Below the pieces are notes generated by a model, which saw only the letters and a list, made by a program, of their open reading frames with translations, made no database searches and had not been told where the DNA came from. This document shows positions 1 to 64,000 of a DNA stretch of 64,000 nucleotides, piece by piece. The first letter of the stretch is position 1; every line of letters starts with the position of its first letter. Source of the DNA: Turicibacter faecis. Lineage in GTDB: Bacteria > Bacillota_I > Bacilli_A > MOL361 > Turicibacteraceae. Both the position numbers and the translations under genes were made by a program. The DNA lies in contig NZ_AP028127.1 of assembly GCF_037076425.1 (NCBI RefSeq), positions 2,250,001 through 2,314,000 on the forward strand. Direction: 5' to 3'.

Positions 1-1033
1 CATGTAGCGGTAACTTTTTCTCATTAATCATTTTAACATTGTACAGTGTTAACACCATCTTTTTCATATAGCCAAAGTAGTCGTGTTCCTCACTATAAGA
101 AGCATAACCAATCATAATATCATTAGCCTTATCTTGATAAAACACTGCTTTATCCTCTTTATCCTTATTTCCATAAACATAAATTAAATCTGGCTTTCTA
201 TTATCACATTCCTTTAGATCTGCCAATTCAAATAAATTACACATCGTCACCCCTTGGGCCATGAAATCTCGATGGAAATAAACATACGCTAAAGCCGTTC
301 CCACTTTAGCAGGATACACAAACCAATTATTAGGATCTAAATATAATCCATCTAGCGGATTTTCAAACACTTCCTCGAAAATTCCATCTCTTTTTGTCCG
401 TTTAGGATAAGTAATAAATGGCGGAGTTAACACAATAGACTCGATAAAAGCCGGATATCGTAACCCCATATATTGAACCGGAATATCCCACTGAATCTCA
501 TTTAAAACTAATCCCGCATTGGCACCTACAATTAATTGACGATACACATTCTGATGATGCCCCATTAAGCGCTCTTCAATAATACGATAGACTTGTAAAA
601 CTAAATTAGTAAATGCATTATTAGCCTCGATAAATTTAATTTTTTGGATTCCTGTACCTTCAGTGCTATTATAAATGACACTATATCGTTCAAGTTGTCG
701 CCAGTAATCATAAAGTTCCTCAATAAAATTAATTAGAGCATCCTTGTGTTGTAATAAAACAATAAATGATCGGTTCATTTTCATGATTTCATCTATTTCT
801 AAAACTAATAATAATTTAAACAAGGAAATTAATTCGCTCGCAATCAAGCATTCTCCACAAACATATGAAAGTTGTTCATAAATTGGTGATTCCTTCTTCT
901 TTAACTGTTTTAAAAATCTACTTAAAACACGCTCAAATCCCTGGCTATTTAATAATTCATCCGCTGTATTACAATAATGGGCGGAAAAATTAATTACAGC
1001 TGTGTTTCGTTCCAATTCAAATTGCGGTTTCAT
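1..1033 (-). CDS. Partial protein, possibly PEP carboxykinase-like (C-terminus off the window)
   Basis: An open frame begins with ATG at 1033 (first residues MKPQFELERN) and runs off the left edge without a stop, giving 344 visible residues. It starts 16 bases after the stop of the aminotransferase at 1050, so the two are probably co-transcribed. The visible part has no signal peptide and no clear motif. It ends in KKMVLTLYNVKMINEKKLPLH. From memory this resembles the stretch just before the P-loop in a clostridial family annotated as PEP carboxykinase-like. The P-loop itself would lie outside the window, so the function is a weak inference; the reading frame is secure. Confidence 0.6.
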   Translation of the reverse strand, partial: MKPQFELERNTAVINFSAHYCNTADELLNSQGFERVLSRFLKQLKKKESPIYEQLSYVCGECLIASELISLFKLLLVLEIDEIMKMNRSFIVLLQHKDALINFIEELYDYWRQLERYSVIYNSTEGTGIQKIKFIEANNAFTNLVLQVYRIIEERLMGHHQNVYRQLIVGANAGLVLNEIQWDIPVQYMGLRYPAFIESIVLTPPFITYPKRTKRDGIFEEVFENPLDGLYLDPNNWFVYPAKVGTALAYVYFHRDFMAQGVTMCNLFELADLKECDNRKPDLIYVYGNKDKEDKAVFYQDKANDIMIGYASYSEEHDYFGYMKKMVLTLYNVKMINEKKLPLH

Positions 1034-1049
1034 TAGTCAGTCCCCCTTT

Positions 1050-2141
1050 TTACTTTTTATAATCCTTTAAACTCTCTTTCAGATATGATACTAACAAGTC
1101 AATTTCTTTCGTTGTAATGTCGCTCAAAATTCCAACACGTAACATTTTTCCTGCATAACTCCCCATACCGCCTGCGACAGTAAAATTATGACGTTCATCA
1201 ATTGACGATGTTAGACGTTTTCCATCTACCCCATCCGGAACAATAACAGGGATAAGGGCATTCCCTCTAATCGACTCATCTTCAATAAATAATTTAAACC
1301 CGAGCTCCTGTAATTTCTCCTCGGCATACCTTCTAAGCATTCTCTTCTCATCAACGACTGTTGTTACACCTTTGTCTAGCAAGTAACTTAACGATTCCTT
1401 TAAAGCAACGACAATCGAAATAGCTGGCGTAAAAGGCTGTTCGCACTTTTCATTAAAAGAATTAAAATATTTTTTATAATCCCAATAATATTTAGGTAAA
1501 CTCGATTGTTCCATGGCATCCTTTGCCTTATCGCTTAAGGCGACAAAACTTAATCCCGGTGGAAGCAAGAATCCCTTTTGACTACTAGCAACTGCACAGT
1601 CGACTCCCCATTCATCCATGTGAAATTCATGAACAATCATCCCGCTAATGCAATCTGTAATTAATAGGCAGCCTCTATTTCGCGTTAAATTCCCTAACGG
1701 TTTCAAATTGTTCAAAACACCTGTCGAGGTTTCATGATATGTCACAAAAACTCCTTTAATTTCCGGGAATTTATCCAAAATATTTTCAACTTCGTCAATA
1801 TTATAACTATTTCCCCACTCATAACACAATTCATGAACAGTTAACCCATAAACCTGGCAGATTTCAATAAATCTTTTCCCAAACCATCCCGTATTAATAA
1901 CCAGTACGGAATCACCTTGTGAAAAAAGGTTAACAACGGTTGATTCCATTGACCCTGTTCCAGAAGATGTTAAAACTAAAACATCGTTCGCTGTACCGAA
2001 CACAACTTTTAAATCTTCGTTGATTTCCTTTAGTAACTCGTGATAGTCTGCCATTCGATGATGAATTAAATCTCGTCCAAGAACCTCTCTAATAAAATCA
2101 GGAACATTCGTCGGTCCTGGTGTAAATAAAACTTTACTCAT
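1050..2141 (-). CDS. Class V PLP-dependent aminotransferase (alanine/serine-glyoxylate type)
   Basis: This 363-residue cytosolic enzyme belongs to the class V (fold type I) aminotransferases, the alanine-glyoxylate, serine-pyruvate and phosphonate transaminase group. The N-terminus FTPGPTNVP is typical of the group. SSGTGSMES near residue 59 would bind the cofactor phosphate, D163 in LLITDCISG would hold the pyridine nitrogen, and K189 in SSQKGFLLPPG is the expected Schiff-base lysine. Length is normal. The ATG at 2141 follows a GGTGAAGGAG ribosome site. The amino donor cannot be read from the sequence. It is the first gene of a short operon with the partial gene downstream. Confidence 0.85.
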   Translation of the reverse strand: MSKVLFTPGPTNVPDFIREVLGRDLIHHRMADYHELLKEINEDLKVVFGTANDVLVLTSSGTGSMESTVVNLFSQGDSVLVINTGWFGKRFIEICQVYGLTVHELCYEWGNSYNIDEVENILDKFPEIKGVFVTYHETSTGVLNNLKPLGNLTRNRGCLLITDCISGMIVHEFHMDEWGVDCAVASSQKGFLLPPGLSFVALSDKAKDAMEQSSLPKYYWDYKKYFNSFNEKCEQPFTPAISIVVALKESLSYLLDKGVTTVVDEKRMLRRYAEEKLQELGFKLFIEDESIRGNALIPVIVPDGVDGKRLTSSIDERHNFTVAGGMGSYAGKMLRVGILSDITTKEIDLLVSYLKESLKDYKK

Positions 2142-2231
2142 TCTCCTTCACCCTCTTTTCATTTATCACATAATCTTAGAAGCCTATTATCTCCAATCTT
2201 ATAAACATTCATTAACTAATCTATGCAATTA

Positions 2232-2257
2232 AAGGGAGATAAAATGATATCTCCCTT
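2232..2257 (-). terminator. Terminator at the end of the pur operon
   Basis: A perfect 9-base inverted repeat (AAGGGAGAT and its complement) with an 8-base loop lies 10 bases after the purD stop. On the minus strand a short T-rich stretch follows. The T-run is weak, so termination may be incomplete. Confidence 0.65.
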
Positions 2258-2266
2258 CTATTTTAA

Positions 2267-3520
2267 TTAACTATTTATCACTTTTTTTGCGATATCTGTA
2301 CGGTAGAACAAATCTTTACAGTCTATTTTTTTTACTTCTTGATAGACTTTTTGACGTGCATCTTCAAGCGTATCGCCAGTTCCCACAACAAACAGAACAC
2401 GTCCACCATTTAGAGAGATTTGATTGTCAATTAATTTCGTTCCCATATGACAAACATCTACATCGACTAATTCGTCTAATCCTTTAATTGGTGTTCCTTT
2501 TACGTAAGCACCTGGATATCCCTTAGCAGCCAAAACGATTCCGACAGTGGCTTTATCATTCCAATGACACTCAATATCTTTACCTTCTAATAAGGATAAC
2601 ATAATATCAGTTAAGTCTGTTTCAAGGCGTGGGAGTAACACCTCCGTCTCAGGATCACCGAATCTGGCATTAAATTCAATAACCTTAATCCCTTCCGCTG
2701 TCTTCATTAAACCAGCATATAAAATTCCTGTGAAAGGGATTCCCTCTTCAATCATCGCCTTTGTCATTGGTTCAATCACTTGGTTAATTGCATCTTCATA
2801 ATCAGTGTCAAAAATTAATGGGTGAGGACTATGATTTCCCATTCCTCCCGTATTTAATCCCAAATCACCATCATGAGCACGTTTATAATCACGTGCGATA
2901 GGCATTGCCTTATAAATTTCATTTGAAACAAAAGCCATTAAAGAAAACTCTTCTCCGTCTAAAAACTCCTCAATAACAATTTTAGATGATGCATCATCAA
3001 ATTTTCGATCAAGAAGCATTTCCTTGACAGTAGCTTCAGCTTCTTCCAACGTTTGACAAATCACGACTCCCTTTCCAGCCGCCAATCCGTCAGCTTTAAT
3101 TACAATTGGCATCTTTTGTGTTCTTAGATAAGCCGTCGCCTCTTCTATATTAGTGAACTCTCCATAGGCCGCCGTCGGAATATCATACTTTTGCATCATA
3201 TATTTTGCAAAGGCTTTACTACCTTCAATTAAAGCTGCCTCTTTAGTAGGACCAAAGATAGGTAGCCCTAATTGATTAAACTCATTAACAACCCCTGCCA
3301 TTAGAGATACCTCAGGACCGACAATTGTTAAATCAATCTGATTTTCTTGAGCAAAAGCCGCCAATTCCGCAACATGAGTCTCCTCAATTGGAACAAGGGT
3401 TGCTTCACTCATTCCATCGTTTCCTGGGGCACAAAAAATTTGAGATGCCTTACGATCACGTACTAATTTTTTTACGATGGCATGCTCACGTCCACCGCGT
3501 CCAATAACTAAAACTTTCAT
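2267..3520 (-). CDS. purD: Phosphoribosylamine-glycine ligase (GAR synthetase)
   Basis: PurD joins glycine to phosphoribosylamine using ATP, the second step of purine synthesis. The 417-residue protein opens with the family signature VIGRGGREHAI. It has an ATP-grasp core, with IKADGLAAGKGVVI near residue 141 and the metal-binding stretch EFNARFGDPE near 280. Length is close to the usual 420-430. It is the last gene of the pur operon, 26 bases after purH, and is followed by a hairpin terminator. Confidence 0.97.
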   Translation of the reverse strand: MKVLVIGRGGREHAIVKKLVRDRKASQIFCAPGNDGMSEATLVPIEETHVAELAAFAQENQIDLTIVGPEVSLMAGVVNEFNQLGLPIFGPTKEAALIEGSKAFAKYMMQKYDIPTAAYGEFTNIEEATAYLRTQKMPIVIKADGLAAGKGVVICQTLEEAEATVKEMLLDRKFDDASSKIVIEEFLDGEEFSLMAFVSNEIYKAMPIARDYKRAHDGDLGLNTGGMGNHSPHPLIFDTDYEDAINQVIEPMTKAMIEEGIPFTGILYAGLMKTAEGIKVIEFNARFGDPETEVLLPRLETDLTDIMLSLLEGKDIECHWNDKATVGIVLAAKGYPGAYVKGTPIKGLDELVDVDVCHMGTKLIDNQISLNGGRVLFVVGTGDTLEDARQKVYQEVKKIDCKDLFYRTDIAKKVINS

Positions 3521-3546
3521 AGCCTACTCCTCTTATCACTCATCCA

Positions 3547-5079
3547 TTAATGTTTAAAATGACGAACCTTTGTAAATACCATGCATATTCCATGCTTGTT
3601 ACATGCATCAATTGAATCTTGATCTTTAATTGATCCACCTGGTTGAATAATAGCTTTGATACCATATTTTGCAGCTAACTCCACCGTGTCAGACATCGGG
3701 AAGAAAGCATCTGATGCCAAATAAGCCCCTTGTGATAACTCTCCGGCTTGTTCTAACGCAATCTTAGCTGATCCTACACGGTTCATTTGTCCTGCACCAA
3801 TTCCAATAGTCATATCCTCTTTTACTAAAGTAATTGCATTTGATTTTACATGCTTGCACACATTAAACCCAAACATTAATTGTTTTAAGTCCTCGCTTGT
3901 TGGTTGAACTTCAGTCACACACTCTAATTCTTCTTTGTTAACTTGAAGCGTATCAAGATCTTGAACAAGCACTCCACCTTTAACTGATGCTAATTTCATT
4001 CCATTTTCTAATCGTTTTGACATATCAGTAATTAAAAGACGAAGATTTTTCTTTTGTTTTAAAATCGCTAAGGCTTCCTCACTAAAGCTTGGTGCGATAA
4101 CGATTTCTAAAAATAACTGATGTAATTTTTCAGCTACCTCTTTAGTCACCTCTTTGTTCAATGCAACAATTCCACCAAAAATAGATACTGGATCCGCTTG
4201 GTATGCTTTATCATATGCTTCTTCAATCGTTGAACCTAACCCAACACCACATGGATTCATATGCTTAACCGCAACGGCTGCTGGTCCTTCAAATTCTTGT
4301 AAAATTTCGAGTGCAGCATTTGCATCCGCAATGTTATTATAAGACAATTCCTTCCCATGTAATTGTTGACTATTAACCACACTATATGAAGGCTGTTGTA
4401 ACGTTTGATAAAACGCCGCCTTTTGATGAGGGTTTTCCCCATAACGTAATCCCTGTTTTAAGTCATAAGTTAACGTTAATTTCTCTGGAAATTCGATTTC
4501 ATTAATTTCATTAAAATAATTAGCAATCATCGCATCATATGCTGCTGTATGATTAAACACTTTTCCTGCTAACATTTGACGTGTTTTTAATGTTGTATTT
4601 TGATTCTCTTCAATTTCTGAAATAACTAAATCGTAATCTTTTGCATCGACAATAACTGTCACATCATTAAAGTTCTTAGCGGCAGAACGTAACATTGAAG
4701 GTCCACCAATATCGATATTTTCAATTTTATCCTCATGAGTTGAAGCCGTATTTTGAATAGTTTTAGCAAATGGATATAAGTTGACACACACAAGATCGAT
4801 ATACTTGATTTGATTTTCATCCACCTGTTGTTGATGAGAACGATCCCCACGTTTTGCCAATAAGCCTCCGTGAATCATTGGATGTAACGTTTTAACGCGC
4901 CCTTCTAATATTTCTGGAAATCCAGTCACCGCATCAACTGCAATAACTTCCACACCGGCTTCCTCTAAAGCCTTTTTAGTTCCACCTGTTGAAATAATCT
5001 CATACCCTAATTCTACTAATCTTTTTACAAAAGGTACTAAATTTGTTTTATCTGATACACTAACTAACGCTCGTTTCAT
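3547..5079 (-). CDS. purH: Bifunctional AICAR transformylase / IMP cyclohydrolase
   Basis: PurH carries out the last two steps to IMP: formylation of AICAR with 10-formyl-THF, then ring closure. The N-terminal MGS-like cyclohydrolase domain contains [10 protein letters not shown] and [13 protein letters not shown]. The C-terminal transformylase domain has the catalytic signature VKHMNPCG near residue 270. At 510 residues it has the standard length. It lies between purN and purD in the operon. Its formyl donor is probably supplied by Fhs, encoded at the head of the same transcript. Confidence 0.97.
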
Positions 5080-5093
5080 TCCCTAAACGCCTC

Positions 5094-5654
5094 CTATAAC
5101 TCTAAAAGTCTTTCAATAACTGGTGGATACAATTCATGTTCTAACTCATGAATACGATTTATTATTTCTTCCTTAGATTCTTGACCTGAACGTTTGAAAC
5201 ACGATTGATCAATAATTTTCCCTGTATCTATTCCTGCATCAACGTAGTGAACCGTGACACCCATAATCTTCACACCATAATTCAAGGCATCTGTAATTCC
5301 ATCACGACCTGGAAAAGCAGGTAATAATGCTGGATGAATATTAATGATCTTACCTTCATAGGCATCTAAAAGTGTCTGACCAATAATACGCATATATCCC
5401 GCTAAAACGATTAAATTGGGCTCCACCTTAGATAACTCCTGACAAATTACCTTTTCAAAGTCTGCCTTTTTGGCATAATCCTTAGGATGGAAGACGAAAG
5501 TCGGGATACCAAGCAGTTTGGCACGCTCTACACAATAGGCTCCTTCTTTATCACAAACTAACAAGGCTACTTCACATTTTTTTAGATGTAATTTTTCAAC
5601 AATAGTTTGAAAGTTGCTTCCACTCCCAGATGCAAAAACAACTATTTTCTTCAT
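5094..5654 (-). CDS. purN: Phosphoribosylglycinamide formyltransferase (GAR transformylase)
   Basis: PurN transfers a formyl group from 10-formyl-THF to GAR. The 186-residue protein has the N-terminal [10 protein letters not shown] loop. The catalytic Asn and His lie in [13 protein letters not shown], and the Asp lies in [12 protein letters not shown], the standard N-H-D set. Its ATG overlaps the purM stop by four bases (ATGA), which suggests translational coupling. No ATP-dependent purT is present nearby, so this is the formate-to-GAR route here. Confidence 0.96.
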
Positions 5655-6676
5655 ACTAATTGAACTCCTTCTCCCTCAATGACCTCTCCAATAATATAAG
5701 GTTCCTCATCACAGTTTTTCAAAATTTGCATTGTCTTTTCTGCATCCTGACGATCAACAATAATAACCATTCCAATCCCCATATTAAAGACATTGTACAT
5801 TTCACGTTCTTCTAAGTTACCTAACTCTCTTAGGTAGTTAAAAACTGGAGGTATAGGATAAGAGTTCTTATTAATCTTCACACCACAACCTTTAGGTAAA
5901 GCACGTGGGATATTTTCATCAAATCCTCCACCTGTAATATGTGCCATACCATGGACACCGATTTCCTTAATAAGCGATAAAATAGGTTTTACATAAATCT
6001 TTGTAGGGGCTAAGACAGCTTCTTTCACTGTCATACCTAATGAATCTTCATAACGATTTAAGTCAATGTCATTATCTTTAAATAAAATCTTTCGAACAAG
6101 AGAATACCCATTTGAATGAATTCCACTCGATGGTAAACCAATTAGGACATCGCCTGCTTTCACCTTTTCACCGGTAATCAACTGGTCTTTTTCAACAACA
6201 CCAACTGCAAATCCTGCTAAATCGTAATGATCTAAGTCATACATATCCGGCATTTCTGCTGTTTCACCACCAATTAATGCGGCACCAGCTTGTTGGCACC
6301 CATCAGCTACTCCCTTAACGATAGCTTCAATTTTTTCAGGCTCATTTTTGCCAACAGCGACGTAATCTAAAAAGTAAAGGGGTTGAGCTCCTTGCACAAC
6401 GATATCATTTACACACATAGCTACGCAATCAATTCCAATTGTATCGTGAACATCAGCTTTAATAGCAACCATTAATTTAGTTCCTACTCCATCAGTCCCC
6501 GAAACTAATAACGGTTTTTTATAATTTAATTCTGATAAGTCAAACATTGCTCCAAAAGCACCAATTCCTGAGAAAACTCCTTGTCGATGCGTTTTTGCTA
6601 CATGTTTTTTAATTCGATTTACACTTTCATAACCCGCTTCTAAGCTAACACCAGATAACTCGTATGCTTTACTCAT
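5651..6676 (-). CDS. purM: Phosphoribosylformylglycinamidine cyclo-ligase (AIR synthetase)
   Basis: PurM closes the imidazole ring of FGAM to give AIR, using ATP. The 341-residue protein has the family motifs [21 protein letters not shown] and the glycine-rich [14 protein letters not shown]. Length is typical. It sits between purF (14 bases upstream) and purN (4-base overlap). Confidence 0.97.
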
Positions 6677-6690
6677 TTCTCTTTCACCTC

Positions 6691-8121
6691 TTATTTAACT
6701 TCCTTATTGGCACTTTTTACATCTTCATATAAGTACGTCGGGTAGTCCCCGTTAAAGCAGGCCACGCATTGACCACAGTTCTTTCCAAGTTTAGAATCAC
6801 GTCCAATACCCTTTGTTAAACCGTCAACTGAGACAAACGCTAATGAATCCGCCCCAATTAACTCACATATTTGATCCGTTGTATGTGTAGCCGCCACTAA
6901 TTCATCATAAGTTGAAAAATCTACCCCGTAAAAACAAGGAAACTTTATCTCGGGTGAAGCAATTCTCACATGCACTTCTCGAGCACCGGCCTCACGTAAC
7001 ATATCAACCATTCGTCGTGAAGTCGTCCCACGAACGATTGAATCATCAATTAGAACGACTCGTTTATCTTTAACGATTGAATGAACAGCTGATAACTTCA
7101 TTTTAACTCCCTGTTCTCGAAGAGACTGTGAAGGTTGAATAAAAGTACGTCCGATGTATTTATTTTTGACCATCCCAATTTCAAATGGAATCATCGATTC
7201 TTCTGCATACCCAATCGCCGCACTCAATCCCGAATCAGGCACACCAACAACAATATCTGCCTCAACAGGAGCTTCTTTAGCTAAAATACGTCCACAATTT
7301 TTTCGCGCCTGATGAACATTAATTCCCTCAATATCACTATCAGGACGAGCGAAGTAGACATATTCCATACTGCACATACTCTGCTCACCCTTCACCGCAT
7401 AACTTTCTGAAGTCATCCCTTCTAAATCAATACGGATGACCTCACCCGGTTTAACATCACGAATATAAGTTGCTCCAATCACATCGAAAGCACAAGTTTC
7501 TGAGGCAACAACAAATCCATTTTCACCAATTTTCCCAAGCGATAAAGGGCGCAGCCCTAATTTATCCAAAGCAATATACATTTCGTTTTCCTTTAATAAT
7601 AAGAAAGCAAAGGCACCCTCGATATAAAGCAATGATTCTTTTAGGGCACTTAACATATCGCCACGTTGTCTTTTTAACAAATGCGCTAAAATTTCCGAAT
7701 CAGATGTTGTTTGAAAAATACTACCTTCATTCTCCAAATATCCTTTTAATTGATGGGCATTAACTAAATTACCATTATGACACAACCCAAGTCTCCCCGT
7801 TTGAGATTGGAATAAAAAAGGTTGCACATTCATGATACCTCCACCACCTGCTGTTGAATAACGAACATGACCGATGGCATGAATTCCTGCTAATCGATTA
7901 ATATCTTGTTGTGTAAATATGTTATGAACTAGCCCTTCACCCTTATGTTGGTGAAGAGTTTGTCCATCACTTGTAACAATTCCGGCTCCCTCTTGCCCAC
8001 GATGTTGGAGGGCATGTAACCCGTAATAAGTTAACTCTGCCGCATTTTCGTGATTAAATACACCGAACACGCCGCATTCTTCATTCATTTTATTTTCAAA
8101 AAATAAGTCTAATTCTGACAT
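6691..8121 (-). CDS. purF: Amidophosphoribosyltransferase, Fe-S type
   Basis: PurF makes phosphoribosylamine from PRPP and glutamine, the committed step. A GTG farther upstream at 8145 would extend the frame, but it has no ribosome site; the ATG at 8121 has GGGTGAG six bases before it. From 8121 the protein is 476 residues, the same as the Bacillus enzyme. The first 15 residues would be a propeptide, cleaved to expose the nucleophile Cys16 in NEECGVFG. The PRPP loop is [14 protein letters not shown]. Cysteines in [16 protein letters not shown] and NCGQCVACF match the four ligands of the Fe4S4 cluster in the Bacillus-type enzyme, which makes it oxygen-sensitive and allosterically controlled. 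Confidence 0.96.
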
Positions 8122-8131
8122 TCCACTCACC

Positions 8132-8842
8132 CTATCGACTGACACGATTTAAAATTTCAATATACGCTTCTTCTACATTCCCAAGATCTCGTCGGAAACG
8201 GTCTTTATCTAATTTTTCGTTTGTCTCTTTATCCCATAATCGGCATGTATCTGGAGAAATCTCATCTGCTAATACAATGGTTCCATCATTTTTACGACCA
8301 AATTCGATTTTAAAATCAATTAATCGAATCCCTTGCTTATCGAAAAACTCAATAAGTGCTTGATTAATTTCTAATGTCATTTTTTTAATTGTGGCTAATT
8401 CCTCGTATGTTGCCAATCCTAATGCCACAGCATGATCATCATTAATTAATGGGTCACCATACGTATCGTTTTTATAGCATAATTCATATACAACGTTACT
8501 TGGTACTGTCCCTTCTTCAATTCCTAAACGTTTTGCCATGCTTCCAGCAATAACATTACGAATAATCACCTCTAAAGGAATAATTTCTACTTGATGGCAT
8601 AATTGATCACGTTCATTTATTTTTTCGATAAAATGTGTCTTAATTCCGCGTTTTTCTAACATTTCAAAAATGATGGTTGTAATAGCGTTATTTAAGATTC
8701 CCTTATTAGCAATACTCGATTTTTTTACTCCATTAAACGCTGTTGCGTCATCCTTATAATGAATAACTACCTTTGCTGCATCATCTGTTTTAAAAATTTG
8801 TTTCGCTTTTCCTTCATATAACATTACACGATTTTGACTCAT
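8132..8842 (-). CDS. purC: SAICAR synthetase
   Basis: PurC couples aspartate to CAIR with ATP. Two in-frame ATGs exist. The one at 8851 touches the GGAGG ribosome site directly, whereas the one at 8842 lies nine bases from it. The later start is therefore preferred and gives [17 protein letters not shown], 236 residues, the normal length. LYEGKAKQI and the downstream DFKIEFG and [12 protein letters not shown] are family signatures. A gap of about 110 bases separates it from purL upstream. Confidence 0.95.
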
Positions 8843-8956
8843 TATAATCATCCTCCGTCTTCTCTATATACCTCTATATAATATAGAAAGGAATTTGAGG
8901 GGATTAGACTGATCAATCCCTCTCAATCCTTCACATAAACCGTAAACCAATAACTT

Positions 8957-11900
8957 CTATTTGAAATATTTAACTCCACTTTCAAAAATTAACTGATCAT
9001 AATCCCCTGGGACATTTTTGAAAATTTGGTCTCCCATTCGCTCTGAGTGCCCCATTTTACCAAGGATTCGTCCATCTGGACTCGTAATCCCCTCGATAGC
9101 CATAATAGATCCATTTGGATTATAAATACCATCCATGGTCGCTTGATTATTTAAGTCAATATATTGCGTTGCAATTTGACCATTTTCAATTAATTGTTTA
9201 ATCATTTTATCATTCGCTACAAACTTACCTTCACCATGAGAAATTGCCACATTATGAATAGCCCCTACCTCAGTTTGCGATAACCATGGCGATTTATTGG
9301 ATGCGATTCTTGTACGAACAATTTTAGAAAGGTGGCGATTAATATCGTTCTTTACTAGCGTCGGTGAATCCTCTGTTACTTGATTAAATTTTCCATAAGG
9401 TAATAATCCAGATTTGATTAATGCTTGGAATCCATTACAAATTCCTAAGATTAATCCGTCACGCTCGAGTAATCCTTCAACACTTTCTCGAATTCGTTCA
9501 TTCATTAAAACAGATGTAATAAATTTACCTGATCCATCTGGTTCATCTCCGGCACTGAATCCACCTGAAAGCATTAAAATTTGTGATTGATCAATATGTT
9601 TCACCATACGTTCAATGGAAGACTCAATATCTTGGTGATTTTGGTTACCAAAAACATCGATAATAGTTTGAGCTCCTGCCCTTTCAAAAGCTCGTGCTGT
9701 ATCGTATTCGCAATTTGTTCCAGGGAACACAGGTAAAAATACTTGTGGAGTCGCTCCTAAAGGAGAGGTTTTAATATGTCTATTCGTGTAGTCAACTGTT
9801 TGAACCATTTTTTCCGATGATGAAGAGGCAATCGGATAGACGTGTTCAAATTTCCCTTGCCATGCTGCCAAACACTCATCAATCGTTAATACCTCTTGAT
9901 TAACAATAATTAACGGATCTTTCGTCGTTTTCCCTAATAAATGAGCATGTTCAAATAATAGTGGGCGATCTGTTTCAACGATGATCGATCCAAAATCTAT
10001 ATTAAATAAATCATAACCTGTCTTAATGCTTGCCCCAATCTTATTACCAAACGACATTTTGGCAATCGCTTCAGCAATCCCCCCCTGTTTAATACTAAAC
10101 GCAGATTTAATATGACCAAGCGTCACCATGTCGTAAATAAAATTATAATTTTCTTTTAATTGTTCAATGTTTGGCATTAAATCCTTCGTCGGATTATGCT
10201 TAATTAAATAAATGTAGTTATCTACCTCCTTAAATTCAGGAGATAAAACTTTAGACGCCTTTTCAGTTTGCACTGCAAATGAAATAAGTGTTGGTGGGAC
10301 ATGTAAATCACCAAATGATCCACTCATACTATCCTTTCCACCAATAGCCGGTAGATTAAATCCTTGTTGAACATAGATTGAACCTAATAGCGCGGCGAAT
10401 GGTTGACCCCAATTTTCTGGATCTTGACCTAAGCGACGGAAATATTCCTGGAATGAAAAACGAATTCCTTGCCATTTTCCACCTAACGCTATAATACGTG
10501 CGATCGATTCAATTACTGCGTAAGCCGCCCCATGAAATGGTGACCAAGTTGTAATATCTGGATTATATCCATGTGTTAACATACTTACTGTATTTGTCAC
10601 CCCATGACGAAGTGGAATTTTATGTACAGATCCCTCTGTTTCAGTTAATTGATACTTTCCTCCATAAGGCATTAAAACACTTGTTCCCCCAATTGTTGCA
10701 TCAAACATTTCAACCATCCCTTGTAAAGATGCGACATTAGGTTGTCTTAAGTTATTTAAAAACTTTTCCTTAATGGTTTCTCCTTCAATTTTACTCGCAA
10801 ATGGATCTTCTTCCTTTGGTGTGACAACTTTGACATCCATGTATTGACGTGCACCATTCGTATCTAAAAACTCACGTGATAAGTTGACGATCACCTTATC
10901 ATTCCAATACATTACTAGTCGGTTTGTATCAGTAACCTTAGCAACCACTGTTGCCTCTAAATTTTCTTCAGTAGCAAATCCAATGAACGTGTCTAAATCC
11001 TTTGGATCAATTAAAACAGCCATACGTTCCTGAGATTCTGAAACGGCTAATTCTGTCCCGTTTAACCCTTCATATTTTACTGGAACTTTGTTTAAATCAA
11101 TCTCAAGTCCATCTGCTAACTCACCAATGGCAACACAAACCCCACCTGCTCCAAAGTCATTACATTTTTTAATTAGACGTGTTACTTCTCCATTTCTAAA
11201 TAAACGTTGAATTTTACGCTCGGTTGGCGCGTTCCCTTTTTGAACCTCAGACGAAGCCGTTTGAATAGATGTTTTAGTGTGAGCCTTTGATGATCCCGTT
11301 GCTCCACCAATACCATCGCGTCCTGTTCTTCCACCTAATAACACAATGATATCCCCTGCTTGTGGTTTTTCACGACGAACATCACTAGCCTTAACTGCAC
11401 CAACTACAGCCCCTACTTCCATGTGTTTTGCCTTATACCCCTCATGGTAAATTTCACGTACAAAGGTTGTTGCTAAACCAATTTGATTTCCGTAAGAACT
11501 ATTTCCATCAGCCGATCGTTTAGAGATGACTTGCTGTGGAAGTTTACCTTCCATCGTTTCTTCGATTGTTTCAAGAATATTTGCTCCACCACTGATACGC
11601 ATCGCTTGATAAACGTATGAGCGTCCAGATAGTGGGTCACGGATAGCCCCACCAATACAAGTTGAAGCTCCACCAAATGGTTCAATTTCAGTAGGGTGAT
11701 TATGCGTCTCATTTTTAAACATTAATAACCATGGTTCGATTACACCATCTACATCAACATCGATGAAAATACTACATGCATTGATTTCGTCTGAAACTTC
11801 TAAATCTTTTAATAACCCTAACCTTCCTTGCTCCTTCATTGAAATAGTCGCCATATCCATTAAAGTCATCGGCTTGCGATTATGATGTACACGTTGACGC

Positions 11901-12664
11901 ATCTCACAATACTCGTTGTAAGTTGACTCTAAAATTTCATGAAAACGTCCACTTTCAAACGTTACGTTTTGAAGAACCGTTTCAAAGGTCGTATGACGAC
12001 AATGGTCAGACCAATAAGTATCAAGCACCTTTAATTCAGTTTCTGTCGGATTTCGGTGTTCTTTTCGACAAAAATACGCTTGAATTAACTTGATATCATC
12101 TAAAGTCATCGCCATATTATGTTCGTGTAAAAATTGATCTAATTGCTCATCATTATAATCGATAAAACCTAGATGAATTTGTACATCTTCAATCTCAACT
12201 GACTCATCTAATTTCAAAGGAGAATCCATATCCTTTTCACGCATTTCAATCGGATTAATATAGTAATGTTTAATTTTTTCTAAATCCTCGTTAGAAGTAT
12301 CTTCATCTAGAAGAATTACTTTACCACTTTTAACACGAACTTCGTCATTTCCTGTTAAAAGTTGAATACACTGCATAGCAGAGTCGGCACGTTGATCATA
12401 TTGTCCCGGTAAAAATTCAACAGCAAAGTAAACCTTATTTTCTAGATCTAATGTCTCGCTAACCACATCCGTTACTTTTTCAGACAAAACATTTTGTTTC
12501 GTCACTTCTAATTGTTGATCATTAATATTAAACACGTCGTACACATTAACAATACGAACATTTTTTAATGCAAGGTGCAAGTTCTCGTTCAACTCATGCG
12601 CTAAGCTCATAGCTTCCGTTGCGTAACTCTCTTTCTTTTCTACATAAACGCGATACTGACTCAT
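8957..12664 (-). CDS. purL: Phosphoribosylformylglycinamidine synthase, large single-chain form
   Basis: This 1235-residue enzyme converts FGAR to FGAM. It is the fused form in which the glutaminase domain is part of the chain. Bacillus instead makes separate PurS, PurQ and small PurL, and none of those genes is present here. The central synthase domains include YWSDHCRHTTFET near residue 220 and FKNETHNHPTEIEPFGGA near 315. The C-terminal class I glutaminase has the nucleophile Cys in LILGICNGFQAL and a His in MGHSERMGDQI. The length and this lineage fit the clade II type known from streptococci and clostridia. Confidence 0.96.
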   Translation of the reverse strand: MSQYRVYVEKKESYATEAMSLAHELNENLHLALKNVRIVNVYDVFNINDQQLEVTKQNVLSEKVTDVVSETLDLENKVYFAVEFLPGQYDQRADSAMQCIQLLTGNDEVRVKSGKVILLDEDTSNEDLEKIKHYYINPIEMREKDMDSPLKLDESVEIEDVQIHLGFIDYNDEQLDQFLHEHNMAMTLDDIKLIQAYFCRKEHRNPTETELKVLDTYWSDHCRHTTFETVLQNVTFESGRFHEILESTYNEYCEMRQRVHHNRKPMTLMDMATISMKEQGRLGLLKDLEVSDEINACSIFIDVDVDGVIEPWLLMFKNETHNHPTEIEPFGGASTCIGGAIRDPLSGRSYVYQAMRISGGANILETIEETMEGKLPQQVISKRSADGNSSYGNQIGLATTFVREIYHEGYKAKHMEVGAVVGAVKASDVRREKPQAGDIIVLLGGRTGRDGIGGATGSSKAHTKTSIQTASSEVQKGNAPTERKIQRLFRNGEVTRLIKKCNDFGAGGVCVAIGELADGLEIDLNKVPVKYEGLNGTELAVSESQERMAVLIDPKDLDTFIGFATEENLEATVVAKVTDTNRLVMYWNDKVIVNLSREFLDTNGARQYMDVKVVTPKEEDPFASKIEGETIKEKFLNNLRQPNVASLQGMVEMFDATIGGTSVLMPYGGKYQLTETEGSVHKIPLRHGVTNTVSMLTHGYNPDITTWSPFHGAAYAVIESIARIIALGGKWQGIRFSFQEYFRRLGQDPENWGQPFAALLGSIYVQQGFNLPAIGGKDSMSGSFGDLHVPPTLISFAVQTEKASKVLSPEFKEVDNYIYLIKHNPTKDLMPNIEQLKENYNFIYDMVTLGHIKSAFSIKQGGIAEAIAKMSFGNKIGASIKTGYDLFNIDFGSIIVETDRPLLFEHAHLLGKTTKDPLIIVNQEVLTIDECLAAWQGKFEHVYPIASSSSEKMVQTVDYTNRHIKTSPLGATPQVFLPVFPGTNCEYDTARAFERAGAQTIIDVFGNQNHQDIESSIERMVKHIDQSQILMLSGGFSAGDEPDGSGKFITSVLMNERIRESVEGLLERDGLILGICNGFQALIKSGLLPYGKFNQVTEDSPTLVKNDINRHLSKIVRTRIASNKSPWLSQTEVGAIHNVAISHGEGKFVANDKMIKQLIENGQIATQYIDLNNQATMDGIYNPNGSIMAIEGITSPDGRILGKMGHSERMGDQIFKNVPGDYDQLIFESGVKYFK

Positions 12665-12680
12665 TTCTCATCCTCATCCT

Positions 12681-13811
12681 TTACTTGGGAAAATTATTTA
12701 AAAATTGATTAACCTGTTCTAATACTGTTGCTTCACACGGATTAACAAACGTGAGGTGCCCCATTTTACGATTTCTTTTTGCTTCTGCTTTTCCATAAAG
12801 ATGAAGTTTAGCCTCTGAAAACTCGGGCTTTTTCCACATCTCTAACGCATAATCTACATGTTGGCCTAGAAGATTTAACATCGTCGCAGATTTAATTAAT
12901 TGTGGTTTGATCAAAGGCAATCCACAAATGGCACGAATATGTTGTTCAAATTGAGAAACATTACACGCATCAATCGTATAATGACCTGAATTATGAGGGC
13001 GTGGAGCTAACTCATTAATAATAAGCTCATCTCCTACAACAAACATCTCAATCGCAAGTGTTCCCACAAAGTCTAATTTCTCAATTAATGTTTTTCCAAT
13101 TTCCTCTGCTTGTAATTGTTGACGTTTATCTATTCGGGCAGGCACAACACTTAAGTGCAAAATATGATTGTGATGAATATTTTCAACAATCGGAAAAACC
13201 TCAACTTGTTTGTTCGTTCCCCGCGTCACAATAACTGAAATTTCTTTTGTAAATGGAACAAAACCTTCTAAAATACAAGGTTGAGTCGCTACAACGGATT
13301 GGACATTTTCTAAATCTAAATCAGACTTTAATGTCCATTGGCCTTTTCCATCATAACCTCCACTTACTGTTTTAAGAATACATGGGTAACCAATATTTAA
13401 CACTGCCTGCTTTAATTCATCGACTCCTTCTACTTTTTCATAAGGGGCCGTTTGAAACCCACACTTATTAATTGCTTTTTTTTCGATATACCTTTGTTGG
13501 GTCAACATTAAAGGACGCTCTCCCTGAGGTAAATACCCTCTAGCTTCTACCCTTTTAATTTGACTTCCATCAATATTTTCAAACTCATACGTGACAACAT
13601 CACTTAAATTTAATAACTCTATTAAAGCCTCTTCACAATCATAAGGGGCATTGATTTCATAATCAGCGATTTGAGCGAGGGGGCCATTTTTTGAAGGCTC
13701 CAACACCGCTATTTTATATCCCATTTGTTTTGCCGATATTGCCATCATTCGTCCAAGTTGCCCGCCACCAATAATCCCAATAGTAGCACCGGGTAAAATC
13801 ACTCTACTCAC
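12681..13811 (-). CDS. purK: N5-CAIR synthetase (ATP-grasp)
   Basis: PurK uses ATP and bicarbonate to carboxylate AIR to N5-CAIR, the substrate of PurE. The 376-residue ATP-grasp protein starts with the nucleotide-fold motif [12 protein letters not shown] and has the lid GGYDGKGQW near residue 150. The GTG at 13811 overlaps purE by eight bases. An alternative GTG at 13802 has AGGTGAG four bases upstream and would shorten the protein by three residues; this cannot be settled here. The pairing with PurE shows the bacterial two-step carboxylation route. Confidence 0.95.
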
Positions 13812-14316
13812 CTAGATCACTTTCCTTTAACACAGATTCCGTCATTTCTTCACGATATTCATCTAGCTTTTTTGTAATCGTAGCGTTACTTGTACTCAAA
13901 ATAGAAGCTGCAAGCAATCCCGCATTTTTCGCACCTGCTTTACCGATTGCAACAGTGGCAACTGGAATTCCTCCAGGCATTTGAACGATTGAAAGAAGCG
14001 AATCTATCCCATTTAACGTTCTAGACTGAACAGGAACACCGATAACAGGAAGTGTCGTTTTAGCTGCAACCATTCCAGGTAAGTGAGCAGCTCCTCCTGC
14101 TCCAGCAATAATCACCTTAATCCCTCTTTCTCGCGCAAGTTCAGCATATTCGAACATTTTATCTGGCGTACGATGAGCGGATACAACGTGTGCCTCATAT
14201 GAAATTTGCAATTCGTCCAATACTTTCATCGACTCTTGCATCGTTTCTAAATCGGATTTACTACCCATGATAATTCCAACTAATGGTTTACTTGAAATTT
14301 CATAAATTCTCTCCAT
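13804..14316 (-). CDS. purE: N5-CAIR mutase, class I PurE
   Basis: PurE moves the carboxylate of N5-CAIR to C4 to give CAIR. The 170-residue protein has the class I motifs [12 protein letters not shown] and [13 protein letters not shown], plus the glycine-rich [11 protein letters not shown]. The ATG at 14316 has GGAGG about eight bases upstream. It follows fhs after 126 bases and overlaps purK. Confidence 0.96.
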
Positions 14317-14371
14317 AAGTTTTTTCCTCCAAACTAGATCAAAACTCTATCCTTATATTTATTAAGTTAGA

Positions 14372-14400
14372 AGGAGGGAACCGTTAGCCCCGTTCCTTCC
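14372..14400 (-). other. Hairpin between fhs and purE
   Basis: A 9-base inverted repeat (GGAGGGAAC on the plus strand pairing with GTTCCTTCC, one wobble) lies in the fhs-purE gap. On the transcribed minus strand the stem has one A-C mismatch and only a short TTCT tail. It may act as a weak attenuator or mRNA stabiliser between fhs and the pur genes rather than a full terminator. Confidence 0.35.
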
Positions 14401-14442
14401 TATTTTAACCTCAAAATATATCGAGCGGATGCTTATTACTCT

Positions 14443-16104
14443 CTAGAATAATCCGACACATTCTCCCTCTGGCGTCACATCCATTTTAAGTGCAGCTGGT
14501 TGTTTTGGTAAGCCTGGCATCGTTAATACATTTCCTGTTAAACATACAATAAACCCTGCACCTGCCGAAATGCGAATTTCACGAATCGTAATATCAAAGT
14601 TTGTTGGACGTCCTAATACCTTTGGATCATCGCTTAACGAAACTGGTGTTTTAGCCATGCATACTAGGAAATCTTCATAACCTAACTCTTTAATTTTTTG
14701 AAGTTGATTTTTAGCTTCATCTGTATAAACAACTCCACGAGCTCCGTAAATGTTTTTTGCAATAGTTAAAATTTTGTCCTCTAACTTTGCCTCACGCTCA
14801 TATAAAACTTTAAATGTTTGGTCATTATTCTCAACTAATTCAATAACACGATTAGCTAACTCCTTAGCACCTGCTCCACCATTTAACCAAACGTTAGCAA
14901 TCTCGCATGGGTGGTTATTTTCCTCACACCATTTTTTTAGGAATTCTAATTCTGCTTCTGTATCGTGAGTAAACTGATTCACGGCAACCACATACGGTAA
15001 GTTGAATTTTTGAATAGAGTCGATATGTTTCGCTAAATTTTCAATTCCTTTTGCTAATGCCTCAACATTTTCTTCTTTTAAATTGTCGTATTCTACCCCA
15101 CCATGCATTTTTAACGCACGAACTGTCGCAACAATAACAACACAATCAGGTGTTAATTTACCTTCACGACATTTAATATCTAAGAACTTTTCAGCACCTA
15201 AGTCAGCACCAAAACCAGCTTCAGTTACAACATATTCCCCTAATTTTAACGCCGTTTTAGTCGCAATAATTGAGTTACATCCGTGGGCAATGTTTGCAAA
15301 TGGACCTCCATGAACAATTGCAGGTGTATTTTCACACGTTTGAACTAAATTTGGCTTTAAAGCATCCTTTAATAACATCGTAATCGCACCTTGGATTTTT
15401 AAATCCTTCACAAATACCGGTTGATCATTTTTTGTATACGCAACAATAATGTTACCAATTCTTTCTTTTAAATCCTCTAAACTAGTTGCCAAACATAAAA
15501 CAGCCATAATTTCAGAAGCAACAGTAATATTAAATCCATCTTTACGTTCAATTCCATTAACATGTGACCCTTGTCCAATTGTAATTTCACGTAACGTACG
15601 ATCATTTAAATCTAGGCAACGTTTAAACACAATTTTGGTTGGATCAATCTCACATTCATTTCCTTGATAAATATGATTATCTAACAAAGCACAGATGGCA
15701 TTATTAGCACTTGTAATAGCGTGAATATCACCAGTAAAATGCAAATTCAAATCTTCCATCGGTAACACTTGAGAGTAACCCCCACCAGCTGCTCCACCTT
15801 TTAGTCCCATAACCGGTCCTAATGATGGTTCACGTAAAGCAATCACAGACTGTTTGCCAACATGATAGAAACCTTGTCCTAATCCAACTGTCATCGTTGT
15901 TTTTCCTTCACCAGCTTTCGTTGGACTAATCGCTGTCACTAAGACCAACTTTCCATCTTTACGTTGATTATTCATGACACTTAAATCAATTTTAGCTTTA
16001 TATTTACCGTAGCACTCAATATCATCTAAGATATTTAGTTCCTCCGCAATTGTTGTAATCGGTTTTAATTCAATCTCTTTAGCAATTTGTAAGTCGTTTT
16101 TCAT
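14443..16104 (-). CDS. fhs: Formate-tetrahydrofolate ligase
   Basis: Fhs makes 10-formyl-THF from formate, THF and ATP. The ATG at 16104 has AAGGAG ten bases upstream and gives 553 residues, the usual length; an in-frame extension further upstream lacks a ribosome site. The P-loop region is [19 protein letters not shown] near residue 55, and [15 protein letters not shown] and [11 protein letters not shown] are typical family stretches. As first gene behind the guanine riboswitch it appears co-regulated with purine synthesis, where PurN and PurH use its product. Pyruvate formate-lyase at 40.9 kb could supply the formate. Confidence 0.96.
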
Positions 16105-16184
16105 TTTAAATACACTCCTTTTCACATCATAAGAAACTGCCCTACCCATTTAGAATAAACAATATCGGTCAAAACATAAACAAA

Positions 16185-16215
16185 AGGCACCTCTAGCTAA
16201 GAACTAAAGGTGCCT
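16185..16215 (-). terminator. Riboswitch-controlled terminator before fhs
   Basis: The stem AGGCACCT/AGGTGCCT with a 15-base loop is followed on the minus strand by TTTTGTTT. It lies between the guanine aptamer and fhs. Its 5' arm can also pair with the 3' strand of aptamer helix P1 (AAGGTTGC, one bulge). This is the arrangement expected when guanine binding favours the terminator. Confidence 0.8.
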
Positions 16216-16328
16216 AAAACATTACATAAGTTTTAAAAATTCTCCCCTGGATAAAAAGCATTAACTCTACTTCATCCTGTATTAACGAATTTTCATTGTT
16301 TCTTCAACTTATTTAACTTTATTTTATG

Positions 16329-16404
16329 CAACCTTCATAGTCCCTAATTTTACGGTAAGGGGTAGAAACTTTCGAACCATATTATCGATGATATATGAAT
16401 GTTG
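16329..16404 (-). promoter_or_regulatory. Purine riboswitch, guanine type
   Basis: The minus strand carries the purine aptamer core. P1 is CAACATTCATA pairing with TATGAAGGTTG (one mismatch). Loop L2 contains AATATGG, the J2/3 junction is AAGTTTCTACC, and loop L3 is CCGTAAA. J3/1 reads GACTAT: the C at the ligand-pairing position marks guanine rather than adenine specificity, by the rule established for this class. It lies in the leader of fhs-purEKLCFMNHD, ahead of an intrinsic terminator, so it should be an off-switch for purine synthesis. Confidence 0.93.
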
Positions 16405-16421
16405 TAATATTTATTCAATTA

Positions 16422-16488
16422 AAAAGACTAAAAAACATACACGTTAAAAAACGCAATTAACCCTTATGCCTTTTAGTCTCTTTATTAA
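16422..16488 (-). other. Long imperfect hairpin upstream of the riboswitch
   Basis: The minus strand has AAAGAGACTAAAA and, about 40 bases later, TTTTAGTCTTTTT, which can pair over 13 positions with one wobble, and a T-rich 3' side. It overlaps the end of the small leader ORF at 16457. It may be an additional attenuator hairpin; the loop is long, so this is tentative. Confidence 0.35.
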
Positions 16489-16555
16489 TATTGTATTGAG
16501 GACATGATAAAATTGTCTGCTTTTTCTTTACTTTTCGAATATACATACAATTCAT
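16457..16555 (-). CDS. Small leader ORF, 32 residues
   Basis: ATG at 16555 has a strong TAGGAGGTCA ribosome site eight bases upstream and opens a 32-codon frame (MNCMYIRKVKKKQ...) ending in TAA. The peptide is lysine-rich with two cysteines and matches nothing I recognise. It lies between the promoter at 16609 and the guanine riboswitch. It would therefore be the first translated item on the pur transcript. It could be a leader peptide, or a chance ORF with a good ribosome site. Confidence 0.45.
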   Translation of the reverse strand: MNCMYIRKVKKKQTILSCPQYNINKETKRHKG

Positions 16556-16608
16556 CCCAATGACCTCCTACAAATTTTTTCATTTAATAACAAAATATTT
16601 ACAATTGA

Positions 16609-16637
16609 ATTATAAACCAATTATTTGAAAATATCAA
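16609..16637 (-). promoter_or_regulatory. Sigma-A promoter of the fhs-pur operon
   Basis: On the minus strand TTGATA (16637-16632) and TATAAT (16614-16609) are separated by exactly 17 bases, close to perfect consensus. The transcript would contain the small ORF, the riboswitch and the fhs-pur genes. No PurBox-like inverted pair of CGAA motifs was seen around it. Confidence 0.85.
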
Positions 16638-16740
16638 TCATAATTTTCAAAATAACTCTATATTGTTTACCTAATCCATCCATTTTATTCTCCCACAACA
16701 TGATTTTTCCGTTATTCATTCATTATATTATTTTTTGTAG

Positions 16741-16769
16741 TTGCACGCTACTACCAATTATGCTATCAT
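16741..16769 (+). promoter_or_regulatory. Sigma-A promoter of guaB
   Basis: TTGCAC (16741-16746), a 17-base spacer and TATCAT (16764-16769), preceded by TGC as an extended -10. The start would lie about 75 bases before the guaB ATG. No purine aptamer occurs in this short leader. Confidence 0.7.
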
Positions 16770-16848
16770 GTTTACAAATTTAACAAGGCACACAAAATAT
16801 ACTATGCACGCCGAGGACATAAAATAACCAACTATAGGAGGACCTACT

Positions 16849-18324
16849 ATGAATTCATTAAACGGAAAGGTTGTTTCAACAGGATTAACATTTGATGATG
16901 TATTGTTAATCCCTCAAAGAAGTGAAGTATTACCTAAAGATGTATCGTTAAAAACAAAATTAACACGTCAAATCGAATTAAATGTTCCTATCATCTCTTC
17001 AGCGATGGATACAGTCACTGAATCTCGTTTAGCAATCGCCCTGGCTCATCAAGGAGGAGTTGGATTTATCCACAAAAACATGACAATCACTGAACAGGCC
17101 GAAGAAGTGCGTCGTGTTAAACTTTATCAAAACGGAATGATTTCAGACCCAGTAACACTTTTAGAGGATGTAACACTTGAAGAAGCTAACGAGAAATGTA
17201 AACATTATAAAGTATCTGGATTCCCAGTTGTCGATGAATTTGGAATTTTAAAAGGAATCGTAACAAATCGTGACTTAAAATATCGTAATAACCATACCTT
17301 AAAAGTTAGTGAAGTTATGACAGGACGCGATAAGTTAGTGACTGCCCCTATCGGAATCACTTTAGATGAGGCAAAAGAAATCCTTATGAACCATCGCATC
17401 GAAAAACTACCTCTAATCGACGAAAATGGAGTCTTACGTGGACTAATCACTATCAAAGATATTGATAAAACAATGTCGTATCCTAATAGCTGTAAGGACG
17501 AACATGGACGATTACGTTGTGGTGCTGCAGTTGGAATTGGTTTAGACACAATGGAACGTGTATCAGCTTTAGTCAATGCCGGTGTAGACGTTATTACGGT
17601 AGACTCAGCGCACGGTCACTCATTAGGAGTTATTAACACAGTTCGTCAAATCAAAGAAGCTTTCCCACAATTACAAGTAATCGGTGGAAACATCGTCACA
17701 CCTGAAGCTGCTAAGGACTTAATCGCTGCGGGTGCTGATGCTGTAAAAGTAGGAATCGGTCCGGGATCAATCTGTACAACTCGCGTCGTAGCTGGTGTAG
17801 GTGTACCTCAAATTTCAGCTGTAAACGACGTTTACGAATACTGTAAAACTGTAGGGGTTCCAGTAATTGCAGATGGTGGATTAAAACTAAGTGGAGACTT
17901 TGTTAAAGCAATTGCTGCGGGTGCTGACTGCGCTATGTTTGGTGGATTATTCGCCGGATGTGAGGAGGCTCCTGGAGAAGAGATTTTATATAATGGACGT
18001 CGCTATAAAACTTATGTAGGAATGGGATCTTTAGCTGCTATGAAACGTGGATCAAGTGATCGCTACTTCCAAGGAAAGCAACAAGAAGCTAAAAAGTTAG
18101 TACCTGAAGGAATCGAAGCCCGTGTTCCGTATAAAGGTAAATTAGAAGATGTAATCTATCAATTATGTGGTGGATTACGTGCAGGAATGGGTTACTGTGG
18201 AACAGCAACTATTGAGGAATTAAAAACAAATGCTAAATTTGTTCGTATTACCAATGCGGGTCTACGAGAATCACATCCACATGATGTTGAAATCACACAA
18301 GAAGCACCTAACTATCAAAAATAA
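16849..18324 (+). CDS. guaB: IMP dehydrogenase
   Basis: GuaB oxidises IMP to XMP with NAD, the first step toward GMP. The 491-residue protein has the barrel core interrupted by two CBS domains (about residues 95-205). The catalytic cysteine lies in [17 protein letters not shown] near 305 and the flap motif is GSSDRYFQ. The ATG follows TAGGAGGACC. It is transcribed away from the pur operon and sits opposite it, so IMP production and its guanine branch are adjacent but separately controlled. Confidence 0.97.
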
Positions 18325-18357
18325 AAAAAGAGTGTGGATAATCCACACTCTTTTTTT
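18323..18357 (+). terminator. guaB terminator
   Basis: A near-perfect 17-base stem around GAGTGTGGAT with a one-base centre and seven Ts follows the guaB stop directly. Confidence 0.9.
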
Positions 18358-18408
18358 GACCATAAATTAATAAAACAAAATCATTTCATAAAATTTATCA
18401 TGAATTTT

Positions 18409-18445
18409 AAAGGACATTAGCTTTTAATCAAAGTTAATGTCCTTT
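18409..18445 (-). terminator. spoVT terminator
   Basis: AAAGGACATTA pairs perfectly with TAATGTCCTTT across a 15-base loop, just after the spoVT stop on the minus strand. The tail TTTAAAATT is T-rich. Confidence 0.75.
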
Positions 18446-18451
18446 TCTTTA

Positions 18452-18991
18452 TTATCCCTCTAAATATTTTCCTAAGAAGGCTGTTGCAATTTTAGCGCTA
18501 TTAATATCTAATTCATTAACGAATTCATCTTCTTCAGTTCCAACTAAAATAACGGCACCTAAGCTATCACCATTTGAAATAATAGGAACCATAACAAATG
18601 AACGTTCTGTTGTCTCACCGTCTACGATTTCTAACACTTCTTTTCCTTCAGCAATTTTAGAGGTACGATTTTCAATCATATCGCTTAAAGGACGGCTTAC
18701 TCGGCGATTTAAATATTGTTTTCTAATTTCACCCGAAGCAGCAATAATATCTTCGCGATCAACAATTAAAACACCTTTTTTAGTTGAACCTTGTACTGCA
18801 TCTGCATATTGTTGAGCAAAAGCAGAAATATCTGCAATAGGAGAATATTTTTTTAAAACGACCTCTCCTGATTGATTAACGAAAATTTCTAAAGAATCCC
18901 CTTCACGAATACGCATTGTTCTACGAATTTCTTTTGGTATTACAACTCGACCTAAATCATCTATACGACGTACGACTCCTGTAGCTTTCAT
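18452..18991 (-). CDS. spoVT: Stage V sporulation regulator, AbrB-like with GAF domain
   Basis: SpoVT is a DNA-binding regulator of late forespore genes under sigma-G. The N-terminal AbrB/MazE-type swapped-hairpin domain reads VVRRIDDLGRVVIPKEIRRT, nearly as in Bacillus, and the rest is the GAF-like domain. Start at the ATG 18991 (MKATGVVRR, 179 residues) matches the family. A TTG three codons earlier is closer to GTGAGG, so the exact start is not certain. It lies after mfd's end with 58 bases between, in an arrangement known from Bacillus. Confidence 0.93.
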   Translation of the reverse strand: MKATGVVRRIDDLGRVVIPKEIRRTMRIREGDSLEIFVNQSGEVVLKKYSPIADISAFAQQYADAVQGSTKKGVLIVDREDIIAASGEIRKQYLNRRVSRPLSDMIENRTSKIAEGKEVLEIVDGETTERSFVMVPIISNGDSLGAVILVGTEEDEFVNELDINSAKIATAFLGKYLEG

Positions 18992-19049
18992 CTTTCTCAA
19001 AACCTCACTTTCGGATTATCTAACATTAGTTTTTATGTTTTTTTATAAA

Positions 19050-22000
19050 TTATACCTTTTTTACATTATTTTTGAATCTTTCAAAATCTTTAAAGAGGTC
19101 CAATGCATATTCGAACCATTGTAATCTTTTTACAACAGGTAAATCAAAAATAATATTGATTCTTCCCTCTTTGTAAGCTAAGCGAATCATTGAACCAATC
19201 TTATGAACAGCCTCAAATAGCTTCTGTCCATTAATATCTTGTGTAATTTCTTCCTTTAATATGAATTCTATCGTATTTTTAGTCGATTTTGTTTTTTCAA
19301 TATATCCTTCTGTTAAGTTTTTTAAATAAGTTAAATCAATTAAATACTTAACCTCATCAGGAAAATCTCCAAAACGGTCAATTAATTCATCGATAATATC
19401 ATTATAAGAATGATCATTGGTAATTTTTTTAATTTTTTGATAAATTTCTATTTTTGTTGATTCATCACTAATATAAAAGTCTGGTATATAGGCATCGACT
19501 TTCGTAGGAAAGTCAAACTCTACCTTTGGTACTTCAAATGAAGCGACTTCAAAATCGCTACCTTCTCTAGCATGAACGACTGCTTCACTTAATAATTGGG
19601 TATATAAATCTAATCCGACCGTGTCAATAAACCCATATTGCTTCGCACCTAACATATCTCCGGCTCCCCGTATCGCCAAATCACGCATTGCAATTTTAAA
19701 ACCTGATCCTAATTCAGTAAATTCCTTAATTGTCTGTAACCTTTTTTCAGCATTTTCAGTCAACACCTTATTTCGTGGGTACATACAATAAGCATAAGCA
19801 ATCCGATCACTACGACCCACACGCCCTCTTAACTGATAAAGTTGTGATAATCCTAGGCGATATGCATCAGAGATAAGCAGTGTATTTGCATTAGGTATAT
19901 CGATCCCTGTTTCAATAATCGTTGTACAAACTAAAACATTAAATTTCTTTTCTTCAAAATCTGCCATTGTTTGTTCAAGCTGCTCTTTACTCATTTGACC
20001 ATGTGCATATTCTACAACTGCATCTGGAACTAATTTTTGTATTTTCGCAGCCCGCTTCTCTATATCAGATACTCTATTATACAAATAGAATACTTGTCCA
20101 TCCCTCGCCAATTCACGCTCAATCGCATCTCGTATAACCCCATCGTGTTCCTCTAAAACATAAGTTTGTACAGGATAACGATTCATCGGGGGAGTTTCAA
20201 TCAGCGATAAACTTCTAATTCCAATCATCGACATCTGTAATGTTCTTGGAATGGGTGTTGCAGTCAGCGTTAAGACGTCAACTTCAGTTTTAAACTCTTT
20301 GATTTTTTCCTTATGTTCAACCCCGAAGCGTTGCTCTTCATCAATAATCAAAAGTCCTAAATCTTTAAAAATAACATCTTTTGATAAAATCCGATGAGTT
20401 CCGACAACGATATTTATTTTACCACTTTTTATACTTTCTAGCAATTCCTGTTGTTCTTTTACTGAAATATATCTGTTCAGTAAGCCCACCTTGACATCAA
20501 AATCCCGAAAGCGCGAAACAAATGATTCATAATGTTGTTTAGACAAAATGGTTGTGGGTGCCAAATAAGCAACCTGTTTACCATCTTGAACGGCCTTAAA
20601 GGCTGCTCGCATCGCAACTTCCGTTTTACCATAACCTACATCCCCAATTAACAAGCGATCCATTGGATGTGGGGCTTCCATATCTTCCTTAATTTCACTT
20701 GCAGCTCTTAATTGATCGTCAGTCTCCACGTATGGAAAGGCATTTTCAAAGGCATGTTGTTCAATCGTGTCTTTCGCAAAAGCGTAACCCGGAAGATGTT
20801 CCCTTTTGGCGTAGATTTTAATCAACTTATCCGCAATATCTTTAACGGTCTTCTTAACTTTAGATTTCGTTTTCTCCCACTCGGATGTCCCTAATTTGTT
20901 AATTTTCGGCTTGGCTCCCTCGGAACCTACATATTTCTGAACCATCTGAATTTTATCAATAGGAACATATAGCTTATCGTCCCCGCGATAGGCAATCATT
21001 AAAAAGTCTTTACGCGCTCCATTAGTTTCTAATGTTTCAATTCCAATGTACTGACCAATTCCGTGTTGAACATGAACGACATAATCTCCCAGTTGTAGTT
21101 CATTATAATCTTTCAATTTTTTTCCTTCTTTAAAGTTGCTCTTATACGCCGTAGATTTCTTACGCTTTGTATGGACCTCATAATCGGTGTAGACAACAAT
21201 ATGTGGCTCTAATAGTTCATATCCTACCGCCAAGCAATCACAAATAAGATGAATAGACCCTTCGCGAATCTCGTCAATGGTTGTAGGGAATGCTACACCA
21301 ACACCTAATTCATCCAAATAGTTCGCCAAATTATTCCGTGCTTCAACACTCGAAACAGCCACAAAAACCGTCGCGCCATTTTCTCTTAAACGTTTACATT
21401 CCTTAGCAAAGAATTCTAGTTGTCCATGAAACTCCGATACACTTTTCGTTGCCAATTTAACATGTTGGTCCAATTCCACATTAGGTAACGTACCAAGATG
21501 TTCAGATAAAAATAACTGATGAGCTACTGAAATGGTCGTGATAGGTTGATACAGATTTAACCCTTTGACTGTTTTTCCATTTTCAATCGCGCCTTCTTGC
21601 CAAGCTAACGCATCTTCATTCATATGCTCTTGATTTTCCAAAACACGGGCATAATCAATATAAATAACAAGCGGATTGTCTAAATAGGATAATAAAGTAT
21701 CCGGATCCTTATATAGAAGCGAAATATATTTATGCATTAATTCTAAATCCTGATGATTTTGAATTTTTTCGATATCTTGATAAATTCTCGCATATAACAT
21801 CTCTCGTGCTTCCCCATCCACAAGAGGTAACGTTTTGTTCAAAAGATCCTTTATGCTTGATTCAAAGGCCTTAATCTCCTGATCCGAATATACCAACTCA
21901 AAGGTTGGAACAATGACAGCCCGCTCAACTTTCTTTATCGAACGTTGTGTATCCGTTGTAAAATAGCGTATCGTGTCAATCTCATCGTCAAAAAATTCTA

Positions 22001-22580
22001 TACGTAATGGATTTTCTTCCGTCATTGGAAACACATCAAGAATTCCACCGCGCACACTAAACTCTCCCATATGTTCCACGGCACGTACAGATTGGTAGCC
22101 AAGTTCAATTAGCTTTCTTTTTAATGTATCTAAATCGTAACACTCACCAACCTCTAATGAAATATCCGCCTGTTGAAAAACTTCCTTAGGCGGTAAAAAA
22201 CGGGCAGCACCTGCGACATGAGTAACGATGATCCTGTTAGGATCCTCAATAATCGAAGATAATGTATTCATCCTTTCAATACGTAATTCAGAACTTGAAG
22301 CTAGCATTTCCGCTGTGATAAATTCGTCCATTGGAAAAAGACGGACCAACCCTTCGTCCATCAACTCCACTAACTGATCATACAAACGCTGGGCCTGATA
22401 TAAATTTTGCATCATAATAACTACAGGCCTTCTTTTATTCTCATACAACATTTGCATTAATGACGCATAAAAAGACGGAGTTACTCCGCTAAGTAAAACG
22501 TTTTGATGCTCACCATCTAACGCCTTTATCAAAGTTTGGATTGCATCCGACTTTGAAATATACTGATTCATTATATTCAT
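19050..22580 (-). CDS. mfd: Transcription-repair coupling factor
   Basis: Mfd removes RNA polymerase stalled at lesions and recruits UvrA. The protein is about 1176 residues, normal for the family. It has an N-terminal UvrB-like region, a polymerase-interaction (CarD-like) domain near LGDYVVHVQHGIGQYIGIE, and RecG-like helicase motifs LLIGDVGYGKTEVAMRAA (Walker A) and LLIIDEEQRFG (Walker B). The C-terminal domain follows after RGAGDMLGAKQYG. Start candidates are GTG 22592, ATG 22580 and ATG 22571; AAGAGGTGG upstream fits 22580 best. pth lies 25 bases upstream. Confidence 0.96.
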   Translation of the reverse strand: MNIMNQYISKSDAIQTLIKALDGEHQNVLLSGVTPSFYASLMQMLYENKRRPVVIMMQNLYQAQRLYDQLVELMDEGLVRLFPMDEFITAEMLASSSELRIERMNTLSSIIEDPNRIIVTHVAGAARFLPPKEVFQQADISLEVGECYDLDTLKRKLIELGYQSVRAVEHMGEFSVRGGILDVFPMTEENPLRIEFFDDEIDTIRYFTTDTQRSIKKVERAVIVPTFELVYSDQEIKAFESSIKDLLNKTLPLVDGEAREMLYARIYQDIEKIQNHQDLELMHKYISLLYKDPDTLLSYLDNPLVIYIDYARVLENQEHMNEDALAWQEGAIENGKTVKGLNLYQPITTISVAHQLFLSEHLGTLPNVELDQHVKLATKSVSEFHGQLEFFAKECKRLRENGATVFVAVSSVEARNNLANYLDELGVGVAFPTTIDEIREGSIHLICDCLAVGYELLEPHIVVYTDYEVHTKRKKSTAYKSNFKEGKKLKDYNELQLGDYVVHVQHGIGQYIGIETLETNGARKDFLMIAYRGDDKLYVPIDKIQMVQKYVGSEGAKPKINKLGTSEWEKTKSKVKKTVKDIADKLIKIYAKREHLPGYAFAKDTIEQHAFENAFPYVETDDQLRAASEIKEDMEAPHPMDRLLIGDVGYGKTEVAMRAAFKAVQDGKQVAYLAPTTILSKQHYESFVSRFRDFDVKVGLLNRYISVKEQQELLESIKSGKINIVVGTHRILSKDVIFKDLGLLIIDEEQRFGVEHKEKIKEFKTEVDVLTLTATPIPRTLQMSMIGIRSLSLIETPPMNRYPVQTYVLEEHDGVIRDAIERELARDGQVFYLYNRVSDIEKRAAKIQKLVPDAVVEYAHGQMSKEQLEQTMADFEEKKFNVLVCTTIIETGIDIPNANTLLISDAYRLGLSQLYQLRGRVGRSDRIAYAYCMYPRNKVLTENAEKRLQTIKEFTELGSGFKIAMRDLAIRGAGDMLGAKQYGFIDTVGLDLYTQLLSEAVVHAREGSDFEVASFEVPKVEFDFPTKVDAYIPDFYISDESTKIEIYQKIKKITNDHSYNDIIDELIDRFGDFPDEVKYLIDLTYLKNLTEGYIEKTKSTKNTIEFILKEEITQDINGQKLFEAVHKIGSMIRLAYKEGRINIIFDLPVVKRLQWFEYALDLFKDFERFKNNVKKV

Positions 22581-22605
22581 TCTTCCATCCACCTCTTAGT
22601 TAAAA

Positions 22606-23166
22606 CTACTTACTATACTCTGTCATCACCTTATTAAAAGATTCAGTTAATGTCATTTCACATGCTTTCACTGATAAATCAATCGCTTGATTGACTAATG
22701 CCAGTTCATCCTCTGTAAATTTTCCTAAAACATAATCCACAACAGGAATCTTAGGATGACGGTCAATTCCAATACGAATACGTTTAAACTCCTGAGTTTT
22801 AAGGTGTGCAATTAATGACTTAATACCATTATGCCCCCCTGCACTCCCCTTTAAACGCATTCTAATTTTTCCATGAGGTAAATCTAAATCATCATAAATT
22901 ACAATAATATCTTCTACATCAATATCGTAAAAATCAATAAGTGCACGAACGGACTCACCTGATAAATTCATAAACGTCGTCGGTTTCAGTAATATAACTT
23001 TCTCACCCTTTACAATTCCTCTTCCCATCTCACCTTTAAACTTTTTCTCTTCTATTAAGGGAATATTCCATGCTGAACTTAGTCTATCAATCACCATAAA
23101 CCCCGCGTTATGACGTGTTCTTTCATATTTTGAACCTGGATTTCCCAGACCTACAAACAATTTCAT
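22606..23166 (-). CDS. pth: Peptidyl-tRNA hydrolase
   Basis: Pth releases tRNA from peptidyl-tRNA that dropped off the ribosome. ATG 23166 with GAGGTGA upstream gives 186 residues starting [23 protein letters not shown], which contains the catalytic His20. Other signatures are [13 protein letters not shown] and the catalytic Asp in [13 protein letters not shown]. It precedes mfd as in Bacillus, but the small gene fin, usually between them, is absent. Confidence 0.96.
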
Positions 23167-23488
23167 AAAAATCACCTCGTCTTGAGTTTTAATAGCCTCT
23201 TCTATTTTACATGAACCTTATATATTTTACCAATCATTATTCAATCATCGATTAGCTTTTTCCATACCTCAAAAAAATGTCCTTTAATTCCTACTCTTTT
23301 TCTAAAATAAAACTGGAAACCTTGATAAGCCACGCGTCCCCTCTCTCATCCATTTCTTGCCCATTAATTTGTTCATCAGGCTAGTCACCCTCTATTACTA
23401 GGGCCCCATTCTTAACTGGCATTCACTCATAGAGCACATAAAAAGGCAAAGCTAATGATTAGCTTTGCCCCCTCAGTTCATCATTTAA
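23167..23488. other. Gap between pth and prs
   Basis: About 320 bases without a confident gene. It holds the prs terminator near 23446 and the pth ribosome site. A 28-codon GTG frame on the minus strand in the middle has no clear homology and is probably chance. The ctc/rplY gene found here in Bacillus is missing. Confidence 0.6.
23446..23470 (-). terminator. prs terminator
   Basis: GGCAAAGCTAA pairs perfectly with TTAGCTTTGCC around a 3-base loop, followed on the minus strand by TTTTT, 18 bases after the prs stop. Confidence 0.9.
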
Positions 23489-24463
23489 TTAAAAATTATA
23501 TAAATCACGATTATAGACAAATAAGTCTGATACCGGCTCATCATTTAAAATATGTAAAATACCTTCTGCTAATAATTCGCCAACAGATAATTGTGTAATT
23601 TTAGAACTTCGTTTTTCTTCTGGTAGGTTAATTGTATTTGTAGTAACTAATTCTTTAATGGCTGAATTTTCAATACGTTCAACAGCTGGACCCGAAAGAA
23701 TTGGATGTGTACAAGCCGCATAAACAGATAACGCCCCACGCTCTTTTAACGCATTCGCTGCAATCTGAATCGTTCCCGCTGTATCAATCATATCATCGAT
23801 AATAATAGCATGCTTTCCTTCAACTTCTCCGATTAATCCCATAACTTCTGCAACATTTGGTTTCGGACGACGTTTATCAATAATTGCGATAGGAGCATCT
23901 AAATATTCAGCAAGTACGCGAGCGCGAGTTGCTCCTCCATGGTCTGGCGATACAACAACAATATCATCTAAGTTTTTATCAATAAAGTATTTTGCAATAA
24001 TAGGCATTGCTCGGAAGTCATCGATTGGAATATCAAAGAATCCTTGGATTTGCGTCGCATGTAAATCCATTGTCATCACACGTGTTGCTCCTGCAGCTTC
24101 AATTAAGTTCGCTACTAATTTCGCTGTAATTGGCTGACGCGCTTTTGCTTTTCTATCCTGACGAGAATATCCATAATAAGGCATGATTACATTAATGGTT
24201 TTAGCTGATGCACGCTTTAAAGCATCGATCATAACTAAAAGCTCCATTAAGTGATCATTTACTGGATTATGTGTTGGTTGTACAACGAAAACATGATGTC
24301 CACGTACAGTTTCATTAATATTAACTTGTACCTCACCATCTGCAAAACGATTAACTGTTAAATCCGATAAAGGAACACCGATACGATCTGCAATTTCTTG
24401 TGCTAATGGACGATTAGCATTTAAACTAAAAATCTTAAACTTTTTACGATTAATTTCTGCCAT
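23489..24463 (-). CDS. prs: Ribose-phosphate pyrophosphokinase
   Basis: Prs makes PRPP from ribose 5-phosphate and ATP, feeding PurF, pyrimidine, histidine and NAD synthesis. The 324-residue protein has [12 protein letters not shown], the catalytic stretch [31 protein letters not shown], and the PRPP-binding loop [13 protein letters not shown]. The ATG follows CTAGGAGG. It lies downstream of glmU (107-base gap), the Bacillus order. Confidence 0.97.
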
Positions 24464-24570
24464 GCTGATTTAACCTCCTAGAATAAACACACTTCAGACA
24501 ATATTTTACACAATTTCGCATTTATTTTCAATTATTTCAATAAATGTTTAAATTTAATCTTTTTGTTAAA

Positions 24571-25938
24571 TTATTTTTGTCGAATAATCTTAGCGTAGCC
24601 CTCTTTATTTTCTTGCTTTGAACGAGCAATCGCAAGCGCATCCTCTGGTACATTTTTTGTAATTGTCGAACCAGCCGCTAAGTAAGCATTAGGCTCAATT
24701 GTCACTGGTGCAACTAAATTCACGTTACATCCAACCATCGTATTAGCTCCAATTATGGTTTGATGTTTATTCTTTCCATCGTAGTTAACAGTAATTGAAC
24801 CACATCCCATATTTACATTCTCACCTAAAATTGCATCACCAATATAACTTAAGTGTGCGGCTTTTGCCCCATCTTTAAACACTGATTTCTTAATTTCTAC
24901 GAAATTTCCAATACGTGCATGACTTCCAACCTCAGCGTGCATACGAATATGAGCAAAAGGCCCTACTGTTGTATTCGCACCAATCACCGAATCTGAAATA
25001 ACTGAGGCATTAATCGTTGAATTTTTTCCGATAACCGATGAGTTAATTTGTGAATTAGCACCAATGATAACCTCATCTTCAATTTTTGAACATCCCGTAA
25101 TCATTGTTCCAGGATAGATAATAACATCTTGCCCAATTTCCACTTCAGTTCCAATATACGTAGCCTCTGGGTTAATAATCGTAACACCATTTCTCATATG
25201 CTGTTCATTTACACGTTTTCTTAAAACTTTTTCAGCATAGGCTAACTGAACACGGTCATTAACTCCTAATGTTTCTTCAAAATCTTCATTCTCATAGGCA
25301 ACAACCTTTAATCCCATGTCGCGAATAATTCCAACTAAATCTGTTAAGTAGTATTCTCCTTGTGAATTGTTGTTCGTGATTTTCGTTAAGGCCTCAAACA
25401 ATACCTTATTATCATAACAGCAAACACCCGTATTAATTTCCTTGACTAATAATTCTTGCTCATTTGCATCCTTTTGTTCAACAATTCGTAAAACATTACC
25501 CGCTTCATCACGAATGATACGCCCGTATCCCGTCGGATTATCTGTCGATGCAGTTAAAATAGTAATTGCTGCCTCTTGTTCTTGATGATAGTCAAATAAA
25601 TTAGAAATAGTTTGTTCTGTTAATAACGGAACATCACCATAAGTTACAATCGTTACCCCTTCAAGACCTTCTAACAAATCTTTCGTCATCATCACAGCGT
25701 GCCCCGTCCCTAACTGTTCCGTTTGCATCGCATATTCTACGCGGTCTTTCAATTCTGCACGAACTGAATCCGCTTCATAACCAATCACCGTTACAATTTT
25801 ATCTACCCCAATTTTTTCTAAGTTTGTAACTGCGTGGTCCACCATCGATTTTCCTAATACTTGGTGTAATACTTTATGTAAATTAGACTTCATACGGGTT
25901 CCTTTTCCCGCGGCTAATACAACTGCATACTTATTCAT
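24571..25938 (-). CDS. glmU: Bifunctional GlcN-1-P acetyltransferase / UDP-GlcNAc pyrophosphorylase
   Basis: GlmU makes UDP-GlcNAc for peptidoglycan and wall polymers. The 455-residue protein has the N-terminal uridyltransferase (LAAGKGTRMKS loop, then EQLGTGHAVM). The C-terminal left-handed beta-helix acetyltransferase includes SYIGDAILGENVNMGCGSI. The ATG follows ACGGAGG. An extended -10 (TGC TATACT, 25977-25972) lies about 34 bases upstream and is a likely promoter for glmU-prs. Confidence 0.97.
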   Translation of the reverse strand: MNKYAVVLAAGKGTRMKSNLHKVLHQVLGKSMVDHAVTNLEKIGVDKIVTVIGYEADSVRAELKDRVEYAMQTEQLGTGHAVMMTKDLLEGLEGVTIVTYGDVPLLTEQTISNLFDYHQEQEAAITILTASTDNPTGYGRIIRDEAGNVLRIVEQKDANEQELLVKEINTGVCCYDNKVLFEALTKITNNNSQGEYYLTDLVGIIRDMGLKVVAYENEDFEETLGVNDRVQLAYAEKVLRKRVNEQHMRNGVTIINPEATYIGTEVEIGQDVIIYPGTMITGCSKIEDEVIIGANSQINSSVIGKNSTINASVISDSVIGANTTVGPFAHIRMHAEVGSHARIGNFVEIKKSVFKDGAKAAHLSYIGDAILGENVNMGCGSITVNYDGKNKHQTIIGANTMVGCNVNLVAPVTIEPNAYLAAGSTITKNVPEDALAIARSKQENKEGYAKIIRQK

Positions 25939-25971
25939 TAAAATCCCTCCGTTAATCTAACTTCTTTATTT

Positions 25972-25980
25972 AGTATAGCA
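25972..25980 (-). promoter_or_regulatory. Extended -10 promoter before glmU
   Basis: TGCTATACT on the minus strand fits an extended -10 box. No good -35 hexamer is seen 17 bases upstream. Confidence 0.45.
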
Positions 25981-26055
25981 CAATTCAACACTTCATTACA
26001 TTTAATTTTCCATCCAGTGTAAGCCTCTCTGTTATATTTTAGTTTAGAATTTTAA

Positions 26056-26089
26056 AAAAAGCTACTCTTCTAAAAGAAGGTAGCTTTTT
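26056..26089 (-). terminator. spoVG terminator
   Basis: AAAAAGCTAC and CTTCT pair with their complements around a 3-base loop, with one bulged base and a run of seven Ts on the minus strand, about 75 bases after spoVG. Confidence 0.85.
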
Positions 26090-26162
26090 AAACATTCATT
26101 CATGACGCTTTTTTTATGTGTCATAATACGCCCATAACCTTTCAGTCTAAGCATTCACTCTC

Positions 26163-26417
26163 TTATTCTGCTTCCTCATAGGCCTTAATAACAAAGTCTT
26201 CTACTTCCTTACGGGTTTCATGATTAATTGGATGTGCAATGTCTTTAAATTCCCCCGTTGACGTCTTACGACTAGGCATTGCCACGAATAAGTGTTCATC
26301 CCCCTGAATGACTCTTAAATCATGGATAACAAAGCACCCATCTAAGGTAATTGATGCGATTGCTTTCATTCTATTATCTGTCTCTACTTTTCGAATTCTA
26401 ACGTCTGTAATATTCAT
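26163..26417 (-). CDS. spoVG: Septation/regulatory protein SpoVG
   Basis: SpoVG is a small nucleic-acid-binding regulator affecting asymmetric septation and, in other Firmicutes, virulence and capsule genes. The 84 residues show the family stretches [25 protein letters not shown] and FVAMPSRKT followed by DIAHPIN. The ATG follows TTAGGAGGATG. It lies upstream of glmU as in Bacillus, but purR and yabJ, which flank it there, are absent. Confidence 0.96.
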
Positions 26418-26453
26418 TCTCTCATCCTCCTAAGTTGTCCATATCACCTCTTC

Positions 26454-26462
26454 ATTATACCA
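26454..26462 (-). promoter_or_regulatory. Extended -10 promoter before spoVG
   Basis: TGGTATAAT on the minus strand, about 37 bases before the spoVG start, is a consensus extended -10. No convincing sigma-H promoter, the type used in Bacillus, was recognised. Confidence 0.5.
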
Positions 26463-26568
26463 CATACTGTAAGTGCTTTTTATGTCATTTGTGTGTTTTT
26501 CTTACAATTATATACATTCTCATGAATTTTTTTCCGATACTCTTTTAACTGTTTTGTTAATCCGACAA

Positions 26569-26605
26569 AAAAGCATCTTAATCGATAAACAATTAAGATG
26601 CTTTT
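26569..26605 (-). terminator. ispE terminator
   Basis: AAAAGCATCTTAAT pairs with ATTAAGATGCTTTT across a 9-base loop just after the ispE stop, with a further TTT tail on the minus strand. Confidence 0.9.
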
Positions 26606-26609
26606 CATA

Positions 26610-27464
26610 CTAGCCAATTAATCTAACTGCATAAACTTCATGCTCTCTTAGGCAACCATTAATACTATTTATAATACGCCTTAACTTGTACTCTTTACGA
26701 ACAAGAGCAAAAACTGTCGGTCCACTCCCACTCATGAGTACGGCATCTGCTCCAAATTGAATTAATTTATTCTTTATTTCTTCAACGACCGGATACCGTT
26801 CAAACGTTACGCTCTCTAACGAGTTACCTAAACGATTACAAATCCCCTGATAGTCCTGTAACTCGATACAGTCTAACATCCCTTTAATATCTAAATGTTG
26901 AACCTCATTTGCGTTGAGTGCCTCATAAATCTCTTTTGTTGACACGCCAATTCGCGGTTTAATTAAAATAACCCAACATTTTGGAGGGGACGGAATCGGA
27001 TGAATAATTTCTCCACGACCTGTTGCTAATGCGGTCCCACCATAAACGCAAAACGGAATGTCTGACCCTAATCGTGCACCTAATTCGGCCAACTCATCCA
27101 TCGTACAATCTACTTTAAAAAGTTCCCTTAGCGCCTTTAAAGTCGCCGCTGCATTACTACTTCCACCAGCTAAACCAGCCGCTACTGGGATTTTCTTTTT
27201 AATATAAATTTCAACCCCTTGCTTAATGTTAAAATGTTTTCTAAAAAGTTCAGCCGCTTGATAGGCTAAATTCTTTTCATTCAATGGAATTGTAAACTCA
27301 TTTGATTGAATAACAATTTTATCGTCGTTACGGGGAGTGACTGTAATATAATCTGCTAGATCAACAGTTGTCATAATCATTTCAACCTCATGATAATTGT
27401 CATCTCGTTTATAGAGCGTATCAAGTGCCAAATTTATTTTTGCTGGAGCTTTAATTGTTACCAT
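26610..27464 (-). CDS. ispE: 4-diphosphocytidyl-2-C-methyl-D-erythritol kinase
   Basis: IspE phosphorylates CDP-ME in the MEP isoprenoid pathway. GGAGG lies one base from an ATG at 27470 but seven bases from the ATG at 27464, so the latter is preferred (MVTIKAPAKINLALD, 284 residues). The GHMP-kinase ATP loop is PVAAGLAGGSSNAAATL near residue 92 and the C-terminal motif is LMSGSGPTVFAL. Its product route feeds the prenyl synthase encoded at 38.2 kb. Confidence 0.96.
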   Translation of the reverse strand: MVTIKAPAKINLALDTLYKRDDNYHEVEMIMTTVDLADYITVTPRNDDKIVIQSNEFTIPLNEKNLAYQAAELFRKHFNIKQGVEIYIKKKIPVAAGLAGGSSNAAATLKALRELFKVDCTMDELAELGARLGSDIPFCVYGGTALATGRGEIIHPIPSPPKCWVILIKPRIGVSTKEIYEALNANEVQHLDIKGMLDCIELQDYQGICNRLGNSLESVTFERYPVVEEIKNKLIQFGADAVLMSGSGPTVFALVRKEYKLRRIINSINGCLREHEVYAVRLIG

Positions 27465-27503
27465 AGCCATTCCTCCAATCAGTATGATTTTATTTTATCA
27501 TAC

Positions 27504-27540
27504 AAAAAAAAGTAGTAAACATCGTCAACTACTTTTTTTT
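27504..27540 (-). terminator. veg terminator
   Basis: AAAAAAAAGTAGT pairs with ACTACTTTTTTTT around an 11-base loop immediately after the veg stop. Confidence 0.88.
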
Positions 27541-27544
27541 AATA

Positions 27545-27778
27545 TTAATTAAACTTTAATTCTACCGATCCCGTTAAAACATCAATATAACTATAAGAAA
27601 CTCGGTCAACTGAGTCGCGTTGACTATCTAAATCAATCACAAAAATAGAAGGATACGTATTCGATAAAATACCTGTATGTTCTACCACTCGATTACGACT
27701 TTCATAAGCGGTTAATTTCACTTCTTTACCGACTTGTTCACTCAACTCTTGACGAATATTAACAATATTATTTGCCAA
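27545..27778 (-). CDS. veg: Veg protein (biofilm-related regulator)
   Basis: Veg is a small conserved Firmicute protein reported in Bacillus to stimulate biofilm genes by acting on SinR. The 77 residues share the family core TGILSNTYPSIFVIDL and DRVSYSYIDVLTGSVEL. The start is a TTG at 27778, aligned with the family N-terminus, with AAAGG upstream. It lies between ispE and yabG. The small acid-soluble protein gene sspF, often next to it, is not present. Confidence 0.93.
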   Translation of the reverse strand: MANNIVNIRQELSEQVGKEVKLTAYESRNRVVEHTGILSNTYPSIFVIDLDSQRDSVDRVSYSYIDVLTGSVELKFN

Positions 27779-27802
27779 AACATCACGACCTTTCTATCAT
27801 AA

Positions 27803-27831
27803 AGCATACCATAAAAAGAAAATTTTTTCAA
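27803..27831 (-). promoter_or_regulatory. Sigma-A promoter of veg
   Basis: TTGAAA and TATGCT separated by 17 bases, with a TGG extended -10, about 25 bases before the veg start. Confidence 0.7.
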
Positions 27832-27889
27832 TATTATTATATGCTAAAGGGTTGAAATTATTCATTATCAATGATAAAATAAAATATTT

Positions 27890-28702
27890 TTACATTTTCC
27901 TGATTCCATAGCGAAGGGTTCCCTTCGTTTGAAGACCACCAATTCCCGCTATTTTAGCAATCGTTTTTTCAATCGCTTCCCTTAAATCCACTTGTTCCTC
28001 GTAAGGGGTTAGGGCAATCGTTGCCGCAATAATCGCTGGATCAAGCGCGTGTATATTAATACGTTTAGGCGATGATGCAAAATTTGCTCCAGAACCAATC
28101 AACGCCTCAAAATGCGATTGGCACGCCCCAGCTATAACGATCAAATAATCAAGCGAAGGTTCGATTTCACGCAATGCATTAACCGTCTCTACAAAGTATT
28201 TTGAACTTCTATACGCCATCAAATCATCTTCATGTTCTTTATCTTCTAATGCATCATGCCCCGTAATAACAACAATATTTGGTCTTAACCGTTTAACTAA
28301 TTCAGGAACTTTAACCTTCATATCCTTCTCAGGAACCGCAAATGCCTGTGCATAAACTTTTGCATATTTATACAGTTTGATACTTTTCTGGAGGTACTCT
28401 TCATCCCCATCAATGTGTAAAATCCGTCCACTAATATAAAAATCTCCATTATCATAACTTCTCATATTATCCATAACAGGGGGGAGAATGGTTCGATATT
28501 GATCAAACTCCACCTGCTCTGCACGTTGATACTCCTCACGCGAAATAATTTCTAAATCACTTAATGGGGCATCCGCCGTCAAACGAAAGAAGATTCCCTT
28601 TAAATGGGCGACGTCTCCCGTAATTTCCTCAATACGAAACATCGTGTCAGATCCATAAGAACGACGGCCTACAATATCCCCTACTTTGACTTCTTCATCC
28701 AT
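27890..28702 (-). CDS. yabG: Sporulation-specific cysteine protease YabG
   Basis: YabG processes spore coat proteins in Bacillus and pre-pro-SleC and CspBA in Clostridioides. ATG 28702 with GAGGTGA upstream gives 270 residues; a GTG three codons earlier overlaps that site. The conserved region VVITGHDAL (His149) and IVIAGACQSHFEALIGSGANFASSP (Cys194) matches the His and Cys shown to be catalytic in the clostridial enzyme. The promoter region has a sigma-K-like box, consistent with mother-cell expression. Confidence 0.94.
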   Translation of the reverse strand: MDEEVKVGDIVGRRSYGSDTMFRIEEITGDVAHLKGIFFRLTADAPLSDLEIISREEYQRAEQVEFDQYRTILPPVMDNMRSYDNGDFYISGRILHIDGDEEYLQKSIKLYKYAKVYAQAFAVPEKDMKVKVPELVKRLRPNIVVITGHDALEDKEHEDDLMAYRSSKYFVETVNALREIEPSLDYLIVIAGACQSHFEALIGSGANFASSPKRINIHALDPAIIAATIALTPYEEQVDLREAIEKTIAKIAGIGGLQTKGTLRYGIRKM

Positions 28703-28718
28703 CCTTATCACCTCACGT

Positions 28719-28746
28719 TATTATATGCCCCACCCCTTTAAATGTG
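28719..28746 (-). promoter_or_regulatory. Possible sigma-K promoter of yabG
   Basis: CATATAATA (minus strand) fits the sigma-K -10 pattern CATAnnnTA, and CACA lies 15 bases upstream as a -35. Bacillus yabG is known to be sigma-K dependent. The same -10 could be read by sigma-A. Confidence 0.45.
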
Positions 28747-28821
28747 CCTACACAAAAAAGCATAAAAAGATTCCTCTTCCCATGCTTTCAAATAAACTTA
28801 AAATGAATTGATTCCAGTAAC

Positions 28822-28870
28822 CTTTATAGTCTAAAAGCCCCTTATAATAAGGGGCTTTTAGACTATAAAG
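28822..28870 (-). terminator. ksgA terminator with 23-base perfect stem
   Basis: A 23-base perfect inverted repeat with a 3-base loop lies right after ksgA. The core AAAAGCCCC...GGGGCTTTT is a normal intrinsic terminator in both directions; the stem is extended well beyond it. Confidence 0.8.
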
Positions 28871-28877
28871 AGAGAAT

Positions 28878-30321
<1,444 letters not shown>

Positions 30322-30349
30322 CTTTTTTCCTCGATTTCTATGTTAACTT

Positions 30350-31648
30350 TTACTGAATATTTTCAGGTAATAGCTCTAAAATTTTATTTTTTATCTCTAC
30401 ATTCCCACTCGCTTTAATTAAATCTAGCGGAAAATAAATTTTATATTCCTGTTTTGGTTTAACGGCAATAATCCCCTTAATAATCGTTGATACTTCCGAT
30501 ATTTCTTTAATAGAACCATCACGCATCAACAATTCGATGCAATCCGGTAAACAATTCGTCTTATGACCATAATAATCATACGGTGTTTTAACACTATGAT
30601 CGGTAATTAAATAGTAGGTTGGATTGATACCTAAGATGGACATATATTCCCCGATTTTTATTAAATTTTTGTTCACTTCGTCATTTGGTACATAATGCAT
30701 TTCCTTTAATAAACGACGATGAATAAAGCGATCCGCAAAATCGCTCAATATCTCATCTTCCTCTTCAACAAATAACGACGCATAGTGACTAATTGTCGCA
30801 TCATCAAACTTTAAATACGTTTCAACAGATAAGTCCTTCTCCAAAAACAGGTCTGCTAACGCCCCAATAGGATGTCTAAATTGATACCCTGATAAAACAA
30901 GTTCTCGAACACGTCGTAACATATTTTGAATCACTAAGTCAAAGCTACGCCCTGTTGAGTGTAAATAAACTTGCCAATACATTTGATAACGGCTCATTAA
31001 ATAATCCTCAATAGCGTGCATCCCCGAAACTTTATAAACAATTTTGTTATTAACAACCCTCATCGTCCTTAAAATACGTTCAACATCAATTTCACCATAT
31101 GGGGCGCCTGTAAAATAGGCGTCTCTCAATAAATAGTCCAATCGGTCCGCATCTAACTGACTAGAAATAATGTTGATTACTAGTGGGTTTTCATACGTTT
31201 TATTAATGACATCACGAACCTTCGTCGCAAATCCTTTTTGATAGCTTTCCAACACCTGATTAACTTCTGTATCTTCCATAATAATACGTTCAGTAAATAG
31301 TTCATGACGAACATTAAAAACGGATTCAAAGGAATGTGAAAACGGACCGTGGCCTAAATCATGCAACAATGCCGCGGATAAGACTAGCAAACGCTCCTCC
31401 TCCTCTAACACCGTCCCACAATACATAAGCGCCCGGATAATTTTACGCGCCATTTCATACACCCCTAAGGAATGTGAAAATCGACTATGCTCAGCCGTAT
31501 GAAAAACCATGTAGGTTCCACCTAATTGCTTAATACGCCGTAAACGTTGAACTTCCTTCGTTTGAATCAAATCCCAAATTAATTTATCAAATACATGAAC
31601 ATATCCGTAAACTGGATCTCTAAATACTTTTTCTTCTAATTTTACCAT
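30350..31648 (-). CDS. HD-domain phosphohydrolase (YwfO-like)
   Basis: The 432-residue protein is an HD-superfamily metal-dependent phosphohydrolase of the type annotated as YwfO or dGTPase-like. The N-terminal DPVYGYV and LRRIKQLGGTYMVFHTAEHSRFSHSLGVYEMA and the HD motif ALLHDLGHGPFSHSFE are diagnostic, with a further Asp in QLDADRLDYLLRD. ATG 31648 has GGTGG five bases upstream. Its nucleotide substrate cannot be read from sequence; dNTP or alarmone hydrolysis are known for relatives. Confidence 0.9.
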   Translation of the reverse strand: MVKLEEKVFRDPVYGYVHVFDKLIWDLIQTKEVQRLRRIKQLGGTYMVFHTAEHSRFSHSLGVYEMARKIIRALMYCGTVLEEEERLLVLSAALLHDLGHGPFSHSFESVFNVRHELFTERIIMEDTEVNQVLESYQKGFATKVRDVINKTYENPLVINIISSQLDADRLDYLLRDAYFTGAPYGEIDVERILRTMRVVNNKIVYKVSGMHAIEDYLMSRYQMYWQVYLHSTGRSFDLVIQNMLRRVRELVLSGYQFRHPIGALADLFLEKDLSVETYLKFDDATISHYASLFVEEEDEILSDFADRFIHRRLLKEMHYVPNDEVNKNLIKIGEYMSILGINPTYYLITDHSVKTPYDYYGHKTNCLPDCIELLMRDGSIKEISEVSTIIKGIIAVKPKQEYKIYFPLDLIKASGNVEIKNKILELLPENIQ

Positions 31649-31724
31649 TGGCACCACCGTCTATATCTGTATATCTCATCATTATTTTATAAAATAATGC
31701 AAAACTTTTACTTTTTACAAGCTT

Positions 31725-31733
31725 AGTATACCA
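31725..31733 (-). promoter_or_regulatory. Extended -10 promoter of the HD gene operon
   Basis: TGGTATACT on the minus strand, about 77 bases before the HD gene. A short palindrome CATGA-ACG-TCATG (31747-31759) lies just upstream, between this promoter and the divergent one at 31794. Confidence 0.5.
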
Positions 31734-31793
31734 CATTATGATTCGACATGAACGTCATGGCCATATACTAAATATAAAAAAACAAGCAACACT

Positions 31794-31822
31794 TTAACAA
31801 ATACTAGAAAATATGATATAAT
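31794..31822 (+). promoter_or_regulatory. Sigma-A promoter of the 108-residue gene
   Basis: TTAACA (31794-31799), a 17-base spacer and a perfect TATAAT (31817-31822) with an upstream TG. Confidence 0.75.
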
Positions 31823-31856
31823 AGTGTTGTGAAAACGTTTTATAGGATGTGATACT

Positions 31857-32183
31857 ATGTGTTTGAAAACACATGAGAGTTTTGTAACCGATCAGGAATC
31901 TTTCCTTAAACACCATAAGTTGTTTTCTATGCTTATTTGTGAAATTTATGATCTTTTAACACTCTATCAACCATCCCCACTTAGTTCTGAAGAAATATTT
32001 GAAAACTTAACTCCCTTTTTACAGTCTCGAATTCGATTTGTACTGAACCATGAACCGCATGCCCATCACTTCTTTATCGATGAGCAGGCGATTATACACT
32101 ATATTATGCAACTCTTGACGAATAAAATTTCAAAAATTCGTTCAACTTCTAAAGGGGCCTATTATATTGACCCCGTAAAATAA
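31857..32183 (+). CDS. Uncharacterised 108-residue protein
   Basis: This gene has its own consensus promoter, an AGGATGTGA ribosome site and a terminator, so it is very likely real. The protein is acidic to neutral, rich in histidine (a VLNHEPHAHHFF stretch near residue 63) and predicted to be helical, with no membrane segment or signal. I do not recognise the family. It is monocistronic and diverges from the HD-domain operon. Confidence 0.75.
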   Translation: MCLKTHESFVTDQESFLKHHKLFSMLICEIYDLLTLYQPSPLSSEEIFENLTPFLQSRIRFVLNHEPHAHHFFIDEQAIIHYIMQLLTNKISKIRSTSKGAYYIDPVK

Positions 32184-32228
32184 AAGAGATGGGAATGTCA
32201 CTTTATGATGACTTCCCATCTCTTTTTT
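32182..32228. terminator. Bidirectional terminator
   Basis: AAAAGAGATGGGAA pairs with TTCCCATCTCTTTT and the inner GTCA with TGAC. T-runs on both strands serve the convergent genes at 31857 and 32478. Confidence 0.88.
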
Positions 32229-32478
32229 ATTTTCCTAAAAACTCTTTAACTTTTTGAATTAATTCGTCTTCATTATCAGCTAAGATTGGTTTATTGTTAA
32301 TAAACACAAACGAACGATCACGACCAGGACCACAATAAGATTGGCATCCTTGATAAATCTTAGCTTTCGGATCAATTTCTTTCAAACGTGGTAATAATGT
32401 ATTTAAATTAGTTGCCTTACACTTATCGCAAACACGAAACTCGTTTGGCTCTGCAAATAAATCATCTAAATTAAACAT
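32227..32478 (-). CDS. DUF1450 (YuzB-like) small cysteine protein
   Basis: The 83-residue protein has a CDKC pair near residue 17 and the family stretch [22 protein letters not shown], typical of DUF1450/YuzB, a thioredoxin-fold-like group of unknown role. The cysteines could bind a metal or an iron-sulphur cluster, which is not shown. It lies alone between the orphan gene and pta, with a shared terminator downstream. Confidence 0.82.
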
Positions 32479-32534
32479 CGACTACACCTTCCCCTTTTTA
32501 TCAATTTTTTTAAAGTGTATCTTCAACGATTTTA

Positions 32535-32575
32535 TAAAAAATCGGGCTTCATGTCAAATAAAACACAAAGCCCGC
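32535..32575 (-). terminator. pta terminator
   Basis: CGGGCTT pairs with AAGCCCG and is followed on the minus strand by TTTTTT, 11 bases after the pta stop. Confidence 0.85.
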
Positions 32576-32585
32576 TTCCCTTATT

Positions 32586-33551
32586 TTATAATAATGTCTG
32601 ATTCGCTGTAATAACTGCTGTTTTGTAGACATCCTCTGGTGAACATCCACGTGATAAATCATTCACAGGTTTATTCAATCCTGCTAAAATAGGCCCTACC
32701 GCCTCAAACCCACCTAATCGTTGAGCAATTTTATAGCCGATATTTCCAGAATTTAAATCTGGGAAAACAAATACATTCGCTTGTCCTGCTACTTTTGAAT
32801 CTTTTGCTTTTGTTTTCGCAACGGCAGGAACAAAAGCCGCATCAAACTGTAACTCACCATCATAATCAAAATCAACTTGCATCTCGTCTAACACTTTAAC
32901 CGCATCCGTCACTTTTTTCGTTTCTTCTGTTTTCGCTGATCCCTTTGTTGAGAAACTTAATAAAGCTACTTTAGGTTCAATATCAAACATACGCGCTACG
33001 CGAGCCGATTCCAATGCAAATTCCGCTAAATCATTGCTTGACGGATTTGGATTAATCGCACAATCTGCAAAAATTAAACGCTCATCCCCACGTAACATTG
33101 CAAAATATCCAAATGTTTTTCCTATTCCTGGTTTTGTTTTGATGATTTGTAAAGCTGGACGAACTGTATCCCCCGTTGAATGAATCGCCCCTGAAACCAA
33201 TCCCGCTGCTAAGCCCATATGAACTAACATCGTTCCAAAATAGTTAACATCTAAAACGAGTTCACGCGCCTTTTCTTCTGTTACTTTCCCCTTACGTACC
33301 GCGACTAACTCAGCAATCATTTCCTCTAATTTGTCATAATGTTTTGGATCAATAATCTCGCAACCTTCTAATGAATAATGCCCTGCTGCCGACTGCACCT
33401 CTTCAATTGACCCAATTAAAACCGGCTTTAACATATTCTCACGTGCAAGTAGGCTCGCTGCTTGAACAACACGTGGTTCATTCCCCTCCGGAAAAACAAT
33501 GCGAATGTTTTTCCCAATAATTTGATTCTTTAAACTTGTCATGATATCCAT
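32586..33551 (-). CDS. pta: Phosphate acetyltransferase
   Basis: Pta converts acetyl-CoA to acetyl phosphate, the step before ATP formation by acetate kinase. The 321-residue protein is the short single-domain form. It has IVFPEGNEPRVVQAA at the N-terminus, GLVSGAIHSTGDTVRPALQ near residue 130 and ANVFVFPDLNSGNIGYKIAQR near 265. ATG 33551 has AAGGTGG eight bases upstream. The kinase gene is not in the window. It fits a fermentative metabolism together with pflB. Confidence 0.95.
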   Translation of the reverse strand: MDIMTSLKNQIIGKNIRIVFPEGNEPRVVQAASLLARENMLKPVLIGSIEEVQSAAGHYSLEGCEIIDPKHYDKLEEMIAELVAVRKGKVTEEKARELVLDVNYFGTMLVHMGLAAGLVSGAIHSTGDTVRPALQIIKTKPGIGKTFGYFAMLRGDERLIFADCAINPNPSSNDLAEFALESARVARMFDIEPKVALLSFSTKGSAKTEETKKVTDAVKVLDEMQVDFDYDGELQFDAAFVPAVAKTKAKDSKVAGQANVFVFPDLNSGNIGYKIAQRLGGFEAVGPILAGLNKPVNDLSRGCSPEDVYKTAVITANQTLL

Positions 33552-33597
33552 TCAATTTACCACCTTTTGATGTTGTGTTAACCCTATTGTACTATTA

Positions 33598-33641
33598 TTC
33601 TTAAAAAAATAAAAGGTTAATACCTTTTATTTTTTTAAGAA
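33598..33641. repeat. 20-base perfect AT-rich inverted repeat upstream of pta
   Basis: A perfect 20-base stem with a 4-base loop (centre AAAAGGT-TAAT-ACCTTTT, flanked by A and T runs) lies 47 bases upstream of pta and 250 bases upstream of cwlJ. It has the form of a two-way intrinsic terminator, though no gene ends here. It might be a leader attenuator for pta. Confidence 0.6.
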
Positions 33642-33842
33642 CAATCGTCGTTTTTTGAATAGCAAAATTTTCACTTTCCTATATATAAAAAGGCCCCCTT
33701 TTATTGATCCATCAAACTTGAGATAATATATTCTTCCTAACCCCTCAACAACGAACGATGGGTCATCGGATACAACCTCCTTTTCAATTCATCCACTTCC
33801 CTCTTGTTTCACTCATTAACTTTTATTTTTTCATCACCTTTA

Positions 33843-33872
33843 TTCATATTTTCTCCTCTGAGGTCGTATGAT
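33843..33872 (+). promoter_or_regulatory. Possible sigma-E promoter of cwlJ-gerQ
   Basis: TTCATATT and CGTATGAT are 14 bases apart and resemble sigma-E -35 and -10 boxes. Mother-cell expression is expected for these genes. The -10 deviates from CATACAAT, so this is tentative. Confidence 0.35.
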
Positions 33873-33890
33873 GAAACGAGAGGTGATTAT

Positions 33891-34313
33891 ATGGGAGTTA
33901 TTCAAGCAACCCAAAAAGACATTGAATTACTTGCTCGACTCATGCGCGCTGAGGCTGAAAGTGACGGAGACATGGGAATGTTACTCGTCGGAAATGTTTG
34001 CGTAAATCGGATTTTAGCTAATTGCCACGATTTCAAAAACATTAACACCATTCCATCAATGGTTTATCAATCACCTGGGGGGTTTGAAGCCGTACAATTC
34101 GATTACTTTTATCAACGCGCAAGGGATAACGAAATAAGATTGGCTAAAAGGGTCATTAACGGAGAGCGTTTCGAACCCGCAACGACTGCGTTATGGTTTT
34201 ACGATCCTTTTCAACCATCGTGTCCCGCCCAGTTTTGGGGACAATGGAATTCAGGTCGATATGGAGATCACTGCTTCTACATTCCGCTTGAATCCGAACA
34301 TTGTTATGACTAA
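33891..34313 (+). CDS. cwlJ: Spore cortex-lytic enzyme CwlJ (Hydrolase_2)
   Basis: CwlJ degrades spore cortex peptidoglycan during germination, acting from the coat side in response to Ca-DPA. The true start is ATG 33891 (MGVIQATQKDIELLARL) with GAGAGGTGA upstream; the frame is open further back, but without a site. The 140-residue protein is one SleB/CwlJ domain with no signal peptide, as in CwlJ. The catalytic Glu lies in LMRAEAESDGD, and ALWFYDP and YIPLESEH are conserved. It is followed by gerQ after 24 bases, its known partner. Confidence 0.93.
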   Translation: MGVIQATQKDIELLARLMRAEAESDGDMGMLLVGNVCVNRILANCHDFKNINTIPSMVYQSPGGFEAVQFDYFYQRARDNEIRLAKRVINGERFEPATTALWFYDPFQPSCPAQFWGQWNSGRYGDHCFYIPLESEHCYD

Positions 34314-34337
34314 TCGTATCTTGAAAGGAGAGACACT

Positions 34338-35003
34338 ATGAATTATTATTATTCTTATCCTTACGGGGGACCCGTTCCAAATCCAAATGATCCATATTGG
34401 AGATATCAACAACCAAATCCTATGGGGGCTAATTACACAAACGTAAACCCTAGCACAGTGGAACCACCATTCCCATCTGGAGCACCAATTACGCCTCAAA
34501 CACCTACAGAGCCAGGTCAAACACCTGCAGCCTCTAGTGGAGTAAGCTATGCAGGATTCGAACTTCCAGTAGGAAATGTCATTTCAATGGCTCAAGGTAG
34601 CAGTTATTTCAGTCAAGTTTTAAGACTTAACCGCGGAAAAATGGCTACCGTATACATGACATTTAGCGGAAATGATGCGGCAACTGCGCAACGTAGCTTC
34701 TTTGGTGTGATTGAAGCAGCAGGACGCGATCACATTATTTTAAGTGATCCAAATACTGGGCACCGTTTCGTCTTATTAACTGTTTACTTAGATTATGTTG
34801 AATTCCCTGAAGAAATCAACTATTACTATCCACAAGATAACACAATCAACATTGTTGATCCTGATTTATTTGAAAAATTCCCATCATTAGGGGCACTTTA
34901 CAACTATCAAAAACAACAAGATGAACTTTACAAACAAAAATATCCTTACTATAACCAAATGCCTGAAACACAACACGGGTATGGAAATTCTGATCAACAC
35001 TAA
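34338..35003 (+). CDS. gerQ: Spore coat protein GerQ
   Basis: GerQ is a coat protein needed to place CwlJ in the coat and is cross-linked by transglutaminase in Bacillus. The 221-residue protein has a Tyr/Pro/Asn/Gly-rich, disordered N-terminal third, a conserved GerQ core from about residue 75 (LRLNRGKMATVYMTFSGN, then IILSDPNTGHRFVLLTVYLDYVEF), and a Lys/Gln/Tyr-rich tail suited to cross-linking. The ATG follows TTGAAAGGAGA. The cwlJ-gerQ pair forms an operon ending in a strong terminator. Confidence 0.93.
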   Translation: MNYYYSYPYGGPVPNPNDPYWRYQQPNPMGANYTNVNPSTVEPPFPSGAPITPQTPTEPGQTPAASSGVSYAGFELPVGNVISMAQGSSYFSQVLRLNRGKMATVYMTFSGNDAATAQRSFFGVIEAAGRDHIILSDPNTGHRFVLLTVYLDYVEFPEEINYYYPQDNTINIVDPDLFEKFPSLGALYNYQKQQDELYKQKYPYYNQMPETQHGYGNSDQH

Positions 35004-35005
35004 AT

Positions 35006-35041
35006 AAAAAAAGACTCCTTTTAAAAAGGAGTCCTTTTTTT
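35006..35041. terminator. Bidirectional gerQ/ung terminator
   Basis: GACTCCTTTT pairs with AAAAGGAGTC with A and T runs on both sides, serving convergent gerQ and ung. Confidence 0.9.
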
Positions 35042-35708
35042 ATTTAGTTAAGGTCCAATCAATAGGGTGAATCCCTTTAGAAACTAAGAATTCATTAGTT
35101 TTTGAAAAGGGGGCACTTCCGAAGAATCCACGATGCGCCGACAATGGAGAAGGATGAACCGATTCTAGCACTAAATGCTTCCTTTGATCGATTAATCTTT
35201 TTTTACTCCGTGCATGATTTCCCCATAAAATAAAAACAATAGGGGCATCCTTCTCATTCAAACAACTTAGAATATGGTCTGTAAACCTTTCCCACCCCAT
35301 CGAAGCATGGGACATCGGTTGGCCTGATCTAACCGTTAAGGTTGAATTAAGCAATAAAACCCCCTCTCTTGCCCATTTACTTAAATCTCCGCTCGTTGGA
35401 TAAGAACACTTGATATCCGAAACCAACTCCGTAAAAATATTTCGAAGTGAAGGTGGAATTTTTGTTGTTTCTGTTACGGAAAAACTAAGACCATTTGCCT
35501 GATTCTCACCGTGATACGGATCCTGACCTAAAATCACAACCTTCACTGCTGAATAAGGGGTGAGTTCAAATGCCCTAAACACAGACTTTTTAGGTGGATA
35601 AACAGTCTCAATTTCATATTGTTCGTGTAGCTTAGAAAAAAGCTCCTTCATATACGGCTTTTCAAATTCTCGTTCTAAAATAGGTGCCCAATCATTATGG
35701 ATAAACAA
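35040..35708 (-). CDS. ung: Uracil-DNA glycosylase
   Basis: Ung removes uracil from DNA. The 222-residue family-1 enzyme has the water-activating motif VILGQDPYHGENQANGLSF, a central LLLNSTLTV and the minor-groove loop HPSPLSAHRGF. Length is standard. It lies downstream of ecfT (28-base gap) and may be read from the same transcript. Confidence 0.97.
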   Translation of the reverse strand: MFIHNDWAPILEREFEKPYMKELFSKLHEQYEIETVYPPKKSVFRAFELTPYSAVKVVILGQDPYHGENQANGLSFSVTETTKIPPSLRNIFTELVSDIKCSYPTSGDLSKWAREGVLLLNSTLTVRSGQPMSHASMGWERFTDHILSCLNEKDAPIVFILWGNHARSKKRLIDQRKHLVLESVHPSPLSAHRGFFGSAPFSKTNEFLVSKGIHPIDWTLTK

Positions 35709-35736
35709 TTAAATCACTCCTTTCATTAAAAAAGCA

Positions 35737-36510
35737 CTAAAGTAAAATAACTATAGCCAACACTAAAATACCATAAACTAACAGACAAACATCACGCATC
35801 CTAAACTGTAATCGATAAATAGATGTCCGTTGCTCACCTACAACATATCCACGACACTCCATAGCCTCAATCATCATCATTAGGCGTTTAACCGTATTTG
35901 AAATAGCAGGTATAATAATGGATAACAACTTTTTAAATTTATCTTGTAACCTTAATTCACTAAAGTCTAGACCCCGTGATTGCTGAGCATTATAAATCAA
36001 CTTAACTTCCTCTAAAATCATTGGAATTAAACGGATAGAAAGCCCTGCCATAAAGGCAAATCGCTCAATCGATGGGCTTTTAAATAATGTCCTCACACCG
36101 GCCACGATTTCCCCCGGTGACGTTGTAAAAGTTAACAAAGCACCCAGAATAACAAATAACATCATCTTAGTAACATAAAACGCTCCTATCCACAATCCGT
36201 CTAGACTGACACGAAAGATTCCGATCTTCAATAAAAAGGTGGTGCCCTCCGTTAAAGTAAAGAACATCAAAAAAAAGAAATACATATATTTTAGAAACAT
36301 CGCTTGTCTTAAATAAAACGAAAAAGGAATTTTACTAAGACAAAGTAAAGAAAAGGTAAAAAGCGTGACACATAATAGCTGTTCCCAATTGACAGTACAA
36401 ATAATCATTAGGAGATTAAGCACCATCATCACTAATTTCGATCTAGGATCAAACGCATGGTAAACGGAAGAACCGTCAATATATCGACCAAGCCACAGTT
36501 TTTTCATCAT
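35737..36510 (-). CDS. ecfT: ECF transporter transmembrane (T) component
   Basis: The 257-residue membrane protein is an EcfT-type T component of an energy-coupling-factor vitamin or metal importer. It has four to six hydrophobic segments and the two coupling motifs AQQSRG near residue 170 and AMECRGY near 220, which contact the ATPases. The start ATG 36510 follows TAGGGAA. The EcfA ATPase genes are not adjacent, so it would have to share ATPases encoded elsewhere. The neighbour upstream by six bases is a small membrane protein that could be its substrate component. Confidence 0.88.
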   Translation of the reverse strand: MMKKLWLGRYIDGSSVYHAFDPRSKLVMMVLNLLMIICTVNWEQLLCVTLFTFSLLCLSKIPFSFYLRQAMFLKYMYFFFLMFFTLTEGTTFLLKIGIFRVSLDGLWIGAFYVTKMMLFVILGALLTFTTSPGEIVAGVRTLFKSPSIERFAFMAGLSIRLIPMILEEVKLIYNAQQSRGLDFSELRLQDKFKKLLSIIIPAISNTVKRLMMMIEAMECRGYVVGEQRTSIYRLQFRMRDVCLLVYGILVLAIVILL

Positions 36511-36516
36511 AATTCC

Positions 36517-37068
36517 CTATACTTCCTGTAATTTATAATGTTTTTTGAATAATTCAAATTCATTCAATCGTGGCATGACGAGTTTGGCAACAATCCCAAC
36601 AACTATTCCCGTCACTGCACCAAGAGGTAATAAAAACATCATGTAATAAGCGACCGCATTGGTTTTAATTAAAATCATTGCCACGATAATTTGACCAATA
36701 TTATGCATCACGCCCCCTAAAACACTAATCCCTAATAAACTTATTTTGTCCTTCAATAATTTAAAAGCCGTCATCATCGTTGCATAACTTAACAACGCAC
36801 CGACAAACCCATAAGCAAACATCGAAAATGTTCCAAGCAGTAGTGTTGTTAAAAAGGTTTTTAAGATAATGACAGTTAGCATATCTTTTCCATCTAAATA
36901 ATATAAACCAATCACAATCATAATATTCGCCAACCCTAATTTAGCACCTGGAATGGGCAATCTAACCGGGATCATCGCCTCAATAATCCCCAAAACAATG
37001 GCCAAGGATCCAATTAAAATAATAAGCATCATCTTTTCTAAGTTTTCACGATTCCTTTTTTGATTCAT
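36517..37068 (-). CDS. Gx transporter family membrane protein
   Basis: This 183-residue protein has five or six hydrophobic helices and matches the Gx_transp family, often annotated as 'heptaprenyl diphosphate synthase component I', a name that is doubtful. The stretch RLPIPGAKLGLANIMIVIGLYY near residue 36 and GGVMHNIGQIIVA near 117 are typical. Its position next to ecfT suggests an S (substrate-binding) component; the substrate is unknown. The ATG follows TAGGAGGGG. Confidence 0.8.
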   Translation of the reverse strand: MNQKRNRENLEKMMLIILIGSLAIVLGIIEAMIPVRLPIPGAKLGLANIMIVIGLYYLDGKDMLTVIILKTFLTTLLLGTFSMFAYGFVGALLSYATMMTAFKLLKDKISLLGISVLGGVMHNIGQIIVAMILIKTNAVAYYMMFLLPLGAVTGIVVGIVAKLVMPRLNEFELFKKHYKLQEV

Positions 37069-37100
37069 TGGTTAAACCCCTCCTACTTAACTTCGTCTCT

Positions 37101-37109
37101 ATTATATCA
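37101..37109 (-). promoter_or_regulatory. Extended -10 promoter of the Gx/ecfT operon
   Basis: TGATATAAT on the minus strand lies 33 bases before the Gx gene. The -35 region is weak. Confidence 0.5.
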
Positions 37110-37174
37110 TGAGCGGAAGACTCAAATCCCCCTTTTGTTGACAAAATGTTAGCACTTTAAAAATTAATTGAGTT

Positions 37175-37203
37175 TTGATAAAATTAGGTCGTAATCATAT
37201 AAT
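37175..37203 (+). promoter_or_regulatory. Sigma-A promoter of the HIT gene
   Basis: TTGATA (37175-37180), a 17-base spacer and perfect TATAAT (37198-37203). The leader is about 90 bases. Confidence 0.75.
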
Positions 37204-37298
37204 AACTAATTTAACATTCCTTTTAAGTTCTCACTTTTGGGGGACTCATCACGTCCCATCATAAAGATGAACTTCATGGGTTGACTGGAGGCATAAAC

Positions 37299-37718
37299 AT
37301 GCAAAAATGTATCTTCTGTAAAATTAGCAACAAGGAAATTCCCGGACATATTATTTTTGAAAATGAACACGTGTTGGCTTTCCTCGATATTTCTCAAACA
37401 ACACTCGGTCATACATTGGTGATTCCAAAAAAACACGTTGAAGATGTTTTCTCAATGACTGAAGAAGATATGACTCACGTCTTTTCAATTATCCCTAAAC
37501 TAGCGACTGCTCTTAAAAAAACATTTCATGCAGACGGAATGAATATTGTAAATAACAATAAGCCCGTAGCGGGACAAACGGTCTTTCATTACCATGTCCA
37601 CCTCATTCCAAGATACTCATTTGAAGATTCTTTCAATGTTCATTATGTCAATAATGCAGCGTTATATACACCTGATTCACTTTCTGAATTAAAAGAAGAG
37701 ATTATTTCTAACCTTTAA
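37299..37718 (+). CDS. HIT family nucleotide-binding hydrolase
   Basis: The 139-residue protein belongs to the histidine triad family (Hint-like nucleoside phosphoramidase or dinucleotide hydrolase). ATG 37299 with TGGAGG eight bases upstream starts MQKCIFCKI. The zinc-binding cysteine pair CIFC and the triad HYHVHLIPRY near residue 97 are clear. The substrate is not determined by the sequence. Confidence 0.94.
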   Translation: MQKCIFCKISNKEIPGHIIFENEHVLAFLDISQTTLGHTLVIPKKHVEDVFSMTEEDMTHVFSIIPKLATALKKTFHADGMNIVNNNKPVAGQTVFHYHVHLIPRYSFEDSFNVHYVNNAALYTPDSLSELKEEIISNL

Positions 37719-37793
37719 TCTTTCTAAATTTTGTATACGATGTCCAATCCTTGGAATACTAAGGTTATCCTTATTAGAAACGGTGGATTAGAC

Positions 37794-38225
37794 ATGATTA
37801 AAGACGTAATAAATGAAATCACGCAACAACTTAAGCAAGTAAACATCACCCATATTAGCGTTAACCGTGCCCCACTTCAACGTCTCTATCAGACATTAGA
37901 GACCCACGCTATCATCCCGGAAAATTATTTTTCTTACTTCGTTTCCTATGGACTTCTTTTTCTTCATTTAGATACCCATCAAAAGTTGAAGGAAAACTCT
38001 GATGATCGGCAATGTAAAAAAATTATTTTGTACGGTGATTTATTCTATAGCCTATATTACGACTATACCATTCGCCACGCCTTCCCGTTGATTAAAAATA
38101 ATATTTTTCAACATCTAAAAAACTATGAAATCACATCGATGACACACAGTGGCGCGGATAAAGTTTTAAACGGATGGGTTCGCATCATCGCAGAGGAGGA
38201 GGGGTATGATGGGATATCTAACTAA
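37794..38225 (+). CDS. Possible small heptaprenyl diphosphate synthase component I (HepS-like)
   Basis: The gene lies directly upstream of, and overlaps by 20 bases, a long-chain prenyl diphosphate synthase. The most likely start is ATG 37794 (MIKDVINEITQQ), with GGTGG eight bases upstream; the frame is open to 37731 but has no ribosome site there. The 143-residue product has a central IILYGDLFYSLYYDYTI, which resembles a conserved region of HepS, the non-catalytic subunit that works with HepT. It is clearly shorter than Bacillus HepS (about 250), so the assignment rests mainly on position and one motif. Confidence 0.5.
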   Translation: MIKDVINEITQQLKQVNITHISVNRAPLQRLYQTLETHAIIPENYFSYFVSYGLLFLHLDTHQKLKENSDDRQCKKIILYGDLFYSLYYDYTIRHAFPLIKNNIFQHLKNYEITSMTHSGADKVLNGWVRIIAEEEGYDGISN

Positions 38226-39171
38226 ATTCGGATATGATGAACGTTATTTTAACGACCTTCTCATCCAAACGATTGCGGAAGATCCTGTATTAGAAAAAGA
38301 AGATGACCTAAAGACTTCCCTTTGCGAACTTATCGCCAACGGAGGGAAACGGATTCGCCCTCTCTTTTTATTAATGGCAACCGAGTTGGGAGATAAAATT
38401 TCTAAAGAAGATCGCTACTTAGCTGCAGTTGCCATTGAACTTCTGCACCTTTCCTCTCTTATTCACGATGATATCATTGATCATTCATCTGTAAGACACA
38501 ATGTCCTTACTCTTCATGAACGTTATAATAAAACAATAGCGCTCAAATTAGGAAATTATACACTAAATAGAAGCCTTGAACTTTTCGCTTCATTTCCTTT
38601 CCCCCCCCTCCACTTGCAACTTGCGGATACAATGAAACAATTATGCCTGGGGGAGCTTCAACAACAAGATAATCTCTTTAACTTTAACCTCTCATTAGAA
38701 GACTATATCAAAAAAAGTGATCAAAAAACGGGAACCTTAATTTCGGCTAGCCTAGTGATTGGGGGAATACTTGCCCATGCTAACGAGGAAAAGTTAGATG
38801 AATTAAAAAAACTGGGAAGTTCTATCGGAATAGCTTATCAAATAAAGGATGACATTTTAGATTTCAGTGGTGATTCTCCCCGTCTTGGAAAACCCGTCGG
38901 TCACGACTTAAAAGAGGGCGTTGTGACTCTACCGACGATTTTCGCCTTAGAAGATGATCTTCTCAAAGATGATTTATCTCAAATTTATCAACAATGTAAT
39001 TGGGATACTCCACTTCTTGATCTTCTTTGCCAACGCATCAGTCATGGAGAATCAATCAAAAAATCGGAGGAACTATGCCAAACTTATATTAATATTACCC
39101 GGTCTATCGCGAAGAACTTTCCGCTTTTACAACCAAAAATAAACCATTTAATTAGCTTAATTTTTAATTAA
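38206..39171 (+). CDS. hepT: Long-chain prenyl diphosphate synthase (HepT-like)
   Basis: The enzyme would condense isopentenyl diphosphates to a long prenyl chain for menaquinone or a related lipid. The 321-residue protein has GGKRIRPLFLLMA near residue 45, the first Asp-rich motif HDDIID near 86, KTGTLISAS near 184 and the second motif IKDDILDF near 222. Two usual features differ: the Arg pair after the first motif is RH, and the later AGDYL motif is LGNYT. Two ATGs, 38206 and 38209, follow AGAGGAGGAGG. A run of eight Cs occurs at 38601. Confidence 0.85.
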   Translation: MMGYLTKFGYDERYFNDLLIQTIAEDPVLEKEDDLKTSLCELIANGGKRIRPLFLLMATELGDKISKEDRYLAAVAIELLHLSSLIHDDIIDHSSVRHNVLTLHERYNKTIALKLGNYTLNRSLELFASFPFPPLHLQLADTMKQLCLGELQQQDNLFNFNLSLEDYIKKSDQKTGTLISASLVIGGILAHANEEKLDELKKLGSSIGIAYQIKDDILDFSGDSPRLGKPVGHDLKEGVVTLPTIFALEDDLLKDDLSQIYQQCNWDTPLLDLLCQRISHGESIKKSEELCQTYINITRSIAKNFPLLQPKINHLISLIFN

Positions 39172-39188
39172 CACGAAGGGAGAGCTTT

Positions 39189-40001
39189 ATGAGTAATTAT
39201 AAAATGATTGTTTTAGACTTAGACGGGACGCTTATGTCTTCAAAAAACGAAATTTCGCCCAAAACAAAGGAAGCCTTATTAAAGGCACAAGAACAAGGTG
39301 TCATGATTGTACTTGCCTCAGGTCGTCCAACTTACGGAATGACAAAAGCCGCAAAAGAATTACGTCTTGATCAATACCCTGGTTACATTTTATCTTACAA
39401 TGGTGGGCGTATTATCGAATCTCATAGTAATGAAATGATTTACGATAAGTCACTTACACCTGAAATTTGTCATGAATTATACGACTTAGCCCGCGAGATG
39501 AATGTCAATATTATGGCCTATGAAGATGCCGCTATTGTTACGGCTGATAATGATCAATATATTCAAAAGGAAGCCAATATCAACGGGATGCCTATTAATC
39601 GTGTAGAAAATTTCAAAGATTCTGTAACTTTTAATTCTGTAAAATGCTTATGTACAGCTGATCCTGAATATTTAGAAAAAGTTGAAATCAAAATGAAGGA
39701 ACGTTTAGGAGAACGTCTAAGCATCACTCGCTCTTTACCATTTTTCTTAGAGTTTATGCCTCAAAATATTAATAAAGCCTACTCTTTACAAAAACTTTTA
39801 GATCACGTAGGACTCGATCAATCTCAACTCATCGCTTGCGGTGATGGATACAACGATTTATCAATGATAGACTTTGCGGGACTTGGTGTGGCAATGGGAA
39901 ATGCCGTATCTGAAGTAAAGAAAGCCGCCAACTATATCACCTCAACTAATGATGAGGATGGAATTGCCCACGTCATTGAAAAATTTATTTTTACTGCTTA
40001 A
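39189..40001 (+). CDS. Cof-type HAD phosphatase
   Basis: The 270-residue protein is a class II HAD-superfamily sugar-phosphate phosphatase. Motif I is VLDLDGTLMSS, motif II ASGRPTYG, and motif IV GDGYNDLSMI, followed by GVAMGNA. A cap domain lies between them. It follows hepT after 17 bases with AAGGGAGAG as ribosome site, so it is the last gene of that operon. The substrate is unknown. Confidence 0.93.
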   Translation: MSNYKMIVLDLDGTLMSSKNEISPKTKEALLKAQEQGVMIVLASGRPTYGMTKAAKELRLDQYPGYILSYNGGRIIESHSNEMIYDKSLTPEICHELYDLAREMNVNIMAYEDAAIVTADNDQYIQKEANINGMPINRVENFKDSVTFNSVKCLCTADPEYLEKVEIKMKERLGERLSITRSLPFFLEFMPQNINKAYSLQKLLDHVGLDQSQLIACGDGYNDLSMIDFAGLGVAMGNAVSEVKKAANYITSTNDEDGIAHVIEKFIFTA

Positions 40002-40032
40002 CAGGCGGCCCTTGGGCTACCTGTTTTTTTTA
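40000..40032 (+). terminator. HAD gene terminator
   Basis: AACAGG/CCTGTT with inner GCCC/GGGC, followed by a run of Ts, directly after the stop. Confidence 0.85.
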
Positions 40033-40103
40033 TTTCATAAAAACTAAAGATAGCTCTACTAATTGGTTAATCTACGCTCATCAAGTAAGCCCCTTTTTAC
40101 GAT

Positions 40104-40136
40104 GCAAAAAAACAGGCCTCTAAAAGGAGGCCTGTT
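40104..40136 (-). terminator. pflA terminator
   Basis: AACAGGCCTC pairs with GAGGCCTGTT around a 6-base loop and is followed by seven Ts on the minus strand. Confidence 0.9.
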
Positions 40137-40145
40137 CTAAAAGCT

Positions 40146-40877
40146 TTAAATTGCTTTACCTAGAATCTCTTCGGCATGTTTTACAAGTTCATCACTTGGA
40201 GGAAGTTGTCCTGTTAAGGGATAATCATACCCCAATTGTTTCCACTTGTATTCACCCATTGTGTGATAAGGTAAAACTTCAATTTTTTCAACGGTTTTCA
40301 GAGTTTTAATATATGCGGCAGTGTTTTCTAAGTCTTCTTCATCATCGGTCAATCCTGGTACTAGTACCCGGCGAATCCACATAGGAACCCCGGCTTCAGA
40401 TACTAAGCGACCAAATTCAAGTATGTGTGTGTTATCTTTTCCTGTTAACTCTTTGTGTTTCTTAGCGTCGAACATTTTAATATCAAGCATTAGCATATCA
40501 GTAACAGCTAATAACTCTTTTAATTGTTGCTGGCGTTCTGGTGTATTAAACTTTAGATCACCAGAAGTATCGATGTTAGTATGAATTCCATGTTTTTTAC
40601 ACTCTTTAAATAGTTCAGTTACAAACTCCATCTGCAGTAAAGGTTCCCCGCCACTCACTGTGATTCCTCCACCTGAGGCGTCAAAAAACTCTTTATATTT
40701 CACTAATTCAGAAATGATTTCAGAAATTTCCGTTAATTTTCCGTCTTTCATTTTCCATGAATCAGGATTATGGCAGTATGCGCATCGCAGTCCACACCCC
40801 TGAACAAAGACGATGAATCTTAGTCCTGGTCCATCAACTGTCCCGAACGATTCTACCGAGTGTACATATCCATTCAT
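40146..40877 (-). CDS. pflA: Pyruvate formate-lyase activating enzyme
   Basis: PflA is a radical SAM enzyme that installs the glycyl radical on PflB. The 243-residue protein has the cluster motif CGLRCAYCHNP near residue 30 and GGGITVSGGEPLLQ near 68. The ATG follows AAGGTGATAGT. It is 28 bases downstream of pflB in the same operon. Confidence 0.96.
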   Translation of the reverse strand: MNGYVHSVESFGTVDGPGLRFIVFVQGCGLRCAYCHNPDSWKMKDGKLTEISEIISELVKYKEFFDASGGGITVSGGEPLLQMEFVTELFKECKKHGIHTNIDTSGDLKFNTPERQQQLKELLAVTDMLMLDIKMFDAKKHKELTGKDNTHILEFGRLVSEAGVPMWIRRVLVPGLTDDEEDLENTAAYIKTLKTVEKIEVLPYHTMGEYKWKQLGYDYPLTGQLPPSDELVKHAEEILGKAI

Positions 40878-40905
40878 ACTATCACCTTATCTTCCCTTTT
40901 CCCAA

Positions 40906-43131
40906 TTACATTTTTTCGTGCATTGTACGATTAATAACATCTAATTGTTGAGCACGTGTTAACTTAATAAAGTTTACAGCGTATCCTGATACACGAATTG
41001 TTAATTGTGGATATTTTTCAGGATGTTCCATCGCGTCTAATAAAGTATCACGGTTAAATACGTTGATATTTAAGTGATGACCTTTTTTAGCCACGTACGC
41101 ATCCATAATCGCTACTAAGTTTTTATTACGTTCTGCATCTGTACGTCCTAAAGATTTAGGCACTAATGAGAATGTATTAGAAATTCCATCTTGTGCTGAT
41201 TCAAATGGTAATTTAGCTACTGATGACATTGAAGCAATTGCTCCGTGAGAATCACGTCCGTGCATAGGATTCGCACCTGGTGCAAATGGTTCTCCCTCTT
41301 TACGACCACATGGAGTTGTTCCTGTTTTCTTACCGTAAACAACGTTCGATGTAATCGTTAAAATTGATTGAGTTTGTAATTTAGCACGGTATGGTTTATG
41401 TTTGCGAATTTTTGTCATAAAGGCTGACATAACATCTACAGCAATTTGGTCTACACGATCATCGTTATTTCCGTATTTAGGGAAGTCTCCTTCTACTTCG
41501 AAGTCTACTGCAATCCCAAATTCATCACGGATTGGTTTAACTTTAGCGTATTTAATCGCTGATAATGAATCTGCTACTACTGATAATCCGGCGATACCAG
41601 TTGCCGAAACACGTTCTGCATCTGTATCATGTAACGCCATTTCGATACGTTCATAACTATATTTATCATGCATATAGTGGATGATATTTAATGTATTTAC
41701 GTATAAATCAGCTAACCATTCCATCACTTCATCGTAACGTTCCATTACTTTATTATAATCTAAAACTTCATCAGTGATTGGAGCCCAATGTGGACCAACT
41801 TGCACTTTTGATTTTTCGTCTTTTCCACCGTTGATCGCATATAATAATGCTTTAGCTAAGTTTGCACGTGCACCGAAGAATTGTAATTGTTTACCTACTT
41901 TCATTGGTGATACACAGCAAGCGATCGCATAGTCATCACCATAGATTGGACGCATAATATCATCATTTTCATACTGAATTGCTGATGTTTTAATTGACAT
42001 TTTTGCACAGTATTCTTTGAATCCTTGAGGTAATTGAGTTGACCATAATACCGTTAAGTTTGGTTCTGGTGCTGGCCCTAAATTATCTAATGTATGTAAC
42101 ACACGGAATGAGTTTTTCGTTACTAATGGGAATCCATTCGTTGACATACCTGCGATTGACTCAGTTACCCATGTTGGATCTCCTGAGAATAATTCATTAT
42201 AATCAGGTGTACGAGAGAATTTTACAAGACGTAATTTCATAACGAAATGGTCCATCATTTCTTGTGCTTCCTCTTCTGTAATCACACCATTTTGTAAATC
42301 ACGCTCAATATAGATATCTAAGAATGTAGACGTACGCCCTAAAGACATCGCTGCACCGTTTTGTTCTTTAATCGCTGCTAAGTATCCAAAGTATAACCAT
42401 TGGATTGCTTCTTTAGCTGTTGTCGCAGGTTTTGAAATATCAAATCCGTGTTTAGCAGCCATTTGTTTTAATTCATTTAAAGCACGGTATTGTTCTGAAA
42501 TTTCCTCACGTAAACGGATATTTTCTTCGTCCATAATACGTGACGTATTATTATGATCTTTTAATTTTTCTGCCATTAAACGGTCAATTCCGTATAAAGC
42601 TACACGACGATAATCCCCGATGATACGTCCACGTCCATAAGCATCAGGTAATCCTGTAATAACCCCTGATTTACGTGCTGCACGCATTTCTGGCGTATAA
42701 GCATCAAAAACACCTTGATTGTGAGTTTTTCTATACTCTGTAAAGATATGAGAAACTTCCTCATCTACATGATATCCGTAAGACTGTGCTGCTTTTTCTG
42801 CCATACGAATTCCACCAAATGGTTGTAATGAACGTTTAAATGGTTTATCTGTTTGGAATCCAACAATTTTTTCTAAATCTTTGTTTAAATATCCTGGTTC
42901 ATGAGAAGTAATGGTAGAAACGATTTTTGTATCTAAGTCTAAAACTCCCCCAGCTTCACGTTCAGCCTTAGTTAATTCCATTACTTGTTCCCATAATTTT
43001 GTTGTTGCCTCAGTTGGTCCTGCTAAGAAAGAGTCGTCCCCCTCATAAACAGTGATGTTTTGATTAATGAAATCACGCACATCAATTTTTTCTTGCCAGT
43101 CAGTACCTTTAAAGCCTTGCCAAGCTTCCAT
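40906..43131 (-). CDS. pflB: Pyruvate formate-lyase (formate C-acetyltransferase)
   Basis: PflB cleaves pyruvate with CoA to acetyl-CoA and formate under anaerobic conditions. The frame is open to 43194, but AAGGAGG lies eight bases before ATG 43131 ([12 protein letters not shown]), giving 741 residues, the normal length. The active cysteine pair is in [12 protein letters not shown], and the glycyl radical Gly in [11 protein letters not shown] near the C-terminus. Formate could feed Fhs, acetyl-CoA could feed Pta. Confidence 0.97.
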
Positions 43132-43469
43132 AGATAATTCCTCCTTATAGTTCGCACTAGAACCGCTCTCTGAAATTTCAAATCTCATTAACACACACTC
43201 ATTTTACAACGAGACTTGACCTTTTGTAAAGGGTTTTCATTATACGGATATAACATTTGTTAACATCTATCAAACGTTATAACGTATATATCTTTTTTAC
43301 ACTCTTATTATATTGCCCTAATTGGAAAAAATCAACTTAAACGCACGATTTTTTTTATTTTTTTCTTCTTACACTTAGGAATCCTTTTTTCAACAGGACT
43401 CTACTTAGTTATCCATAGAAATCCAATTAATCCTGCTCATAATTCACGCTATATATAATAAGGATATAC
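43132..43469. other. Gap between pflB and mntP
   Basis: About 340 AT-rich bases. It contains the pflB leader and promoter, a perfect 12-base palindrome ACGTTATAACGT at 43274-43285, and a TAACA-TT-TGTTA inverted pair near 43252. These could be operator sites. No gene was seen. Confidence 0.5.
43201..43230 (-). promoter_or_regulatory. Likely pflB promoter
   Basis: TTTACA and TAAAAT separated by 18 bases on the minus strand, about 70 bases before the pflB start. Confidence 0.45.
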
Positions 43470-44054
43470 TTAATTAAAAAAGATGGCGTGCATCCCCAAT
43501 AAAATAACCATTAATCCCCCTAAGATATTAGCCTTATTTCCAATGAGAGATCCTAGTTTTTTTCCGAATGTCAATCCAATATACGAAAGAAATAAAGCAA
43601 CAAAGGAAACACATAAAACGGCTACTATAAAGAAATCATAAATCAATCCGTATGTAATTCCAGCGGCTAAGGCATCAATACTCGTTACAATACCAAAAGC
43701 TGCTATAACTTTAAATGATAACTGTTTCCCTTGACTCAACTTTTTCTCACTTACCTCAATATACCCTTCGCCCGATTTATCTAGTGCCTCCTTTATCATT
43801 CGAACACCGAGCACAATTAAAAATGCACCTGCAATTAGGTGATTATAAACCGTCACCTCACCACTGACAAATCGTAACGAAAGTAGACCTAGTATGAATA
43901 ACAGGCCCTGAAAAAAGCCAAATGTTCCTGCTATTTTCAAGCGATTTCCCCATCGATGGGCCATGCCATCCATTCCAAGTGTCACTGATACCGCAAAAGC
44001 ATCCATGGCAAGGGCAATAGACATAAGCATAACGATTACTAAATAGTTGTTCAA
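43470..44054 (-). CDS. mntP: Manganese efflux pump MntP
   Basis: MntP exports Mn2+. The 194-residue protein has six hydrophobic helices. The conserved aspartate motifs are ALAMDAFAVSV near residue 15 and IVTSIDALAAGI near 125. The start is a TTG at 44054 with GGGGTGA six bases upstream. No yybP-ykoY manganese riboswitch core was found upstream. Confidence 0.93.
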   Translation of the reverse strand: MNNYLVIVMLMSIALAMDAFAVSVTLGMDGMAHRWGNRLKIAGTFGFFQGLLFILGLLSLRFVSGEVTVYNHLIAGAFLIVLGVRMIKEALDKSGEGYIEVSEKKLSQGKQLSFKVIAAFGIVTSIDALAAGITYGLIYDFFIVAVLCVSFVALFLSYIGLTFGKKLGSLIGNKANILGGLMVILLGMHAIFFN

Positions 44055-44171
44055 CGACTTTCACCCCAATTTTAGTTTAAATTTATCTTTATATCATATC
44101 GAAGCTCTAGCCAATATATGCTTAAAACTTTCTTCGTTTAACGGTTTCATCAATTTTTACTAAATGGTGCC

Positions 44172-44199
44172 TTGACTTTCCATTATTTACATCTAAAAT
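44172..44199 (+). promoter_or_regulatory. Likely metNIQ promoter
   Basis: TTGACT (44172-44177) and TAAAAT (44194-44199) with a 16-base spacer. The leader to the TTG start would be nearly 200 bases. Confidence 0.5.
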
Positions 44200-44228
44200 A
44201 AGTACTACATGCAATTTGAAAAAGGATT

Positions 44229-44307
44229 AATCGTTGAAAAATCAGATTTATTTAACTGATCCGTCTCACAAAAAGACTAACGATTGTGGTGAATCTACTG
44301 TCACCAC
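44229..44307 (+). promoter_or_regulatory. Structured leader of metNIQ (three-way junction plus hairpin)
   Basis: AATCGTT (44229) pairs with AACGATT (44279). Inside are two hairpins, ATCAG/CTGAT (44241/44256) and GTCT/AGAC (44263/44274). Next comes GTGGTGA/TCACCAC (44286/44301). This forms a possible three-way junction followed by a firm hairpin. The S-box core and the T-box sequence, both common before met genes, are not present. A regulatory role is an inference. Confidence 0.4.
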
Positions 44308-44403
44308 TGAGATAAATTTCTTTTTCTCGGGAAGTCATTTCCTAAAACAAAGAACCGTATCCTAGTATTCATCACACACAACTCAAAAAAAGGGGGGAAA
44401 CTT

Positions 44404-45417
44404 TTGATTACTTTAACGAATGTTCAAAAAACTTTTACTGTGAACGACACGACTATTAAAGCTGTCAACAACGTTAATTTATCCATAAGAAAGGGAGAAA
44501 TTTTTGGAATTATCGGATATAGCGGAGCGGGAAAAAGCACATTAATCCGAATGCTCAATCTACTTGAGCGTCCAACAGGCGGGACAATCCTTATCGACGG
44601 GCAAGACTTAACTCAAATCTCTGCAAAGGAGCTACGACTCGCTCGCCAAGAAATTGGGATGGTTTTTCAACATTTCAACCTCCTATGGTCTCGGACCGTG
44701 TTTGAAAATATTGCTTTTTCATTAGAAATTGCAGGCGTTAAAAAGGCAAAAATCAAAGAACGTGTCACCGAATTGATCGAATTAGTCGGATTAAGCGGGA
44801 AAGAACATAACTATCCTAACCAGTTGAGTGGTGGTCAAAAGCAACGCGTTGGAATCGCGCGAGCTTTAGCCAACAATCCACATGTTTTACTTTGTGACGA
44901 GGCCACATCGGCACTCGATCCACAAACAACAGATGAAATTTTAGATCTTCTCGTTCAAATTAATAAAAGATATCAACTAACTATTGTGCTTATTACACAT
45001 GAGATGCACGTGATTCATAAGATTTGTCATCGTGTTGCTATCATGGAAAATGGAAATATTGTTGAACAGGGTGACGTCCTAGATATTTTCTCTTCTCCGA
45101 AACATTCCGTAACCCAGCGATTTGTAAAGCAAATTTCCCATGAAGATAACTCCCTCAAAACGGCTCGTCATCTCGCACATGAGTTTCCAAATGGAAAAGT
45201 GGTCCTACTCAAATTTTTAAAGGAGAAAGCGGAACAGCCCTTTATCACGAATATCATTCGTAACTTCAAAGTTGATATTAACATTATTCAAGGTAAAATT
45301 TTGCATACCCAAGAGGGAGGCTATGGATCTTTATACATTCATTTAACGGGAAGCGAAATTAATCCTGCCCTAGACTATTTAACACGGGAAGGTGTAGAAA
45401 TCGAGGTGATGACTTAA
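44404..45417 (+). CDS. metN: Methionine ABC importer ATPase
   Basis: MetN powers uptake of methionine. The 337-residue protein has Walker A GYSGAGKSTLIR, signature LSGGQKQRVGIARAL, Walker B LLCDEATSALDP and a C-terminal NIL regulatory domain (about 260-337), which in E. coli senses internal methionine. The start is TTG, six bases after GGGGGG. Its stop overlaps metI by one base (TAATG). Confidence 0.96.
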   Translation: MITLTNVQKTFTVNDTTIKAVNNVNLSIRKGEIFGIIGYSGAGKSTLIRMLNLLERPTGGTILIDGQDLTQISAKELRLARQEIGMVFQHFNLLWSRTVFENIAFSLEIAGVKKAKIKERVTELIELVGLSGKEHNYPNQLSGGQKQRVGIARALANNPHVLLCDEATSALDPQTTDEILDLLVQINKRYQLTIVLITHEMHVIHKICHRVAIMENGNIVEQGDVLDIFSSPKHSVTQRFVKQISHEDNSLKTARHLAHEFPNGKVVLLKFLKEKAEQPFITNIIRNFKVDINIIQGKILHTQEGGYGSLYIHLTGSEINPALDYLTREGVEIEVMT

Positions 45418-46085
45418 TGATTTTATCAGTATTACCCCATGTTAATTGGGACAAGATGCTATCGGCGACTATTGAAACATTATATATGACACTCGTTGCC
45501 TCAGTATTTAGTTTCTTATTAGGAATCGGTCTTGGACTTATCCTATTTCTAACGGGGCCTGGGCAACTGTTAGAAAACAAATGGATTCATCGATTTTTTT
45601 CGGCATTCGTTAATATCTTTCGATCAATTCCGTTTGTCATTTTAATTATCCTTTTATTAGATTTCACTAAATTACTAGTTGGAACGATGCTTGGGCCAAA
45701 TGCCGCTTTGCCCGCCCTTATTATCGGAAGCGCCCCGTTTTATGGACGTCTCGTTGAAATAGCGTTCAGAGAAATCGATAAAGGCGTGATTGAGGCATCA
45801 CTTTCTATGGGAGCCTCGATAGGCACAATAATCAAAAAGGTTCTGATCCCTGAAAGCTTACCGGCTCTAATTTCTGGGATTACAGTCACAACCATTTCAC
45901 TCGTCGGTTACACGGCAATGGCGGGTGTTATCGGAGCCGGTGGGCTTGGAAATCTTGCCTATTTAGAGGGATTTCAACGTCACCGATTTGATGTCGTTAT
46001 TGTCGCAACCATCATTATCTTGCTTATTGTTTTTGTGATTCAATGGATTGGGGACACTTGTTCTCATTACCTCGATAAACGTTAA
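45417..46085 (+). CDS. metI: Methionine ABC importer permease
   Basis: The 222-residue membrane protein has five hydrophobic helices and the permease coupling loop EASLSMGASIGTIIKKVLIPESLPAL, typical of MetI. Start overlaps the metN stop, indicating coupling. Confidence 0.96.
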   Translation: MILSVLPHVNWDKMLSATIETLYMTLVASVFSFLLGIGLGLILFLTGPGQLLENKWIHRFFSAFVNIFRSIPFVILIILLLDFTKLLVGTMLGPNAALPALIIGSAPFYGRLVEIAFREIDKGVIEASLSMGASIGTIIKKVLIPESLPALISGITVTTISLVGYTAMAGVIGAGGLGNLAYLEGFQRHRFDVVIVATIIILLIVFVIQWIGDTCSHYLDKR

Positions 46086-46160
46086 AAAATTAATTCTTTT
46101 GTTAAATCCTTAATCAACGATTAAGATTTAAATATATGATTTTACAGGGGGAGATTTAAG

Positions 46161-46973
46161 ATGAAAAAACTAGCCTTAGGTTTATGTAGTTTTGCAGCAG
46201 CGATTTCACTCGTCGGTTGTGGGCAAAAAACCGATGAAGCAACAAAATTATCAGTGGGTGCCTCTGCGGTACCTCACGCAGAAATTTTAGAACAAGTTCA
46301 ACCTATTCTTAAAGAAAAGGGAATCGATTTAGACATCACTGTCTTCCAAGACTATGTCTTACCTAATACAAGTGTAGAAGAGGGAGAACTTGATGCAAAC
46401 TATTTTCAACACATTCCATACTTAGACACCTTCAACAAGGAGCACGGAACTCACCTCGTGAATGTGGGTGGAATTCATATCGAGCCCATCGGGATTTACT
46501 CAAAAAATTACACTTCATTAGATCAACTACCAGATGGAGCGACCATCATCATGAGTAACTCTGTTGCCGACCACGGCCGCATGTTAACCCTATTACAGCA
46601 AAACGGTCTTATTAAATTAAATCCAGATATCGATTCAACCACAGCAACAGTTGAAGACATTACTGAAAATCCTAAAAATTTAACTTTTAAAACAGATATC
46701 GATCCTGGTCTTTTAGTCACTGTTTATGAACAAAATGAAGGTGATGCCGTTTTAATCAATACGAATTACGCCCTAGACGGAGGGTTAAATCCAATGAAAG
46801 ATGCCATTGTTCTAGAGGATAGCCAATCACCTTATGTTAACATCATCGCGGTCAAAGAAGGAAACGAAGACAATGAAGCCGTTCAAGAGCTCATTGATGC
46901 TTTACACTCAGAAGAAATTCAAGATTTTATTAAAAAAACTTATAAAGGTGCCGTTGTTCCTGTTTCAGAATAA
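46161..46973 (+). CDS. metQ: Methionine-binding lipoprotein
   Basis: MetQ is the membrane-anchored substrate-binding protein. The N-terminus MKKLALGLCSFAAAISLVGCGQ is a lipoprotein signal with lipobox LVGC and Cys20. The NlpA-family core includes GASAVPHAEIL and EGELDANYFQHIPYLD. It lies 75 bases after metI with a GGGGGAG site, and ends the operon. Confidence 0.96.
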   Translation: MKKLALGLCSFAAAISLVGCGQKTDEATKLSVGASAVPHAEILEQVQPILKEKGIDLDITVFQDYVLPNTSVEEGELDANYFQHIPYLDTFNKEHGTHLVNVGGIHIEPIGIYSKNYTSLDQLPDGATIIMSNSVADHGRMLTLLQQNGLIKLNPDIDSTTATVEDITENPKNLTFKTDIDPGLLVTVYEQNEGDAVLINTNYALDGGLNPMKDAIVLEDSQSPYVNIIAVKEGNEDNEAVQELIDALHSEEIQDFIKKTYKGAVVPVSE

Positions 46974-46980
46974 TCCCAAC

Positions 46981-47016
46981 AAAAGAGAGAGATTTTTAAT
47001 CTCTCTCTTTTTATTT
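46981..47016 (+). terminator. metQ terminator
   Basis: AAAAGAGAGAGATT pairs with AATCTCTCTCTTTT around a 3-base loop, followed by Ts. Confidence 0.9.
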
Positions 47017-47115
47017 TTAAATCATATTTCTCATAAAAATGGAAAAAATAATAGTAAATTACTGTCGAAATTTGAAATATAGTATATAATATTGAAAAAG
47101 GAAAGGGTGAGATTT

Positions 47116-48576
47116 ATGATTCAATTTAAATCAGATTTAAATCTAGAAACCGAGGAACGTCCTCTTATTATTGGGGTTTTCTCTGATTTCTCACATCAAG
47201 ATATTTTTCAATTAGACCATTTATTAAACAACCAATTAACAACAGCTATAAAAGAAGGCGTTATTCCAACAAAATTTAAAGCAGTCACTCCAATTTATCC
47301 TCTTGGAAAAATTAACAGTAAAAAATTATATTTTATCGGATTAGGAAAATCAACAGAATTTACATTTGAGAAGGCTAAAGAAGCAATTGGAAAAATCACT
47401 AAACTAATTAAAAATGAGGCTATATTATTATTAGAAACTTTTCAATCACCAACTACCTCTATCAACGAGTTGGCTACCTTATGTGCCGAATCCATTACAT
47501 TAGCGACCTACAAATTTGATTGTTATAAAACGGAGCATCCACATACTGAGCCTGTCACCTTATCTATTTATGCACAAGAAGATGTAACTTCTGATTTAAC
47601 TCGTGGTGTCATTTACGGAGAAGCAACCAATGATGCCCGACAATTATTCAATCAACCTAGCAACCATCTGACAGCCACTCATTTAACCGATCATATCAAA
47701 AAATTTGCTAATCATCATCACTTAGACATTCATATTGTCGAAAAAGACGAAATGAAAAAACTAGGGATGGGTGGAATTCTCGGAGTAAACCAAGGATCAA
47801 CTGAACCACCAAAACTTATCGTTGTAAAATACCAAGGAAATGCAACAAGCAATGAGGTTACTGCCTTAGTCGGTAAGGGAATCACCTTCGACACTGGAGG
47901 CTATTGTTTAAAACCCCGTTCAAGTATGGAAGGAATGAAAGGAGATATGGGCGGAGCTGCTTCTGCTTTCGGTGCTTTTCAGGTTGCCGTGCGTCTTCAA
48001 TTACCTGTTAATTTATTACTTGTTATTCCGGCTACAGATAATGTGATTAGTTCTCACGCGATTAAACCCGGTGATGTTCTTAAAACCATGGACGGAAAAA
48101 CAGTTGAAGTGACAAACACCGATGCTGAGGGACGTCTCATTTTAGCCGACGCTCTAACATTTGCTAAGCAGTTAGGAGCCACTAAAATTATTGATTTGGC
48201 AACATTAACTGGGGCCATCATCGTTGCACTCGGGTCAGATATTACGGGTGCATTTACAAACAATCAAGCTTTCTTAAACGACTTCCAACAGGCGGCTGAT
48301 CAAGCCATTGAATATATTTGGCCAATGCCTCTCCATCCTCGTGATCAAAAATCAATTCGTAATAGCGAAGTCGCTGATTTAAATAATGCTCCTCTTGGAA
48401 AACCAGGAGCGATTATGGCAGCTGCATTCCTTAAAGAATTTGTAGGTGATACCCCTTGGATTCACCTTGACATCGCAGGAACTGCCGAAGCAAAATCTGC
48501 TTACGATTTAGGTCCAAAAGGTGGAACAGGGGTCATGGTTCGTACGATTGCAAAATATTTAGAATTACATCGTTAA
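47116..48576 (+). CDS. pepA: Leucyl aminopeptidase (M17)
   Basis: A cytosolic two-metal aminopeptidase releasing N-terminal residues. ATG 47116 has AAGGGTGAG five bases upstream and gives 486 residues; a TTG at 47092 lacks a site. Metal and catalytic motifs are VGKGITFDTGGYCLKP (Lys and Asp) near residue 255 and the hallmark NTDAEGRLILADAL near 335. Length fits the family. It has its own terminator. Confidence 0.94.
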   Translation: MIQFKSDLNLETEERPLIIGVFSDFSHQDIFQLDHLLNNQLTTAIKEGVIPTKFKAVTPIYPLGKINSKKLYFIGLGKSTEFTFEKAKEAIGKITKLIKNEAILLLETFQSPTTSINELATLCAESITLATYKFDCYKTEHPHTEPVTLSIYAQEDVTSDLTRGVIYGEATNDARQLFNQPSNHLTATHLTDHIKKFANHHHLDIHIVEKDEMKKLGMGGILGVNQGSTEPPKLIVVKYQGNATSNEVTALVGKGITFDTGGYCLKPRSSMEGMKGDMGGAASAFGAFQVAVRLQLPVNLLLVIPATDNVISSHAIKPGDVLKTMDGKTVEVTNTDAEGRLILADALTFAKQLGATKIIDLATLTGAIIVALGSDITGAFTNNQAFLNDFQQAADQAIEYIWPMPLHPRDQKSIRNSEVADLNNAPLGKPGAIMAAAFLKEFVGDTPWIHLDIAGTAEAKSAYDLGPKGGTGVMVRTIAKYLELHR

Positions 48577-48580
48577 AATA

Positions 48581-48613
48581 AAAAAGGGATATCGTCTAAA
48601 GATATCCCTTTTT
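48581..48613 (+). terminator. pepA terminator
   Basis: AAAAAGGGATATC pairs with GATATCCCTTTTT around a 7-base loop right after the gene. Confidence 0.9.
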
Positions 48614-48687
48614 CATGTTTTTATCATATTCCTCATGTACTATCATAAGCTAGATACTAACTATGAAACAATGATGGGGGATTTAAT

Positions 48688-49989
48688 ATGACAGAAATCG
48701 TCAAAAACTTTGAACACATCCTTTGGTCCTACTTTGCTATTCCAACCTTAATGTTAATTAGCCTAATCTTCACCTTCTATTTTAAAGGAGCGCAATTTAA
48801 ATTTAAAAAAATGATTCAATGCTTAACAAAAAAAAATCCTCATAGCAACGTGTCGTCTTTCCAATCCTTTACGATGGCCCTCGCCGCACGTGTCGGTGTC
48901 GGTTCTTTAGCAGGAGTTGCTCTAGGAATTTACATTGGCGGCCCGGGAAGTGTCTTTTGGATGTGGGTCAGCGCCTTAATTACCGCCGCTTCTTCTTTCG
49001 TCGAGAGCACACTTGCCCAACTCTACAAAAAAAAGGATGGTGATCTTTACGTTGGGGGACCTGCCTATTATATTAAATACGGAATGAACCAAAAAGGATT
49101 TGCAATCATCTATGCCTTTATTATCGTTTTAACCTATACCTTTGGTTTTAGCGCCATTCAGGCAAATACGATTGCGACCTCTTTTCGAGACGTTTTATCG
49201 ATCCCACCTTTATTAACTGGGGTTGGTTTAAGCCTCATTACTTCAATGATTATCTTCGGTGGTGCTTCAACGATTGCTAACATGACCTCAAAAATCGTTC
49301 CAATTATGGCACTATTTTATATCGGGATGGGACTTTTCGTGATGATGACCCACCTCGACTATGTCCCAACCTTTTTTATCACCATTTTTGAGGATGCTTT
49401 TCGACCTTCGCCTTTAATTGGAGGAACCGTGATGTATACCGTCATCACAGGTGTTAAACGAGGCGTTTTCTCAAATGAGGCAGGGATGGGATCTGGGGCA
49501 CATGCCGCTGCAATGACCAATAGTGACTCTCCAACCGATCAAGGATATATTCAATCTTTTGGAGTCTATGTCACAACTTTATTTATTTGTACCATTACTG
49601 CCTTCTTGATTATGGTCACTCATGCGACAGAGGTTGGAAGTTTATCAAGTAACGGAATTGAACTCACACAATACGCCCTCACTCAGCTATTTGGTCCCAT
49701 CGGCGGAATCATTCTCTCTATCTCCATCTTTTTCTTTGCCTTTAGTACGATTCTCACTGGATACTACTACGGGGAATGTAACGTCAAGTTTTTATGGAAA
49801 AATGAAAAGATTTTGACAGTTGTTCGAATCATTGTCTTACTCGTTATTTTAGTGTCATCTATCGGATCGGCCTCGCTCATTTGGTCACTCGTAGACGTTG
49901 GGGTCGCCCTTACTGCAACGATTAATGTGATGGCTCTGTGCTATCTTGCTAAAGAAGTTAAAAAAATCATGAATAAGAAAAAGTCGTAA
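48688..49989 (+). CDS. Sodium:alanine symporter (AGCS family)
   Basis: The 433-residue membrane protein has about ten to eleven helices and AGCS family stretches ALAARVGVGSLAGVALGIYIGGPGSVFWMW near residue 65 and GVKRGVFSNEAGMGSGAHAAAMT near 255. It would import alanine or glycine with sodium. The ATG follows GATGGGGGA. Monocistronic, with a two-way terminator. Confidence 0.93.
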   Translation: MTEIVKNFEHILWSYFAIPTLMLISLIFTFYFKGAQFKFKKMIQCLTKKNPHSNVSSFQSFTMALAARVGVGSLAGVALGIYIGGPGSVFWMWVSALITAASSFVESTLAQLYKKKDGDLYVGGPAYYIKYGMNQKGFAIIYAFIIVLTYTFGFSAIQANTIATSFRDVLSIPPLLTGVGLSLITSMIIFGGASTIANMTSKIVPIMALFYIGMGLFVMMTHLDYVPTFFITIFEDAFRPSPLIGGTVMYTVITGVKRGVFSNEAGMGSGAHAAAMTNSDSPTDQGYIQSFGVYVTTLFICTITAFLIMVTHATEVGSLSSNGIELTQYALTQLFGPIGGIILSISIFFFAFSTILTGYYYGECNVKFLWKNEKILTVVRIIVLLVILVSSIGSASLIWSLVDVGVALTATINVMALCYLAKEVKKIMNKKKS

Positions 49990-50011
49990 AGCTTATGCTT
50001 TACGACTTTTT
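49978..50011. terminator. Bidirectional terminator
   Basis: AAAAAGTCGTAAAGC pairs with GCTTTACGACTTTTT around a 4-base loop. It lies between the convergent symporter and the gene at 50561. Confidence 0.92.
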
Positions 50012-50012
50012 T

Positions 50013-50561
50013 CTATTTCGATGAAGTTTCTAAGAATTGAACTAATGAACAAGGTTCCTCTTCTTCGTATAAACGAACTGAATCTTTCACCGTTTTATGA
50101 ATCTCTTCTTTAATTTCGTCTAATTTTTTTAAAATAGTATCCGTATGGAACGTTTCCACGTTGTAATATAAGAACAAATCTTCAAACGCGTTAGCTGTCT
50201 TGTTCAACTCCTGATTTACTTTAATAAAGGAGTGAATATTTTTACTTTTCGCTGCATTTTCAAAGTGCTCTAAATCACGACGGATCATTTCAACCACATC
50301 TTCTTCGTTTTCGTATTCTTTTAAAGGAAGAGGATACGGTTTAAGACGCTCTAGGAAATAATGATTGGAACGATTAATGTTATAAACGTACGACAGTCTA
50401 AAATCCCCCACCATAAATCTCACGTAACAACATCTTGAGTTTAATTGGAGAACTTCTCCTCCCATTTGACGTAACTTCATTTCGTGTTGTTCAGCTTCCA
50501 TGTTTAAAACATTTCCATTCGTAAAGCTAGAAGCATTCGAATAATAATTTCTATTTGCCAT
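50013..50561 (-). CDS. Uncharacterised 182-residue protein
   Basis: ATG 50561 has AAAGGAA eight bases upstream. The protein is soluble, without signal or membrane segment. The middle reads LNSRCCYVRFMVGDFRLSYVYNINRSN, and residues 95-165 are strongly helical and charged with possible coiled coil. I do not recognise the family. It is followed directly by a terminator and preceded by the permease gene with a 58-base gap. Confidence 0.75.
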   Translation of the reverse strand: MANRNYYSNASSFTNGNVLNMEAEQHEMKLRQMGGEVLQLNSRCCYVRFMVGDFRLSYVYNINRSNHYFLERLKPYPLPLKEYENEEDVVEMIRRDLEHFENAAKSKNIHSFIKVNQELNKTANAFEDLFLYYNVETFHTDTILKKLDEIKEEIHKTVKDSVRLYEEEEPCSLVQFLETSSK

Positions 50562-50619
50562 AATTTGATTTCCTTTCCGATTCAACATCCCTATTTCTAA
50601 TTTTAAAATTCCAATTTAA

Positions 50620-51900
50620 TTATACATAAAAGATAATTAAATAAATCATCGAAATAAAGACTGAAATGAGCATTAATGGGAAACCAATTTTTAAGAAGTC
50701 ACCAAATGTTAATTTATAACCTTTTTTATGTAACATTCCGCTGACAATAACGTTAGCAGTTGCTCCAACGACACTACCATTTCCTCCAAGGCAAGCCCCC
50801 AATGCAAGTGCCCACCAAAGTGATGTTGTATCCATCCCTGTGGCACCGATGCTATGAATCAGTGGAATCATCGTCGCAACAAACGGGATATTATCTAAGA
50901 ATGCTGAGGCAATGGCTGCTACCCATAAAATTAACATCGTCGTCACAAATACATTACCATGAGTTAAACTAATTAATTGATTAGCTACCACCTCGATAAC
51001 CCCTATTTCTTCTAGGGCACCAACCATAATAAATAGTCCCATAAAGAAGAAAATAGTCGGCCATTCCACCTCGGTTAAAATTTCTTCTACATCTACTTTA
51101 CTGATTAAGAGTAAAATTCCAGCTCCTAATAAAGCAATCGTTGCCGATTCAAGTCCAAATGATTGGTGAATCGCAAATCCAATAATTGTCCCTAACAAGA
51201 CAATCCCGCTTTTTTTCAGTAGGACAGGGTCGGTAATTGTTTTCGTTTCATCAAACTCAGCTATTTTAGCCTTATTTTCTTCACTAATTTTCAGTTGAGA
51301 TCCGTAAATAAATTTCAATAATAGTAGAACCACAATGAAAATCACAACAACAACTGGTCCTAAGTTAATAAGGAAATCCATAAATGAGAGATTGGTAGCT
51401 CCACCGATCATAATGTTAGGTGGATCTCCGATTAACGTCGCCGTTCCACCAATATTAGCCGTTAATACTTCGGTAATTAAAAACGGAACAGGATTTAGTC
51501 CCAGTGTTTCCGTAATTACAAATGTAACCGGAGCAATTAATAAAATTGTCGTCACATTATCAAGTAGCGCTGATGCAACGGCAGTAACAACGGAGAAGTA
51601 AAGCATAATCTTCCATGGACTACCCTTCGACAGTTTAGCAGTTTTAATCGCAATATATTGAAAAATTCCTGTTCTTTTCAATATATTAACGATAGTCATC
51701 ATTCCGACTAATAACCCAATCGTATTAAAGTCAATGACGTGAAAAGCTTCTTCTTGCGATAAAATATGAAATACAACCATCGCAATTGCTCCAAGTAGGG
51801 CAACAACTGTGCGGTTTAGTTTTTCAGAAATAATAATTCCATACGCAACAAGGAAAATAATAATAGCTGGTAGAAAATTCGTATTTTCCAAAAGTCTCAC
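50620..51900 (-). CDS. ArsB/NhaD-type ion permease
   Basis: The 426-residue membrane protein has about eleven hydrophobic helices and belongs to the ion transporter superfamily containing ArsB, NhaD and P-protein-like permeases. Typical motifs are ALLDNVTTILLIAPV near residue 110, GGTATLIGDPPNIMIG near 150 and AFLDNIPFVATMIPL near 335. The ion cannot be assigned. The start may be GTG 51900 (one base after AAGGGT) or TTG 51891 (ten bases after it); the shorter form would have better spacing. Confidence 0.85.
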   Translation of the reverse strand: MRLLENTNFLPAIIIFLVAYGIIISEKLNRTVVALLGAIAMVVFHILSQEEAFHVIDFNTIGLLVGMMTIVNILKRTGIFQYIAIKTAKLSKGSPWKIMLYFSVVTAVASALLDNVTTILLIAPVTFVITETLGLNPVPFLITEVLTANIGGTATLIGDPPNIMIGGATNLSFMDFLINLGPVVVVIFIVVLLLLKFIYGSQLKISEENKAKIAEFDETKTITDPVLLKKSGIVLLGTIIGFAIHQSFGLESATIALLGAGILLLISKVDVEEILTEVEWPTIFFFMGLFIMVGALEEIGVIEVVANQLISLTHGNVFVTTMLILWVAAIASAFLDNIPFVATMIPLIHSIGATGMDTTSLWWALALGACLGGNGSVVGATANVIVSGMLHKKGYKLTFGDFLKIGFPLMLISVFISMIYLIIFYV

Positions 51901-52405
51901 ACCCTTAGTTTGCTAAAATATCTATACTCAAATAGGCTTTAGTAAAAAGATGCTATGAATTAAATTTCATAACCATTAATCTATGAAAATTAATAAATAT
52001 GAAGCTTAATCCATACCTTTTCATACCCCCTATTTGAACTATTTTACCGAATAATGTAAAAAAAAGTCAAGATAATTGAATGTTTTTCTAGCATTGCTAT
52101 ACCCTTTCATAAAAATTATCTTTTTTTTATACTCTTCTATTACTATCTATCGTTTTACGTTTTTTATTCATTCTTTTGCAACTTTATCCAATAATATTTG
52201 ATCCTAAATCTTTACCTTTCTCTAACTCATCATCCTATCTGAAATTTTATTGAATAAAATTAATAAATACCTATCAATAGAGCCATCCAAAATCGCCATA
52301 CTATATAAATGAAAATTATTATTTATCTATTGAAATCCACTACATTCATATGAGGTAAATATATAAGTCGTAGGCGTTTCAATTTAATTAACGGAGGCTA
52401 GATTC
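51901..52405. other. AT-rich gap between permease and MATE genes
   Basis: About 505 very AT-rich bases. A minus-strand promoter (52041-52070) serves the permease with a leader of about 135 bases. No gene, known riboswitch or repeat was recognised. The leader is long enough to be regulatory. Confidence 0.6.
52041..52070 (-). promoter_or_regulatory. Likely promoter of the ArsB/NhaD permease
   Basis: TTGACT and TAAAAT separated by 18 bases on the minus strand. Confidence 0.55.
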
Positions 52406-53773
52406 ATGAAGGCACCACGAGACAGTCAGTTCCTAGGAACAGAAAAAATTAATAAATTGCTTTTCTCATTATCCATGCCCGCTTTTATCGCCATGCTCGT
52501 GAGCGGAATTTATAATATTGTAGACACGATTTTTGTTGGAAAGGGTGTCGGGACGTTAGCAGTTGGCGCCATCGGCATTGTCTACCCGATTCAAACGATG
52601 TATACTGCTTTTGCACAAATGGTTTCCATCGGGTGTGCCTCCGCTCTTTCTCGGAGTCTTGGTGCCAAAAATAATGAACGCGCTAACCAGATTACCACAA
52701 ATGCCTATGTACTCACTCTCATCATTTCTATCTTACTAATGATAATAAGTTTCTTCTTTGCGGATAAATTGCTTTACTTATTTGGATCGAATGAAGAATT
52801 GATTCCACATGCGAAGGACTATTTTTTCGTCGGCATCTGGGCGATTCCGTTTAACGCATTCGCTCTGCTAGCAAGCGCCGTCTTTCGTGCTGAAGGCGAT
52901 ATCAAAATTTCCATGGTTACTGTTTTAATCGGAGCCTTGTTTAATATTGCACTTGACCCCTTATTTATTTTCACCTTTCATCTTGGTATTACCGGGGCTG
53001 CATGGGCAACCGTTATTTCCCAAGCGCTCGCGACTGCTTTCTCACTCTTTTTCATTTTAAGTCACCGAAGTGTTGTCAAATTTGAGCGGCGTTTTCTCCT
53101 ACCTAATGTTAAGGTCATGACCTCCATTATTAGCGTCGGTTTTTCCGCCTTTGCCCGAAATGCCGCAAGTTCTCTCTTTGCTCTCATTACAAATGCGACG
53201 TTAAGAAATCTAGGTGGAACCGTGGCACTTACCGCCTTTGGAACCGTCAACCGAATCATTTCCCTTTTCTTTTTACCAATTATGGGGATTAACCAAGGAC
53301 TCCAACCAATTGCTAGTTACAATTATGGGGCCAAACAACCGGAGCGAATTAGACAGGTCGTCAAGCTGGCACTTATTTACACCACTCTTATTGGGGCGAT
53401 TGGCTCAGTGACAGGATTTTTATTCCCACACTTTTTAATTAAACTCTTTACCAAGGATGCCGATTTAATTTCTCAGGCAACTTTTGTCTTAAGACTTCAA
53501 CTTCTTTTCTTCTGGACCATCGGGCTCCAAACTGTGGCCTCTACGTTCTATCAAGCACTCGGACGCGCCATGCCCGCCCTCTTTCTCTCCATTCTAAGAC
53601 AATTTATCATCCTCATCCCATTGATTCTCCTCTTACCTCGCTTCACCAACCTTGGACTCAACGGTGTCTGGTACGCCTTTCCTATATCCGATTTTACCGC
53701 CTTTTTAATCTGTGCCCTCGTCTTATGGAAAGCGTGGCACCATCTTAAAAAAACTGAATCTCCCGTAAAATAG
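52406..53773 (+). CDS. MATE family efflux transporter
   Basis: The 455-residue protein has twelve hydrophobic helices in two homologous halves and MATE features such as MPAFIAMLVSGIYNIVDTIFVGKGVGT near the N-terminus and GINQGLQPIASYNYGAKQPER near residue 297. It would export drugs or metabolites by ion antiport. The ATG follows ACGGAGG. It is monocistronic. Confidence 0.93.
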   Translation: MKAPRDSQFLGTEKINKLLFSLSMPAFIAMLVSGIYNIVDTIFVGKGVGTLAVGAIGIVYPIQTMYTAFAQMVSIGCASALSRSLGAKNNERANQITTNAYVLTLIISILLMIISFFFADKLLYLFGSNEELIPHAKDYFFVGIWAIPFNAFALLASAVFRAEGDIKISMVTVLIGALFNIALDPLFIFTFHLGITGAAWATVISQALATAFSLFFILSHRSVVKFERRFLLPNVKVMTSIISVGFSAFARNAASSLFALITNATLRNLGGTVALTAFGTVNRIISLFFLPIMGINQGLQPIASYNYGAKQPERIRQVVKLALIYTTLIGAIGSVTGFLFPHFLIKLFTKDADLISQATFVLRLQLLFFWTIGLQTVASTFYQALGRAMPALFLSILRQFIILIPLILLLPRFTNLGLNGVWYAFPISDFTAFLICALVLWKAWHHLKKTESPVK

Positions 53774-53801
53774 AAAAAAGCCAGAATTTCCTGGCTTTTT
53801 T
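53774..53801 (+). terminator. MATE gene terminator
   Basis: AAAAAAGCCAG pairs with CTGGCTTTTTT around a 6-base loop. Confidence 0.9.
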
Positions 53802-53806
53802 CATTA

Positions 53807-54382
53807 TTATAAAAACAAATTTCTTTTTGGGGCCTCAACAAGTAAATTTAATTCTTTTAAAAAAATTTTTTTCCTCTTCCTTAGAACGAAATGCCGTTTT
53901 AGCTATCACATCTATGAATTTTTTATAATTCTTTTCGTATAAATAATACTTCTCTTTATACTCAATCACGTGATACACCTTTAACTCAGCACTGCGTCAT
54001 CATACTCTATTTTGATTTTTCCTTTTTTAACAGTCGTCGTTTTAGCCCCCATAAAATACATATTCTTTTTAATAATTCTATTAAATACCGCTCTTTTGGT
54101 GCACCACTTCATCATAGGTTTACGAAATCCAACAGCGACTCCCCATAAAGACAGCTCTGTGACACAAAGAATTAATTGTTCCACCAATTCCTCAACTAAA
54201 TAACTTGGCGTCGGATAAAAATAAAGATAGTAAATAGTATAGATGAACACATATAAAAGAAAAAGCGGAAATAAAGTTCCAACGATAATATAACAAAAAA
54301 TAAATCGGAGAGGTGACCTACAACTAATTAATAGAATCCCCTCCACCAATTCTTCTAATGATGTTTTATATCTTAACTCCAT
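53807..54382 (-). pseudogene. Frameshifted YcxB-like membrane protein (copy A)
   Basis: The first 133 codons, from ATG 54382 (MELRYKTSLEELVEG), match the four paralogues in this region and end early at 53981. Reading on in another frame recovers the family's C-terminal half (ELKVYHVIEYKEKYYLYE...). A second shift at an A7T7 tract near 53863 is needed to reach the family ending APKRNLFL and a stop at 53807. Two frameshifts make it a pseudogene unless the sequence has errors. The start shares the ribosome-site context of the other copies. Confidence 0.8.
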
Positions 54383-54508
54383 TTTATCATCCCCTTTTCA
54401 ACATCCTCTGTCGTTTATCAGTAGTATTAGGCGGTGGTTACTCGCCTATCCCCCTCCTAAATACAAATAAACCCCATCCGAAATCATGAATTAGATCCGC
54501 CTTCTTTT

Positions 54509-55066
54509 CTACTTCCACCACCAAATACCCCAATAAAGGAATTTTCTTTTGAACCTCTCAGTTGGTAAATTAATAATAGATAAAAAATCTTCCTTTTCTT
54601 CCTTAGAACAAAATAATTCACATGGAATAATTGCTACTATTAAATACTTTTCTCCATAAAGATACAGCATATCATCTTTTTCTAAAATATACTTTAATTC
54701 TACAGTCATTTCTCTATTTTCATAAATAATTTTTATCTTATTATCTAAAGGTATGATTTTCTTTTCTTCCACAAGATGTGGATGCTTTTCTAATAGTTTT
54801 TTAAACTAGATTCTGTATCGTAATCTTAGCATAGGACCTATCATAAAAAATGCAACAGTTGTAGTTATAAAAAGACGAACAAAAATCATCCATGTATTGA
54901 GAGTTACACCATAATAGAGAAGATAAATTAGGTATATCAACGTACATATTGGTAAAACAATTCTCAAAAAAATAATTCCATAATAATATTGCCATTTAAT
55001 TCGACACGTTCTTAACACTCCTGCGTCAATATAATCCCCCAATGAAGACTTATATTTTAACTCCAT
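54509..55066 (-). pseudogene. YcxB-like membrane protein with in-frame stop (copy B)
   Basis: The frame from ATG 55066 (MELKYKSSLGDYID) to the stop at 54509 is continuous for 186 codons, except for a single TAG at 54808-54806 after the second hydrophobic segment. Beyond it the same frame reads FKKLLEKHPHLVEEKKI and ends KFLYWGIWWWK, homologous to the intact copies. A single base change therefore seems to have inactivated it; alternatively the stop is suppressed or a sequencing error. Confidence 0.8.
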
Positions 55067-55146
55067 TTTATCATCCTCTTTTTCTATATCATCAGATTTT
55101 TCTATATCATCAGAGAATTTAATTCCCCTAATTTGACAATCAATTT

Positions 55147-55722
55147 TTAATATAATCCTCGATACAATATGTTTTTACTCGGATACTCTACAGACATATT
55201 TAAAATCTCTAAAAATAACTTTTGCTCACTTGCCGATTTAAAGAGATAATGGGGAATCACATCAATTACCTGATAATCCTCAGTGAATAAGTAATACTTT
55301 TTATTATTTTCCACTAGGTGACTAACAGCTATATCTCTTGCATAATCTTTGTATTTTACGGTAATACGTCGATCGTAGATAACCATCGTTTTAGGCTCAA
55401 ACAGATAAGGTCGTGTTTTCAACTCACGCTTTAACCCTCTTTTTATGTGAAATATTATATTTCTTTTTTGTAGCAGAAAGACCATAACTATAAAAATTAT
55501 ACTTCCCCCAGTAACAATAAGCCATCCTTTTAAGAAGTAATCAAAGTAATCTAAGTGTTTTCTATACTTATATAACTGCATCAATTGACCATATACGGTA
55601 TTAAAAGGAACAAATAGACGAATAAATGCAACATGCATAAAAAAGAAAAGTTTACTTTTTAAATTACTTAATAAATTTGCCTCAACCCAACCATCCAATG
55701 TCAATTGACAGTTTAATCCCAT
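55147..55722 (-). CDS. YcxB-like membrane protein (copy C)
   Basis: An intact 191-residue member of the local family. An N-terminal MGLNCQLTLDGWVEANLL is followed by two hydrophobic segments (about 28-50 and 65-90). The C-terminal soluble YcxB-like domain has VIDVIPHYLFKSASEQKLFLEIL. The ATG follows the shared AAAGGGGATGATAAA context. Function of this family is unknown; it is the most diverged copy at the N-terminus. Confidence 0.82.
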   Translation of the reverse strand: MGLNCQLTLDGWVEANLLSNLKSKLFFFMHVAFIRLFVPFNTVYGQLMQLYKYRKHLDYFDYFLKGWLIVTGGSIIFIVMVFLLQKRNIIFHIKRGLKRELKTRPYLFEPKTMVIYDRRITVKYKDYARDIAVSHLVENNKKYYLFTEDYQVIDVIPHYLFKSASEQKLFLEILNMSVEYPSKNILYRGLY

Positions 55723-55783
55723 TTTATCATCCCCTTTTCGACATCATCATAGAAATTAATCTTCCTAATTTGATAATCAATTT

Positions 55784-56335
55784 TCAATATAATCGCCAAT
55801 AAAGGATATTTCTTTTTACCGCTTTAATAGGTGTATTAAGGGTTTTTAAAAATAGTTCCTTTTCAACACAATTTTTGAAAATATTTTCAGGTATAATATC
55901 AATTACTCGATTATCAGAGTATAAATAAAACTTCTGATTAAAGTTCAAGATGTACTTAACATCAGTATCTATTTTATTTTCAGATGAATAATGAAGATGA
56001 ACTTTCTGGTTTTCAACCACCATACATTTCTCTTCAATCAAATATGGACTTTTTAATAAGACTTTCGAAAAATTTTTCTCTATTAATTGGACCATGCGCC
56101 GTTTTTGTAAAAAGGCTATTCCAATTAATAGAATAACAGTCGTCGCTCCTAAAAAAATAAAACTATCTAAAAAGCAATTCTGCATGAATAAATAAACTGT
56201 ATAAGCTAGAATAAACATAGGCAACAGAACACGTAATACAACAATACTAAAAAAGAAAATGATTGGTCTATCCCATACAAGCAATAGGCTTGCCTGAATA
56301 TAATCTTCTACTGATGTTTTATACCTTAACTCCAT
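55784..56335 (-). CDS. YcxB-like membrane protein (copy D)
   Basis: An intact 183-residue paralogue: MELRYKTSVEDYIQASLL, two hydrophobic segments, a basic stretch (QKRRM), then the soluble domain with KFYLYSDNRVIDIIPENIFK and the ending NILYWRLY. It is the first gene of a minus-strand series with copies C, B and A (gaps of 60-130 bases). Its upstream region is almost the same as that of copy E. It diverges from the large wall hydrolase. Confidence 0.83.
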   Translation of the reverse strand: MELRYKTSVEDYIQASLLLVWDRPIIFFFSIVVLRVLLPMFILAYTVYLFMQNCFLDSFIFLGATTVILLIGIAFLQKRRMVQLIEKNFSKVLLKSPYLIEEKCMVVENQKVHLHYSSENKIDTDVKYILNFNQKFYLYSDNRVIDIIPENIFKNCVEKELFLKTLNTPIKAVKRNILYWRLY

Positions 56336-56337
56336 TT

Positions 56338-56430
56338 TATCATCCCCTTTTCGACATCCTCTGTCGTTTGTTAGTAGTATAGCACGATACCTTACTTAAA
56401 AGCTATATGTCCGTCAATACCAATTATTAG
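56338..56430 (-). promoter_or_regulatory. Promoter/leader of copy D, duplicated before copy E
   Basis: About 93 bases upstream of copy D are closely matched upstream of copy E (61294-61386). They contain an extended -10, TGCTATACT (minus strand, 56384-56376), and the shared ribosome site. The -35 is poor. The conservation of non-coding sequence supports a functional promoter. Confidence 0.6.
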
Positions 56431-56564
56431 ACTCTCTTTGGCTTTCCTCTTAAATCTCTAACAAAAAAATCAATAACCCTTTATTTCGTTTATTAACTTT
56501 TTTCAAAAATCTCATGTCACTTTGATGGCAGTTTGCAAGAGCCTTTTTGATTTAAAATGAAATT

Positions 56565-56592
56565 TGTAAGGAGATAAACATAACTCCTTGCA
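56565..56592 (+). other. Leader hairpin before the wall hydrolase
   Basis: TGTAAGGAG pairs with CTCCTTGCA (one wobble) around a 10-base loop, about 29 bases before the start codon and separate from the ribosome site TTGGAGG. It may stabilise or regulate the mRNA. Confidence 0.4.
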
Positions 56593-56620
56593 TACAACTT
56601 TACATCTTGGAGGTTTTTAT

Positions 56621-59428
56621 ATGGCAACACAAAAACTGATTCTCCCCATTAATAAAACACGGGTAACTGCCGGATTTAAAAACACAAATTATTTAAATCA
56701 ATTTGGTTTTCGGCATTACGGAATGGATTTAACCGAGACGGGATCTAATCGAACCATTTGGGGTAGTGGAAACGGACAAGTTTTAGAAACCGGATTTGAT
56801 AACGTTCTAGGAAATGTAGTTATTATTCGCTACGATCAATGTCAATTAAAAAATGGAACTATTAAAAACCTGATTCAACGTCTCTTCCACCTAGATCGTG
56901 TGGACGTCACGAAGGGACAATCTATTACAAAAGATACACGTATTGGGCTTTATGGATCTACTGGACAATATGCAACAGGACCACATCTCCATGTCGAATT
57001 TGATACAGATGTTAACTATCCAACTTATAGCCCTACTCTAGGTAAAAACTCTAACATCATCAAAGCCGGGACCGACTCTGTTTTAAATCCAGCCGATGTC
57101 ATGTTTGTTAAAAAATCGGCACCAGATAATCAATCAGTTGTTGGGGCATCAAATTCAGATTGTTGGACAAATTCTGATTTAGCCTTTCCAACATATTCCG
57201 GAACTACTTCCTCAGGTAACGGTTCTTCTTACTTTCCAATTCCTAACTACTCAGGTGGCTCATTTGTCGATGCCTTAAATTCAATCGGTGTTGACTCTGG
57301 TTTCGATTCTCGTGAACAAATTGCCAATGCGAATGGGATTTCTAATTACACGGGTTCAGCCGACCAAAACGATACTTTACTTTCTCTATTAATGAAAGGT
57401 CAGTTACGTCAACCCGGTTCTTCCGGTGGTTCAGCAGGCTCTTCTTACTTCCCAATTCCTAACTACTCAGGTGGCTCATTTGTCGATGCCTTAAATTCAA
57501 TCGGTGTTAATTCTAGTTTCGATTCTCGTGAACAAATTGCCAATGCGAATGGGATTTCTAATTACACGGGTTCAGCCGACCAAAATGACACCTTACTTTC
57601 TCTATTAATGAAAGGTCAGTTACGTCAACCTGGTTCTTCCGGTGGTTCAGCAGGCTCTTCTTACTTCCCAATTCCTAACTACTCAGGTGGCTCATTTGTC
57701 GATGCCTTAAATTCAATCGGTGTTAATTCTAGTTTCGATTCTCGTGAACAAATTGCCAATGCGAATGGGATTTCTAATTACACGGGTTCAGCCGACCAAA
57801 ATGACACCTTACTTTCTCTATTAATGAAAGGTCAGTTACGTCAACCCGGTTCTTCCGGTGGTTCAGCAGGCTCTTCTTACTTCCCAATTCCTAATTACTC
57901 AGGTGGCTCATTTGTCGATGCCTTAAATTCAATCGGTGTTAATTCTAGTTTCGATTCTCGTGAACAAATTGCCAATGCGAATGGGATTTCTAATTACACG
58001 GGTTCAGCCGACCAAAATGACACCTTACTTTCCCTATTAATGAAAGGTCAGTTACGTCAACCCGGTTCTTCCGGTAGTTCCTCTGGTGGCAGCGCGGGTG
58101 GTAACGGAGCAAGCGATATTGGTCCTGTCAATGGTTTAAGCGTGCGAAAAAATTTAGTTTCAAGTCAAAAATACTCCATTAAAGCCCCTTATCCGATGGA
58201 CCCCGTCTACATTACTGTCCACAACACCTATAATGACGCCTCTGCAGAAAATGAAATTGCCTATATGATTCGAAACGATAACGAAGTCTCTTTTCACTTT
58301 GCGGTGGATGATAAAGAAGCCGTGCAAGGGTTACCATTAAACAGAAATGGTTGGCATGCAGGTGATGGTAGCGAAGGAACCGGAAACAGAAAGTCCATCG
58401 CTATTGAAATCTGCTACTCAGAATCCGGTGGCGATCGCTTCCTTAAAGCTGAAAAAAATGCAGCTAAATTAATTGCTGCATTAATGAGATACTTCAATAT
58501 TCCATTGTCTAACGTTCGTACACACCAAAGTTGGAGCGGTAAATATTGTCCTCATCGCACACTAGATTTGGGATGGAATCGTTTTGTAAAAATAATTGAA
58601 AAAGAATTAACAGTTAATGAAGATCATAACGAATTAGTTTTTAAGCAAATGACAGATCTTTGTAAGTTAGCACAACAGTACATTGCTACGCATTATCCTA
58701 ATATTATGGATACAAATCCACTTAAGTTAGCTTTACAGTATTATAGACATTCACAGTATAACGGAACAGCATGGACCGCAGTAGCGGGCCCTTTAGATCA
58801 AGGGTATGTAAATTATGTCACTACGAAGTACCAAGGGGATATTATTAGTTATATTATAGACCCAGTATCAAATGAAGTAATTAATTTACCACATCTCTGT
58901 GTAACTTTAGAAACACCTGTCTTCTTATGGGGATCAGAGTTTTTTCAAATTGCCGATTACGCTGGGTGGGCTGGTGATTTAGTTTCCTTAATTAAAAATA
59001 TTAAAAATAAAATTGGTGAAAGTAGTGATGTTAATCAAATAGCAAAAGCTACTCACTCTTTAATTGGAAATGAAGATACCTATTTTAGCATGGAAGACTA
59101 TTATTCCGATATAGACGCAGTGAATATGTATAAGCTTTATCAATCAAAAAATTATAACAATCTAGGAGAATTATTTAGAGATTATTATAAAAATTACGTT
59201 CAATTACGAACTACAAAATTTATGAAAAATAGGTTTAACGGAGCAACAAGTCTAGAAGGCATTGAGAGACAAGTATGTGAGGTGATGAGAAATTACTTAT
59301 GGGTGGAGGCAATAGCTCATATTGTCGGAATTCCTTCTATTTCAGAATCAGAACTAAAAGGATTAGCTAAAGGATTTGCTCTAAAAGTCATCGAGTTATA
59401 TTTAATCGAAAATAAAAAAACCTCTTAA
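56621..59428 (+). CDS. Large leaderless cell-wall hydrolase: M23 peptidase, repeats, amidase
   Basis: ATG 56621 with TTGGAGG gives 935 residues. Residues 1-170 are an M23 (LytM) endopeptidase with zinc motifs HYGMD (His32, Asp36) and HLH (122-124). Residues 202-484 are four 72-residue repeats (SYFPIPNYSGGSFVDALNSIG...), like wall-binding repeats I recall from phage endolysins. About 505-660 is an N-acetylmuramoyl-L-alanine amidase (Amidase_2) with zinc ligands in TVHNT (about His534) and SGKYCPH. Residues 660-935 are unrecognised, helical and more AT-rich in DNA. There is no signal peptide, so export would need lysis, a holin or another route. The domain order with two lytic domains is unusual. 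Confidence 0.87.
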   Translation: MATQKLILPINKTRVTAGFKNTNYLNQFGFRHYGMDLTETGSNRTIWGSGNGQVLETGFDNVLGNVVIIRYDQCQLKNGTIKNLIQRLFHLDRVDVTKGQSITKDTRIGLYGSTGQYATGPHLHVEFDTDVNYPTYSPTLGKNSNIIKAGTDSVLNPADVMFVKKSAPDNQSVVGASNSDCWTNSDLAFPTYSGTTSSGNGSSYFPIPNYSGGSFVDALNSIGVDSGFDSREQIANANGISNYTGSADQNDTLLSLLMKGQLRQPGSSGGSAGSSYFPIPNYSGGSFVDALNSIGVNSSFDSREQIANANGISNYTGSADQNDTLLSLLMKGQLRQPGSSGGSAGSSYFPIPNYSGGSFVDALNSIGVNSSFDSREQIANANGISNYTGSADQNDTLLSLLMKGQLRQPGSSGGSAGSSYFPIPNYSGGSFVDALNSIGVNSSFDSREQIANANGISNYTGSADQNDTLLSLLMKGQLRQPGSSGSSSGGSAGGNGASDIGPVNGLSVRKNLVSSQKYSIKAPYPMDPVYITVHNTYNDASAENEIAYMIRNDNEVSFHFAVDDKEAVQGLPLNRNGWHAGDGSEGTGNRKSIAIEICYSESGGDRFLKAEKNAAKLIAALMRYFNIPLSNVRTHQSWSGKYCPHRTLDLGWNRFVKIIEKELTVNEDHNELVFKQMTDLCKLAQQYIATHYPNIMDTNPLKLALQYYRHSQYNGTAWTAVAGPLDQGYVNYVTTKYQGDIISYIIDPVSNEVINLPHLCVTLETPVFLWGSEFFQIADYAGWAGDLVSLIKNIKNKIGESSDVNQIAKATHSLIGNEDTYFSMEDYYSDIDAVNMYKLYQSKNYNNLGELFRDYYKNYVQLRTTKFMKNRFNGATSLEGIERQVCEVMRNYLWVEAIAHIVGIPSISESELKGLAKGFALKVIELYLIENKKTS
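57224..58075 (+). repeat. Four tandem 216-base repeats
   Basis: Units begin at 57224, 57440, 57656 and 57872, each 216 bases (72 codons), the last slightly short. Units 2-4 are almost identical at DNA level; unit 1 differs at a few sites (for example GACTCTGGT against AATTCTAGT). This indicates recent expansion, and copy number may vary between strains. Confidence 0.95.
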
Positions 59429-59641
59429 TCAATCACTTTAAAATGTAATCTATTTATTACTTACAAGTTAAACGATGCGATGCGGTAGTAGAGGCTTTCA
59501 TGTTGAAGATTACCATAGATGGATTTTACTTATTTAATTGGTAAGATGTACTTAATGAAATTAATCTTTTAATGACCGCTCAACTTCAGCAGATTATATA
59601 ACCAATGATTAACTGAGTCCAAAAATTAAACCTCCTATTTC

Positions 59642-60064
59642 CTAATAGAGTGACTGTAATTCAAAATTATTTGGAGCAGTGAAATAGATTGTTTGAGCAT
59701 AATCTCCATATAGAGTAATAGTGGCATTAGTATCATCATTCCATTCAATCAAAACATTCGAAGCGTCAAAGTTCTCATGGCAAACTATGTTTACCTCTGT
59801 TCTTATGCCATCATCCACTTCTATATAAAACATATATTTTCCATGAAAACCGATACCTCTTTGGATAATTGAAAGAGTATAATTTTCATTAGGAGAAGAG
59901 CTTTCAAAAATAACTTTTTCGTTTGTTACTTCTCTAAAGGTAGATTGGAAAAAGAGGAAAATTGCAATAAAAAAACAAATAATTGGAAGAAGGCATCCAA
60001 TTAAAGCAAGAAGGCATCCACACCCATTAGCCCTTAATCTGTGTTTCTCTTCTAATTCATTCAT
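59642..60064 (-). CDS. Membrane-anchored protein, DUF5412-like
   Basis: The 140-residue protein starts at ATG 60064 after AAGGAGAG. A cysteine-rich hydrophobic segment (residues 14-42) anchors it, and the rest is outside or beta-rich: SPNENYTLSIIQRG, IEVDDG, VLIEWNDDTNATITLYG. The pattern resembles DUF5412 proteins from memory. Function is unknown. It lies between the wall hydrolase and the truncated gene. Confidence 0.65.
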   Translation of the reverse strand: MNELEEKHRLRANGCGCLLALIGCLLPIICFFIAIFLFFQSTFREVTNEKVIFESSSPNENYTLSIIQRGIGFHGKYMFYIEVDDGIRTEVNIVCHENFDASNVLIEWNDDTNATITLYGDYAQTIYFTAPNNFELQSLY

Positions 60065-60110
60065 AAATAAATCTCTCCTTATTATTTTATATTCTATTCA
60101 CTTTCCTTTA

Positions 60111-60629
60111 GTTACCGTCGATGGAGAGATTAGTTTAACCCCATCCTTAGCAGGCCCATTTAAAACACTTAACTTAGATATTAGTCCTGAGAAAAATGTT
60201 ATCAACTTATTAGGCGCACTCGATCGTGGCCAAATTGCATATCGATTCGATAAAAACAACTTATTAATGACACTTCAAAGCATTTCATTTGAATCTGACT
60301 TTGACAAAAATATAAAAACGCGTTATGAATTGGAAGGCGATAAGGTTATCATTACTTTAGAATCCTCAACTGTATATCAAGACAAAAATTTTCCAACAAA
60401 ACTCTACCAAAGAATTATTATTACCATTCACGTTAATACCCCTGGGTCTTATACGCTAAAAGTTCCATTAAAAGATTCAACGCCTGCAAACCAATTAAAA
60501 CCAAATACATATATCGATTATAATACCACCTTCGGAATCACCGGAATCGCGATTCTGTTTATATATGGTTTATACACTTTAATTAAAAACAAACCTCAAT
60601 TTGATATTCTCCGTATGTGTTTCCAGTAA
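60111..60629 (+). pseudogene. 5'-truncated membrane protein gene fragment
   Basis: The frame is open from before 60111 to the stop at 60629 and reads as good protein (VTVDGEISLTPSLAGPF..., DRGQIAYRF), but no start codon with a ribosome site exists before an internal ATG at 60267. It ends with a hydrophobic helix (GITGIAILFIYGLYTLI) and a basic tail, like a type I surface or membrane protein. The 5' end stops at the promoter of the divergent gene at 60064. It looks like the 3' part of a longer gene cut by a rearrangement. The parent family is not recognised. Confidence 0.55.
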
Positions 60630-60681
60630 CCTGAGACTAAAAGACATTTCTAAAAATAGACTTAGGAAATAGTTATTATAA

Positions 60682-60709
60682 AAGGAGCCGTTATAAAGGC
60701 TTCTTTTTT
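60682..60709 (+). terminator. Terminator after the gene fragment
   Basis: AAGGAGCC pairs with GGCTTCTT (one wobble) around an 8-base loop, followed by Ts. Confidence 0.75.
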
Positions 60710-60718
60710 CGATTTAAA

Positions 60719-61291
60719 CTATAAAAATAATCTTCGTATTGGACGCTCAACAGGCAGACCAACCTCCTTTAAAAATAATTGTTCCTGTTCCTCCGATTTA
60801 AAAATAGACTTAGGAATTACATCTAATTCTGTATACTTCCCTGTATATAAATAATACCTATTATCATATTCAATAATATGATTTATATCAATATTTAATT
60901 TCCGTTCTCCATAATCAAAAATTGCATGATGTCCATTCACCCTCAATATTTTCTCCTGTAATAAAAGTGGATACATTCGAAATGTAATTTTAGATAAAAA
61001 AGTCTTTTGAATCCATCTAGCAGATTGCTTTCGTGTAAGAGTTATTACAAACCATAGCGTTATCACTCCCATACAATTAAATAATTGAAAAAGGAGGCCT
61101 TCTAAATCATATCCAGACTTATAATATATATGAATATAATAAATCGTATGAAATAATCCATAGAAAAGAAAGATCGGAATTGCAACTCCCATAAAGATAA
61201 TCGCCCCATAAAACCGTAAAGATGTCCTACTCATTACTAGTAGGTAAACATTTACCCACTCTTCTAATGATGTTTTATACCTTAACTCCAT
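60719..61291 (-). CDS. YcxB-like membrane protein (copy E)
   Basis: An intact 190-residue paralogue of copies A-D: MELRYKTSLEEWVNVYLL, two hydrophobic segments, and the C-terminal domain with IIEYDNRYYLYTGKYTELDVIPKSIFKSEEQEQLFL. Its N-terminus is closest to copy A and its promoter region to copy D. It stands alone, about 4.4 kb from the others, on the far side of the wall hydrolase. Confidence 0.83.
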   Translation of the reverse strand: MELRYKTSLEEWVNVYLLVMSRTSLRFYGAIIFMGVAIPIFLFYGLFHTIYYIHIYYKSGYDLEGLLFQLFNCMGVITLWFVITLTRKQSARWIQKTFLSKITFRMYPLLLQEKILRVNGHHAIFDYGERKLNIDINHIIEYDNRYYLYTGKYTELDVIPKSIFKSEEQEQLFLKEVGLPVERPIRRLFL

Positions 61292-61293
61292 TT

Positions 61294-61386
61294 TATCATC
61301 CCTTTCTCAATCTCCCTTGTCGCTTATTAGTAGTATAGCACGGCACTTACTTAAAAGCTATATGTCCCTTAATACCAATTATTAGC
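61294..61386 (-). promoter_or_regulatory. Promoter/leader of copy E
   Basis: Closely matches the region before copy D, including TGCTATACT (61340-61332). Confidence 0.6.
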
Positions 61387-61470
61387 TTTCTCCTTTGAAT
61401 CTTTCGACATATAATTATCCTATTATAATTCACTTATCATAGGCATTCTTCTCTATAAGGGAAAATGTCC

Positions 61471-61511
61471 AATGAAAAAGCGTGATTTCTAATTAATCAC
61501 GCTTTTTCATT
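61471..61511 (-). terminator. Holin gene terminator
   Basis: AATGAAAAAGCGTGATT pairs perfectly over 17 bases with its complement around a 7-base loop, followed by a short T stretch, just after the holin stop. Confidence 0.88.
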
Positions 61512-61520
61512 ATAGGCCGT

Positions 61521-61928
61521 TTATTTTTCCTCATCATCTTTCTCTTTTAGACTGATTAGAATCTTTTTTATCTTATCGGGCATAACTACTCCACTAAATG
61601 ATATATTTTGCAAAATAGAAATTCCTTCATTACTTAAATAGAAAAATATAATAGCATTTTTCAAGGTGTTATCTAAAAAAAGTACATTATAATCTAGAGT
61701 ATGAGCGATAGCTACAAGTAATAAAATAAATATTTTATTACTAATCATGGAATTCAACAGTTTAAGCGAGACATTGTGATTCATTGCTTCATATAACAAC
61801 TTTGTAAAAAATTCGGTAACGATAAAGAAAACTAATGTAAGCAATAAGTTATTCATTTCACCAAATAAAAATACCATAACTCCACTCGTAATAATGCGAT
61901 TCTTATTGAGTCTAAGAAAACTTCTCAT
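61521..61928 (-). CDS. Phage-type holin
   Basis: The 135-residue protein has three or four hydrophobic segments. The family stretch DNTLKNAIIFFYLSNEGISILQN, followed by a charged C-terminus, is typical of the holin family that includes TcdE, UtxA and phi29-type holins. Such proteins make pores that let murein hydrolases or toxins out. ATG 61928 has AGGTG five bases upstream. It is the last gene in a minus-strand series behind two regulator-like genes. Confidence 0.88.
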   Translation of the reverse strand: MRSFLRLNKNRIITSGVMVFLFGEMNNLLLTLVFFIVTEFFTKLLYEAMNHNVSLKLLNSMISNKIFILLLVAIAHTLDYNVLFLDNTLKNAIIFFYLSNEGISILQNISFSGVVMPDKIKKILISLKEKDDEEK

Positions 61929-61974
61929 ATTTAGCACCTAACCTTTTATTAAAGAATCTCCTCCCTTTTATATA

Positions 61975-62400
61975 TTAAATAAAACAGTCTTTTATTTTTT
62001 TATAAATTACAAATATTTCTTCGTCCGCATTCAGAATCAAAAGATTATACAGCCGTCTAATTCCGTCCCTCTTTAATCGATGGATTTGTCGTTCACTATA
62101 ACTTAATGAAAGACTTAACCTAATACCTGCTCCTGATTTTAGGCTATCCCCCATATAAAATTCCTGCAAAATAGTCTGTATCGTCTCGGGCAATAGATTC
62201 CACGATTTTTCAAACTCCTTTAAATAATAATCAATCTCCTTATCTCTTAAAACTTTATCTTTAGATATTTCTCGCTCCCTATTACTTGAAATTAATTTTA
62301 TTCCTTTTAAATCTTTATATAATCGAAGCATACCTATTACAACTTCTTTCGCCCCCTTATCCATCCTTACTAAGCGAGTAACATCTAGCATAACAATCAT
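61975..62400 (-). CDS. Small sigma/ArpU-like phage regulator
   Basis: The 141-residue protein has a C-terminal helix-turn-helix (LSLSLSYSERQIHRLKRDGIRRLYNLL) after a helical region (LLPETIQTILQEFY), in the manner of ArpU/RinA-type late regulators or small sigma factors. The start could be ATG 62400 or ATG 62391. It is 46 bases upstream of the holin and probably co-transcribed. Confidence 0.6.
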   Translation of the reverse strand: MIVMLDVTRLVRMDKGAKEVVIGMLRLYKDLKGIKLISSNREREISKDKVLRDKEIDYYLKEFEKSWNLLPETIQTILQEFYMGDSLKSGAGIRLSLSLSYSERQIHRLKRDGIRRLYNLLILNADEEIFVIYKKIKDCFI

Positions 62401-62554
62401 CCATTCATGTTCATTTTTTAAATTTACTTATAAAATTGACTTCTTATCATCTGAAACTAAATATTTAAAATAATGACTAACTACCTACATTTACAAAATT
62501 AACCACTTCTTTGTTACCCAATGATACCCGTTATCGCCACTTTATCAATATCTC

Positions 62555-62908
62555 TTAATTATTTCCAAAAAGGAGTTTATATGTACTAGCAAAATTAATT
62601 GTGGCGTTTCGTTTATAGGTCGCCACTGTTCTTTCTGAAACATTTAGTGCCTCCGCTAGCTTATAATTAGTTAGTCCTTCAACATAAGATAAAATAATGA
62701 TTTTTCGATCCTGTTTTTCTAATGCTGAAAAGCAGTCTTCAATATTAGATTCTAATTGCCTATGCTTTTCGATAATAGCAGTATGATTTTTTTCTAACCT
62801 TCTGTTTCCATCTTTTTTTATAATAGGAACCTTCCTATCTAACTCCTGTTTTTCATCGAAAATTCCCTTCACTAACTCCTTCTCTTCTTTCCACTCCAAA
62901 CGTATCAT
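62555..62908 (-). CDS. Sigma-70 region 4-like DNA-binding protein
   Basis: The 117-residue protein is charged and helical at the N-terminus, followed by a region-4-like helix-turn-helix: DRKIIILSYVEGLTNYKLAEALNVSERTVATYKRNA (about 67-102). It lacks sigma region 2, so it is a phage-type regulator rather than a full sigma factor. AAGGTGAGGAG precedes ATG 62908. It diverges from the wall-acting gene at 63185. Confidence 0.72.
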   Translation of the reverse strand: MIRLEWKEEKELVKGIFDEKQELDRKVPIIKKDGNRRLEKNHTAIIEKHRQLESNIEDCFSALEKQDRKIIILSYVEGLTNYKLAEALNVSERTVATYKRNATINFASTYKLLFGNN

Positions 62909-63018
62909 CTCCTCACCTTAAAGATTACTCTTTCATTAAAAGCCTAAATCAACGCAATCACTGTGCAATTAGACTGCAAATAGCCGCCGCTATTTTATCA
63001 TTAAAGAGTTTTCTCGAC

Positions 63019-63058
63019 TATTTTCTCAAAAATAACACAAAGAGTTGTGAAAAAATAG
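63019..63058. promoter_or_regulatory. Candidate operator in divergent region
   Basis: CTATTTT and AAAATAG flank CACAA-AGAG-TTGTG, giving nested inverted repeats in the 276-base gap between the regulator at 62908 and the gene at 63185. It may be a binding site for one of the local regulators. Confidence 0.4.
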
Positions 63059-63184
63059 TGATAAAAATCACCCTATCAGAAGAAAGAATTTGCATTTTTT
63101 TTACACTCCAGCTGCACAACCTATCTGATTAAATTAATTTGTCGATAACGACGAAAATCCAATTTAACTTAAAGGAGTGTACCT

Positions 63185-64000
63185 ATGGAAACCAAAAGAG
63201 ATGAAAGAGTAGCAGAAGTTCAACAATGGTTGAACGATACATACGGAAAATATGAACCCTCTGGTCGATTCAATACGATTGAAGTCAATGGTAAAACTGG
63301 ATGGCCAACTATTTATGCCCTACGACGTGCGTTACAAATTGAGTTGGGGATTACACAAACTAGCGATGCTTTTGGACCGACCACCTATAGGCAATGTCCA
63401 GCTATTAACCAAGGAAGTGAAGGTAATCTTGTTTATATTGTTCAGGGAGGTTTATGGTGCAAAGGATACAATCCTGGTGGATTCACAGGTTACTATGGAA
63501 ATGGAACATATGATGCTGTTAAAAAACTAAAAGCAGACATGGGATTTCCCACTGCGTCAGGAAATATGAATCGAGATATCATGCGCGGATTATTAGATAT
63601 GAGTGCATTTACTTTATTACCTGGTGGGAGAGAAGAAATTCGTGAAATTCAACAAAAACTAAATTATGAATACTATGATTTTTATCAAATTTGTCCATGT
63701 AACGGTTTATATGATCGAGACATGAATAAAATGCTAATGTATGCTTTACAAAAAGAAGAAGGAATTTCAGCATCTGATGCAACGGGAGCATGGGGTCCAA
63801 CAACAATTGAGAGATGTCCAACAGTATCATTAGGAGATTCTAATGTTTTTGTTACTTTAGTTAAATATGCTGTGGTTTGTAATGGATATTCAATTAATAC
63901 GTCTTCAAGTGTTTATGACGCTGAATTAGAAGCGACAACGAAAGATTTTGCTAATTCATTATTAATTGAAAAAACGCCAAATAAAATTGGTTATTCAATT
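63185..64000 (+). CDS. Partial peptidoglycan-binding glycoside-hydrolase-like protein
   Basis: ATG 63185 after AAAGGAG opens a frame without stop to the right edge, 272 residues visible. It contains three tandem peptidoglycan-binding-like units: VQQWLNDTYGKYE... with FGPTTYRQCP, VQGGLWCKGYNPGGFTGYYGNGTYDAV, and IQQKLNYEYYDFYQICPCNGLYDRDM with WGPTTIERCP. From memory this layout is the N-terminus of Firmicute proteins that carry a C-terminal DUF1906 glycoside-hydrolase-like domain, which would lie outside the window. There is no signal peptide. Confidence 0.82.
   Translation, partial: METKRDERVAEVQQWLNDTYGKYEPSGRFNTIEVNGKTGWPTIYALRRALQIELGITQTSDAFGPTTYRQCPAINQGSEGNLVYIVQGGLWCKGYNPGGFTGYYGNGTYDAVKKLKADMGFPTASGNMNRDIMRGLLDMSAFTLLPGGREEIREIQQKLNYEYYDFYQICPCNGLYDRDMNKMLMYALQKEEGISASDATGAWGPTTIERCPTVSLGDSNVFVTLVKYAVVCNGYSINTSSSVYDAELEATTKDFANSLLIEKTPNKIGYSI

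Follow-up and report, generated by a model that had tools for sequence, protein, structure and literature searches.

A possible YcxB-like immunity array in a toxin-type island of Turicibacter faecis

An island of approximately 15 kb in the Turicibacter faecis genome carries six copies of a YcxB-like membrane protein gene clustered around two genes for large leaderless effectors with a TelC-like domain, and we favour, at about even confidence, the reading that these copies, amplified and partly in decay, serve an acquired antibacterial toxin island as its immunity or tolerance array. Coordinates refer to the window, the 64,000-nucleotide stretch analysed (contig NZ_AP028127.1, positions 2,250,001 to 2,314,000), unless stated otherwise. 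In favour of this reading we count the clustering of the copies, the island itself, the TelC homology, the membrane open reading frames (ORFs) 3′ of TelC-domain genes, a co-location in the congener G004, the contrast between leaders and gene bodies and the parallel with tipC arrays. Against it we count the YcxB-like genes without TelC neighbours elsewhere and their wide spread, a PH domain predicted to be cytoplasmic set against an outside-acting TelC, the separate subgroup of the G004 YcxB proteins, the option that the leader serves regulation and a model pLDDT of 70.

TelC-domain effectors and the content of the island

The island is missing at the corresponding place in three congeners and is best read as acquired and of the antibacterial toxin type. 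Hydrolase A (56621..59428, plus strand) has no leader, as the sequence-only reading had proposed, and most likely starts at ATG 56621 behind GGAGGT (935 aa) rather than at TTG 56588 (946 aa). On the same strand it encodes Peptidase_M23 (56714..57007; residues 43–140 of the 946-aa ORF), four DUF3597 repeats corresponding to four 216-bp repeats with 98% matches (57224..58080), Amidase_2 (58196..58555; residues 537–656 of the 946-aa ORF) and a TelC-like C-terminal domain, predicted to be a lipid II phosphatase (58631..59425). Hydrolase B, likewise leaderless (823 aa), starts within the window (63185..64000, plus strand), runs to genome position 2315656 and combines PG_binding_1, an Rv2525c-like TIM barrel and a TelC-like domain.

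Profile and model comparisons indicate that the C-terminal domain of both hydrolases is related to the lipid II phosphatase toxin TelC; this domain of hydrolase A, together with the immunity candidate at 59642–60064 beyond its 3′ end, had been overlooked in the sequence-only reading. Searched against the PDB, the domain profile gave 5UKH as the sole match (E = 1.3e-4), aligned in three collinear pieces. The domain contains the D-x3-D-x-D and GWxGD motifs, and the D, H and GW-GDL columns were invariant in 15–16 sequences. The structural model (pLDDT 88) also ranked 5UKH first (probability 0.84), aligning with it over 195 residues at Z 10.3 and an rmsd of 4.7, the next Z being 2.7, which supports a TelC fold. 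The two hydrolases probably destroy the cell-wall building block lipid II in addition to cutting the wall. Neither matched an LXG domain in Pfam-A, the mark of LXG effectors of the type VII secretion system (T7SS). The only match in the defence library, a weak one of the TelC-like domain to Cmr6, was taken as chance.

Between the two hydrolase genes lie a holin gene and small sigma-like genes, all on the minus strand: the holin (61521..61937) matches Phage_holin_4_1 and, above the cut-off, TIGR01593 (toxin secretion/phage lysis holin), and is followed by a weakly similar, below-cut-off ArpU/sigma-like regulator (61975..62400) and a small sigma-70 region-4 regulator (62555..62908). Loci of the UviA/UviB and TcdR/TcdE type also bring together a small sigma-like gene, a holin and large leaderless proteins. 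The island shares this combination, whereas its effectors look antibacterial, given their wall enzymes, and its regulators show no more than weak similarity to known families. The domain architecture of hydrolase B corresponds to that of proteins with PGBD, an Rv2525c-like TIM barrel and prok-TelC described, along with a 3-TM partner in Actinomycetota, in the relevant sections of a lipocone survey (PMC12419801); the M23, DUF3597, Amidase_2 and TelC-like architecture of hydrolase A does not appear in those sections, nor do the holin, the sigma-like genes, convergent membrane genes in Bacillota or a YcxB-like array. For the stretch of the island that the window covers, inspection of the ORF list by eye yielded no convincing candidate for a small leaderless peptide bacteriocin as a target of the PH-like genes.

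The YcxB-like copies and their shared 5′ block

The five homologous minus-strand genes described around the wall hydrolase in the sequence-only reading are confirmed. Y1 (60719..61291; 190 aa) is intact and solitary, with two transmembrane (TM) helices in a split PH-like domain; Y2 (55784..56335; 183 aa) and Y3 (55147..55722; 191 aa), both intact, are followed by Y4 (54509..55066), and the Y2–Y3–Y4 run is transcribed away from hydrolase A. The two copies noted as broken are indeed so: Y4 is split by a single in-frame TAG, and Y5 (53807..54382) is frameshifted, with at least two frameshifts by eye and five stops if read straight through. With Y1 as the sole query, the other four copies were retrieved at E = 2e-21, 9e-20, 5e-15 and 6e-14; their homology is therefore not a matter of chance. 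The same search detected (E = 1e-16) a sixth, decayed copy at genome positions 2318550–2318825, about 4.5 kb past the right edge of the window, whose first ORF, of 72 aa, is without the membrane hairpin. Local amplification and decay thus hold with a higher count than first given, three copies being intact and three decayed. Pairwise identities among the six are roughly 25–41%, and elsewhere in the genome there is no copy of comparable similarity. Seven further genomes from the same taxonomic family yielded no member of the YcxB-like family, and searches of phages, plasmids and IMG/VR with Y1 (and of plasmids also with Y2) returned no relatives.

The name YcxB is a borderline fit. Against PF14317, Y1 scored 21.9 bits as a protein (cut-off, 23.3) and 23.3 bits in the DNA search, and the second half of Y4 scored 18.2 bits; Y2, Y3, the first half of Y4 and the 5′ part of Y5 had no PF14317 match in the Pfam-A profile search. 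Members of PF14317, an uncharacterized family, begin with two TM helices and end in a small C-terminal domain. The proteins here share this layout, also present in the other members inspected, as well as a length of about 170–190 aa and a PH-like model, and differ in that most copies fall below the curated cut-off and are locally amplified and decayed. The earlier description of two membrane segments and a soluble C-terminal domain agrees with the model (pLDDT 70, moderate confidence), which predicts two long helices, then a β domain and a C-terminal helix. The modelled domain is a PH-like β-barrel with a C-terminal helix, in which β1 comes from the N terminus and the membrane hairpin is inserted. 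In the PDB its closest counterparts were the PH-type domains of FACT SSRP1, Pob3 and Rtt106, with a Foldseek probability of 0.99 (E = 0.03) and, in the VIA comparison, Z 6.5 over 82 residues at an rmsd of 2.9. These values are moderate and are equalled by some unrelated helical entries. The distribution of charges predicts that the PH domain lies on the cytoplasmic side, distinctly so in Y1 and Y2 and less strongly in Y3, and the domain thus appears to face inwards, unlike that of TipC.

The 5′ block, comprising the leader and the first ~20 codons, is far more similar between copies than are the gene bodies. The leaders of Y1 (61292..61386) and Y2 (56336..56430), both on the minus strand, are 86% identical, compared with 41% at third codon positions of the bodies, and 45 nt of leader remain before Y5 (54383..54427, minus strand). 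The leader occurs in the genome only before these three copies, and a regulon marked by it was rejected; conservation of the block could reflect regulation instead of exchange. Estimates of dN/dS, proposed earlier as a test of an arms race, gave no sign of positive selection among Y1–Y3, for which dS of 1.3–2.6 places synonymous sites near saturation and makes the measure uninformative; we rejected it as a test on that account.

The arrangement has its closest parallel in the TelC/TipC system of Streptococcus intermedius, a T7SS toxin and its immunity protein. In the sections cited here, tipC, the TelC immunity gene, is described in up to 15 copies per locus that are conserved at their ends and vary in between (PMC9484751). 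The island likewise has, beside genes with a TelC-like domain by profile and fold, multi-copy genes for membrane proteins whose 5′ block is conserved while their bodies diverge. Several features differ: an LXG domain is absent, wall hydrolases are fused to the TelC-like domain, there is a holin and the YcxB-like genes lie on the strand opposite to the toxin gene. The proteins also depart from TipC, which has one TM helix and an outward-facing domain, TelC acting outside (as given in the cited parts of PMC6193138 and PMC5555719), whereas the YcxB-like proteins have two TM helices and a PH-like domain predicted inside. No PDB sequence match to TipC was found with the YcxB-like profile; VIA lists may miss folds, so that the absence of a TipC-like fold from the YcxB-like list is no test.

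Immunity candidates and competing explanations

The most direct putative immunity candidate for hydrolase A is a DUF5412-like protein with one TM helix, encoded convergently with it (59642..60064, minus strand). On the 3′ side of hydrolase B lies a second copied membrane family with three multi-TM copies, the two better-preserved of which differ by dN 0.13 and dS 0.24 with no sign of positive selection. Small membrane ORFs, called by a plain hydropathy scan, occurred 3′ of 12 of 20 TelC-domain genes elsewhere compared with 11 of 179 control ORFs; these 20 comprise 17 of 20 loci from GTDB and three plasmid loci (L017, L019 and L047), and since the latter were added once the pattern was known, the statistics are descriptive. 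Left out of the count were L036 and L037, whose hydrolase is near-identical to that of L035, and L026, the same as L017. At L036 the 3′ neighbour is a 149-aa lipoprotein-like ORF and not a 3-TM protein, a counter-example, and at L045 three tandem 4-TM paralogues stand beside the TelC-domain gene. By eye the DUF5412-like protein resembles the 3-TM neighbours at Bacillus and Cytobacillus loci; we do not claim homology because profile comparison was negative. Neither it nor the enterococcal neighbour had a PDB match to TipC.

The tie between YcxB-like genes and this class of hydrolase did not recur elsewhere. No significant match to the YcxB-like profile was found in the 20 TelC-domain loci (best E = 0.03), and PF14317 occurred in 3 of 15 genomes or records with such hydrolases; for the one pair whose contigs were compared, the two genes share a plasmid, ~8 kb apart. 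Among 395 Bacilli genomes, 108 have YcxB-domain genes. Of the six clusters inspected, five lacked a TelC-domain gene and had at least some neighbours of apparent housekeeping type, such as SpoIVA. Literature searches linking YcxB to immunity or surfactin returned nothing useful. Of the arms-race setting proposed earlier, what stands is the local amplification and decay, the island with its antibacterial effectors, a 5′ block as in tandem tipC genes and the co-location with a DUF5412-like gene in G004; a link of the family to the hydrolase class elsewhere does not.

These distributions also suit a different, possible though less probable account, that immunity is provided only by the 3′-adjacent genes (DUF5412-like for hydrolase A, multi-TM for hydrolase B) and that the YcxB-like genes belong to a family with a general role in envelope stress or membrane homeostasis, whose duplication took place in the island or next to it. 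It would explain why a 3′ membrane gene recurs at TelC-domain loci when YcxB does not, why YcxB-domain genes are common and mostly in settings without a TelC-domain gene, and why the PH domain is apparently cytoplasmic; it sits less well with amplified copies confined to the island in the present genome, with the absence of the family from the seven related genomes, and with the renewed linkage of YcxB and DUF5412-like genes in G004, where the toxin is absent. A role in release, in which the YcxB-like proteins would manage or hold back the holin or help to export the leaderless effectors, is unlikely. DdE and DdF, PH-domain proteins described in the cited part of PMC13262744 as assisting export of enterocin DD14, are a precedent, the cytoplasm-facing PH domain and membrane hairpin fit such a role and the holin gene adjoins Y1. 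As in leaderless bacteriocin clusters of this kind (DdE/DdF, aureocin A53-like), a PH-like membrane protein adjoins a leaderless antibacterial product; there, however, the products are small peptides, and the YcxB-like proteins have no bPH_2 match in Pfam-A. Six divergent, partly decayed copies are unneeded for a release factor, other TelC-domain loci do without a YcxB-like gene, and G004 has YcxB-like genes and no effectors.

Still less probable, indeed improbable, is that the whole stretch is a prophage lysis remnant of endolysins, holin and regulators with unrelated decaying passengers. The holin, endolysin-like domains and phage-type regulators would be expected of one, and 15 phage records (14 of them Prevotella Lak phages) hold a weakly similar C-terminal domain. 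Arguing against it, the stretch encodes two distinct effectors (823 and 935 aa) that carry a toxin-like domain; inspection of the island ORFs by eye recognized no head, tail or integrase gene; two queries found no match in IMG/VR; and proteins of the same type occur on Enterococcus and Lactiplantibacillus plasmids as well as on bacterial contigs. Plasmid records from enterococci and lactobacilli that hold proteins with this C-terminal domain number in the hundreds.

Under the preferred reading of an immunity or tolerance array, the island would make two large leaderless effectors, probably released through the dedicated holin under control of the small sigma-like regulators. Once the hydrolase modules had opened the wall, the TelC-like domain of each effector would reach the outer face of the membrane and there split lipid II from its lipid carrier. 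For immunity, each would rely on its own 3′ membrane gene or genes, the DUF5412-like gene for hydrolase A and the three-copy multi-TM family for hydrolase B, and the YcxB-like proteins, with their membrane hairpin in a PH-like domain, could act as a second layer against past or foreign variants, turning over by duplication, exchange at the shared 5′ block and loss.

Purified TelC supplied from outside did not kill Gram-positive cells, the wall apparently being the barrier (sections of PMC6193138 cited here). We tentatively propose, as a rather doubtful extension, that fusion to peptidoglycan hydrolases carries a holin-released, diffusible lipid II phosphatase through the Gram-positive wall, and that the inward-facing PH-domain family is an exchangeable immunity repertoire that exerts its effect from within, for instance at the lipid carrier or the membrane, and not through external toxin binding, and that moves as orphan arrays with a DUF5412-like gene. 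If such a fusion works, it would answer the wall barrier and reach lipid II, itself a major target of antibiotics, without cell contact. The island supplies three unrelated kinds of putative immunity candidate and points to what may be a first function for the uncharacterized YcxB and DUF5412 families. The congener G004 has no TelC-domain match in its genome, and its YcxB proteins form another subgroup with no significant match to Y1–Y3. There, one YcxB-like gene is followed after 13 bp by a DUF5412-like gene whose product is 63% identical to that of the island, two further YcxB-like paralogues lie within 1.7 kb and transposases stand beside the array, an arrangement that, by analogy, resembles orphan immunity islands.

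Composition and distribution of the island

The island extends over about 15 kb, roughly from window position 53,800 to position 2,318,900 of the genome, a single contig of 2.43 Mb in which the window occupies positions 2250001–2314000. Its left part comprises the YcxB-like genes Y5, Y4, Y3 and Y2 (minus strand), hydrolase A (plus; window 56621–59428), a DUF5412-like gene (minus; 59642–60064) and a gene fragment (plus), followed by Y1, a holin, an ArpU-like gene and a sigma-like gene (all minus) and, to the right, hydrolase B (plus; window 63185 to genome 2315656), three copies of a multi-TM family (minus) and a sixth YcxB-like copy, Y6 (minus). The fragment (window about 60098–60629) is probably a gene remnant, an open frame that seems to have lost its 5′ end; the encoded protein is rich in beta structure and ends in a TM helix. 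The multi-TM genes (genome 2315801–2318521; 6801–9521 of the right-flank locus L005) are convergent with hydrolase B; two copies are 79% identical (dN 0.13, dS 0.24) and the middle one is broken, making this a second membrane family amplified locally in the island. A group I intron (Rfam RF00028, 68.8 bits; plus strand, genome 2319255–2319582, L005 10255–10582) lies at the right edge, directly upstream of cotJA.

In three congeners, cotJ genes come about 0.1–2.3 kb after an orthologous MATE gene (73–79% identical), and the interval contains nothing but a nitroreductase-like gene or transposase-like ORFs (named by eye); the site lacks all of the island's hydrolases, regulators, holin and membrane families. 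The YcxB-like profile had no matches in seven other genomes of the taxonomic family and a single weak one (E = 5e-6) across 394 other Bacilli genomes. By our estimate, both the antibacterial island and the TelC-like domain have good support.

TelC-like effectors and their 3′ partners

Hydrolase A combines M23, four DUF3597 repeats and Amidase_2; the DUF3597 repeats are encoded by four 216-bp direct repeats (window 57224–58080; 98% matches), the number of which likely varies between strains. Inspection of the sequences showed no signal-peptide-like start in either hydrolase. At the C-terminus the two proteins are homologous (E = 4e-19; 33% identity across 185 columns), and no Pfam family convincingly covered this region among the 15 members scanned. 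A profile of 15 relatives matched only one PDB entry, 5UKH (TelC, the lipid II phosphatase toxin of Streptococcus intermedius), in three collinear pieces (the YNG-W-AG, DFAGWxGDL and D-x3-D-x-D stretches). The domain model (pLDDT 88) also ranked 5UKH first in Foldseek, although the overall rmsd was poor and E was 0.05; VIA gave Z 10.3 for 5UKH and 2.7 for the next structure. Given these profile and fold matches, both hydrolases very probably contain a TelC-like domain, which we infer to be catalytic. The architecture of hydrolase B (PG_binding_1, Rv2525c-like TIM barrel, TelC-like domain) is already described (PMC12419801); in the open-licence PMC literature we found no description of the hydrolase A domain combination, the holin link or the YcxB array.

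By species the domain is rare: at E 1e-6 it is present in 4 of the 395 Bacilli genomes, including that of T. faecis. The GTDB scan yielded 20 loci with it, and 353 plasmid records carry it (278 from Enterococcus, 52 from Lactiplantibacillus). A further 15 phage records match it weakly, 14 of them from Prevotella Lak giant phages (E about 1e-6; for example, MK250019.1 269601–270134). On a Paraclostridium plasmid the gene lies beside a UviB-family holin, small regulator ORFs precede it in loci L029 (HTH_16 by Pfam) and L035–L037 (sigma region 4 and YvrJ by Pfam in L035), and its neighbour in L031 is a stand-alone amidase that shares 51% identity with the amidase of hydrolase A. Locus L017 (2748–5574) and related enterococcal plasmids pair a leaderless TelC-domain protein, annotated as a glycoside hydrolase domain protein, with a 131-aa single-TM protein. 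On the Enterococcus plasmids this pair is near resolvase and IS1216 genes, and the same pair is found on a Streptococcus parasanguinis contig.

In 12 of 20 representative loci a small membrane ORF lies no more than 400 nt from the 3′ end of the TelC-domain gene; among the remaining ORFs of these loci that reach 150 aa, 11 of 179 have such a neighbour (Fisher p = 2e-8). The eight misses include L028, with a transposase-like ORF in place, and L030, with a 3-TM ORF at 673 nt. By eye, the partners mostly look unrelated among themselves; in a Candidatus Ancillula MAG (L045 9594–12148) the TelC-domain gene is followed by a tandem array of three 4-TM paralogues, of which the last looks like two copies fused together. 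These observations fit a role in immunity. Judged by position, hydrolase A is partnered by the DUF5412-like gene and hydrolase B by the multi-TM family.

The YcxB-like array

The five YcxB-like genes proposed in the sequence-only reading (window 53807–61291) are real: a genome search with Y1 as sole query recovered Y2–Y5 (E 2e-21 to 6e-14), together with the decayed Y6 (minus strand, genome 2318550–2318825), a remnant in which no membrane hairpin is left in the first ORF. Y1 and Y5 stand alone, and Y2–Y3–Y4 form one run in which the Y2/Y3 and Y3/Y4 junctions agree at 101 of 154 positions (3′ ends and intergenic stretches), the likeness expected from tandem duplication. The Y1 and Y2 leaders are 86% identical (81/94), compared with 41% at third codon positions past codon 20. 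This 5′ block reflects either exchange among copies or strong constraint; the former has been documented in tandem tipC genes (PMC9484751).

In the protein model (pLDDT 70), the N-terminal strand pairs up with the C-terminal domain to make a PH-like fold, and the membrane hairpin is an insertion in this fold. Positive charges follow the hairpin on the PH side (6, 6 and 8 K+R in the 25 residues after it in Y1, Y2 and Y3, with 1, 0 and 4 in the loop), which probably places the PH domain inside the cell.

Chances are about even that the array confers immunity or tolerance. PF14317 occurs in 108 of 395 Bacilli genomes, and five of six inspected genomes with clustered copies had no TelC-domain gene at the cluster, at least some neighbours being housekeeping-like. 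In one Bacilli genome, three tandem YcxB-like genes without a TelC-domain gene lie behind spoIVA (L063 6180–8603). The best evidence that YcxB-like and DUF5412-like genes belong together comes from one second species only, the congener G004, in which a DUF5412-like gene that shares 63% identity with the window's copy is surrounded by three YcxB-like paralogues (36–37% and about 25% identical, the last truncated) and starts 13 bp downstream of the first. These paralogues belong to a different subgroup from those of the window. The cluster is bordered by transposases, IS66 among them. G004 had no TelC-domain match, and no TelC-domain gene was seen in the 15–16 kb on either side of the cluster. 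An orphan immunity island would be expected to have this appearance.
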